A DNA stretch of 64,000 nucleotides from Cladopsammia gracilis (Eukaryota; Cnidaria; Anthozoa; Scleractinia; Dendrophylliidae), in contig JAJGOT010000033.1 of assembly GCA_022457155.1 (NCBI GenBank), forward strand, positions 563,501 to 627,500, given 5' to 3'. Under the pieces are notes generated by a model. The model saw nothing but the letters and a program-made list of their open reading frames with translations, ran no database searches and was not told the origin of the DNA. Made by a program: the position numbers and the translations under genes. This document shows positions 1 through 64,000 of this stretch, in pieces; position 1 is the first letter of the stretch; the number at the start of each line of letters is the position of its first letter.

Positions 1-229
1 TTCCCCGCCACTCTTGAGAACAACCAGCAATTACTATCTGTTTGTTTATTGTCCGAAAATGTTTAGCCCAAATTTCTTTTTTTTTTATTATCTAAAATGT
101 TCACATGTGTGAGTTGTCAATTGAAAGAATAAGCTATGCGCGATTCAGAGATGCGCAGTTTTAAAATATTGGTATACGAGCCCAGGAAGTTACAGTTAAA
201 CCTTTATTATCCAGACCGTCGGACGGACC

Positions 230-320
230 GTTGACCGAACTCATATAAGGTTGGAACGTTACCCACCACGGCGTAACCGCCACACAGTGAACCTGTCAAC
301 CACCACACAGTGAACCAAGG
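230..320 (-). repeat. Inverted copy of the GTGTGGT minisatellite edge
   Basis: The sequence from about 244 (GGAACGTTACCCACCAC) through the CCACACAGTGAACC units is the reverse complement of the right edge of the minisatellite at 2190-2250. The two copies therefore form a large inverted repeat around about 1.7 kb of DNA. No coding function is apparent. Confidence 0.7.
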
Positions 321-738
321 GACTGGACACCACATAAGCTGCGTTATACGATTTACAGTCACGCGAAGAGTTAAGAGAGATAGATCTGATAGATAGCTAG
401 ACAGATACCTATTTAAACAGGGTTTCTCTTTCAGTAGTTACAAAGTAAAAAACCGATATCACTAGAGGACCTAATATGTAAACAATAATGATAAAAATAT
501 ACAAATGAAATGACTCTGGAAGTCAACAACATGCGGGTTCGTTAAGAATCGAAATAGATTTCTTAAATGGCGGTAAGTAATTATTTTGTTCTGATTCTTG
601 GTAAATGTGCTAGCTAAGACCCCGAGCTAAGACTATTAAATTGTAATAATCTGGAGAAAATAAAACTTACAGTCCAAGCGATTCCCTAACTCGTAGATTT
701 TGGCCAAATTGATAAGTTGTAGCAAATCAGTACAATAA

Positions 739-1031
739 GGGATGGACCATTAGAAAAGTGATGGGGGGGGGGGGGGGGGGGGGTGGGAACTTTGGGAGAG
801 GCAAGAAATTTTTTTTTTTGTCCACCTAAGGTGGAAATTTTTTTTTTTTTCACTCGATGGCTGGAATATTTTTTTTTTTTAATAGTTTGTTTTGTAATTG
901 TCCTTGGGCAGATTTTTTTTTTTTGCGATAATGCGTGGGAATATTTTTTTTTTCTTAATAATTTACTGGGGAAATTTTTTTTTTTTGCTTTTGCCCCACC
1001 CCCCCCCATCACTTTTCTAATGGTCCATCCC
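739..1031. mobile_element. MITE with TAA target duplication and five T-tracts
   Basis: Terminal inverted repeats start GGGATGGACCATTAGAAAAG at 739 and end with the reverse complement at 1031, followed inward by poly-G on the left and poly-C on the right. TAA flanks both ends (736-738 and 1032-1034), a 3-bp TSD of the kind made by PIF/Harbinger transposases. The interior has T-runs of 9-13 bases near 809, 838, 870, 913, 945 and 976, spaced about 30-40 bp. No transposase is encoded, so it is non-autonomous. Confidence 0.75.
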
Positions 1032-2048
1032 TAATCACGCAAAGACCGCTTCACGTGTTATACAGAACAAAGACATCAAACACTACCCGCCGACAAAAAA
1101 TGTCACTCTGAACATCAAAACCTATGACAATTAGAATTTTTTCTTCTTTCGACTATAATTCAGGAAAAATAGGCCGAAAAAAGATCAAACAAGAAGACAA
1201 TAAAGGACGCGTGACAGCCGCGTGGGCTCAGAAAATTGTTGTTACCGGGAGAACTAGGCGAGTTGATGGAATGATCACTTTTGAACGGCTTCAACCAAGA
1301 AAACTGAAAGGAGTAGACCCGGGTAGACCCTAAATTCTTAAAGAAAAAAGGCTAAATTAACTGTACATCCCAAATTATGGATGAAAAACAAATGTGTAAA
1401 GGAATGAGAAATCTAACAAAAGGTGTGAAAGTTCGGAAGTAAGCCAAGTAGGTTTACTTTGAGATAAGCTGAGGCAGTTATTGTGCTCGAATGAATATTA
1501 ATTGTAGCCATGAGGAAGACGGGATATTTCTCTTTAATATGCCCCTCTGGGGGGCTGAGCCACGCTAACTCAAAGAAATCAAACTAAACTACTTGTATTT
1601 ATACGCATGTAAGGTCATGTAAACACATTCCAAAACAGATGAGTAATGCAATCCCAACCATTACGTGATTTAACCTCCCATGAAAACAATAGAAGACAGA
1701 ACTTTCTAGACAGTGAACGTAAACCGATCTGCCACGTCTGCAACATATTGCATAACAAGTCAAGCTCTGAGCGGAATAAAACTAAAGTTCTGTGAACTGT
1801 CTTGGAAAAAATACAGGAAAATACTCTTAAAAGCGACCGATAAAGTGGCCTAAAATCCTCTTCATAAACATGCAAAGTGACAGTGTCACATTAATATCGC
1901 TGAATTCCTTGAAAAGGAACAATTTTTTCAATTCCACGCGCTGAAATATAGCTTCTTGTTTGCCCTGATTATTTGCCGTAAAAATAAACAACGGTTAAAT
2001 CTCGTAACGCACACCGCTTGCTGCGTGGCTGTTCACTATGTGGTGGGT

Positions 2049-2235
2049 TCACTGTGTGTCTGTGGTGGTTTCATTGTGTGGTGGTTCACTGTGTGGTGGT
2101 TCACTGTGTGGTGGTTCACTGTGTGGTGGTTCACTGTGTGGTGGTTCATTGTGTGGTGGTTGGTTCACTGTGTGGTGGTTCACTGTGTGGTGGTTCACTG
2201 TGTGGCGGTTCACTGTGTGGCGGTTACGCTGTGGT
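2049..2235. repeat. 15-bp minisatellite, GGTTCACTGTGTGGT units
   Basis: About eleven tandem, nearly perfect copies of the 15-bp unit GGTTCACTGTGTGGT are visible, with T/C and G/C variants towards the right end. Because the unit is a multiple of three, all frames stay open and give repetitive VWWFT- or CGGSL-like translations. These are low-complexity artefacts, not genes. Confidence 0.9.
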
Positions 2236-2786
2236 GGGTAACGTTCCAACCCCTGCTCACCGAACTTGCCGTTTCTATTGTCTAAACCCTGTCAAATACC
2301 CTGGGTGTCAAAAGGTTTTCTTGTGGTACGCTTTCGTGAGCAGTTGGGGCCTGGGAATCGTGGCCGTCCAGACGCCGACCAACGATGATGGGGGGGGGGG
2401 GGGGGGGGTAGGGGGTGTGAATATGAGAGAGACGAGAGTGCGAGAAAGGTTTCTGACATGTAAGGTACCTGTCAAACGGACATTTATAATCACAGGCTTG
2501 AGTCAGAGATGGTAAAATCGATATTGGTCTACCGTTTGGTCCATATTGGAGGGAAAACAAAGCACAAACTGATTTAACAGTCTGTAAACGGATTCAAGTT
2601 TTTAAAGATCACTGAGTTGTAGTCACTGGGCTATTCTCGTTACCATGCATAAGAGCCGAGACCACTCCTTATGATGTAGTAAAGTACATTGTAAATGTCT
2701 TGGTTCAAGAAATGAAGCAGCAGAGACTGAAGCTATAACGAATTTGTTCAAATTAATATAGGTCCCCCTCCTTTACTTGTTTAAAC

Positions 2787-3225
2787 CTGGGGGGGGGGGG
2801 GGGGGTACTCCCTATAATGGGCTATACGGGGATGCTCTGCCCGAAAGGGGTACCTTTTTGAGGCTGGAGGTATATGAAAGGGTCGGGATTTCACGAGTTG
2901 AAGTATATGAAAAGGTAGGGATTTCACGAAGAATAGGAAAGGGTACCGAAAACACGAGTTAAAGTATAAAAAATGTAAATGAAACTGTGATTTAAGTATT
3001 ATAAAAAGCGCCTTTCAAAATATATCAAACAGACGCACGTAAAGGCTACATGAAAGGGGTACCATTTTCATTGAAAGGTGTATGAAAGGGGTACCATTTA
3101 TAATGAAAGGTATATAAAAGGGGTACCTTTTCTGTCAAAAACGGTATATGAAAGGGTAAGGGTTTGGACCTCGGGGCGGAGCATCCCCGTACAAAACTTT
3201 GTCGAGTACCCCCCCCCCCCGGGGG
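2787..3225. mobile_element. hAT-like MITE with poly-G/poly-C ends, 8-bp TSD (copy 1)
   Basis: The element begins with a G-tract followed by GTACTC and ends with GTACC plus a C-tract and GGGG. It is flanked by the 8-bp direct repeat GTTTAAAC at 2779-2786 and 3226-3233. An 8-bp TSD is typical of hAT transposases. The interior is built of GAAAGGGGTACC-like subrepeats, and each end carries a CGGGGATGCTC/GAGCATCCCCG block. A second copy in the opposite orientation lies at 40565-41011. No transposase is present. Confidence 0.85.
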
Positions 3226-3484
3226 GTTTAAACTAGAGTAAAATAAGACATGCACACTGCCTTAATGTCTTTTACTTGTCAAAAACTTGTTTTCCTTTTT
3301 TTTATTGTATCACCTTTGCATAATATTATCTTATTACATAGGAATCATGTCTGTTTCTCGCCTTTTTAATAAAACAATGAATACAAACGAGTTGTTGATG
3401 TTAACGACTGTCACAATGATATTTGACATCAATTATGGAACCTATTAAGCGGTCACTAAATGAATTTTTTCCAAGGATGTCCAC

Positions 3485-3840
3485 TTAAACACGAAGTTCC
3501 GGTATAAAAGGCTTAGCTCCTCCCCCATTTCACACCTTTTGGGTGTGAAATGCAAATTAAGGCGTCTTTCAGTCACAAAGCGTAGTTAACTTGCCCGTCC
3601 TTTAAATATAATTTGCTTCAAAAATCTAATTAAACCAAGATTGTACCTAAGCAAATAAAGAATTAGAAGTTCATAAAGACTTCTGATATAACTTTCATAA
3701 AGTTATTCCAAATTGTGTTAGCAATGGTCTTAGTACTGACGCATGTTATTTGTCAGTTGTTTATACTTCAGTGGTTGATTGACGACTGGAGGTGAGAATG
3801 GCCAGGCCAGGCTCCTTTTATATCGGAACTTCGTGTTTAA
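3485..3840. mobile_element. Inverted-repeat MITE, TTAAACACGAAGTTCCGG ends
   Basis: The left terminus TTAAACACGAAGTTCCGG with a following TATAAAAGG is mirrored at the right terminus (CCTTTTATATCGGAACTTCGTGTTTAA). No reading frame of note lies between them. A shorter relative with similar termini occurs at 22247-22381. Confidence 0.65.
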
Positions 3841-4385
3841 TCCAGGTTTGAATGAGTTTAACTAATGATCCGCATGAGAAGCGGCGGTATGCATTTCTTA
3901 CAAGGTCTTCTCTGATTAGCTGAGAAAACAATAGAACAAACAACACAACAATGGCTAACAATAGACCCTAGACCTAAAAACAATAGAGCTGCGTGGTATT
4001 TTTTTTTTTATTCTGACCTTTCATTTACACAGTTACAATTTTACATGCACAAAATAGGTTAAAAATGATAACAATTCGATATATTTAACAATCTTACGCA
4101 GTTACCTTATTTTCAGCTTAACAAATTAAACAAATTGAACTAATTAAACTAATTGAACCAAGCAACATAACGTAAAAAAAAAAAGAAAGACAAACAGGAT
4201 AGAAGGCAAATCGGCTTAAGATTTTTAAATTATTAACCATTCCTTTCATTTGAATATCCATTTCTTTTCAAAGAAGTTTTTCTTATTTATTTTTCTTTCA
4301 ATTTCATATTTGATAGCTATCTTGTTCTGATAACCTTGTATTTTAGGGTGTATTTGTTTTCTTCTGCAGTCCCACAAAAACGGTA

Positions 4386-4515
4386 GTTTCTTGGTGTTGT
4401 GGATGGTGTGATCACCAAATCACGTAAAACAAAAGATTCAAAAGACACTGACGGAACAATACCCACACCACAACACAAAAGCTAACCAACAATGGCTTCC
4501 GCAACACCAAGAAAC
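4386..4515 (-). mobile_element. MITE with GTTTCTTGGTGTTG termini (copy 1)
   Basis: The inverted termini GTTTCTTGGTGTTG and CAACACCAAGAAAC enclose about 100 bp. The same element in the opposite orientation is at 56737-56862, and a truncated copy is at 5995-6075. It is non-coding. Confidence 0.7.
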
Positions 4516-5208
4516 ACCCACAAAAACAGTTTTCCGATAATAATAAAGCAATTGAGTAGAGCTGCGTGGTATGCAGGTCCAATGAAATTAGAGGTTCTAA
4601 AGAGCTGCGTGGCTACTGCATGAGAAGGATAGCGCTGAACGGCAATGCACGATGGAATGTCAACTGTTTTCATTGTTACAACTAGTGATCTCATTGGCCT
4701 AGACTCAAAACCCGCTAAAAAGTTATGGTTCAAGGTGCATTTTGTCTATTTTTGTAAGGTTTCAAGTAATTTGAGACCCAATCGCACAACATGCAATTTT
4801 TAAAAGATATAATTGTATTTGGGGAACTTTATCAAAGATACAAAATTATTAGCTATTGTCCTCTGCTATTCTGATTGGTTAAGCACGAACATTTCCTAAA
4901 ATTTATCTGACGCAAATGGATTTTCGTTATTTTTATAATGAAACATAATTATTAACCATCAGCTCCTCCTCTATTCTTGAAATCAAAGATATTCTATGTG
5001 GGAAAGAGCCAGTGCCGCAGAATAATGAAGTTTGCTATCGTTCTTATGTGGAGCATTACCTAAAAAAAAGTTTAAATGTCTAAAACGCCGACGCATGTTT
5101 TTTTTTGTTGTTTATACAAGACAATTCTAAACTCTACAATTAACCTTTGCAAAGCAAAAGTCACAGGTGTTTAGTGTAGGTACTTTATACATTCTACGTT
5201 CTCCATTC

Positions 5209-5385
5209 AATAGGCCATTTGCGAGTTACGTTATGCCTCGTTGTCAAAGCGAGGCTAGGTGCACAACCTTTCATATAAAAATGAGTTTTAATTCAAATGC
5301 AAATAAAACTCATTTTCATATGAAAGGTTGTGCACCTAGCCTCGCTTTGACAACGAGGCATAACGTAACTCGGAAATGGCCTATT
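5209..5385. mobile_element. Near-perfect 177-bp hairpin MITE
   Basis: The arm AATAGGCCATTTGCGAGTTA running to about 5280 is repeated as its reverse complement from about 5305 to 5385, with a loop of about 15-25 bp. The arms differ at only a few positions, so the RNA or single strand would form a long hairpin. Such fold-back elements are common in cnidarian genomes. The TSD is ambiguous, possibly TA. Confidence 0.75.
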
Positions 5386-5994
5386 TAGTTAACATTTTAG
5401 GTCTTAATTTATTTTGTTATTTTTCTTGTAGGACGACATTTGCACGCAACAATGTATGACAGTAATGCAGGCAATCAGGGGCACGTCCAGGTACACGTTA
5501 TTTTGCTCACTGTTAGAATGCATGGGATGGTGTAGTTACCAGAATACAGAGCTGATATTTGGCAGTGTTTAATACAATATACTAAGTAAAATTAGAATCA
5601 CATACAGTAATCCACGCAAAAAAAAAAAGAACTGTTAAAGGAAGAAGACTAAACCAAAACTTTTTAGTTTTGAAGAGATTAAAAATTCCTAAAACTCGAA
5701 ACGATTTTTTGTACGTATTTTGACAATAGAGAACTTTTCTCGTTTTCGCAAATTGCAAAACAGTTCTTCTTTCTCTTCTAAGCTTGACTATTTAATGTAC
5801 TGGTGAATAAGTAACTATAGTGCAGGCGCATATGCCCATATGTGCCATGCAGTCACGGTTATTTCAGTACACGCATAGGTAGGATTTCCCTTCAGTATAT
5901 ATAATACTGAATTTGACTGTCACTCACCACTGTGGTCGAGAACACGTGCACCATTCATGACGTAGGAAGATATATGATTTTAAACAATTATTGG

Positions 5995-6075
5995 GTAGTT
6001 TCTTGGTGTTGCGGATGGTGTGATCACCAAATGACGTAAAACAAAAGATTCAAAAGACACTAAACAATACCCACG
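5995..6075 (-). mobile_element. Truncated copy of the GTTTCTTGGTGTTG MITE
   Basis: It shares the terminus GTTTCTTGGTGTTGCGG and the following ATCACCAAATGACGTAAAAC stretch with the complete copies at 4386-4515 and 56737-56862. The other terminus is missing. Confidence 0.55.
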
Positions 6076-6259
6076 CTGACTTTGAACGTTTATAACGTTG
6101 AAACACTTTAACAAATATCCGCCAAACTTTGTGACTTTTTCTGAAGCAATTTGATATGACAGATCTTTGTACATGACGTATGGCGTTTCCATGGCCACTT
6201 TTGAATTGTTTTGTTAAAATAACGTTTTACTTCAACCTCGTTGTAGTCAATTTTACAAT

Positions 6260-6929
6260 TTAAGGTGGCTCCATATTGTTCAGCCCACTCATCTTTTGCA
6301 TTCCATTTCAGCTAGACCGATGGTGTTGCTAAAAATCTTTTACTTCGAACCAGTAAATCTTTTATCAGTCAACAAAGTGGTATCCAAATGCCGTCATCGT
6401 TCGTTGCCATGGCAACGCGAAAAGAGGTAAAAAATACGCTATTTTGGACCATTTGGGGCTAATAATTTATAAACTACACGGTGAAAGTTTTTGTTTTCGA
6501 TATATTTTTGTTTAATTGACAAGAGAAACATTTTAACAATTTTTTAAAAAATTCTGTACATAGAGTTCAGAGCTACCTTAACTTTATGTTAAAATGACAT
6601 ATCTCTGAATCCTATGTACAATTTTTTTTCAAAATTGGCACAATTGTTTGTTATGTTTATAAGACGAAAATATATAAAAATCAAAAAAATTTCACCGAGC
6701 AGTTTTGAAGTTATTAGCCTCAAAATGTTGAAAATGGGGTCTTTTTGGCCTCTTTTGACATTGCCATGGTAACAATTTTTAATGTCGTAGCCACCAAAAT
6801 TTGTTTATTGGTTAAGTGTTTACAAACCTGTATTAAACGTTTTCTATTAACTTTACTGGTGTAGCTGTGATTGAATATCATAGATGTATCATGACGGGAA
6901 TATGTTTAAACTATTAGGAGCCACCTTAA
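6260..6929. mobile_element. MITE with TTAAGGTGGCTCC termini
   Basis: TTAAGGTGGCTCC at 6260 is mirrored by GGAGCCACCTTAA ending at 6929. The TTAA at each edge fits a TTAA target duplication, as made by piggyBac- or Kolobok-type transposases. The interior contains two GCCATGG(T/C)AAC blocks and no coding capacity. Confidence 0.7.
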
Positions 6930-7490
6930 GATGATTTTTATTAGCATTTTCTTTCGATTTTGATTAATTTTGTCTCAATTTTGGCAATTTTCTAACATGA
7001 TGGAAATCCAAGATGGCGGAATGATGACACAATTCCCGCGTCATGTGACATCATCACGTCAAATGACCTATCTTACTTCGACAGTTTGTGACGTACAATA
7101 AACCCACAAATGTCATAGCCATAGCTTTTATATTGTAGAAGTTACGGAGGGAGGCGGAAGCTGTGAGTCTCTCCGGTCCCAGAAAACTAAAAATGCCGGG
7201 TCTGATTTAGATGAAACTCAAGTGTGCAACGGGTAAAACAATAATGGTTCCTGGTATGGGCACAGCGTAGTTAATTATTCTCTATAAGCCCGCTTAATCT
7301 ATTTAGAATACATTCCTTATATTAACTTTAATATTAAAAAAAATATCAACAGAGAGAATATCCACTGAAATGTTAACATTGCTCTATTATAAATGGCTTT
7401 GTAATTTATACATGTTAACTCTAATATTTTGTTTAACCATTGATAATTACTTTACCACAACTTACGTTTTAGGTGCCAGTTGGTTATAAC

Positions 7491-7499
7491 ATGGAGCGT
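7491..7499 (+). CDS. Dispanin exon 1 (candidate start exon)
   Basis: ATGGAGCGT is followed by the strong donor GTGAGT at 7500. An acceptor TTTTAG ends at 7472, so the exon probably starts at 7473 with 18 bases of untranslated leader. Phase 0 fits exon 2. Confidence 0.5.
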
Positions 7500-10408
7500 G
7501 TGAGTGATCAGAACTTTTTCTTCCTTTAATTTCTAATTCTTTTAAACTGTCTTATTATACTGATTAGACTGTTGTTTTTTAAGACAATTTTTCATTCGTT
7601 GCATAAACATGTATGCATATTATGCTTTTTCTTCGTTTTTCGAAACCAGTAACGCGTCAGTTTGATTTTTTGAAGTTACGAGTTTCATAACATCTAATAA
7701 CGCGAATGAACAAAATTATAGTCACATTAATACACATCATCGTTATTTATAACGAAATTTCGCTTGAAAAAAAAATTATAGGTACTGGAGCGGCTTGTGA
7801 TATTTTGGGACAATTTTTAAGTCGTGAATACGACTTATCGCGGTTACTGGAGAAAAGTCACTCGCTCATCGTAAACTTTCATATGTTACACTTCGGTAAT
7901 ATCATACATGGAGTAAATGAGACAGCTGATGAGAGTAAACCAAGTCCGCCATTACGGTCGTTGTGTTTACGAATGTTCGATGAGATGAAATGTCGGTTTG
8001 GGAAAACGTTGGGGTTCTTTTACTTGTTATTATTGTTTGGCAAGGATATCTGACATTAATAATGAAGAAAAAGGTAAGTCTGTCCAGTAATTTTTATTTT
8101 CGCTAGTAAACACATTTCTTCGTGTGAGGCTGACAAACATTGCACAGTACGGACTGTAATTCATCTTTAAAGCATTGTTGATAAAAATTACAGTGGATTT
8201 TACCTGCCACGTGTTTGCTATACGCTCTGGAGAATAACCCAGGACTCCCCATAGCTATACATTAGGGTTTTAGAGGTCCTTCTTTGGTAAAATGTATTGG
8301 TACGTGGATCTGCAACATAAGGGAAGTAGTCATAACATGTACAATCTAAGAGGACCCACCTCGTGTAGGGTAGGAAAAGGTCCGATGGTTGTTTCATATT
8401 CACGACTTGGCTCGCAAGGAGCCTTTGATTAAATATTACTCGAGGTATTTGTCCCAAATACCCTTATAAACCATTGTATTATTTGGTGAATGAATGAATG
8501 AATTGTTGAATGCTGAATACAGCTTGTCTTAGCCAATCACATTTCAGAAATTTCTCAACCTGTAGTATATAATGCTTGAGATGATTTCAAGTAAAATTTT
8601 GTTCATTTTCACCGAAATCTAGCCTGTATCTAACCGCTCCGAAAATTGTGCAAATGCGTTGACATTTATGTTTGCACAGTACATTCTATACTAACATTGT
8701 ATTAAACGCTGCTTTCAAAGCCTTCTGAAAAGTAAATTGTCTTTCAAGGCAGGTAAATGAGTCCCGTTCGTGCCATTCCCTCTGGAATGAAATGCCAATG
8801 AAATGCCAATGAAATGTGCATCTTGAACGGTTTTCATCTTCGCCAATGCTGATCATGCTCCATCATTTACATGTTGGTTACAATTCTTGTCTTCTAATGT
8901 ATGGCTAGGAACGAAATTACACTGCTCGCTGTCCCTTTTTCAGTCAGTCGAGCAGGCGATCGAGCTAATCTCGAAAACAACCAGCTCCTCCTCGGCTCCT
9001 GATAACATTCGCTCGCTCGATCGATCGCCGATCACGCGATTTGCTCGCCCGCTCGACCATCCAGAGAGGGACTGCTACAGCATTCTTAGAACGAATAGCC
9101 AGAAGAGTGTGAACAATCGCCTTTCTTCCCTCCGATCCAAGGGAGAAGCAGAAATCAAGAGCGAAATGTAATAATTTTGCGGCCTTACCTCTGGAAGCAT
9201 TCATCTTCCTATTACCCCATAACCGCCATTATCAGTTGTTAGGACCGCGACGTCAGTCTAATGGTTGTCAATTGAATGCAAAAATGGTGTTGCAATGTGC
9301 TAAAATCTCGATCCAAATATAATAATCTCAGGCAAATAATACTAAAAAAATCTTAACGGATGGGGACTGCGAAATTCAAATCAAGTTAGAAACCGCAATG
9401 ACAGGTGATTGGTTAAGTTATATGACGTAACCAGGAACTCATCAATATTGACAGTGGGCTCCTGACGTAACATGCAAGTCAATTTTCGGTCAGTGGATAT
9501 CGCTATTTCACGTGGAATATTTGGCTCAGTTCAAGCCTTTTTAGCTTGATTTAGGTCGTGCCGATTGGCAAAAAATCTATAGTTCTCAATCGTGTGATAT
9601 TCAAACCAACAAAGCTTTCTTCTATACTTTTTCAGCATGCACCGCTCCGAGAAACTCCCCCGGAAGACTACCGGATACTTTCCATAGTATCCATATTTTT
9701 CTGTCCGCTCCTTGGCTTACTGGCGCTCATCATGTCTTATGTGGTAGGTACAATAGTGGAGATGTAGATTCGTGGCCCTCTCGCCACATGCTAGTCTCTC
9801 ACGCAGCCGTTATTTGTCTCGTCACGCGGGGAGGATCGTTTTCGTGAAGAGACAAATAACAGCTGCGTGGAGACTAGCCACATAGACTGTTACTCTCGTT
9901 GACGAGTTATAACGTTTCGGGCTGTTTTCTAAATTTCAGAAAAACTACTAAGTTTTTATTAGTAATTTATTTACTTAAGCGACCACCCAATATTCCAGGA
10001 AAGGCGTTCGTTTAGAAGGCGTGGTAGCTAACGCGCACGCTTTTGTCTGTTGAAACACAAAGTACAAACACTGAATTGCGAAGAATGGGTAATCCCCGAA
10101 ATGTCTGACTACTTTTTTTAATACAGTTTTCAGCATTACATGTACAGACATACAAATTTCATTGTTATGCATTATACTATTTGAGTGCTCCAAATTATAT
10201 TTTGTGCATTTAATAAATATACTGAATTGACTGAAGAAGCGTTTTATTTTTTTTTTAGACGAACCAACGATACGAAAATGACGAGCTGAAGAGGGCGCAA
10301 GATGCTTCCAGAGATACAAGGTTTTCAGCACTCCTTGCAATTTTCTTTGGATGTGCCATCGCCTTTTTCTGTATTTTTATATTTGCAATTGTGCCAATCA
10401 TGGCATAG
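7491..10408 (+). CDS. CD225/dispanin (IFITM-like) small membrane protein
   Basis: Three exons (7491-7499, 9636-9743, 10259-10408) join in phase 0 to give about 88 aa. The product looks like a CD225/dispanin protein. A PPEDYRILSIVS motif leads into a first membrane segment (about residues 17-39), a polar intracellular loop ends in KRAQDASRDTR, and a second membrane segment (about 59-86) follows, with almost no tail. Proline-tyrosine before helix 1 and the A-x-x-A-S-R loop are hallmarks of the family, which includes IFITM and synapse-associated proteins acting in membrane curvature, trafficking or fusion control. Exons 2 and 3 are firm. The three-codon first exon (good Kozak context, GTGAGT donor, acceptor 18 bases upstream) is less certain; an ATG with a GTAAGT donor near 8062 is an alternative start. 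AATAAA lies 58 bases after the stop. The exact cellular role cannot be told. Confidence 0.75.
9636..9743 (+). CDS. Dispanin exon 2 (PPEDY motif and first membrane segment)
   Basis: The acceptor ACTTTTTCAG ends at 9635 and the donor GTAGGT starts at 9744. The 108 bases encode 36 aa, including PPEDYRILS and a hydrophobic helix with a CPLLG turn. Confidence 0.8.
9790..9878. mobile_element. Hairpin MITE in dispanin intron 2
   Basis: The inverted arms GCTAGTCTCTCACGCAGC and GCTGCGTGGAGACTAGC, each followed by (T)TATTTGTCT, enclose a short loop. It sits 46 bases after the exon 2 donor. Confidence 0.7.
10259..10408 (+). CDS. Dispanin exon 3 (loop, second membrane segment, stop)
   Basis: A T-rich acceptor TTTTTTTTTAG ends at 10258. 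The 150 bases encode the loop with KRAQDASRDTR and a second hydrophobic helix, ending with TAG at 10406-10408. Confidence 0.8.
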   Translation, partial: TNQRYENDELKRAQDASRDTRFSALLAIFFGCAIAFFCIFIFAIVPIMA

Positions 10409-10466
10409 ACACAATCAATCGACATGTTATATTCCATTCAGTAGAAACAGGAGAACACAAATAGTT

Positions 10467-10472
10467 AATAAA
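10467..10472 (+). terminator. Polyadenylation signal AATAAA (dispanin gene)
   Basis: AATAAA occurs 58 bases downstream of the stop codon on the coding strand. It is the first canonical hexamer after the gene and therefore a likely cleavage/polyadenylation signal. Confidence 0.5.
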
Positions 10473-11467
10473 TCATTAGTCGATTCCAGCAGTGCTCATG
10501 TCCCCCGGAACATTAGCATTTTGTGAATTAAATTGACAGTTGCCCCATGGCGGGAACAATTAAAGGCTGTAAAAAAATGCCATGGTGTATAGTAAAAAGA
10601 AAAGGAAATTCTTCGAATCTAGACCCATTCAAAAGTTATTCTTGGCTTGCACTATAACGTCACATCATGTCATATCAAAATTCAGAAGCATTAAAAAACG
10701 GATTTCGATTCCAAAATGTTTATGGAATTGTAGCGAGTTTAAAACTACACATCTGGGCAAAATTTTGAAATGCCAGATCAATACGCAAAACATCTCATCA
10801 CAAAAGATTGGTTTCACTATAAGTTACATTATATCGGTTTATAAGTATCTATAATGCAAAAAAAAAACTTTCAAATGGTTCAATTTTGTTTATATTCACG
10901 GCGTATCTGAAATAGCGTGACGAATTGCGTGACTCATTTAAAGCCTTTACAAAAGCAAAACATCGGAAGCAAAATGCAAAACATCGTTAAAACCTCAAAC
11001 TTTTTGTTAAGGATTGTAACACTGGTATCTACATACCATGTTAGAAACAGCATTGTAGGCTGTAAAGTTTAGATTTTTGAATTTTTATGACGTCATGTGC
11101 AAGCCAAGAATTAGAATAGAATAGAATAGTGACCGATTAGAGCAAGTTCGTAGCAAATTTTTGATCAGAAATGGAGCCATGATTCCAGTTTGAGGTCGAA
11201 ATGCTCCAAGGTACAATTAGGGTAGGCTAATGCTCGTTCCCCGGGATTCAAATACCCAACTAATGCACGGGATGGGATGTCTGGAAACATGTCTGGAATT
11301 GACTGATGCATAAATCACAGTGCACCCTTTCATGCACAACCTGGTAGTGGTCCGAGTTCGACTGAATTTGAAATCCAACGAAGCATACAATATAATCTCG
11401 ATAACTCGAACCGCCAGGAAGATACAATGCTGTTCGAGTAATCGAATGTTCGTCTTACTGAGAGTTA

Positions 11468-12112
11468 ACCCTTTCACTCCCGGAGACAATAGCCCACTTC
11501 GAAAAATACCATAATAATCTTTTATGTGCTGGCTCAGCCTGACCGGGATGTAATTATTCAAGTCTCCTTTGTTAGAATGGCACAATGGAGTTCAGAATAC
11601 AAATTTATATGTAGGAACGCCAGGACGTAGCATTGTGTGTTCGTATATACAGCTATTTCAATTAACGTTGTCGGATGAAAGCTTAAAGCCAAGACCGCAA
11701 GGTGTAGTATGGGTTAGGGTTAATAGCCATTGTATGAAAATCCCATACTACCTTACGGTCTTGGCATTTCGCATTTTTCATCCGACAACGTTAATTGAAA
11801 TAGCTGTATACAAATGTGCACCGTATGCTAATTGCCAAGAAGTTGAAGCATATCACGCGCAGTGGAAAGATCAGGCTTACATCAAGCACCACCCAAACCT
11901 GTACTTTAAACAATATTATGGTATTAATTTTTCGAAGGGGCCTATTATGACAGTTTTAACTTTTAAGTCTATCGACGAAATCCTATGGTGTGACCATGAA
12001 ACTTATTCGGCAGTACTTTTGTACGGTAACATTTGATTTTCAAATTTTTTAAAAATGAAATTTGGGATTTTTCTACAATTTTTATTGTTGGCGCTCTTGG
12101 GAGTTAAAGGGT
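11468..12112. mobile_element. MITE with ACCCTTTCACTCCC termini, interrupted by a second MITE
   Basis: ACCCTTTCACTCCC at the left and GGGAGTTAAAGGGT at the right are imperfect inverted termini. A related element is at 19287-19606, and shared interior blocks (CAATGAAATTAGAGGTT and GAGCTGCGTGGTAT) also occur near 3990 and 4560. Another MITE (11648-11808) is inserted inside it. Confidence 0.55.
11648..11808. mobile_element. TA-flanked hairpin MITE (copy 1 of TACAGCTATTTCAATTAACG family)
   Basis: TACAGCTATTTCAATTAACG begins at 11648 and its reverse complement ends at 11808, with TA on either side. A second hairpin (CCAAGACCGCAAGG / CCTTACGGTCTTGG) follows inside. The family's second copy at 58141-58370 has a paralogous empty site that confirms these boundaries. 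Confidence 0.8.
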
Positions 12113-13268
12113 AAATTCTATAAATAAGTGAAGCAAGAGAAACTACGTACCATGGTTCGAATTGGAGAAAAAATGCGAGTCATATCCATATTCGCTTCTT
12201 TTACTTTCGCAGCTTTAACCTGCGTCGGATGAGTTTTTGAATGTTCGTCTTAAGGAGGGTTGAATTCTATAAATAAGTGAAGCAAGAGAAAGAACGTATG
12301 GTTCGAGTTAAAGAAAAGTTCGAGTCATCGAGATTCGTTACTGTGCTGTTTAATAACGTTAGCTAGTGTCGTTAGATCCGTCGTCGGATGTTTGATTTAT
12401 CGAGGGATAAATGTTATAAATAATCAAATAATGGTATAACTGATCAAACAACTTATAACACCAACACCATATAACAACTTATATGGAGTCAGGGAAGCAA
12501 GAGACGTCTGACGCAGCCTTCATCTGGAAGTTAGGACCACATTTCGAGGGGCGGGAGTGGGGATCCCACATCACACATATCGTCGGGGAGATTGTCGCTC
12601 GTTGTAGAGGTAAAAATTCGTGGTGTGGTACCGCTATGGGACTAGACTGCGAACAGGCTCCTGGCTCGGAGGGGCGCTATTTAACCCCGCCGTCCGACTG
12701 GAAACCTGTCCGCAGGCTACTATGGGACCCTATGGGTATTTGGGCCCAAAATGAGCACAGTCAGAGTTATCCCGTTTTAAGCATTTAGCCAAACAAAATA
12801 TGCTTAGGGGTAAACATTAATGTGAGCCACACCTACAAAACCGGTTTCTAGTATATTTTAGGAGTTCAGACGTACGATCAGCTCCGTCAATTTTATATAC
12901 CAGTTCACCCCCTCCCTCACCCCTCCCCGGGCCACAATTAACAATTTATTGTTTGCCTCTGGGATTGAAAGGGTTTATATAATATCAAAAATATTGCACA
13001 GCATCATTTTCTAGCTTTTTGCGCCGCAAAAGTGTTACTCCTTCATTCTTAATAAAGTACAGCTTGCGTTCAATCTTTATCGATTTTAAGTTGATTTTAA
13101 TTTACTGAAGGATTGTGAATAACTCAATATAAATTTATATCCCAAATAAAGGTACGACTGTTGTTATGGCGTAAGCTATATATACCTATTGTGCTGCTGA
13201 ATCGCTATATAAATGCCAGTGTAGGTTCAAATGACTAACCTAGGTCTTACGTAACAACGCCGTTGTTG

Positions 13269-13553
13269 AGGCCCGGCCAAACAAACGCAAAATTTCAACG
13301 TAACATCTTGCAACATTGTTGCGCACAACGTGTTACACGCGGTAGGCCACCCTGTTGGAACATGTTGCAACATGTTGGATGGTGTTGGATCAAGTTTGAA
13401 AATGGTCAAATTTGATCCAACACCATCCAACACGTTGCAACATGTTGCAACATGTTGCAACAGAGTGGCCAAACGCGTACGCGTGTTAACACGTTTCACG
13501 CAGCAATGTTGCAACGTGATGCGTTGAAATGCTGCGTTCGTTTGGCCAGGCCT
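13269..13553. mobile_element. Palindromic MITE of CATGTTGCAA units
   Basis: The termini AGGCCCGGCCAAAC and GTTTGGCCAGGCCT are inverted repeats. The interior is almost a palindrome around 13400 (TCCAACACCATCCAACA and its complement) and contains many copies of GCAACATGTT. It is non-coding. No clear TSD was found. Confidence 0.7.
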
Positions 13554-13868
13554 TTATAATATGTTAAATTAACGTATATTTTTGTACACTTGTCTCAAGA
13601 AACAAGGCTTGCATAAATAATTGTCTATTAATAAACTTATTGGTGGCATGATGTCGCAGTGAATTAATTATAACTTAATTCTGTATGTCGTGGAGAAGAC
13701 ATTTCTTGTTTACTCTAGTTTCTAAAAACCTGTGTAACTTTCGGCGGCAATTCGACTTTCTTCATTACTATTTATATGAGGCATCAAGAAATTGCAGTAA
13801 AAAAAACGAAACGAACCGCATAATTACCTTTAGAAACTTTCAGAAATATTGGGCTCGTTACACCGGGG

Positions 13869-13932
13869 GTAAGTGGAGACCCGGAAGTAGGTGGAGGTCA
13901 AGGGGGTAAGTGGAGGCCCGGGCGTAAGTGGA
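13869..13932. repeat. Short tandem repeat GTAAGTGGAGGCCCGG
   Basis: Four imperfect copies of a roughly 17-20-bp GTAAGTGGAGGCCCGG unit lie directly before the SINE head. Confidence 0.6.
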
Positions 13933-14380
13933 GGCGAGGTGGTGTAGTGGTTAGCGCGTCGGTTTTTCAACCTGGAGGTCAGTGGTTCGAGAATGGTCTC
14001 TGCCGTCGTGTTGTTTCCTTGGACAAGAAACGTTTCTGCACGTTTTCTCTCTCCACCCAGGTGTATAAATGAGTAAACATAACCGACAAACTTATGTTTG
14101 TTCATTTTTTTTTTGGCTGATTAGGTCTTTAGTACATCCTACGTATCGTTTACAGCATTATCGTTTGCAGTCTTTTGCAGTTTTTAGTTCTATTTTTGTA
14201 TAAATGGGTACCGGCGACATAATGCTGGGGGGTAATTTTGCAATGGACTAACATCCCATCCAGGAGGGGAGGGGTGGGGGGGGGGGGGGGGGAAGAAGTA
14301 ATACTTGCAGTCGCTTCATGCTACCGAAACCGGGTTAAGCTCCCGACCAGCAGTTGTGAGTCATTAGGATTGTTAAGACT
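13931..14380 (+). mobile_element. tRNA-derived SINE with a nested insertion
   Basis: The head has pol III internal promoter boxes: A box GGTGTAGTGGTTAGCG near 13940 and B box GTGGTTCGAGAATGG near 13982. A tRNA-unrelated tail follows (TTGTTTCCTTGGACAAG, then CTCTCCACCCAGG). The tail is broken at 14071 by a 135-bp insertion and resumes at 14207 with GGTACCGGCGACATAATG. It is not a functional tRNA because the anticodon region does not fold as one. Confidence 0.75.
14072..14206. mobile_element. 135-bp insertion with 10-bp TSD inside the SINE
   Basis: TGTATAAATG occurs at 14062-14071 and again at 14197-14206, as a target-site duplication would. Removing one copy and the DNA between them restores a continuous SINE tail. 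The inserted DNA is AT-rich and non-coding, and its type is unknown. Confidence 0.7.
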
Positions 14381-16269
14381 CACCTATACCGGGGTTAACA
14401 TCTGAGAGTGAAAGAAGGTCAGAAGACCTCTCAGTTGCATAGCTCCGGCCATAGTTCACCAGTTAGGATTGTCCAACATTTTTTATTCTGGTCTTCAGCA
14501 ATTTTGATCATACAACATTAACGCGCTCTCTGATTGGTTGCAAAGCCACTTTAAATCAACTTTATAAACACGGATATCAGGCTTTTTAATTCAACACACT
14601 GATACACTGTCCAAATATGATCGTAAAGCTCTCGATATACGTTAGGTCTACATGAAGTATATCCATGCAGCATTATAATTCAACACATTGATACACTGCC
14701 CAAATATGGTCAAAAAGTTATCGATATACGCTATGTCTACATGACGTATATCCAACGATGGATGTAAATTTCGCATTTTGACAAGAGAATGCAAAAATGA
14801 CGGACCGGCCTCGATATTTTTCCTTCAAACTGTGCTTTGTAAAGCTTGCGTGATATCGCCTAATTTTAGCCGACTCGGCCTACGGCCTCGTCGGCTAAGA
14901 ATTAGGCGATATCACGCGCGCTTTCGCGCTATAATAGTTAAATGGTGGTAAATTTCGCATTTTGAAGGAAATTGAAAATGACTGCTGCCTGCAATTTCGT
15001 GTTTTGGGTAGAAAATGCGTGAACTATTATATAAAGAGTGAGAAGAAAGAAAAAATAAGAGAAGAAAATAAAATATAAGCGTAAAGATATTGATGACATG
15101 ATTGGACCAAAAACTTCTTAAGACCGTAACGAACTCACTTTTAACTAAGAAATTTTATACCATTTTACTGTGTTTTAATTTATTCATGTAGTCACTACTC
15201 TGTCCTGTTCTTTACGTAGACGAACGCTGTTAGTTATCAATGTGTTGAATTATAAAACAATACACTATCGTCTGATTTTAGCCAACTCGGCCTACGGCCT
15301 CGAAGGCTAAGTATCCGGCGATATAGCGCTTCGCTTTCGCACTATAACTGTTAATATCATGGGGATTTTTGTGTTTTGTACACATTTGTGTACAAGACAT
15401 GCTTAATATAGAACATCGAGAGGAAGATGCCAATTGAATTCTCGTAGGGGGAGCAAACCACATTGAGTTTTTAAGACGCAAGCCGGGAGAACTTAAAAAT
15501 ATTGCCTAACCATTTTTTTTTTTAATTAAAAGCCATCATTTATTTGTTCATCACAATCAAACACTTTTACATATTTTCACAGTACTCAGCATATTTACGT
15601 GGACCATTTTATTATTCATGGATTTCTATCACGGAAGCACTGCAGATATCTTTTCTTTCTTACTTACTACGGTATTTTATCTTGTATAGTGCCATGGACC
15701 CTTGAATTTTACAAAGAAATAGTGTAGTCATTTAACCAGATAGTCTGAGAGAATTGGATAGTATGTATGTCATAATGATTCAGGCATCGAAGTTGATAAA
15801 GAGCATTGGTTATGAAACATGAGAATAAATTTCTTTGTTTTATGTTTTTGTTAGAGTTTTTCGACCCTTGTTAGAGCAACTAACCAATGGAAATGTTTCC
15901 CTTCAGTTATTTAGTCAGCGTTTGATCAAAAAACAAAAGATGTTCACAGTGGTACTACTAATTTCAACATAATTTGTACCTCCTTCGTTGTCGCCATTGA
16001 AGACTGCAAGTTTTCATAACCTGTCCATTGACTAACTATGGTTGCACGTCATAAACTTTCATTATTTAGCATCATGTTTTGTACTTAAAGACAAATGATT
16101 ATAAAGAAACCAGTGGTACCGAATTACTTGAATGTTCTAGTGAACACTTGTAAACTACTAGCTTGTAACTCGCTGCCGAAGATGGTCGTCTTGCCGTCCG
16201 AAATGTAGGAAGAAGTAACATTGCCCTTTATTATTCCTGTGCCACTGGCTTCTTTAAAGTAAAGGTCCG

Positions 16270-16740
16270 CCACATGAACAGATTACCGACGGCAGTTTTT
16301 TATTCATCGAGGGGCACTAAACGAGGAATGTTTAAAAAACCGCTTGGAATTAAACAGTTCACAGTCCTCCATCTAGGACCTAAACAGTTACTATGGAACT
16401 CTCTTCCCCATAATCTTACGCAACTTACAAATTACTTTAATTTATTAGTTTCAAGACTTCATTAAAAAAAAAATACCCTATAGAGAGAGCTATAAATTAA
16501 ACTCGCGTGACCATGATATGGCAGCTTACACTTAATCATAATTAAATATGAGGAACCCACTTTCTACAAGTTTTTTAGCTTCCATTGAGCTTCCTTGCCA
16601 CCCTACCTAACAAAGTTAAGTCACTTAATATTACATCTAATTTTGAACTATTTTTGTAGCTCTTCCCGCTCTGTAAATTTGCAATTTTGGTAAATAAAAT
16701 ATTCTTTTTCTTTTTCTTTTTGTAATATTTATTCTATGTG
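16270..16740 (+). mobile_element. LINE 3' fragment (end of reverse transcriptase frame)
   Basis: An open frame to 16465 ends in a LLWNSLPHNLTQLTNYF segment. This resembles the W-N-S-L-P block at the C-terminus of many non-LTR reverse transcriptases. A T-rich and then (AAAAT)n tail at 16690-16770 follows, like a LINE 3' end. The rest of the element is missing. Confidence 0.45.
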
Positions 16741-16800
16741 GCAAATGTAAAATAAAATAAAATAAATAAATGGCGTTTTACCATATCATTTAAGTGCCTT

Positions 16801-16970
16801 TAATAGCGCATTACCGGTATATTAAAATTCATACTTGGCTTCGAGGCTTGGGGGAATAAAACAAAAGAAATCACATTGAGGTTCAGCGTTGAATTATTCA
16901 TTTCTTTTGTTTTATTCCCCCAAGCCTCGGAGCCAAGTATGAATTTTAATATATCGGAAATGGGCTATTA
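16801..16970. mobile_element. 170-bp hairpin MITE
   Basis: The arms TATTAAAATTCATACTTGGC and GCCAAGTATGAATTTTAATA, with outer TAATAGC and GCTATTA, are inverted. A further inverted pair (CTTGGGGGAATAAAACAAAA and complement) lies inside, leaving a loop of about 35 bp. Confidence 0.75.
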
Positions 16971-17246
16971 ACGGAACCTATGTGAAAGCTAATACAGTTC
17001 GAGCTTTTCGTTCTTTTTTTTTTTTTTTTGCTGAATATTTCAGTGGCAGTAAATTTTAGGAAAAGGAATCTTATCCGCCGAATTGACAAGCTGAGCTGCT
17101 TTCACTTTTCCGAAAATCCTAGCTAGCCTTATTTCGCACCCAAAAGGACATTTATATTCATTCCGAAAACAAAAGGCGTTAAATTGTCCGATGAAAGTTT
17201 GAGGTAACATTTTACTCACGAAAACTCACTATAGTTTTTAATCTTA

Positions 17247-17720
17247 GGCCCCGACCACACTAATGCGTTTTCGTTTGAAAACGCATACATTTTGATACGT
17301 TTTCGGATATCATCCACACTAAAACGCCCGAAAACGCTGATGAAAACGGAGGCTTTCGAAAACGGTTTCGAAAGTGGAGACTTTTGATAATGCATCGTTT
17401 TGAAAACGCTTCGTTTCTAGTGTGGACAGGTGAAAACGGAGACATTTAAAAACGGTGGCGTAAAATCTTTAGTGTCGTCAGGTGAAAACGGAGACTTTTG
17501 AAAACGATGACGTACTGAGAGCGTCACATGCCATCGGTTCCAGTCCAAATCAGAGCATCTATCACCTTTAACACATGCGCAATCCCCGGTCCCAGTCGTT
17601 TTCATCGTTTTCGACCGTTTAGTAACGATGCGAAAACGCTAGTGTGGGCGAAAATATTTTACTTCGTATTCTTCGAGATGAAAACAGAGACTTTTGAAAA
17701 CGCATTAGTGTGGTCGGGGC
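17247..17720. mobile_element. MITE with GGCCCCGACCACAC termini, TTA flanks
   Basis: GGCCCCGACCACACTAATGC starts at 17247 and its reverse complement ends at 17720. TTA lies on both sides. The interior is full of GAAAACG(G/C) units in both orientations. It is related in end sequence to the element at 41605-41778. Confidence 0.7.
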
Positions 17721-19286
17721 TTATTTATTACAATTTTTCAAGATGACTAAGGCTTTTAAGAACAGCTTTAGACCGAAACGACTCGTTGGCGGCTCCTGAT
17801 TCAATCATACAGTGTCCTTAATTTCTGAGCAGAGTCCTATTTCTAAGATCCTACTTCAGTTACGAACTGACAACTCGAGCTGAAGTGTAAAAAGGGCAGT
17901 GGAAACAAAGACAAGTTATTAAGTGCACTTTGAAGTGTCAACTGATATAGGATATGTAAAACAACGCAGGTCCTGACACCAATGATAAAACTGATTTATT
18001 GCTTCTAAATTACAAATTCCTATTTTCATATTTATTTTGATTTTTTTCTTGTTTCGTTTGTATTAAAATAAAAAATGTAGAATATAGTAATTGTATTTTT
18101 TAATGAATAATCAAGTTTATCGTTCACTTATAACGAAAACTGAAAACGGTTAGCTTTCGTGCAACTTGCAGGGTGATTTTGCAAAATGTAATATTGGTAT
18201 TATAACAGAAGGCAATCAAATATTTATAACTGCTTGAACTGTAACACCTTTATGGAAAACTGTAAATTGCAATAAAAACCAAACATTTTACGGTAACCCC
18301 TTGTATAGTTTATTTAAAGCATCATAATCCAGAAAATCGGATACTATTCTTTGTCTTTAACGTAAGAGCTTTTTATCAAAGAAAATATTTGCGTTTGACT
18401 AAAAGCTAAAGATTTCATGATAACATTTTGAAAACCCTTTAAGACGTCGTGCATAATTAAGGAGATTTCAAAGAGGGCCGGCACTTTGGCATTAAAGATT
18501 CAAAGTGCTTTAAATGTATAAGCTGATTATTAAAACTTGAATTTTGACGTATTTTATTGATTCAAATTCAGAGATCATAAGAGGTGGTTTTGATATGCAT
18601 CCAGTCCAGTCCTCATCCGACTGTTTACGAGCAAACCGTCGTTAAAGGATCTGAATGTAAAGTTAAAGGATCTTAGGTACCCTTTTTTCAGAGAAGGTAG
18701 GAATGTTTTCTTGACTAATGGTAAAAGAAAAAGTTCAGTTGCGTTGCTGAAAACAATTTCTTGGGAAACCGTGCACACTAATACTAGATAATTTAACATG
18801 CATGTGAGTCAGTTTCCTTTAATTATTGAAGACGGGTACCTTTACGTACATGTATTTCAGTATTTACAATCATAACAATGAACGTCGCACTTTATCTTTT
18901 GAATTTGCATTCCCATGTAAAATGTGGACCGGTGCTCGTTCCTTCGCTTAATTAACAAAAAAGAAAATATTTCATTTAAATAAATATCAAAAAATACTTT
19001 CGTACCTGTCTGTACGTACAGCCGTGATCACGCTCCGTTCGCCAAATGTTTAATTTTATGGGACTAGAATTTCTTGAAGTCCAGACGAGATGATGCCGAA
19101 TATATACGGATGATAACATGAAATTCAATAGAATTTCTGGTCATTTTGTTTCCCTTGATAACCATAGGTAAACTGGATAGTTGCTGGGAGAAATGTAAGA
19201 ACATTACTTAAAAAAAAAACTCCATATGAGTAGACTAGCTATTGTAAAATATCGCACAATTTCCACTTTATCGAGGACATGAACTA

Positions 19287-19606
19287 ACCCTTAAACTCCC
19301 AAGAGTGACGAAAAATCCCAAATTTTATTTTGAAAATACTGAAAATATATGGTATTATGCAAGAATGCTGCCAAAGGGGGTTCACACCACAGCATTTCGT
19401 CTACAGACTCAATGGCAGATACCACGCAGCTCTTAACAACCTCTAATTTCATTGGACCTGTTTTCAGGGCTGTGGTCATTGTTGTGTTGATTGTTCTATT
19501 GTTTTCTCAGCAAATAAGAGAAGACCTTGTAAGAGCTGGGTACTGCCCCAATAGTTACATCTACATTACAATATGTCTCCATAATTGACTCTGGGAGTTC
19601 AGGGTT
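19287..19606. mobile_element. MITE with ACCCTTAAACTCCC termini
   Basis: Left ACCCTTAAACTCCCAAGAGTG and right CTGGGAGTTCAGGGTT are inverted. The interior shares the CCAATGAAATTAGAGGTT block (reverse complement) with copies near 4575. Confidence 0.6.
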
Positions 19607-20695
19607 AAAACTCGTGCAATTCAGTTGATTACTCTAGCTATCCATATTTTCTTTAATAATATTTATTGAATAATACAAACCACTCCCACACATGTGGGGA
19701 GTGAAAATTACAGGATACATTTACATAGATACATAGATATAGTATAGATAAGATATAGGATAGATGACTATAAACTAAAACGACATAGGGAAAACGACAA
19801 CGAAAAAAAATAGTGATTCTAACCCAAACAAAAATTCTAAGCAGATAAACTAAATTAAGTTCCTATTTGACGTTCATGATAGACACCAAACTTTTCCCAT
19901 TTTTTGAAGTGACTAGTAAGTTTATTTCTCTTCCTCGCTCAATATTCTTCCCGACCGCTCGTATACTGTTTACATTTTTATATGGATTCTACTGTAAGAA
20001 AAAAAGAGAACAGTATTTAATTAGCAAGCTTGGTCGTCCAGATGTATTGAAATATATTGTCCGGGGTCCGGTTGTATAAAATTACTGGAGGATTTGTCAA
20101 AGCAATCCTTGGGTACCAAAGGTTTTTCTTGTGCGTTTTCGCGAGCCTCGTGACCAATAATCGATCAAACACCACGATTAAACAAGAAAATCTCTGGATC
20201 GGTCGCTAAAAACTTCCATGCACTTATCGCATGGTTGTTTTATGCAACCGACACCTGCTTCCGAGTTTCTTTGCGCACGCGTACTACCTTCGACTTCGCC
20301 ACGGTCTGAACGAAAACAAGAGCTCAAGCGTATCTTTTGATTGATTTTGTTTAGCACATTTGTGTACAAACCAGTTAGTTTTGACAAGCTATAATTTGGT
20401 GTAAGCTGATTTGATTATACTGTAATAAGTAAATTCGGCACCGTAAAAAGGGTTAGTTCCAGAGAAGAGGCCGTGGCGGTCTCTTGATGTCAGCTTTGTT
20501 TCATTGGTTAAATTTACTCACCTCAGTTTACTTGAAGTCATTGGTGATTTAAAGAAAAGATCAAGAAAACACACAGCAAATTTTTAATAAACTTTATCTG
20601 TGTATCAAAATACAAATTGAGGTTCTCCGATCACTTTATTTCCGCCATTATTTATTTTTATTTATCTAACTTCCTGTCTTATTTGTGTGTTGTAG

Positions 20696-20759
20696 ATGCA
20701 GAAGAAAATGCGGACCCTGCTTACGGCATTGTTGACAGCAGCCCTTTTGAAAACACACG
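20696..20759 (+). CDS. Receptor exon 1: signal peptide
   Basis: The start codon lies right after a GTAG-type acceptor-like sequence, so an untranslated leader exon is possible. It encodes MQKKMRTLLTALLTAALLKT plus one codon and one base. The donor GTGAGT is at 20760 (phase 1). Confidence 0.8.
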
Positions 20760-23700
20760 GTGAGTGATGTACATGCAGTGCTTTTCCAATAAAATATTGT
20801 TTGGCGTTTCGTGTTTACGTGATCATCTTGGGATGCTGTTGTTCGATCGTGTTCAATAACAAAAATAAACTTTTAGGTTGTTTTCTAACATGAGAACTTA
20901 AAGCGATTAAATTCTCGCTATTTTTATTGCTACTCTAAGGGGGGAGAACCTTAACTACAAGGTGGTTGCTATGGAAGAGTTCCAAACGTCACATAATCGG
21001 TTTCTTTACTTCCTCGGTCATGCTGTTTGGTTATTTTATCAGTCAAAACCATATTTGGTAAGTCACGTGACCAGAACATAAAACTCTTAAAACGTTAGGT
21101 AATTCCACTGAAATAGAACTTACAATAGATTCTTGTTCAATCTTTGCCTACGAGATATTCTTGATATGAGAATATCAATTTTAAAATAAAAAATTGGGGT
21201 GCCCGTGTTGGTTAAGGTTATAAGGAGCTGTTAGGCATCGAATATGCCCTATTTTGGCATTTTAGCAGTGTTGTTGTAGAAGTGAATTGCCATTATTTGA
21301 AAAGTCCTTAAATTCAAACACTCATGAGAACATGATAACAAAGACAACACATACATTGCGTTTGACATGGTAAACTTTTTAGCTTCGAATTCGTTTTAGA
21401 CAAAGTCTTTCGGAGTCTTAGCGCCAGGCAAATATCAGACAAAATCCGCTTTCCTGATTACAAAAATGCAAAACAGAGAAACTGAAGTTCAGCTCTATTT
21501 CTCTCATGAATTAAATTTTCAACAATATAAATTTAATAAGTCTTTGCTCATACAAAGGTTTTGGGAACATAATGTGAAAGGACGAAAAAAAGAAAAAAGG
21601 TGGGGTGCCGTGCTTGTTTACGAGAAAACAATATAAGATTTAAAAAGTTTTTTCTTGTACAAAGGTTTTGGGTACTTAATTAGAAAGGACGAAACAAAGA
21701 AAATAGGTGGGATGCCCGTGCTTGTTCATTTTACGAGAAAACAGCCACTTATTTTTTAGCGAAAAACCGTGGAATCACCCTCTTACATTTTTCCAAAAAT
21801 TAAAAAAAAAAAAAACAATGTCAAGAACTTGAGATGCTTAAGAACATCCCAATAAAATCTGTACCATGGATTTGTTCGCCACTTTATTGAAAACGCTATG
21901 ACGTCATAAAAGTTTTTAAACATTTTCTTTAATAGCTTTCCTTTTTTCGTCTAAACGGTAATTCTATGCTACAGATGTTAAAAAAAAAATTGCGTATGAA
22001 TTGCTTATGACTCGCCAAAAAAAGTTTTTTTTTATCTCTTTCCCTTTGAATGTTTGCTCTTTTTCATTCTTATTCGCGGTTGGGGGCTGGCACTGCTTGC
22101 GGATGTGCAATGTCGATTTAGTGATGTATTGTGTTCAGTTTCATTGAGTTCCCACCATATTAGCAGAATATGACAAGCGAGAAATGCTAACCATGAAATA
22201 ATGTCCCCAGCAACGACTCTAAAACTGTAGTAAAGGTTCACCCCCCTTAAACGCGAAGCTGCGGTATAAAAGGGCAAAGCCTCACGCCGAATCTAATGCA
22301 AATGAACAAGAACAATAGATTTTGCTCATTTGCATGAGTTGGACAGTCCAGCCCCCTTTTATATCGAGGGTTTGGCTTTAAGAAAGACAAAAGACACATT
22401 TATATCCGTGGAAGCTCTAAAAGAATGTCCAGTTTTCTTGAAATTAATGTTATTATACTAGAGCTGTAAAGTAAAAATAGGTGTTTTGGGTTGCAGATGG
22501 CCAACATCGAAATGGATTGCAACTCGAAAAAAAATGTGCCAATCGTTTCAGTTTTGGCACCTCGACTCTTGGAAAACTCACTAAAACTCAGATAATGGTT
22601 GATTCCCTCTTCAAAGATTCATTTGATATCTTCCTCTTGTTATTCTATTTAACAAATAGATTCCATTTTGCCGTGTGATTGTTCAGTTATAGATCATAGA
22701 TGGCGTCAAAATGTGGTAAGAACAAAAAAGTGGCACACGAGCCGCAGGCCGAGTGTGTCACTGATGTTCTTTCCACATTTTGACGTCTTCAATGTGATCT
22801 ATAACTGAACAGACACACGGCAAAATGGAATCTATTTGTTTTATACAATGAACAGAAAAGTAAAAAGATAAAATTACGAACTTGCCTCGTAGCGCTCGAC
22901 TGTTGGAAGATTTGTTCCAGTTTAGGTATTTTTCAAGTCGCCAAGAAAACTTTTCGTCTCGGTTTCTTAAATACAATATAAATATAATATAAAACTTTAT
23001 TGAATCCCCCAAACAGGGTTTTTCAGACCCAACATACATAAACATATATTAAATAATTCATAAAGTAAATGAAACAATAAATAAAAGTGTTTAAACGTTA
23101 AAATTATAATAATAGATAAAAACATCAATAGGTAACTCTCCTAGCTAACAAGAAATGATTCGAAAAGGAATTCTCTAAGTTTCTTTTTGAAAGCACGCAG
23201 GGCTGTCTGCAGCAGTAATCGCACGTGGCAATGAGTTCCAGAGTTTAATTGCTCTATATAGAAAAGTTCGCTGACCTGCAGCCGATTGACCAGCAGCCTT
23301 TTTCTTGCTTGTAAACAGCTCCTGGTAAACATTTTTCGAGGCTTTCACTTGCTCAATCCAGAATAATCTCGCAAACATTTTCAAAACTGTGCGCCATGTT
23401 GGACAAAACAAAGTCAAACAATTTTTCTGTGACGTCAGCCGTGCGTCTGTACTCTGATAGATCATTGGCAACGACCAATCACAGAGCGCGTAGTATTCAG
23501 TTCATTGAATAAAAGAATTTCGTACATGACAAAGGTATTTGGTGCAGTTTTGACCCCAAAACGTCAAAATCTCCATGACCCAGCTCCTTTAAATCCGATA
23601 ACTAGAACCTGGTGAACTCCAACTTGTCGCTACCTTTAAGCAAAAGCTCTTGCTTTTCTCCGTTACTCTATAACTCGAAATTTCATTAACTCGGAAAGTC

Positions 23701-26700
23701 GTGTGTTTTTCTTTCAGTAGTCGGTAGCGAGGCTGGGAGGGGAGGGTGCGGCGTTGGGGGTGTTAGGGGTGTTCCGAGCCTTTGTCACTCCAGGCTCCTA
23801 CCTTATATTAAGTGATTCTGGATTCGAATGCGAGATATCGGTTATCAATTAAAAAAAAGTTTTATTTTTTAAAAAACGAAGCAAGATCATGTCATTAACC
23901 GGCACTCCCTCGACAGCGGCGGTACTGAATGATGAACAGAGGTTGTTACGCGACTTGTTCCATAACTACAGTAAGTCGTCTCGCCCTGTTCTCAAGAGAG
24001 ATGCACAGGTGGCGGTCACATTCAGAGCAAAACTAAAACAGATTATAGACTTGGTAAGTACAAGTAAAAGCAGTTAAATCAACAAGGTAAATGGGACACT
24101 TCCGTAGAATATCAAAACATAATACCTTTCTGCTCAAAATCATAAATTAAAATCCTGTTATGCTGCGCGACCAGTTATTTGTAATAATATAATAATAATA
24201 ATGACTTTATTAACGTGTCAGTCAAAATCTAGCAGAGAAGATTCCACACTGCTAATAGGGGACATCTAACTATCTAAAATACAATCTAAAAAATACAAAA
24301 ACGAATCAATAAAAATTTGAGACCATAATCTACTAATTATACTACACACTCGCGCATTTTCCCCTCGACAAGCTGTGTCAATTGATGAGATGGTAACCTA
24401 GTTTACAATGGACTAACAGACATCAGATATAATAGCCGACACAATGAACTAAAATGCTTGAGAAATAACTTTAAACGATTTAACTTAAAATTGTACCACA
24501 ACTACATGCAACCAGTAGTTGGTTCCGATATCACCAATGCTTTGCCGACACAATGAACTAAAATGCTTGAGACAAAATAACACTTTCAAAATAACAAAAT
24601 AACACTTTCCACTGCTAGCTGTCGGATTACTCAATCTTAATCTTCAGTTGAGAGGCGCTTACCTCAAATTATATTCGTTATGGGAATTGTTTAATTGGTG
24701 GATTGGACAGTACTTCATGACATATAAATATTTTTTTATCTTTTTCAACCAATTCAGAAGGACAACGAACAACTCTTACAAGTTATCCTTTACACATATC
24801 AGGTATGGTGATAGTTAAAACGTCCATGTTTCCTAGGCCTTGCAAGCGATAAATTGCACATCCCCTTAAAAAATATGATTTGATTCTAATTGGGACACTG
24901 AAGTTAAAATATGTATTATTTTCAAAGGACACTATTTGTGTGACGGTTGATTGGGTAGAAAGTAATATGCAAAGTTATTTCAAACTTTAGTTAATCAAAT
25001 AAGTGATACACGTACTAAATGGGAACATAATTATGTAGCATATTACATAGCTACACTCTCAATATATTTCAATATCGTTTTAAACAGGTTTAAACATCGT
25101 TTAAATAAGTCAAAAACTACTTAAAAACATGATTCAAATACATATTTTTTATATATTTTTCAAAAATATATTAAAAATAGTTTTTCAAAATACATTTAAA
25201 ACAGTTTTGAAATAGTGTTTGGTTTCGTAAGGGTATCCGTACTTGTCAGGAATTCGAAAGTGAACAGATGGAAATGAACATCATGTTTATTTCCATCAGT
25301 TTATTACTTTGGAATGATTCCGAAGATTGCTAGGCCTTTAATTGCACACTTTTCTCTTAAAAGAAATAACTTGGAATCTTGTTTAAAGCGTAATGCCAAA
25401 GTTTGAGAGACTATCCGGCTACAGTGATGTCAAGTTTCGTAGTGGTTCTTAACTGAAAATTGGGTAAAGTTCAGAATTAGTATTAATCAGTATTAACAAA
25501 CTGAGTAATTTCTGATACAATATCACGATGTATTGCGTTGTTTAGGAATGGATCAATCCACTTTTAACGTGGAATACCTCTGATTACGGTGGAATTGACG
25601 AGATAAATGTAGACGCGTCCAGAGTTTGGGTCCCGGATATTGTGCTTTATAACAGGTATTTAATTTCGAATTCAAGAAAAAGGAAACAAAAACAGAAGTA
25701 AAGACGTGAAAACTGCTTGACCTTTATTCATGAAGTAGGGAAAGGGAACTTCGGGAGGAAACTAAACAAAATAACCGCATTCTCTTTAAAATTAATGATA
25801 AAATATAGATCAATTTTCAATTAAATGCGGTCACAAGGATGATATTTGAACTTTTAGGTAAATTGCTGCTATAATTAACGTTTAAACGGAATATACATAT
25901 TGAATTTCTTGGAGTTAAGTTTGCATTTTGAAAACATTTTTAATTAGCATATATATTTTTTATTTTGATTAATTTTGACTGATTCATAGTAGTGTTTTTC
26001 TAACATAGCCGAAACATAGTGAAAATCCTAAATGGCGACCATTCCAAATGATAACGCAATTTCCACGTCACGTGACGTCATAAAGCCACGTGACTTTCCT
26101 TAACTTAGGCCCATCCTCGGTCCCCGAAGACCAAAAACGCCCAGTTTGAATAGGCTAAAAAACATACTTAGACTCTGCAATTGTATCCGGACTGCTATGT
26201 CTGTTCAGTCATTAGGTTCGTTTCATTTTAGTAGGTGACGCCGCGTTCTGTTCAATTACATTTAGCGCTGAGTTTACATTTTCCGGAGGAACTCACAAGT
26301 ACAAGACGGATGTTGTGATTTATTCTAATGGGAATACAATATGGCTTGCGCCCGCCATGTTCGTTACGGTCTGCCGATTAGACGTCAGGTAATCCTTTTG
26401 TGTAAAGAAGTTAATCTCGTATTGCTTTCAATTTATCTATAGTCTATGATCTCCGGATATTGAAGCTGACAAATCTAAGAATGAAGCCTTTTCCTTAGAC
26501 GACCATTATGTATGGTCAATATTTTGTAGCATGTTATAAAAAAAAATAGAAATAAAACATTTATATTTTTCCAATTTCTATTGTGCGCAGTATAGTTTTT
26601 CTATGGTTTTCCATAGGATTCTTGTCCATAACAAATTAATTTAGTTTTCAGCATTGTGCCTGGTTTCTCACAAATAATTGGGTGGAGGAACCATAACAGT

Positions 26701-29700
26701 ATATTTGTTATAACATAGCCTGTAAAGAGGCCCGTGGGTTGGTTCCTAGAGACTCTGTTAATTTTTAAATGAAACTACTTTACGCCATTGTCACATGAGT
26801 GCTCTAAGCTGACGTATCAGGAAATAATGAAAGTTAATTAAACGGGTTTCAAACCAGTTTACGTTCATGTGTTGTGAGTTGTTTCAATCTCAGAGCCCCT
26901 CATTTTATATCAGTTTCTCTGCCACTGACGATAACGAACACTGCCGTTATGAACCAGGTCGCTTTCGTTTAATAAGCACTTTTGATCTATCCACTTTTAG
27001 CACCTTTTAACTTAGTTGCATGACAGTTGTTATCATTCCTTTTCGGTTTTGAGATGATATATTTACAACCTCTCTTAATAAGCAACAAAAACTTTATTTC
27101 ATAATTAAGCGACTTTCGAACAATTGGGACCAGTTTAAGACACCATTTTATTAGTTTTTTTATGCAATACAAAATATATTAATTTAAGAAAGTCTTATCT
27201 AAGCTTTGTAAATTCATCTTTATCTCTATATGTTTATATAGTTTTATTTATTTAAATCAATATTTATACAGGAGCATCCAGTTTGGCATAGCTAGTTTAA
27301 ATGAAGCCCTGGTATAACACAAATCTAACAAAATTTACAAGCAGCATAAATGTACTACACATAATATTAAACTATACATAAGGTTACATATAGGTTATAA
27401 CTTCATATAACATTTGATAGGCATGCCTAAAAGCCAAACCATGGAGGTACTTGTAGGCTGGGCCAGCTGAGCGTTGTGACAGACGAGCAATAGTCGAACA
27501 ACGGCAAAAATTAAATATAAACAAGAGGCTACTGTTGTAGCCTACACTCATGCGCTTGCATAAGAAAGTTTTACCGTTTACCATATTTTAAATGGGTCAC
27601 GCACCCCTCCCCCCTCAACGAATTTTGCGTGACACGCATTGCACCATCGCTCAAGACATGTTGATTGAAGCTACCAATTTTTCTGTACATGTACTCGCTT
27701 TGAATATTTAATTTATTGATTCCTGATCAAACCCACACTTGTCTAATACTTCCCAAACCGTGAATTATTTGTATTACATTGGGTTATTCCAGAAAGAATC
27801 CACCCCCCTCCCACCGACGGATGGCAAGATTTTTTGACCCCCCCCCCCCCCCCCCCCCCCATCCACCCGGATTTCCTGGCCCGCTAGGTCCCCCTCCCGC
27901 CTGGATTTCCAAGCCCAGAGACCCCTCCTACTGACCGGATTTCCAATTAATTTTTGGAAGCCCAAAATATACAGGTAATGAAAAAAAAAAATACATGTAA
28001 TCATTCAGAAGCTTCTGTTTTTATAATATCAAAACTGTGGTGATGAGTACAATAAATTAAATTGGTGAAACATTTTAAAAATAAATATTGCGTGACGCAT
28101 CATGGAAAAAAAAACCCTGTCATTTCAAGACCAAATCGAAATGAAATTTTTCTATAAAGCTAGTTCCTTAAATAACTGCTTTGATTTTGCCATTAGCTTT
28201 TTCCAGGCTTCGTTTCATGCAAATTTTGTGTGCCCGTGAAATGTAATTCGATCGCGTGTAAAATGTAATTCGATCGCGCGGTGTTTCTTCGTGACCATTT
28301 TTTCAAAAGGTCAAAACGTTTTAATGCAACTCATATTTCCTTGAATGAAAATGTCTTTCCCTTGAATAAAAGAGTTAAACGCTTATCAGAATTCCGTGAT
28401 TTTCTGCTTCCGGAAGGCTTGGCGATTTTTTTATCCTAATTGCAGCGCGGAGCGCTTGTAGCGTCTGCAAATTATATTTATTTATAAACATCACAAAATA
28501 AGAAGCGATTTTAGAATACCTAGCAGCCACTTATTTACATATCCCTAAACGTTTGGTAGAACGAGGTATTTGAAGACAAAAGAAACCATTTATATTCAAT
28601 GACATGCAAATAAGTGACCGGGTATTCTACATTTTAGCCCAATTGTAGAAATAGAATTTAATGCGTATTTGCAAAACGGTGCATCTAATTTTTTTGTCTA
28701 TAACTGGTACGACTACTCCGAATAAACTAGTATTGAAAATTGCCGAGAAACTGATTTGGAAATCAAAATTGCAAAAAAATACACAGACATCTTTGCGTAA
28801 GGCGACGTGTGTGAAGTTTAATAGAACTATAAAATTCAAGTCTTGTTTTGTTTACATAATATCATGGAAAATTTCTCCAAAACTATTAAACGAGAACACA
28901 AACTAAGAAAACGTCAACCACAAATTAATATCAACATAAATTCTCACCGAAAAATGTAATTTCTTTTATGGTATAAAGTCCCTCGGCTGCTTGAAAATTC
29001 CAAAACTCCGCTTCTTCGAAAGAAACATCACCCCGCACGCATTGCGAAAAACGTATGGAGTTCCTCGAAGCAAGATTTCGTCGCTTAAAGAAAGCTCTCC
29101 TGTTTCTCCACTACAGTGGCTTCTGAGTATTCTTTAAAGCTTTCTCTTTTTGGATGTGTGTTATTACTCCGACAAGACAAAACTATGGTTTTGAAAACAA
29201 AGCACGCGCCAGAATGTCTATGTGACCTGACGACCCGGTAGCAATAATATATATATGCGTGCATAAATTTGCATGCACAAATGTGACACCAAAAAAAAAA
29301 ATGACGAAGAAAAACGAAGCCCATTTTATGACCTCATAGCGCTTCGCGCATGAGGTAATTATTAAAATAGTGTTATAGAGCATTAGACAAGTGGCTTTCG
29401 GAAGAACCTTACGCGCTCGACGCAGCATACCTAATCTAGACAAAACCTTATTGCTTTTTAAGGTACTTCCCGTTTGACGACCAAAAGTGCCCAATGAAGT
29501 TCGGTAGCTGGACTCATGACGAAACCCGCTTAGACATGCGCATTCTTACCAATGCTTCAAGCGATGATATCTACACAGAACACGGTGAATGGCAACTGCT
29601 AAGCATAGAGCAGAAAAGGTAAAATAAGATCCCCTCGCTTGGTGGCTTATAGAGCAGAGAGAAGAAAAGTGGTAGTGACTTATTTCAGTATTAGTAACGG

Positions 29701-32058
29701 AATATATCCAAGATTTCGAGGTAAATTCTGTGTTTTGTTTAATAACACTATGCCAGTCAGGTAAACGCAAAAGGTTCCTCAAACAATGTGTGCTACAATT
29801 CTTAAAATATTTATCGTTTAAAGGGACAGTGCCCCGTCTGATATATCCTGTTTTCATGATTGTGACCAGGAGCTGGATTCATGAAGCCCTCCTTTGTTTA
29901 ATAAATAGATTCCATTTGGCCGTGTGTCTGTTCAGTTATAGATCACAGATGACGTTAAAATGTGGTAAGAACAAAAAAGTGGCACACCAGCCGCAGGCGA
30001 GTGTGTCACTGATGTTCTTACAACATTTTAACGTCTTCTGTGATCTATAACTGAACAGACACACGGCAAAATGGAATCTATTTGTTTTATACAATGAACA
30101 GAAAAGAAAAAGAGTAAAATTACGAACTTGCCTCGCAGCGCTCGACTGTTCGAAGATTTGTTCCAGTTTAGGTATTTTTCAAGTCGCCACGAACCCTTTT
30201 CGTCTTGGTTTCTTCTTTTTCTTGCTCGTAAACAGCTCCTGCTAAACATTTCTCGAGGCTTCCACTTGCTCAATCCAAAATAATCTCGCAAACATTCTCA
30301 AAATTGTGCGCCACGTTGGACAAAACAAAGCAAACAATTTTTCTATGAGGTCAGCCGTGCGTTTGTACTCTGATAGATCATAGGCAACGACCAATCACAG
30401 AGCGCGTAGTATTCAGTTCATTGTATAATAAGACTTCTCTTAAGTGTTATCATTCCAACAATAGGCTGTTGTTAAGAAACAATACTTAGGACATGTATTA
30501 ACTTAGGAGGGCTGCGTGAATCTGGCCCCAGAAGCTTGCTTTTAGTACTATTGAAGAAACGAGCATTAGTGTTTTAATCCTGATAAAACACATGCTGCAA
30601 GTTATTTGGACAACTTAAAAAAGATTCGACAAGAACCATGTGCGCTTTTGTGCAAATAGAAAAAACTTCTTGTGCTTACGAATTATTGATGAGTTTTTGA
30701 AGCTTGTTTCGTTATTTTGAAATAGAAAGAAAAATCGCCAAAAGCTATGAAAGCAAGGAAATATTAACTAAGAAATAAAATAATGGCGTAAAATAGTGAA
30801 AATTCCACAAGAATGGCAATTTTGATTTATTGACCGCCTGTCACGAAATCGTGGAAATTAAGTAAACACAATTTCGTTATTTCGGCGGGAAAGTGTTCCT
30901 TTAACGTTAATGTATGTATAATCTATAATGTATAATGTATAATGTACAATGTAATATATGTAATGTATGTATAGTGTATAATGTATAATGTATGTAATGT
31001 AATGTATGTAATGTATGTAATGTATGTAATGTATGTAATGTATGTAATGTATGTAATGTATGTATTATGTATGTAACATGGAAATTAAGTAAACACAATT
31101 TCGTTATTTCGGCGGGACAGTGTCCCTTTAACGTTAAAATATGTATAATGTATAATGTATGTAATGTAATGTATGTATAATGTATGTAATGTATGTATAA
31201 TGTATGTAATGTAATGTGTGTATAATGTATGTAACATGGAAATTAAGTAAACACAATTTCGTTATTTCGGCGGGACAGTGTCCCTTTAACGTTAAAATAT
31301 GTATAATGTATAATGTATGTAATGTAATGTATGTATAATGTATGTAATGTATGTATAATATATGTAATGTAATGTATGTATAATGTATATAACATGGAAA
31401 TTAAGTAAATACAATTTCGTTATTTCGGCGGGACAGTGTCTCTTCAATGACATTAAATGTATTCTGCAGGAGTTCAAAGTTGTACGACTGCTGTCCCAAA
31501 CCGTACGTCGACATTACGTACACCATCCACGTTCGCAGAAAGTCGCTGTTTTACACGCTGTATCTGATTGTTCCTGCGCTGATCATCACTACAATGGTCC
31601 TGATCGGCTTCTATCTGCCACCGGAGTCTGGAGAGAGGATGCAGTTAGGAATTACCGTGCTGTTGGCTATGATTGTATTCTTGCAGTTTGTTTATCAGAA
31701 CCTCCCTTCCACGTCCGATAGCGCTCCACTGCTGGGAAAGTTCTATATCATCACAATGGTCCTCATCTCCCTTTCTTTGGCAGCAACCTGCCTGGTACTT
31801 AATTACTCATATGGACACCATGCTGATGGCGAAATGCCAATATGGGTTCGATTAATCATTCTGGACTGGCTCGGAAAATTCTTTGGAGCCAGGAAAACAT
31901 TTGGCAAACGAAGGCGAATTATGACAAGTGATGACGTTTTGAAGAGAAACGAATGGAAAACAGCCGCTCACATTCTGGATAAGTTCTTTATAGCCTTCTT
32001 TGCACTGCTAATCACTATCGTGTCATTGTCTTTGTTTTTTCAAGCTCCCCACTACTAA
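20696..32058 (+). CDS. Nicotinic acetylcholine receptor-like alpha subunit (complete, 7 exons)
   Basis: Seven exons (20696-20759, 23917-24053, 24758-24802, 25546-25655, 26266-26388, 29463-29618, 31470-32058) join in consistent phases to 407 aa. This is a pentameric ligand-gated ion channel subunit of the plasma membrane. Visible marks are a signal peptide (1-22), a loop D Trp in EWINPLLTW, loop A WVPDIVLYN, a 13-residue Cys-loop between C155 and C169, loop B WTH at 176-178, and vicinal C219-C220 in YDCCPKPY, which define an alpha (principal) subunit. M1 is about 237-261, M2 269-288, M3 303-323 and M4 381-403. Glu267 before M2 predicts cation selectivity and Leu277 is the gate 9' residue. Exon sizes 45 and 110 bp match the classical receptor gene pattern. 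Oddities: the M3-M4 loop is only about 55 residues, and Gln occupies 2' and 20'. The ligand and partner subunits are unknown. AATAAA lies at 32143. Confidence 0.93.
22247..22381. mobile_element. Short MITE related to 3485-3840
   Basis: Left TTAAACGCGAAGCTGCGGTA with TATAAAAGG and right CCCCTTTTATATCGAGGG with TTTGGCTTTAA are diverged inverted termini similar to those at 3485 and 3840. A CATTTGCAT/ATGCAAATG pair lies inside. Confidence 0.55.
22645..23505. mobile_element. Palindromic element, copy A, split by a LINE fragment
   Basis: The first part is an inverted repeat (AATAGATTCCATTTTGCCGT ... ACGGCAAAATGGAATCTATT) around a GTGGCACACGAGCC core. A tail runs to CGCGTAGTATTCAGTTCATT. Copy B at 29893-30424 has the same sequence without the middle 340 bp, which marks that segment as a later insertion. 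Confidence 0.75.
22965..23303 (-). mobile_element. 5'-truncated LINE insertion
   Basis: On the minus strand the translation reads YRAIKLWNSLPRAITAA then FQK, the W-N-S-L-P block at the reverse transcriptase C-terminus of many non-LTR retrotransposons. The minus-strand 3' end is AT-rich (ATATTATATTTATATT). The insertion is absent from copy B of the host element, and TTTCTT-like sequence flanks both sides. Confidence 0.7.
23917..24053 (+). CDS. Receptor exon 2: N-terminal helix region
   Basis: The acceptor CCTCGACAG ends at 23916 and the donor GTAAGT starts at 24054. Phase 1 in and phase 0 out agree with exons 1 and 3. It encodes AAVLNDEQRLLRDLFHNY and onward, typical of the mature receptor start. 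An upstream in-frame ATG at 23889 lies in the intron and is not needed. Confidence 0.85.
24758..24802 (+). CDS. Receptor exon 3 (45 bp)
   Basis: It encodes KDNEQLLQVILYTYQ between a T-rich acceptor (TTCAACCAATTCAG) and donor GTATGG. The 45-bp size is the conserved exon 3 size of nicotinic receptor genes. Confidence 0.9.
25546..25655 (+). CDS. Receptor exon 4 (110 bp): loops D and A
   Basis: It encodes EWINPLLTWNTSDYGG through WVPDIVLYN. The acceptor is TTGTTTAG and the donor GTATTT. The length of 110 bp is the conserved exon 4 size of the family. Confidence 0.92.
26266..26388 (+). CDS. Receptor exon 5: loop E and first Cys of the Cys-loop
   Basis: The acceptor TTACATTTAG ends at 26265 and the donor GTAATC starts at 26389. 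It encodes YKTDVVIYSNGNTIWLAPAM and ends at CRLDV(R). An earlier AG at 26230-26231 would give a stop codon, which fixes this acceptor. Confidence 0.88.
28390..29340 (-). repeat. Diverged repeat, inverted relative to 34350-35470
   Basis: Shared blocks, reversed between the copies, include TTCCTCGAAGCAAGATTT / AAATCTTGCTTCGAGGAA, AAACTGATTTGGAAAT / ATTTCCAAATCAGTTT and GTCTTGTTTTGTTTACAT / ATGTAAACAAAACTG. The two copies lie on either side of receptor exons 6 and 7. The element type is unknown and no conserved frame spans it. Confidence 0.6.
29463..29618 (+). CDS. Receptor exon 6: rest of Cys-loop and loop B
   Basis: The acceptor TTGCTTTTTAAG ends at 29462 and the donor GTAAAA starts at 29619. 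It encodes YFPFDDQKC, FGSWTHDETRLDM and the strand leading to loop C. Confidence 0.92.
29822..30900. mobile_element. TTAA-flanked element in receptor intron 6
   Basis: AGGGACAGTGCCCCGTC at 29822 pairs with GGCGGGAAAGTGTTCCT ending at 30900, with TTAA at 29818-29821 and 30901-30904. Its interior matches the element at 36334-36730 (GAAAGAAA..ATCGCCAAAAG and the GACCGCCTGTCA block). It is interrupted by palindromic element copy B. Confidence 0.7.
29893..30424. mobile_element. Palindromic element, copy B
   Basis: It has the same inverted-repeat head (AATAGATTCCATTTGGCCGT, GTGGCACACCAGCC core) and the same tail ending CGCGTAGTATTCAGTTCATT as copy A at 22645. It lacks the LINE fragment and sits inside the 29822-30900 element. 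Confidence 0.75.
30853..31469. repeat. Tandem satellite built from a MITE end plus TATGTAATG repeats
   Basis: GGAAATTAAGTAAACACAAT then TTCGGCGGGACAGTGT recurs at 30853, 31080, 31238 and 31395, with periods of about 227, 158 and 157 bp. The first copy is the right end of the 29822-30900 element. Between copies are runs of GTATAATGTAT / GTAATGTAT. The last copy runs into the acceptor of receptor exon 7. Confidence 0.85.
31470..32058 (+). CDS. Receptor exon 7: loop C, M1-M4 and stop
   Basis: The acceptor TATTCTGCAG ends at 31469. One exon carries KLYDCCPKPYVDITY, all four membrane segments and the TAA stop. It directly follows a satellite made of MITE ends, so the splice site lies at the edge of repeat DNA. 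Confidence 0.94.
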
Positions 32059-32142
32059 GTAACGGTTTTAAGGGGACTAGTGAGCGCCAGCGAAGAAAGA
32101 AGAACTTCGTAACGCCAGGAAAATACTCAAGCTTCAATAATG

Positions 32143-32148
32143 AATAAA
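32143..32148 (+). terminator. Polyadenylation signal AATAAA (receptor gene)
   Basis: AATAAA lies 85 bases after the receptor stop codon and is followed by AT-rich DNA. It is the first canonical signal downstream. Confidence 0.55.
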
Positions 32149-32213
32149 TCTTAAAAGTCGGTTTCACGGCAGTTGCGTGTCTTCATTCAATCAAACTGGG
32201 CCCCTCACTTTAA

Positions 32214-32423
32214 GGGCGCTTACCATTTGTCAGAACTGGCCGGCCAGATCGGTCCGTTTGTAACTAGAATGCATCTTTTTGAAGACTTGTTCCTACAAGT
32301 CCATCAAAAGGGTGCATACTATTTCCAAATTTACCAATCTGGCCTTCCAGTTCTGGCAGATAATGAATAATATTTACGAATTGAGCGGTCCGTCCGGCCA
32401 GTTCTGACAATTGGTAAGCGCCC
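32214..32423. mobile_element. 210-bp MITE with TAA target duplication
   Basis: GGGCGCTTACCATTTGTCAG begins at 32214, and CTGACAATTGGTAAGCGCCC ends at 32423. TAA flanks both sides (32211-32213, 32424-32426). The inner arms continue as GAACTGGCCGGCCAGATCGG and complement. PIF/Harbinger-type by TSD. Confidence 0.8.
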
Positions 32424-33404
32424 TAAGATAGACAGCACTGGACACATATTAATTTTGCCTATTAGACTGAATTGCTTTGCGAAAACGCTCTTAGGAAGAT
32501 TGAGCATGGAATGTACAGCACATAGATAACCTTAGCTTGCTGTTGTTTGTCGTTTTATATACACGCAAAGAAAACGGCAGATGCGAATGGAAAACGCGCC
32601 ACAGTTCAAGTCACCATTTATCATTTGTTGACAGCTAAATCTCTTTCAAAAGCACACATATCTGTTTGCTCGTGAATCAACAAGCTTATCTGAACAACTT
32701 GCTAGCTGCTAACAAAACGTCCGTGACAAAATCCATTCTTAGTGCAAGAGCGATTAGGGTACCGCTTTATTTCCGCTTTGCACCGTAAATAAGTTATTTG
32801 TCAATGGCATTTGAACAAAGAACGGATTGAAGCGATTATATAATCCATGCATTCTGACCACGTGATTACTGATCCTACAACAATGGTGTTGCCATGAAAC
32901 TTATTTGCATACAAATGTCTGCCAACTTGCAAACTTTCGTTACTAAGGAAGATACATCAAGTAGTTCCCAGGCCCCTTAATGTTTCCTGTGTATTAAACC
33001 CCCTTAATTTTATTCGCTTGTCAAAATGTACCTGTAAATGCTTCTCGAACCACATTGACTACTTTCACGCCGTTAACGCGTATAATCGGTGTGCCATTCT
33101 ACCGTTGTGCGCATGAGCAGAATTATTCGTAGGCAGTTATTTGTAGCGGGTCTTCGGCCAATGAAAAGGAAGAAGAAAATGCATCGAATGATAATATTAG
33201 TTATTGGACACTGTGGGTGACATTTAAGCCATTTTTTTATTTCAAAACGTGCCCTCTGATAGTATAACTGAATTGTTTGATTATTCCCTACATTTAACGT
33301 GACATGCTTTAAGACAAAATCAGACAAGCAAATAGGTTTTATAATTTGAAGTACTTGAATCCTTCAACTTTTTGCCATGGCCATACTTTAAGAAAACGCC
33401 AATA

Positions 33405-33554
33405 GATCGTTTTCACGTTACGTCACGGCAGCCATGTTGGTGCACACCTACAAAATAATTTTAATGAACTTCTTTGTTATGTGCACCAACATGGCCGCCA
33501 TGGCCTTTGTCATTTGAGTCCACAGGACTGAAGGTCACGTGAGTGAAAACCATC
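33405..33554. mobile_element. Hairpin MITE with GATCGTTTTCAC end
   Basis: GATCGTTTTCACGTTACGTC and the block GCCATGTTGGTGCACA are mirrored by TGTGCACCAACATGGC and CACGTGAGTGAAAACCATC. It is non-coding. Confidence 0.65.
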
Positions 33555-33897
33555 TATACTGTTCTTGAGATAAACTGTATGAGGCATCTAATGTGCATGG
33601 AAGAAAAACGTGTGAGGCGTATGACGTATTGTACAAATGATATTCTATGAACACTTTTTTTCTTTGACAACAAAAAATATATTTTTCGTGGTTAACATTT
33701 CAAAGTCGTGCTCCCCACATATAACCACGGTTGTGGCTGTTGAAAAACACTGTGATGAATAGTTGAAACAATATCTGACTACCCGACAAGAGCAAAGTCA
33801 GAAATTATATTTCAAACAGTGTTTAACCACAGTTATCAAGATACCACGTACGTGTCAGACGAGTACAGTAAGAATCGGCTCTGCATCATAGTCTTAA

Positions 33898-34345
33898 AGT
33901 GCCCATAACGATTTTCTTCTTGTTTTCTTATCTAAATCTAGCACGTCACGTAATGAACGTCTGCGAAAAACGTTTTTGATTTCACCAAAACATGAATTTT
34001 TTTATGTTTTTTTTTTGTAAAGTCTTCGAAATTTGCCGCCATTTTGGTCAACCATTCGCATTAGTCTCCTCTCGGTCCCTCTCGATTAATAAAGGATCCG
34101 TGACGTAGATTAAGAAATACGTGACTTCAAACATAAGAATTGTGATGTAGATTAAGGAACATGTGAGCCCGTTGGCCTTCTTAACAGCGGGACGGGTATA
34201 CCGCAAAAAAATAGGATTTTGAAGATTTGAAATATTCATAAAAAATTCGCGTTTTGTGCAAAGCGCGAAATTGTTTCGCAGAGGTTCCTTGTGTGATGTT
34301 TACATTCAGATGAGAAAATAAAACAAATTAAACGTTATGGGCACT
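33898..34345. mobile_element. MITE with AGTGCCCATAACG termini
   Basis: AGTGCCCATAACG at 33898 and CGTTATGGGCACT ending at 34345 are perfect 13-bp inverted termini enclosing AT-rich non-coding DNA. The TSD is unclear. Confidence 0.65.
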
Positions 34346-34349
34346 ATAA

Positions 34350-35470
34350 AATTGGTGACGTCCATAATAGCGGAGCCCACGGGCCGAAGCCGGGCGGAGC
34401 ACCATACTCAAAGAACCCGGGGATAGAACCTGTGCCCGTCACTTTTCATGGTCATGCATGGCTAGCGGAATGTTTCGCGGGCACGCGCGCCCGCCGCGGC
34501 CGTCACGCATAGCTCGCGGGCGCGTATGACGTCGCAAAACATGCGCGTACGACGTCATATTGAAACCAAAGTGAGGCTTTGTTTTTCGCGCGGTTACAAG
34601 GCCGAATGTCACGTCAGCTGGAAAAACATTTGATATTTTGCTTTGAATTTACTAAGCGGAGAAACCCGTTTTAAAGGCGTTATTTCCCTGAATATTTCGC
34701 GGTTTGCTACTCAAGACAAGGATTCTAATTAAGGGATACTCAGAAGCCGCTTTAGTGGAAAAAGACGAGCTTTCACCAATAAAATCTTGCTTCGAGGAAC
34801 TTCATGTATTACGTTTTTATCAATGCGGGAGATGTTTGTTTCTTACGGATTTCAGAACCAGAAGCGGAGATTTTAATTTCCAAGCAAGCGAGGGACTTAA
34901 AGGTAAAACAGATTACATTTTTTGATGGGAATTTATCTTGATATCAATCTGTGATTGGCTTTTTCTTTGTGTTCTCGTAAGCTTTGGAGAATTGTTTATA
35001 AACGTGTACCTTAAATTCAGTTGTATTAATTTCTTGAATTTCATCGAAGACACGGCTGGGTCTCGATGCGATATAAATGTTACGCGTTTTACTTTTAAAC
35101 ATAAACTAATGGAGATTTGAATAATTTTTTTCGAAAGAAGATTGTGTTGTCCAATTTTATGTGTTTGTTCATTCATTACATAGATTGAAAAGCGATTTTA
35201 TGTAAACAAAACTGAAACAAGACTTAGATTTTATACTTGCGTCGCCGTATGCAAACATGTTTGTGTATTTTTGCAATTTTAATTTCCAAATCAGTTTCTC
35301 GGGCATTTTTTGACAAGCAACAACTGTATTTTATTCGGCAAATAGTCGTAATAGTTATTCTAGACGGAGAAAAAGTTGTTTTTGTGAACTTTTCTACGGT
35401 CTAAATGTACTGTGCAGACGGTCGGTTACTACTGTTTTTGAGAATTGCTAAAATTGAAAAATAGCCCGGT
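34350..35470 (+). repeat. Diverged repeat, inverted relative to 28390-29340
   Basis: It begins with a GC-rich part (GGGCGGAGCACC, CGCGCCCGCCGCGG) and continues with blocks shared, in reverse, with receptor intron 5. A short open frame at 34704-34925 has no recognised domain. Confidence 0.55.
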
Positions 35471-36333
35471 CGTCAATCTTAATTCTTTATTCGTCGTTGT
35501 TTTCATTCGCTTGGGGGTGAGATAGCAATCAGACCTCACTCCGGTCCCAGACAAATAATTTTTTTAAAAGTGCCCCGCATGAACAAGGTTAAGTTTACTT
35601 AATGTTACAATAGTACGAAGCAACTTAGTTATTAAGTTCTCTTCCCAACAAATATTCAACAAAAACGATCCATCGGGTGCTCTTGACAAAACAAACATAC
35701 TAGTTTGAACGCCTTCAGTAAGTTTAATAAATATCATTTACATTCAAAGAGATCATTCTACAATAGTTTCCATTTCGTCTTACAATCATCGAATTTTCAC
35801 GTAAATGAGAACAAAAAATTACAGTTTTAAATACAAGTTAATACATACTTAGATGAGTTACGACAGTTATGTACCATTGGTTATAACAAGTGAAAATGCT
35901 ATCCGCGGTAAACGCAAGAAAAACTGATTTAAAGTTTGATCAGAAACAAAGTATTCCAAATAACTCACTAAATAACAAACCTGCAAGTTGCATGATCGCA
36001 TCGTTATTTCGTAATAACTCGAGCTCACCTAAATCGCTTTTACTGTGAGTTTTGGTAGCCATTTATGTTCCACAATTAAATACTATCATTTGCTGCCGTT
36101 CCACTAGGTCTTTTCTTACGTTTTTGTATATATAACGAACAATAAATGTATATTTCTTGGAGTAAAAAGAGGGTGAACACGGGATTTAACTGATGGCTGA
36201 GAATTGTCCATAGTTTCACATCAGACAATATGAAAAAGACTTCGTTTCGTAACTGCTAGGTAAAGTTTATGGCCTGTCAAAGTTTACTGTTAACTTTCAC
36301 CACACCCATCTAGAAGTTCTAAAAATAAGTTAA

Positions 36334-36730
36334 AGGGAAACCGTCCCGGCTGAAATATCGTGTTTTTATAATTATGGCTAGGAGCTTGGTTAAAGCTTAC
36401 TTTATTATCTTGAAATTGAAAGAAACCATCACTAATAGCGATAGAAGCAAAGAAATATGAAGTAAACAGACAAAATAACGGCTAGAAGTGTCAAAATGTC
36501 ACAAAAATGGCAAGTTTCATTTTTTGACAGGCGGTCAATAAATCAAATTTCATTAACTGTAATCCACTTCAATCCTTGCAATCCCGTACTTAATTTCCAA
36601 ACTACCGCGGCTTTTGTTTTGCTTTATAGAATCTTTTTGTCCAACTAAGTTGTATATTTGGTGGCATTTGGCGATATAACGTGGAAATAAGCTAAGCGAA
36701 ATTTTGCTATTTTGCCGGGACAGTGGCCCC
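36334..36730. mobile_element. TTAA-flanked MITE, absent from duplicate copy 2
   Basis: AGGGAAACCGTCCCGGC at 36334 pairs with GCCGGGACAGTGGCCCC ending at 36730, with TTAA at 36330-36333 and 36731-36734. The paralogous site near 58580 reads AAAGCTAAGCAATAAAAATG with no element, so it inserted after the duplication. It is related to 29822-30900. Confidence 0.8.
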
Positions 36731-36786
36731 TTAAGCACAAAAGAATGTGATTTAAATTGGAATCAGAAATATAATATTTCAATTAA

Positions 36787-37513
36787 GGCCCGGTTCAAAC
36801 GTCGAACTTTACATGTGCCGAACCTAATAATTAGGTTCGGCACATGTAAATTAAGTTCGACGTATGAATCAATAAGGAACGGCACTTTTGTATTTGGGTC
36901 GACAATGCCGTTCTATTCGACTGAGCTTGTCGAATAGAACGGGAAAAGATCGACTTCGATTCATACGTCGAACTTCACATGTGTCGAACCTAATGCATAA
37001 TCTATGTAAACGTATTTTTCAATATAACCGCGCTTCTGATTGGCTATTTAGTGGGTTTTCGCGTCTTTGCAGACAGAACTCACAGAAGCGTAACGACGGT
37101 TACCAGCATTCACATTGTAGATTTTTAAACTGAAACTGGACAGCTTAAATCGGTCCTCTAAAAAGTTGCTTTTCTTTATATCCATAAATAAATCGTAATG
37201 TATTTTAAAATTTATGGCGTTACTTTATTTTTTCCAAATATCACGATCACGATTTCCTCAGCTGTCTCCTTGCCATAACAGAACACAAAGCACACTAAAA
37301 TCAAAACAAGAATTTCCAGGCTTGGTGAATTTTACTTTTTTCGGTTTATTTCCCTATTGTAAGCAGTAAGGATGATATTTCTTTTCGCCACGAATTAGGT
37401 TCAGCACATGTAAAGTTCGACCGTCTGAATCAACAGTCGAACTTAATAGTTTGGGTCGACCTAAAATAGGTATTAGGTTCAGCACATGTAAAGTTCGACG
37501 TTTGAACCGGGCC
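36787..37513. mobile_element. 727-bp MITE with TAA target duplication, absent from copy 2
   Basis: GGCCCGGTTCAAACGTCGAA begins at 36787 and TTCGACGTTTGAACCGGGCC ends at 37513. TAA lies at 36784-36786 and 37514-37516. The empty site in the other duplicate (TTTTAATTAACATATTTTAA near 58640) has a single TAA. The interior has repeated GTCGAACTT / ACATGTGCCGAACC hairpins. Confidence 0.88.
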
Positions 37514-38594
37514 TAACAAATTATAACTAAATTAGTGATTCACTTGTTTAATGTAAACATCTGCAACATAAGAATTCCGGCGTTTGGGTTTTGGCAAGAG
37601 CATTTATAGTCTCCTACTTAGCCTTTATTTGATTTGGCACGCAACGTTTAACGTTTAATTCCTGCCCTCTAACGTCTGCTCACACCCGAACCGCATTCCT
37701 TTCCAATCACATTTACTGTGGCATTTTTCGCAACTGTTTTCAACCAAATTATATGCCTGGTGATTTAATCATTCACTCTGACTGTAATAAACATTACTTC
37801 TACCGTCTCTATTAATAGATCTCGTAGCTAAACGTGTAATTTTAGAGGTAAGTGAAAGTTGATTTAGCAAACGGAGAAATTTGGAGGACAAGATGTTATT
37901 GAATAGCCTGATAAAAATTCCACAATTACAACCGCCCAATATATCTGTCTAGCAACGATAAAACAGACTGACAAGATCGGAATATACTCTCTCGCAATTT
38001 TTGTCGTTCATTCCTATCAAACGATTTTTGAAATAAAGGGTACCATTGCAAAAACGGTAGACGACTGCAGATTAAGTAGTTCCGTCTGTTACACTAACTT
38101 GTATTAACTATTCTGAATAACATTTTTCACTCCTTTCAGTTATCAGGCCGACGAATAATTACTCCAAGATGTCGAAAAAAAATACAAATTTCATCTTGTG
38201 CTACAATCACTTGCAAACGGCAATTCTACACAAATTTAACGCTTTAAACATTGAATACTCCCCCCTCCCTTGTCAATGTTGTCTAGATGTCGGAATTCCA
38301 TTCAATCCGTAAGCGAAACAACTTTGTAAGGAGGAACGGGGGGTAGAAGGAAACTAAGTTTATTCTTGTCCTGTTTTAAGGAAAACCCGCTTTTTTGGGA
38401 GACTGTTCCAACCATTTTGCAACTGGTTGTAGCTTGATTATAAAAGTCTCACAAAACATGTCACATTAATCATCTGTCGCCTTTCAGACAAAGGGAAAGT
38501 AAATCAGTTCGGGTGTGAACAGCCTTTAGTGGGAAGAAGCGTTACTTGACGATCAAAGAAATGGCTGGGTAGAAAACTAAGTACTCTATAAATA

Positions 38595-40022
38595 TCACGA
38601 TCTTTTTCTTAATTTGACTTCAACACTAAAGCCGTTCTTAAGATTATCAAAAATGACTTTTTTACCCGTGTTATCCACCTGTACGTCCTTTTGCAGAGGC
38701 GTATACCCTAAGTCACCGTGTGCTTGAACAGAAATTATGCTTTTCTGTACAGGAGTCGTCAGAGTGACCTGTATTGTTCGCGCCCTGCTTTGTGAACGGT
38801 ACAGAAGTTCTTCACCCACGTCACCTGAATTAGATGGCGGGGAATCTGCGAGATTTAGGCTAGGAGAGCTAATACTGAGGTAGGTATACGTAGTGGTTTC
38901 CTCGACCATGATAAGACAATTCCCTCTATTGACTCCCGATACTGGGCCAACAAGACTTGTTGATTTTTTAAAAATGACATAACCATAGACGGGATAACTG
39001 AGGGTGGACCCTGTTTTCGGCGACTTCAGAAATTGGACGATGTGGGCGGTTTCATCTTTCTTCTTAACTTTGTAAAACTCACTTCCCGTTGTTTCCTGGG
39101 CCGTTGTTACGTCCGCTGATGATGCAACATACGATGCTGTCGGAATCAAGACTGCATATTCATAGTCAGAGTTAGAGGGTGAAGAGCCATGTTCAAGCCA
39201 TGCCGTACCGTATTGCTCTGATGTGGGAGTTTTTCCGTCATCTAATTTGGAGCTCTGAACCTGCACGTGGACTTTTAACATCGACTTACTGGGATTTGGT
39301 ATGTAGTAAAAGTTTCCTTGTGTGTCAGTGAGCGTTGTATAACTTCTTCCTGACATGGACGGCGTGTTTACTGGAACTAGGGTTGAACCCGTTTTTGCAA
39401 CCCCGTTTATCTTTATGGACAGTGGACTTCCACTTTTAAGCTTGTCTTGAAAGAGAGTAGTTTGGACGATCTTTCCATTAGTGTCACTTGCCGTAATCTT
39501 ACTTCCTAAACAAACCAGCAAGTTTTCAAAAAAGAAAACCGATTTTTTAAACTTAAATTTGATATCTTTTCTCCAATCCTCTAATCCATAAGAAGGCTGT
39601 TTAAAGTCCATGCCAAAAATGCCATTTTTTAAGGTGCTCGTACCCTTAAACGTGAGACCTCCAGCTAGGCGTCGTTTGTTGTAAAACCTTCCTTTCTTCA
39701 TTTTTAAGTCATCTATATTCGTACTTCCTAAGGCGATGGTTGTTGCTCCAGGGACTTTGGCCCAATCCCACCCGTTATCGACGTCATGAACGTTAAGGCT
39801 CGCTTCGTTGTTGGCAATCTGGAGAGCACCGTGACTGGCAAAAATTCCGAAAACATTTTGTTTTCCCGAATTTTCATAATCCCAAATAAACCAATTAAAG
39901 CCCTTAGCCGTCGCAGCCCAGTCTTTGCGTCTATGGATTGATAGAACGGCGAAGTTCTTGGACCAGTGTCCTTCAGGGGAGGGTTCTGCAGATTTACTTT
40001 GCGATGTAGCAATGGTTTTTAC
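38595..40022 (-). CDS. Lyase gene 1, exon 5: PL8 beta domains and stop
   Basis: The acceptor TTTCTCTGTAG ends at 40023. The 1428-base exon starts VKTIATSQSKSAEPS and carries LSIHRRKDWAATAKG, WDYENSGKQ, NGWDWAKVPGATTIALGS and QTTLFQDKL, ending LRKRS and TGA at 38597-38595. All are conserved blocks of the central and C-terminal beta domains of chondroitin ABC lyases. Confidence 0.94.
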   Translation of the reverse strand, partial: VKTIATSQSKSAEPSPEGHWSKNFAVLSIHRRKDWAATAKGFNWFIWDYENSGKQNVFGIFASHGALQIANNEASLNVHDVDNGWDWAKVPGATTIALGSTNIDDLKMKKGRFYNKRRLAGGLTFKGTSTLKNGIFGMDFKQPSYGLEDWRKDIKFKFKKSVFFFENLLVCLGSKITASDTNGKIVQTTLFQDKLKSGSPLSIKINGVAKTGSTLVPVNTPSMSGRSYTTLTDTQGNFYYIPNPSKSMLKVHVQVQSSKLDDGKTPTSEQYGTAWLEHGSSPSNSDYEYAVLIPTASYVASSADVTTAQETTGSEFYKVKKKDETAHIVQFLKSPKTGSTLSYPVYGYVIFKKSTSLVGPVSGVNRGNCLIMVEETTTYTYLSISSPSLNLADSPPSNSGDVGEELLYRSQSRARTIQVTLTTPVQKSIISVQAHGDLGYTPLQKDVQVDNTGKKVIFDNLKNGFSVEVKLRKRS

Positions 40023-43000
40023 CTACAGAGAAACAATGACCTAGATTAATATTTTTTGTAGTCACTATCTGTCTTCTCATTGGCTTAGAACCTACAGTTA
40101 ATTCTTCTGGAAATAAGTTCACCCTACGGATTATACTCAAATCTGCTAGCAGGTTAGTGAATAATCTGTAGATTAGGGTGGTGCGCACAGTGCATATATT
40201 TCCAATAGCAATCTCAAGTTCATGAGTGGCGAGTGGTCGCTTTGCACACAACCAAGTAAAAACATGGCTCGTCGATTCGCTTCTTCAACCGAACAAGAAA
40301 TTGAGAAATTGCTGGACAATAAAGAATCGAAAAACAAAAAGGATTGACAAAACATGGGATGGTGAATGGCAGCTTTGCACGCAGCTAAGGAATCAAATTC
40401 TTGTTGAAAATAATTAATTGTTTCCAGTGCGATAATGTGCTTGTCGTTATTCTCTATAAAACAATGTATAATATAATAATTATTAGATTTGCTGTTTGGG
40501 ATATTCGGAATAATCAAGGTCCCGGTGTGATCAGTCTCAGCCTCCAGCTTCGGCTGGTAACACTCCCGGGGGGGGGGGGGGGGGGGTACAAAGTTCCAAA
40601 GTTTTGTACGGGGATGCTCCGCCCCGAGGTTCAAACCCTTACCCTTTCATATACCGTTTTTGACAGAAAAGGTACCCCTTTCATATACCTTTCATTGAAA
40701 ATGGTACCCCTTTCATATACCTTTTAATGAAAATGGTACTCCTTTCATATAGCCTTTACGTACGTCTGTTTGATTTATTTTGAAAGGCCCTTTTTATTAG
40801 ACTTAAATGGCAGTTTCCCTACCTTTTTATGCCTCATCGGCGTGTTTTCGGTACCCTTTCCTATTCTTCGTGAAATCCCTACCCTTTCATATACTTCAAC
40901 TCGTGAAATCACGACCCTTTCATATACCTCCAGCCTCAAAAAGGTACCCCTTTCGGGCGGAGCATCCCCGTATAGCCCATTATAGGGAGTACCCCCCCCC
41001 CCCCCCCCGGGGTAACACTTTCCTTGACCTAGCTTCATTATACCGGACATCTCATTTATTGTACGTTAATGATGACATGAACGCGTCATATTTAAATAAT
41101 AGTTATTGCCCAGTTTTAATCAAAAGAGATTTGCTAAAGCAAATGCATGCAGAAATTAAAGAGAGCTAAATTTATTGCTCGACGTTTCGGGGTCGTCATG
41201 ACGCCATTCTCAAGAGTAAAAAAAATATAGCAAAGCGAATATTTAAGTTGGCTAGAGCTAAAGGTTACACAGGTTACATATATAAATGTATAAACTACGC
41301 ATTGGTTGTTGACAATAGAGGTTGTGATGCAGGATATGTGGGCTATACGCTTGGGCACCTGCACGAGCGCGTGGACGGTCACAAAAGAAAGTTCGTCCTC
41401 CATTTACAAACACTAACAGCAAGAACACAATGGTCAGATCAGTACCACAGCGTCTTTTAGAACAGTTTCACGTGCTTGCTTAATGTACCAGCAAATTTGA
41501 TTGCCTCATTAAAGAGATGCTATTCATACGCAAACTCAAACCAGAACTGAACGTGGAAACTGCGACTCAATTCGCGCTAAAGTGTTTGTTTAGCCATCAA
41601 TTTAGGCCCCGTCCACACTTATCCGGATATTTTTGAATCCGCAACTTTTTTGTTGCGGATTGGCCTTCCGTCCACACGTATCCGGCGAATTCGGGCAAAT
41701 ACGATTCAAATACGCTCCGTGTGGACGCAACAAAAAAGTTGCAGATTCAAAAATATCCGGATACGTGTGGACGGGGCCTTAGTATGTACATTTTAGCTCT
41801 CGATCTAGCCTACTTAAATATTCGCTTTGTTAAATATATTTTCTTTACTCTTGATAATGGTATAATGACGACTACGAAACGTCGAGCAATAAATATTAGA
41901 ACTAGAATGTTTACTTTCTAACGAGATTTTTTTCATTTTTCAAGACTGAAACAAATGGTTGGTTGAGTTTAAAATATATAATAAAATGCTTGTAAATAGC
42001 TGCTAACTTGAAAGAAGTTTTTACTTCACTGTTAGGGACAAAATCGCTTAGAGAGAATTAGTGTTTTCGTAAAAGACGGTGGTAGATGAAAGTTCAAACG
42101 GATCATTTACTAAGGTTTCACTCGTAGAGATTCAGCGTTGTAAAGAAATGAATTAAAAAATAAATAATGCGTAATCATAGATCATTACACCCTCAAACGT
42201 TGAACTTTAGATTAACATTGAGCCTTGAAAATTCATAGATAAGACAAGCAGTACTTACTGCTTCCATGATATCCAGAGATCCCAAACTGTTATAATAGTA
42301 CTTCTTTTTGTATTTTCCTGTTTCTAAGAAACTGTTCACGGATGGATCGTTATATAAGCGCAGAAACATTTCTGGTTGATTCATATCGGTCACACCGGTC
42401 ACACTTATTCCTGTTGGGATCACGGAATCTGTTTTAACCTTTGGATGGGAAACGCTTATGTAAGCATAGCCTGGTAATACTGTCTTGAGAATAGCCTTGT
42501 TGGTATAATTTGGGAAACGTCCATTGACACTGTTTGGAGTAGAATACTTGACACACATTAGACGTAGGGATTCAAGTCCTCGCCTGATGTTGTTCACTGA
42601 TGATGTCGATAAGGCGAATTCAGTTCCTCCAAGAAGGTATTGGACGAAAGCGGCGGTATGTAACGCTTGTGGCACATAGGCTGATCCATAAAATGCTTTG
42701 TGGTGATGTCCTACGAAGTCAGGTTTGATGACTCCTCCAAGTCCTTCATTCACATCCAAGGCATTGTTCAGCCACCGAACTAAGGCTTCCATGTCCCGAA
42801 TTTTGGCTTTGACTTCATTATCATTATCACTTGGCATCACCAGCACGATTATCAGCCTGAACAACGTCAGCGTGATCATACGGTCAGCAGTCGTTCCTTT
42901 GAATTCGAACGTTGGTGATTGATAAATCTCTCCAAAGTCATTGTACCATTTGGCAGTTTTTATTAAATCCTGTAATCTGCTCTTGTTTGAAGAAGTGCTC

Positions 43001-46000
43001 AACGAGTCACTAAGAAGGAACAGAGAGTGCATAAATCCAGCACCATCTCTGTTCATTTCGTGGTCCAACGATCCAAGGCCACTTCCATCTGCAAATCCTT
43101 GCTGTTTTACAAAATTAAGAAGGTCATTAATTTTGTTTAGTCGAACGAGGTTTAGAGTGTTTATCGCACTAACCACTTGGGATTGGGTTAGGGTTCCAGA
43201 ACTGGGAAGGTAACCTTTAAACTGGTTTTTCATGTTAGCATTTTCACCTGCAATAGCTGTATATGCTTTGTCTTTCCGTGCGGCGTCGCCAGAGTTAAGG
43301 TTTGAAAGTTGGGCCCTGGCGAATTCTGTTATTTCCTTTCGCCGGCTTCGTATATAATATTCCAGTGACAAAGGTAGAACAAGTTTTTCCAGGATAGTTC
43401 CAATCTTCTTTGGATATTTGCAGTTTCTGCAAAACAAAGGTGGTCCGACGACTTTTCCACCATTAAACTCTAGGCCATCATATTCTTCGTGAGCTTTTTT
43501 AACAATATTTAATAACGATTTCCATCGTTTTCCGAGAAAGCTGCTACTTGTGAAGCTGGATGACGTTTTCGTTTCGTCGCAGTACCAGTTCTTGAGACGG
43601 GCTTCGATGAACTCCAAACTCTTTCTCTTTAAAGGATCTATTGTAGTCGAGGGCAACGCGGGAACGGCTTTTTGACTCCACTTGTAGGTCTGTTGCCAAA
43701 ACTTAGACAAGTCATATATTTTCAGACCAAACGGCCTAATGGGAGGAACTATTTTATCACGGGACTGTTTTGTCATGCTCTTTTCAAACTGGAGTAAATC
43801 TATGTAGATTGTATCTGCTCCGCTCAGCGCAAACTCAACTTCGTTGATTTTAGTCCTTCTAGCTATGCTAGCTGTCAGCCTGCATTCCTTAAATTTGACC
43901 CAAATTCCTCTCCATCCTTCAAAATTAAGATTGGCTTGGAATCTGCCAACAGTACTACTGCTGCCAGAATGCTTATACTTGTATTCAACTGTTAAGGTTT
44001 TCCCTGTCGATGAAGTCGATTTGTAGAACCAAACCTTGACTCCACCATTTCTAAGCCAACTATTAGGAATGGGAGAGGGTGAAAGTTGTAACTTTAGCGT
44101 CGAGGCACCAGTGGCTACCCATTTTAAAGACTTTGTTCCTTTCTTGACAGTTACTTTGTCAGTGGATAGTGTTACTGTACCGGAAGATGGCTTAAAGCAC
44201 GATTCCTGATTTCCAACCTCAAAATCAAATAACTGATTGTGGCCACAAGACAGTAAAACTAAAGCATAAAAAGCATAAAAAAATAATAATTAACCTACGG
44301 TTTTAATCCAATATGAGAACATTAATTAAATATTTTCTATGAATGTGAACATATGAAAATCATATATTTGAACTGCGGATAAACATGAGTGAAATTTGTG
44401 ATCCTCGCAGTTGAAAAAGCAACCTGAAAAAAAAATTCATGCATGAAGCGGGATTCCAACCTTTGACCTTGCGATACCGGCACAATGCTCTATCTACTGA
44501 GCAATCAAGCCACATGGATAGATGGTCAATTGTGAGTTTGTAATATACCCGATGATAGTTGATATATATGAATGTGAATATATGAATATGAGCATTTTAC
44601 CGATATCGCACGGTCATGTGTTCGAATCCCGTTCAAGCCTGGATTTTTTTCAGTTTCCTTTTTAACTGCTTATAATTTGAAAGCACACTGCGAGGATCAC
44701 AAGTTTCACTCATGTTTATCCGCAGTTCAAATATATGATTTTCATATATTCACGTTCATATATATTAACTATCATCGGGTATATTACGAACTCACAATTG
44801 ACCATCTCATGTGGTTTGAAAGCTCAGTGGATAGAGCATTGCACCGGTATCGCAAGGTCATGGGTTCGAAATCCATTCAGGTCTGAATTTTTTTCAGGTT
44901 GTTTTTCAACTGCTTAAGGTTAAAACACACTACGCGGATCACAAATTCCACTCTTAAATAATTTATGTCTACCAAAATGTATTGCGAGCAACGATAGAGG
45001 TTTCGTATGATACGAAACCTTAATTTTTGAGGGCTTCTTCGTGTGTTGCTATAGAATCCTTCTTAATCTGAGTCACAATCCTTGTAAAGTAATGAATACG
45101 GGAAGCGTAATAATCGAGTTATATCAGACGGAAGCAAATGAATAGATTTTCACTTTTTCATTGTTTTTTCACCGGCTGTTAACTTTCATTGGTAATTCCG
45201 CTGACCAGTGTATAATATTTCGAGCTCTGGAGGATTTTAAATGGAATTTTTAGACTTAAGAAAACGCTACGGCACGGTAAATGTTGATTTTAAATGTGGG
45301 AAGTTTGGCTGCCATTTGTAAAAGTTCAATAAGGTCAAATTTTGTTTTGACGAGTTATAAAAAACCACGTGTTAGCGTGACACAAATACGTACAAGTATT
45401 GTTTGAAATAAGAGAGAAAACTTGATGATTGTGTTCTTTAAACCTCGGATGTACAAGTGGGGGGAGGGAGTGGATGCCACGCCCTTAAGGTTTTTCTCCG
45501 AGATTTTATGAGCATTGACGGTTAGCATATGCCATCTTCAGTAGCTCTTCGCTGATCCTTGAGACGCATTGTGGTAAAGTTTGGCGACAATCGGTTGCTA
45601 TGGTAACGTGCTTTGTCGTCATAGACAGCATGAGACCATTTTTGAATAAAAATAGGTTTTTCACAATTTTTACCAAAAACAGAAAACTGTTTAATTGTAT
45701 TATACTTTTTTTGCGATAACGTTTTTTCGACATGATTATTTTTTGTTTTACAGCACAAAGAGGAGGACTAAAATAATGAAGTTATGCAAAAATAAAGATA
45801 GGTCACCAAGCTCGTTTAGGTGAAAACAACCTCTTATTTACTGAGGGAACTGAATCCTCAAAGGAAACCCTATTGCTTCGGAGTGCGTGCGCCAGAAGTG
45901 GAAACTAGTAAGCAGAACTTCATAGCGTAACACGAACACGGCGTTCAAGAATAAAATTCAACGAATTTATAGAAACCGTAAATTACATTTTCTAAGCATA

Positions 46001-48045
46001 AGGCAACAAGCCACATAATCAATCATCCCCTGAAAAGATTCTTACCGATTTCGGTGTCAGATACGGGCAATATTCCAGTTCATCTCGTGTAATTCTTTGT
46101 TTTGTGGAAACAAACCTCAGTTTTGCTTAACAATGATTTGTTAGTCCAAATCACACTCTCCAATTTCAAGTATTCAAACAGAGTAAGTTCAATGTTGTAG
46201 TGATTTTCTCCTAACTTAAATATTAAAACCTTTGCAAATTAAAAAAGAATGTAAGATAATGCGAATTCATAATTGCTTCCAAAGGCTCGCTTATGGTTAG
46301 AGTATTAAAGAAACATTAATCAGAAAGACTATACCTCCTGCTGCACCCCCTGAGCCTGGCGATGGTATCCCTGTCATCCCTATGTAGAAAGAAATTTATC
46401 CTATCGTTAATTTTAGTAACCTCCAAAGCTTCTATTCCCACAAACAACCCCAGGTACAATAAAATGAACACTATTTAAATGACATGAAATGACAATAGCA
46501 ACTAGGAGTAGATCTCATAATTTAGTGAAAGTGATTTAGTCATTTAGTCATTTAGTGAAATTGGTCATTAAATTCTATAAACGGAAAAAATAATTAGGTT
46601 ACTTGAAATTCTCTATATAAATTAGGATAACCTTAATTTATTCCTCTGTCTTTTTTTAGCCACTTACCTTTGGGCATTTCACAAATATAAGGTTTCTTCC
46701 AACGTACCGGATCAAGATCGTTAAAGAGTCCTTTACTTGGAGATGGAAAATCTTTGGACATTACAGCGACGTTTCCGTCTCCAGATGGCTGATTCCATTG
46801 CCATTTTTTAATGGTCAGCGGCTCTCCACTTACCCACCTCCAGTCCCCCTCCTTTTTCAAGCCTATGTGCCATTCGTTTACTCCCGGGAGTGTTATCTTT
46901 TGAATCTCGTTATTAATGTGCTCCCATTCTTCAGGCGTTTCCATGGAGACTAGATCGCCTCCCTGTCTTTTACAGCTTTGCTGGTTTTCATCCCATGTGT
47001 TGCCGCATGCGGAAATTGTGTAGCATGAATTAGCATAGCAACTGCGGCCAACGCCTAAAGAGAGTAACAAGAGTACATCAAATATTGGTTACTATATGCA
47101 CAGCACTCCCAACATTGGGATACAATTGGTGTTTGTATTTTTACATTGTCTCACTTATAACGCCAACCACTTATTCAACATATTCAACTACTTGAGGGTC
47201 ACTGGTTTGTCAGCGCAAGCTGTTATGTGTTTACCCTCTGCAAATAAAAAAGTTATTTATATTTGACGTGTGCGTAGGCATATATTTCTTTAATTATATT
47301 ATGTTATGTTATGTTATGTTATGTTATGTTATGTTATGTTATGTTATGTTATGTTATGTTATGTTATGTTATGTTATGTTATGTTATGTTATGTTATGTT
47401 ATGTTATGTTATATTATATTTTATTATATTATATATCCTAACCTATGATTATGATTATGATTCGTATGGTTTTTCGAAATAGCATTTGGCTTATTTGAAC
47501 TTTTACTAATGACAGCGAAGTTTCACACATTTAAACAACAATATCAACATGCTGTAGCGTTTTGCTAAGTACTGAAAAATTCATTTGATGCTCTCCAGAG
47601 TTCGAACCTCAGTATATGTACTGGTCAGCGAAATTACCAAAAAAGGTTTACAGCCAAGTGCTTAAGCATTCGAGGAAACGAACGGGCGAGTGATCGTGTG
47701 ACTTTTGATCCCACTGCTATACCTCGTTCGTTACGCTTACGTTACGAGTTAAAATTATATATTAAACTCTTTACAATAAATTTTGCCGGTTTGGGCATTC
47801 TATAAGGACAAGGTAACGAGGTGACGAAGTTTTTGATGAGATTGCTTTTTATATTTACTGTAGTATATATGTATGTTCTAGTTTTCGATATTTTAATCAG
47901 TTATAAACAGACTGTTTTATTATATATTGTGCCTATGCTTGGCCGAGTGGTGACGCAAAAAGGGTTACCTACCCCGAGCACTAGTAAAAGGAAGGATGAA
48001 GCAGATGCAGCATAACAGTCGAAGCACCATTAACATTTTTCCCAT
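38595..48045 (-). CDS. Secreted C-type lectin / chondroitin ABC lyase-like (PL8) fusion, gene 1
   Basis: Five exons in order 48045-47973, 47054-46668, 46379-46335, 44258-42259 and 40022-38595 give about 1310 aa with matching phases (1, 1, 1, 0). Domain order: signal peptide (1 to about 22), C-type lectin-like domain (about 26-154), Gly/Ser/Pro linker (155-169), chondroitinase N-terminal sandwich (about 175-330), alpha-helical catalytic domain (about 335-835), and PL8 beta domains (836-1310). PL8 enzymes cut chondroitin, dermatan or hyaluronan by beta-elimination. Candidate active residues, by analogy with chondroitinase ABC, are His686-688, Tyr696 in HHHKAFYGSAY, Arg749 in NGRFPN and Glu885 in IWDYE. 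Family blocks GWDWAKVPGATTI, KKSVFFFENLLVCLGS and YEYAVL are clear. It is likely secreted and binds and degrades glycosaminoglycan-like material. Whether the lectin part binds sugar is open. No frameshift or stop is seen. Confidence 0.92.
40264..40347 (+). pseudogene. Fragment resembling Crypton/ZMYM2-type N-terminus (copy 1)
   Basis: A 27-codon stretch beginning MARRFASSTEQEIEKLLDNK resembles the recurrent 'T-E-x-E-I-x-x-L-L-x-x-K' start of DUF3504/Crypton-like proteins common in cnidarian genomes. It ends in a stop with nothing recognisable after it. It lies in the last intron of lyase gene 1, opposite strand, and is also present in gene 2 (61111-61188), so it predates the duplication. The assignment is tentative. 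Confidence 0.4.
40565..41011. mobile_element. hAT-like MITE with poly-G/poly-C ends, 8-bp TSD (copy 2)
   Basis: CCCGGGGG... with GTAC starts at 40565, and GTACCCC... with CCCGGG ends at 41011. The flanks repeat GTAACACT at 40557-40564 and 41012-41019. The interior matches 2787-3225 in reverse. The other duplicate near 61385-61420 lacks it, so insertion followed the duplication. Confidence 0.88.
41115..41895 (+). mobile_element. Penelope-like element fragment with GIY-YIG endonuclease remnant
   Basis: The plus-strand translation contains CDAGYVGYTLGHLHERVDGH, the signature of the GIY-YIG endonuclease of Penelope-like retroelements. A shifted frame near 41495-41590 follows with LIKEMLFIRKLKPELNVET, the usual end of that domain. 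Inverted arms 41171-41262 and about 41790-41893 share TTATTGCTCGACGTTTCG, like inverted Penelope LTR ends. The fragment is degenerate and interrupted by a MITE. It is absent from the same intron of lyase gene 2. Confidence 0.8.
41605..41778. mobile_element. MITE with GGCCCCGTCCACAC termini, TTA flanks
   Basis: GGCCCCGTCCACACTTATCC starts at 41605, and GGATACGTGTGGACGGGGCC ends at 41778. TTA flanks both sides (41602-41604, 41779-41781). The inner hairpin arms ATATTTTTGAATCCGCAAC and complement fill most of it. It is nested in the Penelope fragment. Confidence 0.82.
42259..44258 (-). CDS. Lyase gene 1, exon 4: PL8 N-terminal and catalytic helical domains
   Basis: This 2000-base exon runs from acceptor ATGCTTTAG (phase 1) to donor GTAAGT at 42258 (phase 0). 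It begins LLSCGHNQLFDFEVGNQESC. An N-terminal sandwich contains FEGWRGIWVKF and IYIDLLQF, followed by the alpha/alpha toroid with HHHKAFYGSAY and NGRFPNYTN. It ends at LGSLDIMEA. Compared with gene 2 it has a two-codon insertion (an extra YK near residue 257), which keeps the frame. Confidence 0.93.
44335..44965. mobile_element. Cluster of three tRNA-derived SINE units, absent from copy 2
   Basis: Three related units are seen: minus strand about 44400-44530, plus strand about 44580-44725 (head truncated), and plus strand about 44815-44960. The last has an A box AGCTCAGTGGATAGAG and a B box GGTTCGAAATCC, followed by TTTTTTTCAGGTTG tail DNA. The first has GCTCAGTAGATAGAGC and GGTTGGAATCC on the minus strand. 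The inverted units could fold on each other. In duplicate copy 2 the flanks are joined directly near 63935. Confidence 0.7.
44966..46334 (-). other. Rest of lyase gene 1 intron 3
   Basis: It holds a copy (about 45442-45790) of the element at 48659-49238, with shared AAAGTTTGGCGACAA and TTTTTGAATAAAAAT blocks. The remaining AT-rich DNA has no recognisable feature. Confidence 0.6.
45442..45790. mobile_element. Diverged, truncated copy of the 48659-49238 MITE
   Basis: ACCTCGGATGTACAAGTG, GGTTTTTCTC, GGTAAAGTTTGGCGACAATC and TTTTTGAATAAAAATAGG match the element at 48659 in the same order. The right terminus is not recognised. Confidence 0.6.
46335..46379 (-). CDS. Lyase gene 1, exon 3: 45-bp linker
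   Basis: The acceptor TTTCTACATAG and donor GTATAG bracket 45 bases encoding GMTGIPSPGSGGAAG. It is phase 1 on both sides and joins the lectin exon to the lyase exon without a frame break. Confidence 0.75.
46668..47054 (-). CDS. Lyase gene 1, exon 2: C-type lectin-like domain
   Basis: The acceptor TTACTCTCTTTAG ends at 47055 and the donor GTAAGT starts at 46667; both introns are phase 1. The exon encodes a compact CTLD: SCYTISACGNTWDENQQSC, then DLVSMETPEEW, WHIGLKK, WRWVSGEPL and a terminal YICEMPK. The Ca-site motif is QPS rather than EPN or QPD, WND is FND, and the penultimate cysteine is missing. Classical calcium-dependent sugar binding is therefore doubtful. Confidence 0.88.
47055..47972 (-). 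other. Lyase gene 1 intron 1
   Basis: It contains the (ATGTT)n microsatellite and otherwise AT-rich DNA. A 64-codon plus-strand open frame at 47821-48015 overlaps the signal exon on the opposite strand and is not a gene. Confidence 0.6.
47301..47410. repeat. Pentanucleotide microsatellite (ATGTT)n
   Basis: About 22 perfect ATGTT units, then ATATT variants. It lies in lyase gene 1 intron 1. Confidence 0.95.
47973..48045 (-). CDS. Lyase gene 1, exon 1: signal peptide
   Basis: Starting at 48045 the exon encodes MGKMLMVLRLLCCICFILPF then TSAR and the first base of a Gly codon. The donor GTAGGT follows (phase 1). An acceptor-like TTCTTTACAG ends 8 bases before the ATG, so a leader exon may exist upstream. 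It is too short to be seen as an ORF and was found by phase and signal-peptide character. Confidence 0.75.
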
Positions 48046-48658
48046 GCCTTTACCTGTAAAGAATGTAATTATAATGAAATGTGATTGTAATGGAATGAAG
48101 TGAGAATGCGCAATAAATTAGAGATTTAAAAGTCTTGATCTGTAACGAAATAAAACAAAAATTTAAAGGGAAGACTGCTTTCATTTACTCTTTATTTGGT
48201 CAAGGTAATATTAATTGTTTGTAGTTTGACTACATACCTTTGCTTCAAGTGTTCTAAGAGCACTGATATAAAAATGTGTATCAAAAGAGGTTTTCAAAGA
48301 GATGCTAAATAAAAATAGGTGACCCTTCAAGACTTTTAAAATATCATAAGAATCATATCGGCTAAATGTGAAACGGGCGAATAAAGAAAGACCCCATAAA
48401 TCCAATACAATACATTAGTTGAAACTTAGATCTATGTGAAAATGGCACAAAGTTGACAGTTTTCCACGTGATACAATTTAAAGTGTGGAATGCCATTATG
48501 CGCGTCGATTACACTTAGTCGGTTATGTTCATAATCATATTTAAGAAAACCATTTTCACGGCAAAAATAACCTTGATTTCCGACAGACTTAAGTTATTTG
48601 CGCCAGCTTTGTTTTAATGATTAAAAAATAGAAAAAATAAATAAATCACTTTATTTAA

Positions 48659-49238
48659 CCCTCGGACTTACAAGGGTTAAATAAGCTTTAGGTTTTTCTC
48701 GGACATTTTCAAGACCATTTATGATTAGTACATGTTGTTTTCAGTACCTGTTCATTTATCCTTAAGACACATTTTTGTAAAGTTTGGCGACAACCGATTG
48801 CTATGGTAACGAGATATGCTGTCATAAGTAACATGTGGTCAAGCCATTTTTGAATAAAAATGTGTTTTTCACCTTTTTTCAGTGACAAAAAACATATAAA
48901 ATGCTACCAAAAGCATCAAAATGTTTACTTGTATGTTATTTTGCAACTCAAGCAAACATGTACAATATTTGCAATTTCCACATTTTCCCGATAAATTTGA
49001 ATTTTTAGTACAATCCAAGATGGCGGCCGCCTTGGCGGCCGTTTTGGATGACGTCACGGACCCTCAGCAGCGTCACAACCCATAATATTTATCTTATCTT
49101 GTACAGCACATCGTGGGCTATCTATTAGATGTAAAATATTTTCGAAATATTGCAACATCGCAAAAACCCAAGGGGGGTGTTGCAACAACCCCCCCTTGTA
49201 CCACGATGGGGGTATACGTTTGCGTGTACGTCCGAGGG
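48659..49238. mobile_element. 580-bp MITE with CCCTCGGAC termini and TTAA flanks
   Basis: CCCTCGGACTTACA starts at 48659 and TGTACGTCCGAGGG ends at 49238. TTAA lies at 48655-48658 and 49239-49242. A truncated relative is at 45442-45790. Confidence 0.8.
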
Positions 49239-49309
49239 TTAAGTGTCAAAGGTATTTTGCACGTGAGTACTAATTAGAAAAACTTTCCAGATCTAATTGG
49301 AATTTGGAA

Positions 49310-49496
49310 GTGTTAGTTTTTTAGGAGAGGGGGAAACCGGACTACCCGGAGAGAAACCTCTCGGAGCAAGGACGAGAACCAACAACAAACTCAACCCATA
49401 TATGACGCGGGGGCCGGGAATCGAACCCGGGCCACATTGGTGGGAGGCGAGTGCTCTCACCACTACACCACCCGTGCTCCGCTTAATTGTGGTACG
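49310..49496 (-). mobile_element. tRNA-derived SINE
   Basis: On the minus strand the head reads GAGCACGGGTGGTGTAGTGG with B box CGGGTTCGATTCCCGG. A tail with CTCTCCGGGTAGTCCGGTTT and CCCCTCTCC follows, ending near 49310. The tRNA-like fold is incomplete and the tail is non-tRNA, so it is a SINE and not a tRNA gene. Confidence 0.75.
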
Positions 49497-49559
49497 TTGG
49501 GCGAGGAAGTGAAACACGAACATTTCGTTTTATGAACTGGGTCTAAAAGGCAATTTGGT

Positions 49560-49740
49560 TATCGTAAAGAAATTCAAAAGCTGACGTTTCGAGCGCTAGC
49601 CCTTTGGGTAGTGATTGGTTTGTTCGTGTACATCGAACGGTGGAGCAACGCTATTGGTGGAAGCAGGTTCAGACGTGAAAACCAAATATCATAGATAGCG
49701 TTTGTTGCTTATAGAAAGTTATTAAGAAATACTAAAAAAA
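49560..49740 (-). mobile_element. Penelope-like terminal repeat fragment
   Basis: AAAAGCTGACGTTTCGAGCG followed by CTAGCCCTTTGGGTAGTG resembles the terminal repeats of Penelope-like elements, which carry hammerhead-like CGAAACGTCAGC cores on the other strand. No coding part is attached. A second, more diverged piece is at 52440-52600. Confidence 0.6.
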
Positions 49741-51859
49741 TAATAGTTAAGAGGAATGCTTTTCCCCCAATAAACAGCCGATACTGTCCGCTTTTGTTGC
49801 TTGGTATGTCCCTCGATTTATATTTTGCCCACAAACATGTACAACATTGGCAAATTGGTTATTGCCTTTAGTTTTAATATTTAATGATTTTCGTTAATTC
49901 AAAAAGTGTCCTTGTAAAAAAGACTATTCCAGGTATAAGATAAATCAACAGACAAGCAGGAGTCATCTATGTGGTTAAGGTTACAGTGTACCTTCGGGGG
50001 TGTCTCCAGCATAACAGCTCTAGCGTCTTAAGATTACACTTAATATACCTAAACCCAGATATCAAATTAAAGCTTATAGAGCTGGCTATCTAAATATGGA
50101 AACAATTTGCTAATAAAATGAATTGTCGAATTTTTTACGACGTCTAAATTCAAACGTCCGAATCAGCTTTAAAACGCTATAACTCAGAGCGATTATTATA
50201 TTTTGCTGATTTGATTTGTTCTCGGGTTTCCGGACACGAAGCGCTAAAAAAACGTGTCGGCGATTTCCCATATTCAATTGCAGTGAAAAGTTACAGAATA
50301 TTTTCGAAAAGGGGAGAAAAAAAATTGGAATGATCGCACGGAAATGGCTCTTGACGAAAAAGTTTTCGGAATTAAGAAATTCGCCGACACGTTTTTGTTC
50401 ATTATATGTTAGCCTAGCTTCTGTCCAAATTTAAGGAAAATCGAACAAATTCCCTTTGAGTTGTAGCTCTTTAAAGTGTCCCCAACAAGCGAAAAATTAA
50501 CTTTGAGAAAACGGCGCTTAAAAAAACATATCGCTTAATAAACAAACTCCGCCCACAAAAGTTATACCGTCATTTCTCCGTCAATTTTCACTATTTTTCG
50601 ATAATGTTTTTTTTGGATGAAAGTTCATTCTGTAAACTTTATTGTAACGCCAAAAAAAAAATTTGATAAATTTTCGATCTGAAGGTACACTGTAACCTTA
50701 AATAGGCAATTTTAAGTCAAAACAAACTGTTATTTTAAGACGAATAAAGCATAAACCGTGATTGCGCTTGTTGAAGAAAACTCAAACCAGTAGTTAAAAA
50801 AGACCTGACTACTCAACAAACACAAAGCCAGAATTTGGTTTGATTAAAATCAGCAATAAGCTCTTGACAAAACATTGCAAATCCCATAACCAATTTACTT
50901 ACCAAAACCATTTACTTGTGACTGAGCTCATGTGTAATCGGTAAAAGGCGGCGTCCGTGAAAAGTAGTGAGGTTTTGATTTCTCGATCTTACCAAATACA
51001 CTTCTATGATGGAATGAGAGCAGTTATGATCTAATGAGAGCATTTTCAAGCTCACATACCAGAACGATTTCGTTTACAGGTGCACTTTGCCATGAATGGA
51101 CAAGATCATGTGGCGATGAAGTATCTTTTGAATTATTCTACAATTTTCTTGTAAAATATAATCTAAACAAGATTTTGAGGTAGATTGCAAGCAGTCTCTT
51201 TCACGGTCAAAAAATAAAGGGAATGGGGACGGGGAGGAAAAGCGATGACTTCAAAGTTTCACTGTTGGTTCTAAAACTCATTATAATTCATGATGATAAC
51301 ACAGAGGAAATCACTACCGTGAAGGATAGCCGGTCTTAGTTAGCATAGATTTTTCCTTCGTTTTCTTCGAGAAGCTATATCAAACACTCGAAAGAGTGTT
51401 AAAAGCGCTCGCGCTCGTTTTTAAACCCACTTCTCGGTGTTTGGATATTCCGATGAAACACTTCGTCGTGATTGATATATTTACTTGAATAACCGTTTCT
51501 GAGAAAATACTAATTGGTCTATTACCCATTAATCTGTCCGTAAAGAAACGTGAAGTACAGCGCGCGTGAGTAATTTTTGGAAAACGTTATGATTTTATTG
51601 GACGCGTAACAAGATTGACTATGTTCATATATTTTTTCAACAAGATCATTTTTACGGTAAAAGTAGCTTGAATTGCCAACAGACTTCAGTTAGTTGAGCT
51701 TATGTAGCGAAGCGTTGTTTTACTGTGGTACGTCGGCGGAGCAATTTTCCCTTTCGTAAACAAGCGTTGCCATTTTGGCGGCACTTAGAAAATTTTTCAC
51801 CAGTTATCGAATAATTTGTTTTCTATCAGAAAAAGAAGAATAAATTACCTAGAATTAAT

Positions 51860-51945
51860 TGCCTAGAATCCAACCCGAAACCTCTACATGCTAACATCCC
51901 TCCTTCACCACTAGACCACTGGATTGATCCGGCAGACCCAAGAAA
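51860..51945 (-). mobile_element. tRNA-like SINE head
   Basis: The minus strand reads CCAGTGGTCTAGTGGTGAAG and, further on, TTTCGGGTTGGATTC, matching A- and B-box positions of a tRNA-derived head. The fold is not that of a working tRNA. Confidence 0.5.
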
Positions 51946-51997
51946 AAATTAAATATAAAAGGTGCTTTTTCTTAATGATACACATCTATAAACTTAA

Positions 51998-52172
51998 AGG
52001 CCCTCCTTCACCCAAAATGCTGTGCGCACCGTGATCACTTTGCGTGCTGAATTTCGTGTGACACGAAATTCATGCTTGAATGCATGCAACGAATCAGATC
52101 ACACATATGAACAATGGAGCATTTCAAATCAAAATAAAACGACCGCAAAGTCTTTTGGGTGAAGGTGGGCCT
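51998..52172. mobile_element. 175-bp MITE with TTAA flanks
   Basis: AGGCCCTCCTTCACCCAAAA starts at 51998 and TTTTGGGTGAAGGTGGGCCT ends at 52172. TTAA occurs at 51994-51997 and 52173-52176. It is non-coding. Confidence 0.8.
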
Positions 52173-52439
52173 TTAACCCCATCCCTAGAACTAACATAAT
52201 CGCGAATCTAGCTTAGGTCTAAAAATCGCTTTACCTAAACCCAGTTTTATCTAATAATGATAGCCTACTTTCATCCCAATCCAGGCATAAACTATAAAGA
52301 AATGGCATCGACCATTACAAAAGGCTTTTTTACTAATGAATGTTAATGATGGCTTCGACCGTTAAAAATGGCATCGCTTGTTTGCGAAAGGGAAATCGGC
52401 GTCGGCGGAGGGAGTGGAAAATGAACATTTTGGTTTATG

Positions 52440-52600
52440 AACTGGGTTTGTAAGGTTAATTGGCCACCGTAAAAATATTCAAAAGCTGGCGTTTCGACCA
52501 CTAGCCATTTGTGTAGTGCGTGGTTTTTTCGTGTATATGAAAAGGTGGATCTACGCTATTGAATCACAGTTATTAGAACAAACTGGTTATGAACGACGAC
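52440..52600 (-). mobile_element. Diverged Penelope-like terminal fragment
   Basis: It shares AACTGGGT, AAAAGCTG(A/G)CGTTTCGA and the CACTAGCC(A)TTTG stretch with 49535-49660 in the same order. Confidence 0.5.
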
Positions 52601-55600
52601 CGTGCACATTGTTTTGTTTAACGTGTGAGCCCAAATAATTCTAGTGGTCAGTTGCTCATATGCATTTCAACACCTTTTGTGTCTTGTGCACGGTCAAGGC
52701 AAACGAACAAAAGAAATGGAGAACAAAAACATATAACAAAGGAATGAGTGAATTTCATATTAATCAGTTTATTCTATTAACTATGATAGAATGTAAGGCG
52801 TTCGTTGATTCCGTGGGGATTAAAAGTGCCAATTTTGCCTCAGAGCAAATTTTTTGCTCTTTGCATCATCGGTAAAAGGCGGCAATGGTGAGAAATAGTG
52901 AGGTTTTGATATATTGTACCTTAGTAAGGACTCTACTAGCTTTATCTGACTTATCATTTATGAGATTCCATATTAGGACAATTTCTTTACAGGTGCACTT
53001 CAACATGAATGCACTTCATGTGGCGATAAACTGACCTACCTAAATGTAGATTATGTGCTAGACTTCGAGCAGTCGTTTTATTTTCGATGACTTGAGCAAG
53101 CGCAAGCTTATTTATAGTAATGCAACATAACAGTCAAAAAGAGGATGGAATGTAAGGGGCGGAGAAAATAAATATCATGTCCAACGACATTAATTTTTCA
53201 CAAGTGTGACAAGATCGATGGCACGCTTGGTCGGTTATCTATAAGATCATCGATTTCACGGTAAAAGAATCCTGAATCTCTGACAGACTTCAGCTATTTA
53301 CACGCTTTTCTAACTATGAGGCCCTTTTACGCCATTCGTTCACTCCTAACGTCAGTAGTTCAAAATGTGGTCCACTTAGGTGGGAAGAACTAATTAGGCT
53401 AGAACAAAACAAATGAATTTAAAAATTGAATTCCCAAGGATGCGTTACATTTATAAACAAGAATTTGAAATAGAAATAAACATATTAGAAAAATAAAATA
53501 AAATGTTTTACCGTAAAAGTGTCAAGTTAATTTCTTCAAGGTTGAAGAACCCTGATTAATTTGACACTTTCACTTGACACTTTCTATTTCAGGAACTAAT
53601 TAGGGCCTACAAATAATACTCCTAAAACTGAACCAGTAGCTGGAGATAGGATTTTGGTCTGCCGCGTGATTGTTTTACAAGGAAGAGGTTTATATACTGC
53701 ACAACAAGATGCTTAGCGCACCAACGGCCTTAAAATTTATCCTTTATTAAGCAGCACTTCTCATGGATCCAAAGAAAAGGAAATCTGTTTCTTTAAATCT
53801 CAAAGTTTCATTTTCGGAAAAATACGTCTAGCTGATCGTTCTTGGTAGGAAACGTCAGGCGATGATCGAGTGAGGTTGACCGGCATTCAATATACGCGGA
53901 CTTTATCAAGCTTCCATTAAACCATAATTTGCTTTTTTGAAGAGATAAACCTCTTGTAATTTATCCCTTAAATTCCAGGTTAATGATAAACAGATAAGGT
54001 CTCAAATCTTTATATTTACTACAGTAACTACAATTCACATGTGGCTGCATAGAATAGTACATGATTTATCCGACGTTTCCTAAGTTGGTACTTGGACCTG
54101 TTTTAGCACAATGAACGTTGTTGGTGTGAAAATGCTACAAAATTGACAGTTGTCGGTGTGATATTATTTTCTTTTATAATTGATTTACGCCAAGAGAACA
54201 TTGAAACGAAAAAAATAATAAAGCCCTAACTTCTTGCTGAAAAAAAAAAATAACTGTTTTTCTCCAACAAAAGCATAACGTTTGAAACCGATACTTTTCG
54301 TTTTGTTTGTTTGTTTTTGTTTTGCTAGTTTTCGCTTAGTGTGTTCCTCGGTTAGTATCTTGCTAGTATATATACATTATGAAACGTTGGCGATTTATTT
54401 TACTTTTAATATTCTTAATACGGTTTAACTAAGCATATGTGTCCGGTGCAAGAATAGATTATCCAGATCAATCAAAAGACACACTTCGGTGTTATTATAT
54501 ATGGTGGCTACTTGAAGTTTTTTAAACCAAGTGCGTTATAATGGTCAATGTCAGGAAAAACATAGGAAAAGAGAATCTTTGACATATCACTCCTTATCGG
54601 GCAAATTTTAAAGTAACAGAACACGAAATATCGAAGACTTTCGCTCAGTTGGACTACCTGTTTTACCAAAATAACTGTGGCTGGTGGAATAAGAAAGCCA
54701 TTGTCAGCTATCGCGCGATACAATTGTCTTGTATCAAGAACAATAAGGAGAAAACAAAATGAAATGTATAAATTCTCGAAAAGCAATGAAGACTTATAAT
54801 AGTTAGTAAAGAATAATAGTAAAATATAATAGTTAAGAAGAATGATTGGCATGCTCTCCGATTAACATTCTGCCCGTACGCATGTATTACATTGACAAAT
54901 TGGTGATTGACTTCACTTTTCCATATTGAAATGTTTATATCAATATATAAGTTTGAGTTTACTAGAGTATTCCACAACAATTACAAAGGCATCTATGTAG
55001 CTCAATGGGTAATTTTTTGAAGTCGATACAAACTGTTATTTTAAGTCGAATAAAACATCCAAATAACGATAAAAGAAGTCGATAACGAAGTCGATTAACA
55101 TAGCTTTTTACAAACATAACCGTGGTTGTGTTTGTTGATGAAAAACTGAGAAGAATGGTTTAAATAATATCTTAATTACTACCCGACAAACACAAAGTCG
55201 TAATTTCATTTGACTAAATTTAAATTGGCAATAATCTCTTAACAAAGCATTGCAAAACCCATAACTCATTAACTTAACAAAACCATTTACATGTGACTGA
55301 GTTCAGTAATCGGTAAAAGCGGAGATGATATCTTGATCTTAGCGAAGACACCTACCTTATCATTTGTGATCGAAAAGAGGTTTTGAGATTTCATATTATT
55401 TGGACAATTTCTTTTTCAGGCGCACTTCATCTTTGATGCACATCATGTGGCGATAAAACGACCAATTCTAATTTGTTATTCTGCTCGTTTCGCGTAATAA
55501 ATTTACGTAAATATGGATTATATAAGGTACATGTAGACTGCAAATCACTTCTTTTTCGCAGATCTGAGAGCCCCCAATTACCTTATTTATAATGCAACAA

Positions 55601-56736
55601 AACGGTCAAACAGCGGAAAGAATTGAAAGGATGAGGGGAGTGAGAGGGAATGGGAGGGGGAGGGGGAGGAGCCCGAAATGATGACTGGGAAGTTTTCATT
55701 GTTCTTTGAATGCCCGTTTTCGAGAAAATACTAAAACGTTCTTGACAGATAGGATTTCATCGGAAGCATGACAAGATCAATGACACGCTTAGTCGGTTAT
55801 GTTCGTATTCCTGTTTAACAAGACCATTCTGACGGTAAAGGAAGCCAACCCAACATCACGGACATAATTCAGCTATTTGCGCTGTGTTGCTAATCTTTGC
55901 TTTAAGTGAGTATTAGTTTGCTTTTGAAACTTTCGATAATTGATATATTTTTTTAGTGCCCGTCGCTTCGCTTCGCCTCTCAATTCTTTTGTCTTCTCAC
56001 GGAATTCTCCCACCAACAAAAATAGGAAAAGAAAGCAAAATCTCGTCATCTTACTATGAGGATAAATACGCTAATCGTCAGTCGTTCACTCGAACTGACA
56101 GGTAGTTATTTAGGTTTTAATTACCATCCGCTGGATTATCTACATCATGATAGTTCTTAAAAGTTATCCTTTGTACAAACAGGTAATTATTCCTTTATTA
56201 AGGAGTATTTCTAATTCAAAAACAGAACATTTTTTTTTAATATCGGCAAACTTTCAGTTTCTACGACATTCTATGTGATGTACATGGAAAACCGAGCGAT
56301 AATTGGGTGAACTTGACATACAGTATATGTAGACCTTTCCAAACTTCAAAAAACATAATTCACTTTTTTAAAGAGTTAGATGTTATAGATTTTATCCCTA
56401 GTTTAAAGGGCATTTTAAGGATTAACATACAAGATTTGAAATCTGATGCATAAACGACGTTTACTCAGTTGGAACGTTAACTTGGACCTGTTTTAGCACA
56501 ATAAACGTGACTGGTGTGAAAATGCTACACATTTGTTAGCGATCGGCGTGATACCATTTTCATGTGCAATATACTATGCCATAAATAAAACCAATATTTT
56601 TTTCTAAAAGAATATTTTTTCGGTAGACCTCTCGGTAGCGAACGCCTGAGCATGGTGGTGTTTACATGAAATGATTGGGATCACTTTGTGTTTTATGTTT
56701 TGTGTTTTAAACTAGCGGTCAACGACAATCGTGGGT

Positions 56737-56862
56737 GTTTCTTGGTGTTGCGGAAGCCATTGTTGGTTAGCTTTTGTGTTGTGGTGTGGGTATTGTTCAG
56801 TGTCTTTTGAATCTTTTGTTTTACGTCATTTGGTGATCACACCATCCGCAACACCAAGAAAC
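56737..56862 (+). mobile_element. MITE with GTTTCTTGGTGTTG termini (copy 2)
   Basis: GTTTCTTGGTGTTGCGGAAG at the left and CCGCAACACCAAGAAAC at the right are inverted. The interior matches 4386-4515 in reverse (TTTTGTTTTACGTCATTTGG). Confidence 0.75.
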
Positions 56863-58140
56863 TACCACAATCGTCAAGTTACCAAGAAATCAAAGTACAG
56901 TTCATGACCTTGCAACAATAGGTGAAAATATCTGCTCTGAATCGTTATCTTATGTCATGAAGGTTTTGACACGGACGTCCATAGAATCAGTTGTTATTTT
57001 CTTCATATCGGCTAACCTGTGTCTTGAAACAGTTTGTCGCAATACCTGGGCCAATAAGCTTTTGGTACCGTATTGGAAAGATGGTTGTTTTGTACAACCA
57101 CAAATAAATTGACGCAGAGCAGGGTTAAGGACAGTGAAACTGAAATCTGCAAAGAATCGCAAACGATAATGCTGCTAACGGTATACGAAGGATCTGCGAG
57201 AGACCTAACCAGCCAAAAAATGAACAAACATACAATAAACTGCAGGGCTGATCTGACTGCGTAGAAAAAGACTTTGCGAGACACCATCAAGACAGAAACC
57301 GATAAAGAAAGCCGGATCGCAGAAGGCGTTAACGCTAGTCAGGTCAGGGGAGGGGGGCGGAAATTGAGCTCGCTGATTTTGAACAAAGATAACTTTTTAA
57401 ATACCATTTCGCCCAAAACACACCATATTTTTGGACAAGCAAGGTGCCCTCCGAGTTTATTGGTCGTTGTCTCCATTCGCTTGTTAGTGGGGCAGCAATC
57501 AGCCCTCACTCCGGTCCCAGACAAATAAAAAAATGTCCTCCCAGAACAAGATTAAGTTTCCTTATGTTACAATAGTACGAGACAACTTAGCTAATCTCTT
57601 CCGAACAAATTTCCACGGAAACGATCCATCGGGTACCGTTGACAATCAAGACTGCATACTAGTTTGAACGCCTTCACTAAGTTTAATTAATATAATTTAC
57701 ATTCAAAGAGAGCATTCTACAAAAGTTTCCATTTTGTCTTACAATCATCGAATTTTTACGTAATGTTTTACAAAAACCAAATATAAGAGTTTAAAGTAAA
57801 TAAAAAAATTAATACCTGTTTAGCCGATGAGTTATGACAATTAAGTGTCATGGGTTATGACAAGTGAAAATGCTATCCGCGGGTTTCAGCGTAAAAGAAA
57901 TTGATTTAACGTTAGATCAGAAACAAAATATTCCAAATAACTCGCGCATAAAAAAAAAACTGCAATTTGCCTTTACCGCATCGTTATTTTGTAATAACTC
58001 GAGCTCACCTAAATCTCTTTTACTGCGTGTTTGGATGTCCTTTCACATGCCGCCATTTGGTAGCCATTTATGTCCCACAATAAAAATACTATCATTTACT
58101 CAATTCCACTAACCCAGGTTTCGTTTTACGATTTTGTATA

Positions 58141-58370
58141 TACAGCTATTTTGATTAACGTTGTCGGATCAAAGCTCAAAGCTACAAGCCAAGATAGTTG
58201 GGAGTCTCGCTCGTCGCATCGCTCATTTGCACCGTTTCTTTTTGATTCGCCGCTCCAAACTACCTGCATGCCTGTAACAGGCGCTCGGTTTACTCGTTCG
58301 TTCTTGACTTGTAGGCTTTGAGCTTTGAGCTTTGGACTTTCAACCGACAACGTTAATTGAAGTAGCTGTA
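58141..58370. mobile_element. TA-flanked hairpin MITE (copy 2), absent from duplicate copy 1
   Basis: TACAGCTATTTTGATTAACG starts at 58141 and CGTTAATTGAAGTAGCTGTA ends at 58370. The empty site in copy 1 near 36127 reads TTTTGTATATATAACGAAC. Its interior has an inverted AAGCTCAAAGC / GCTTTGAGCTT pair. Confidence 0.85.
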
Positions 58371-59492
58371 TAACGAACAATCTATTTATTTCTTGGAGTA
58401 TAAAGAGGGTGTAGGTGGGATTTAACTGATAGCTGAGAATTGGCCAGAGTTTTACATGAGACCAGGTGAAAAATATTGTGTTTCTTAACTGCTAAATGAC
58501 AGAGGTTGATGACCTGTCAAAATTAACTGTAAGCTGAGAAATAGCTGAAGTGAACTTTCACCACACCCATTTAAAGCGCTTAAAAAGCTAAGCAATAAAA
58601 ATGTGATTTAAAATGGAATCAGAAACATAATATTTTAATTAACATATTTTAACCAAATTAGCGATTCAGATTCATCTGCAACATAAGAATTTTGGCGTTT
58701 GGGTTTTGGCAAGAGCATTTATAGTTTCCTACACAGCCGTTGGTTGGTTCGTCTAGCCACTAACAGATGATCACACGCGAACCGCATTCCTTTTTAATCA
58801 CACTTAACGTACCGTGGTATTTGTCACAACTGTTTTCAACCAAATTATATGCCTGGTGATTCAATCGTTCACTCTGACTGCGATAAACAGTACGTATCGC
58901 GTCTAAATTAATAGATTTCGTAACTACAGTAAACGTGTAATTTTAGAGCTGAGTAAACGTCGATTTAACAAAATGAGAAATTTGGAGAACAAGATGCTAT
59001 TGAATAGCCCGATGAAAATGCCACAATTTCCACCGCCCAATATATCTGTCTAGCGCCGACAAAATAGACTGACTAGATCGGAATACTCTCTCGCTATTTT
59101 TGCCGTTCATTCCTATCAAAAGATTTCTGAAATAGAGGCACCATTGCACAAAACGTTAAAACAGGTGCAGATTATTTTTTGCGTATTTTGAAATCACGCA
59201 GCAAACACACAGCACATCAAGTCGTTCCGTCTGTTATGTTATCTTGTATTGAAATCATCCTGAGTGTCGTTTTTCACTTCTTTCGGTCATCGTGCCGACG
59301 AATAATTACTCCAAGATTTCGAAACTAAAAAGACAAATTTCATCTGGTGCTAGCTTGATCTTTCTCGCAAAAACCTGTGACATTACGTGTCTGTCGCTTT
59401 TTAAACAAAGGAAAAGTGAAGCAGTTCGGGTGTGAGCAGCCTTTAGTGGGGAGAAGCGGTTGTGTGTAGAAAACTGAAGTGCTCTACAAACT

Positions 59493-60920
59493 TCACGATT
59501 TTAATCTTAATTTGATTTCAACACTAAAGCCATTCTTAAGATTTTTGAAAACAATTTTTTTACCCGTAGCATCCACCGCCACATTAGGCCCATATGTGTC
59601 TGGGTTACCGTGCGTTTGAACACAGCTGGGGCTCTGATCTACACGGGACCTCAAAGTGACCTCTATTTCTCGCTCTCTGCTTGACGAACTATACAGAAGT
59701 GCTTCACCCACGTCACCTGAATTAGATGGCGGGGAATCTGCGAGATTTAGGCCAGGAGAGCTAATGCTGAGGTAGGTATAAGTAGCGGTTTTCTCGACCA
59801 TGATAAGACAATTCCCTGTATTGACTCCCGCTACTGGGCCAACAAGACTTGTTGATTTTTTAAAAATGACATAACCATAGACGGGATAACTGAGGGTGGA
59901 CCCTGATTTCGGCGACTTCAGAAATTGGACGATATGGGCGGTTTCATCTTTCTGCTTAACTTTGTAAAACTCACTTCCCATTGTTTCCTGGGCCGTTGTT
60001 ATGTCCGCTGATGATGCAACATACGATGCTGTCGGAATCAAGACTGCATATTCATAGTCAGAGTTAGAGGGTGAAGAGCCATGTTCGAACCATGCTGTAC
60101 CGTATTGCTCTGATGTGACAGTTTTTCCGTCATCTAATTTGGAGCTCTGAACCTGCACGTGGACTTTTAACAGAGATTTACTGCGATTTGGTATGTAATA
60201 AAAGTTCCCTTTTGTGTCAGTGAGCGTTGTATAACTTCTTCCTTGCATGGACGGCGTTTTTACGGGAACTAGGGTTGAACCCGTTTTTGCATCTTCGTTT
60301 ATCTTAATTGACAAGGAGCTTCCACTTACAAGCTTGTCTTGAAAGAGAGTAGTTTGGACGACTTTTCCATCAGTGTTACTTGCCGTAATGTCACTTCCTA
60401 AGCAAACCAGCAGGTTTTCAAAAAAGAATACTGATTTTTTGAACTCAAAGTCAATATCTTTTCTCCAATCTTTTTTTTTCAATCCATAATTTGGTTGTTT
60501 AAAGTCCATGCCAAAAATTCCATTTTCTAAGGTGCTCGTACCCTTAAACGTGAGACCTCCAGCCAGGCGTCGTTTGTTGTAAAACCTTCCTTTCGTCATT
60601 TTTAAGTCATCTATATCTGTACTTCCTAAGGCGATGGTTGTTGCTCCAGGGACTTTGGCCCAATCCCACCCGTTATCGACGTCATGAACTTCAAGGCTCG
60701 CTTCGTTGTTGGCAATCAGGAGGGCACCGTGGCTGGCGAACATTCCGAAAACATTTTGCTTTCCCGAATTTTCATAATCCCAGAGAAAACTATTAAAACC
60801 CTTAGTCGTCACAGCCCAGTCTTTGCGTCTATGGATTGATAGAACGGCGAAGTTCTTGGACCAATGTCCTTCAGGGGAAGGTTCGGCAGATAATTGTTTC
60901 GTTGTAGCAATTTGTTTTAC
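59493..60920 (-). CDS. Lyase gene 2, last exon: beta domains and stop
   Basis: 1428 bases after the acceptor TTTCTGTATAG, starting VKQIATTKQLSAEPS and ending LRLKS with TGA at 59495-59493. It is the same size as its paralogue. Confidence 0.93.
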   Translation of the reverse strand, partial: VKQIATTKQLSAEPSPEGHWSKNFAVLSIHRRKDWAVTTKGFNSFLWDYENSGKQNVFGMFASHGALLIANNEASLEVHDVDNGWDWAKVPGATTIALGSTDIDDLKMTKGRFYNKRRLAGGLTFKGTSTLENGIFGMDFKQPNYGLKKKDWRKDIDFEFKKSVFFFENLLVCLGSDITASNTDGKVVQTTLFQDKLVSGSSLSIKINEDAKTGSTLVPVKTPSMQGRSYTTLTDTKGNFYYIPNRSKSLLKVHVQVQSSKLDDGKTVTSEQYGTAWFEHGSSPSNSDYEYAVLIPTASYVASSADITTAQETMGSEFYKVKQKDETAHIVQFLKSPKSGSTLSYPVYGYVIFKKSTSLVGPVAGVNTGNCLIMVEKTATYTYLSISSPGLNLADSPPSNSGDVGEALLYSSSSREREIEVTLRSRVDQSPSCVQTHGNPDTYGPNVAVDATGKKIVFKNLKNGFSVEIKLRLKS

Positions 60921-63855
60921 CTATACAGAAACAATATCCCAGATTACAAGACATTAAAGTCACTATCTGTTTTCTCATCGGCTAAGAGCCTACAGCTAAT
61001 TCTGGAAATCAGCTTACCCTGCATATTATTCACTATAATCTGCTAGCAGATAAGTAAATAATCTGTAGATTGTGCGCGCAATGCCGCTTTGCACACAGTC
61101 AAGTAAAAACATGGCTCGTCGATTCGTCTCTTTAACCGAGCAAGAAATTGATAAATTGCTGGACGATAAAGACTGGGAAACACAATAAGATCGGCAAACA
61201 TATGCTGGTGAATGGCAGCTTTGCACACAGCCAAGTAATCAAAGAAAATGTTCAATTTCTTGTTTGGAAAATAATAAACTGTTTTCAGTGCGTTTGTCGT
61301 TATTGCCTTTAAACAATGTATAATAAAACAATATTAGATTTGGTGTTTGTGATATTCGGAATAATCAGTCTCTGTTAGTGTGATCAGCCTCAGACATACA
61401 CTTACCTTGACCTTGATTATTCCGGATATCACATTCATTATAAGTTAATGTTGATATGAACGCGTGATATTTAAATAATAGTTATTGCCTAATACAATAT
61501 TTAGAACACTTCCAGAACTAAAATGTTTACTTTACAACGAGGTTTCTTTTTTCATTTGTCACGACTGAAACAAATGGTTGGTTGAATTTAAAATATGTAA
61601 TGAAATACTTATAAATAGCTGCTAACTTGAAACAAGTTATAATTTCACTGTTAGGGACAAAATCGCTTGGAGGAGATTTAAGAAGAGTTTTGGTAAAGGA
61701 CAGTGGTGGAGAAAAGTTAAAATTGGTCATTTAATATGGTTTCACTCGTGGAGATTCGGCGTCATTTTAGAAATGAAAAAAAAAATAGTGCGTAATCATT
61801 GGTCATTACATGCTTAAACGTTGATTATTAGATTAACATCGTGCCTTGACGATTCACAGACAAGACAAGCGGTACTTACTGCTTCCATGATATCCAGAGA
61901 TCCCAAACTGTTATAATAGTACTTCTTCTTGTATTTTCCTGTTGCTAGGAAACTGTTCACAGATGGATCGTTATATAAGCGCAGAAACATTTCTGGTTGA
62001 TTCACTTCGGTCACACTAATTCCTTTTGGGATCACAGAATTGCCTAGAACCTGTGCATGGGAAACGCTGATGTAAGCATAGCCTGGTAATGCTGTCTTGA
62101 GAATAGCATTGTTGGTATAATTTGGGAAACGTCCATTGACACTGTTTGGAGTAGAATACTTGACACACATAAGACGTAGCGATTCGAGTCCTCGTCTGAT
62201 GTTGTTGACTGATGATGCTGATAAGGCGAATTTAGTTCCTCCAAGAAGGTATTGAACGAAAGCGGCGGTATGTAACGCTTGTGGCACATAGGCTGATCCA
62301 TAAAATGCTTTGTGATGATGTCCTACGAAGTCAGGTTTGATCATTCCTCCAAGTCCTTCATTCACATCCAAGGCGTTGTTCAGCCACCGAACTAAGGCAT
62401 CCATGTCCCGAATTTTGGCTTTGACTTCATTATCATTATCACTTGGCATCACCAGCACGATCATTAGCCTGAACAACGTCAACGTGATCATACGGTCAGC
62501 AGTCGTTCCTTTGAATTCGAATGTTGGTGATTGATAAATCTCTCCAAAGTCATTGTACCATTTGGCAGTGTTAATTAAATCCAGTAATCTGCTCTTGTTT
62601 GAAGAAGTGCTCAACGAGTCACTAAGAAGGAACAGAGAGTGCATAAATCCAGTACCATCTCTGTTCATTTCGTGGTCCAACGATCCAAGGCCACTTCCAT
62701 CTGCAAATCCTTGCTGTTTTACAAAATTAAGAAGGTCATTAATTTTGTTTAGTCGGACGAGGTTGAGAGTGTTTATCGCACTAACCACTTGGGATTGAGT
62801 TAGGGTTCCAGAACTGGGAAGGTAACCTTTAAACTGGTTTTTCATGTTAGCATTTTCACCTGCAATAGCTGTATATGCTTTGTCTTTCCGTGCGGCGTCG
62901 CCAGAGTTAAGGTTTGAAAGTTGGGCCCTGGCGAATTCTGTTATTTCCTTTCGCCGACTTCGTATATAATATTCCAGTGACAAAGGTAAAAGAATTTTTT
63001 CCAGGATAGTTCCAATCTTCTTTGGATATTTGCAGTTTCTGCAAAACAAAGGTGGTCCGACGACTTTTCCACCATTAAACTCTAGGCCATCATATTCTTC
63101 GTGAGCTTTTTTAACAATATCTAATAACGATTTCCATCGTTTCCCGAGAAAGCTGCTACTTGTGAAGCTGGATGACGTTTTCGTTTCGTCGCAGTACCAG
63201 TTCTTGAGACGGCCTTCGATGAACTTCAAACTCTTTCTCTTTAAAGGATCTATTGTCGAGGGCGACGCGGGAACGGCTTTTTGGCTCCACTTGTAGGTCT
63301 GTTGCCAAAAGGCAGTCAAACCATACAGACCATACGGCCCAATTGGAGGAACTATTTTATCACGGGACTGTCGTGACATGTTCTCTACAAACTGGAGTAA
63401 ATCTATGTAGATTGTATCTGCTCCGCTCAGTGCAAAGTCAACTTCGTCGATTCTAGTCCCTGTTGCTATTTTGGCTGTCAGCTTGCATTCATTAAATTTG
63501 ACCCAAATTCCTCTCCATCCTTCAAAGTTAAGATTGGCTTGGAATCTGCCAACAGTACTACTGCTGCCAGAATGCTTATATTCCACAGTCAAGGTTTTCC
63601 CTGTCGATGAAGTCGATTTGTAGAACCAAACCTTGACTCCACCATTTCTAAGCCAACCATTAGGAATGGGAGAGGGTGAAAGTTGTAACTTTAGCGTCGA
63701 GGCACCAGTGGCTTCCCATTTTAAAGACTTTGTTCCTTGCTTGACAGTTACTTTGTCAGTGGATAGTGTTACTGTACCGGAAGATGGCTTAAAGCACGAT
63801 TCCTGATTTCCAACCTCAAAATCAAATAACTGATTGTGGCCACAAGGCAATGAAG
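59493..63855 (-). CDS. Chondroitin ABC lyase-like (PL8) gene 2, 5' part outside window
   Basis: Two exons, 63855-61880 and 60920-59493, join in phase 0 and encode about 1134 residues of a PL8 lyase closely similar to gene 1 in every block. These include HHHKAFYGSAY, NGRFPNYTN, the WDYENSGKQ glutamate and NGWDWAKVPGATTI. The first visible exon starts after an acceptor (TTTTTCCCCTTTAG) in phase 1, exactly as exon 4 of gene 1. A phase-1 upstream exon is therefore required; by analogy it should be a linker and C-type lectin exon beyond 64000, but this is not seen. The TTG codon at 63850 is not a start. No stop or frameshift interrupts it. Exon 5 is the same length as in gene 1, while the catalytic exon is 24 bases shorter (net). 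Its C-terminal tail differs most (SRVDQSPSCVQ). Confidence 0.92.
61111..61188 (+). pseudogene. Fragment resembling Crypton/ZMYM2-type N-terminus (copy 2)
   Basis: MARRFVSLTEQEIDKLLDDK then a stop, in the lyase gene 2 intron on the opposite strand, corresponding to 40264-40347. It is closer than copy 1 to the usual motif. It is a remnant and not a working gene. Confidence 0.4.
61880..63855 (-). CDS. Lyase gene 2, catalytic exon
   Basis: 1976 bases, phase 1 in and phase 0 out (donor GTAAGT at 61879). It begins SLPCGHNQLFDFEVGNQESC and ends LGSLDIMEA. It carries the N-terminal sandwich and the helical catalytic domain. Confidence 0.92.
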
Positions 63856-64000
63856 CTAAAGGGGAAAAAGCATAAATTATAATTAATAATAAGCCAATAT
63901 GAGAACATTAAGCCAATATGAGAACATTAATTGAATGACCCTAACCCTAAAATGCATTGCGCGCAACGGTAGAGGTTTTGAATGATAAGAAACCTTAATT

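Follow-up and report, generated by a model that had tools for sequence, protein, structure and literature searches.

Does a stony coral make a single secreted protein in which a C-type lectin domain is joined to a chondroitin ABC-type lyase and, if so, from where did the two parts come? Animals are usually thought to degrade chondroitin by hydrolases, not by lyases. The question is raised by a gene, here called gene A, that lies at 48045-38595 on the minus strand of the window, by which we mean the whole stretch of 64,000 nucleotides of Cladopsammia gracilis DNA that was analysed. An earlier note on this DNA had proposed such a fusion from the letters alone. Here we examine the gene model, its paralogues in the same genome and its relatives in other organisms.

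Results

Structure of gene A

The five exons that the earlier note had joined without a stop are all present at their minus-strand positions, with GT...AG introns throughout, exon phases of 1-1-1-0 and a joined frame of 1310 aa followed by a stop. The coding part of exon 1 (47973..48045) encodes a hydrophobic leader, MGKMLMVLRLLCCICFILPFTSAR|G, and ends in the phase-1 donor GGG|GTAGGT; the leader, of 24 aa in a hydropathy scan, is a candidate N-terminal signal peptide. Since ACAG|GTAAAGGC just 5' of exon 1 resembles a 3' splice site, a 5'UTR exon may precede it. Exon 2 (46668..47054, phase 1-1) encodes a C-type lectin domain of 129 aa, and exon 3 (46335..46379, phase 1-1) is a 45-bp Pro/Ser/Gly linker, GMTGIPSPGSGGAAG, with the donor GAG|GTATAG. 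On a simple splice score the lectin donor is strong (8.6) and the linker donor weak (0.4). Exon 4 (42259..44258) carries Lyase_N and Lyase_catalyt, including His688, Tyr696 and Arg749 in the numbering of the joined protein, and exon 5 (38595..40022) the Lyase_8 super-sandwich with Glu885, the C-terminus and the stop codon TGA. The stretch from the exon 4 acceptor back to the preceding in-frame stop contains no ATG, and the start of exon 4 is therefore most likely supplied by an upstream exon ending in phase 1.

With the results of a Pfam scan, the predicted protein reads, in order, hydrophobic leader, Lectin_C (PF00059, 48.3 bits, E 1.9e-12), Pro/Gly linker, Lyase_N (61 bits), Lyase_catalyt (143.5 bits) and Lyase_8 (104.6 bits), each Pfam match being well above its curated cut-off. 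We regard gene A as a real and probably functional new domain architecture.

The first intron contains a run of a five-base repeat (AACAT on the minus strand) at 47280-47440. In the last intron before the lyase, at 44400-44900, repeats resembling tRNA-derived short interspersed elements were seen by eye in both orientations; in the aligned intron, paralogue B (described below) is without approximately 640 bp corresponding to window positions 44332-44973. Elsewhere in the window, an exon on the plus strand (31405-32055) encodes a neurotransmitter-gated ion channel transmembrane region (PF02932, 103.9 bits).

The lyase and its family

Lyase_N, Lyase_catalyt and Lyase_8 in this order, above their cut-offs, constitute the profile set of a PL8 chondroitin ABC-type lyase, and by sequence the lyase part matches the solved structures 7eip, 1hn0 and 2q1f with E-values from 5.5e-45 to 2.7e-44. 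Residues His501, Tyr508, Arg560 and Glu653 of 1hn0, which we take to be the catalytic residues of chondroitin ABC lyase I, align with conserved residues of the coral family, in the window protein His688, Tyr696, Arg749 and Glu885. These positions were counted on printed alignments, of which the single-sequence alignment offsets the Tyr by one column and the profile alignment matches it. Across the 18 anthozoan-side rows of our lyase tree the four residues are kept in 18 (H), 18 (Y), 16 (R) and 18 (E) cases; all 38 bacterial-side rows retain H, Y and R, and 37 of them retain E, the remaining row having a gap. A structural model of the Oculina homologue P0001, which is 66% identical to the window lyase, has a pLDDT of 89. 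Its top Foldseek hit is 2q1f (E 8.9e-54) and its best matches are 2q1f, 7eip and 1hn0, which corresponds to an alpha toroid plus beta super-sandwich fold, the model being that of the homologue and not of the window protein.

Searching a protein database with the lyase returned at least 63 proteins among the 7991 scored candidates sharing most words. Named relatives come from Oculina, Montipora, Stylophora, Pocillopora, Desmophyllum, Actinostola, Nematostella and Paramuricea and, more distantly, from bacteria; NCBI records name those of Oculina, Montipora, Stylophora, Pocillopora, Nematostella and Paramuricea 'chondroitin sulfate ABC exolyase(-like)'. The lyase family spans corals, anemones and octocorals as a multi-gene family. 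No Lectin_C annotation was found among the 63 lyase relatives matched in this search, and some of the N-termini read appear incomplete or odd. In the C. gracilis genome (878 Mb) we obtained 24 Lyase_catalyt and 27 Lyase_8 matches, counted as approximately 20 loci. Most of these loci lie in two tandem arrays on contigs C956 and C1271, into which 14 of the 24 Lyase_catalyt matches fall. The copies on contig C121 match only piecewise, some with an internal stop, and so may be intron-split or broken.

In a quick, unrooted tree the 18 anthozoan-side rows (four of them assigned by tree position only) form one group against the 38 bacterial-side rows (SH-aLRT 100), the latter consisting of 31 of the 79 retained loci and seven database proteins taken as bacterial. 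A second tree was built with 14 of the 17 lyase loci read (paralogue D, the last copy on C1271 and the copy on C153 were left out), 28 of the 49 higher-ranked database matches and all 14 taken as bacterial. The anthozoan homologues group apart from bacteria in both trees. Given that no sister to them was resolved among the 31 of 79 bacterial loci and seven database proteins, and hence no donor, we infer rather than observe that the lyase was acquired by horizontal transfer. A literature search found no paper whose title or abstract start deals with chondroitin ABC lyases of animals or cnidarians, and the parts of PMC4425862, PMC7853314, PMC8592570 and PMC6040629 available to us hold nothing about animal PL8 lyases.

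Of the earlier proposal, a secreted lectin plus chondroitin ABC-type lyase stands as the best reading and is backed by the paralogues; the lyase itself is not a one-off and belongs to an anthozoan gene family. The novelty therefore lies in the lectin cassette: judged from the sequences compared, the lectin is the new component, and the lyase family was already known in anthozoan records.

Paralogues with and without the lectin

We read 17 lyase loci (gene A and L009-L024), in most cases together with 6 to 8 kb of sequence 5' of the lyase exon, and four further loci (L025-L028) that have a lectin but no lyase match. Six of the 17 lyase loci, namely A, B, D and E on C956 and I and Lu on C1271, are preceded by a lectin exon in the same orientation. 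Of the genome's 11 close lectin exons, five have no adjoining lyase match (one each on C1005, C1036 and C1271, and two on C956 at 1.91 Mb). A DNA search placed the leader exon at five genome sites, three of them in A, B and E, one in lyase F, which has no lectin, and one in the lectin locus at 1.91 Mb. Weaker copies of it precede the lectin-less lyases C and C546. By homology, the leader exon is common to lectin-bearing and lectin-less lyases. The 1.91-Mb locus (L025, C956:1911647-1915040) reads leader-lectin-linker-lectin, with no lyase in the 15 kb read; it lies more than 1 Mb from the array, and its leader is 90% identical to that of gene A.

Paralogue B lies partly in the window, also on the minus strand, with equivalents of exon 4 (61871..63850, 92% amino-acid identity) and exon 5 (59493..60920, 84%). 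Its leader and lectin exons lie past the window end, in L009, where the lectin donor reads GA instead of GT, so that B may skip the lectin. Paralogue E (L012) has the corresponding set of exons, which join stop-free from the leader into the lyase over the 260 residues examined. Comparison of E with its neighbour F is the most informative. The lyase regions of the two are 98.9% identical and the leader side is collinear at 80-93% identity, with 93% beside the break; at the break, a stretch of 2,381 bp carrying lectin and linker in E corresponds to 13 bases in F. This comparison places the lectin inside a lyase gene, with the leader exon on one side and the lyase exons on the other, and the difference could be either a gain in E or a loss in F. 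Reading 13 kb of paralogue D, including 6.3 kb 5' of its lectin, yielded an interrupted lyase exon and no leader exon. Given the mutated donor in B and these findings in D, A and E are left as the clean copies of the four on C956 that bear a lectin.

On C1271, our leader scans, one setting of which recovered five of seven known leader exons, placed no leader exon at the lectin-lyase neighbours I and Lu. The C1271 lectins share intron sequence among themselves, while their lyases differ; between I and Lu, dS is 0.067 for the lectin and 1.06 for the lyase. At these two loci, lectin and lyase could be separate genes.

The lectin and linker exons

A structural model of the window lectin exon has the C-type lectin (CTLD) fold (pLDDT 86.9), with SPL-1, lithostathine and mincle among the high-ranking matches. 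The calcium/sugar site of classical C-type lectins consists of EPN or QPD, together with WND. At these positions the window lectin has QPS and FND and the family consensus is EPS and FND, so that the classical residues are only partly kept. Searching the genome with the lectin exon gave at least 86 matches, with 150 of 242 candidates scored; among those scored, ten matches besides the window exon are 68-84% identical over near-full length. Compared with the neutral expectation, fewer amino-acid changes than expected separate A and E (P=0.0006), B and E (P=0.0004) and A and C1036 (P=0.0016), as is also the case for E and C1036. Constraint is not clear for A and B (P=0.10) or for I and Lu (P=0.05). 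In seven of 55 lectin pairs dN/dS exceeds 1 (for example, 1.22 for X1-X2 and 1.51 for I-C1271_136). All seven include X1, X2 or C1271_136, which are lectins not accompanied by a lyase, and rest on few synonymous changes.

The linker exon was found for nine of the 11 close lectin exons, the window copy and eight elsewhere in the genome, and the sequence read showed none beside the C1005 lectin or beside the second of the two lectins at 1.91 Mb. Linker lengths are 45, 63, 75, 87, 63, 57, 54, 57 and 75 bp; every one is a multiple of three, and all nine exons have an open phase-1 frame. The chance that all five length changes relative to the 63-bp form would be frame-neutral is approximately 0.004. 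We considered that the short linker exon of gene A might be an artefact and rejected this on account of its eight homologous copies, all of which keep the frame.

Source of the cassette

No lectin-lyase protein was found among the 7991 scored lyase candidates and the 209 lectin-region candidates of our database searches, and so, as far as these searches show, the fusion is known only from this genome. The lectin-region search returned two proteins of suitable length among the 209 candidates, P0064 from Oculina and P0065 from Pocillopora, both of which join a CTLD to CAP domains. The genome of C. gracilis has a similar neighbourhood on C1036, where, all on the plus strand, a lectin exon (219126) is flanked by a CAP exon on its 5' side (211202) and by CAP pieces on its 3' side (225589 and 226563); this lectin too has the linker exon. 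In a lectin tree, which used 45 of 68 database proteins, the eleven close lectins of this genome and two database rows form one group (99/93). Within it the lyase-linked lectins are not one clade, as three changes are needed, and C1005 and C1036 branch outside, the latter weakly (96/76). As CAP-lectin proteins of other corals carry the same lectin, phase-1 exon shuffling is suggested, and the cassette appears to have come from a CAP-lectin gene and to have moved more than once.

Discussion

Taken together, we consider it likely that gene A encodes one secreted protein, a lectin, a linker and a complete PL8 lyase assembled by exon shuffling, in which the lectin serves as a glycan-binding module. 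A symmetric phase-1 cassette of the CAP-lectin type, made up of the lectin and linker exons, would have entered the phase-1 intron between leader and lyase of an existing anthozoan lyase gene, and copies of the cassette would then have spread and decayed inside the tandem array. We infer from the sequence the single transcript, the secretion, the direction of shuffling, the activity and the targeting.

The other readings differ mainly in how the lectin relates to the lyase product. The cassette could be facultative or decaying, so that the main product is leader plus lyase, the lectin and linker are skipped and the fusion protein is minor or absent. Skipping would stay in frame, because every junction from the leader exon to the first lyase exon is in phase 1; the GA at the lectin donor of B, the lack of the cassette in F despite a lyase 99% like that of E, and the low linker donor score of A (0.4) are all in keeping with it. 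However, the lectin donors of A and E are canonical, that of A being strong (8.6), the lectin is under purifying selection in the A-E and B-E comparisons, and the linker is in frame in nine out of nine copies found. We therefore regard a mainly lectin-free product as improbable. Two separate genes, a small secreted lectin followed by a downstream lyase with a leader exon of its own that our scans missed, would accommodate the five of 11 close lectin exons without an adjoining lyase match and the situation on C1271, where the lectins share intron sequence and are close to each other in I and Lu (dS 0.067) and the lyases differ (dS 1.06). We scanned for such leader exons by the presence of an ATG, a hydrophobic core and a phase-1 donor. 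One scan gave a weak 13-residue candidate in the linker-lyase interval of gene A; two scans with other settings gave none in the stretch from lectin to lyase at A, B or E. One of these settings recovered five of the seven leader exons known from homology, missing those of loci C and C546, and some of the sequence read consists of N (2,500 of 10,000 bases in L009, which holds unit B, and 1,501 in L018). An alternative leader exon in the 46.3-44.3 kb intron of gene A is judged unlikely. Moreover, A, B and E have their leader 5' of the lectin, and this leader is a homologue of the one in lyase F, where no lectin is present; it is also hard to see what a gene for a lectin would gain from ending in a phase 1-1 linker exon. 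Two genes at the site of gene A thus seem very unlikely to us, more so than skipping.

Finally, the mainly bacterial nature of this enzyme class and the N-bases in L009 could raise the suspicion of an assembly error or of bacterial contamination. Gene A has introns and sits in a 2.6-Mb contig among tandem copies, and homologues of it, which the trees separate from bacteria, occur in several independent records of anthozoans. On the strength of these homologues bacterial contamination was rejected, and error or contamination is hardly credible.

A lectin-lyase of this kind would cleave chains of the chondroitin/dermatan type, possibly also of the hyaluronan type, by beta-elimination through its His-Tyr-Arg-Glu set, as bacterial enzymes do. 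The lectin would act like a carbohydrate-binding module and tether the enzyme to surface glycans, for instance those of mucus, matrix, prey or a microbial coat. Cnidarians are among the animals with dermatan sulfate epimerases, according to the part of PMC8006597 available to us, which makes substrates in the coral's own tissue plausible. Alternatively, the substrates might be found in prey, mucus or microbial coats. Digestion, remodelling of matrix or mucus, and defence, as put forward in the earlier note, are possible roles. A bolder and rather doubtful idea is that the cassette moves repeatedly within approximately 20 horizontally acquired lyase genes, providing an exon-in/exon-out repertoire aimed at glycans, with possible immune or symbiosis effectors against microbial or algal sugar coats.

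Anthozoans, then, carry a lyase family of bacterial type, and one member appears to have been fitted with an animal lectin by phase-1 exon shuffling. Given that near-identical neighbours with and without the cassette exist, it becomes possible to test directly how a domain fusion arose and what corals use glycosaminoglycan lyases for. Chondroitinases are of interest in nerve-repair research, and gene A might encode a natural lectin-targeted chondroitinase.

Comparison with known systems

The closest biochemical counterparts are the PL8 enzymes chondroitin sulfate ABC lyase I of Proteus vulgaris (1hn0/7eip) and the chondroitinase of Bacteroides thetaiotaomicron (2q1f), which resemble the window lyase in region order, in catalytic residues and in the fold of the homologue model. 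They differ in being bacterial, in having 18-22% identity to the coral lyase (measured in the structural match of the Oculina homologue) and in that no lectin stretch aligned. Among eukaryotes, choanoflagellates have chondroitin sulfate lyases that are candidate horizontal transfers (PMC7971027). Like the coral lyases these are eukaryotic with a proposed bacterial origin, the likeness being one of description; a lectin fusion is unmentioned in the part of PMC7971027 available to us. A stony-coral protein family that structurally resembles chondroitin B lyase, a different lyase, is described in the accessible part of PMC13044578. The anthozoan 'chondroitin sulfate ABC exolyase-like' proteins belong to the same family as the window lyase, with up to 66% identity, but in five close coral relatives (P0001, P0002, P0004, P0005 and P0006) the leader, as judged by eye, directly abuts the lyase. 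Conversely, the CAP-lectin proteins of Oculina (P0064, with three CAP, two trefoil and one CTLD) and Pocillopora (P0065, with two CAP, one trefoil and one CTLD) share the lectin, with CTLDs that are 69% and 63% identical to that of the window and are followed by a Pro-rich linker, but theirs is joined to CAP domains and not to a lyase.
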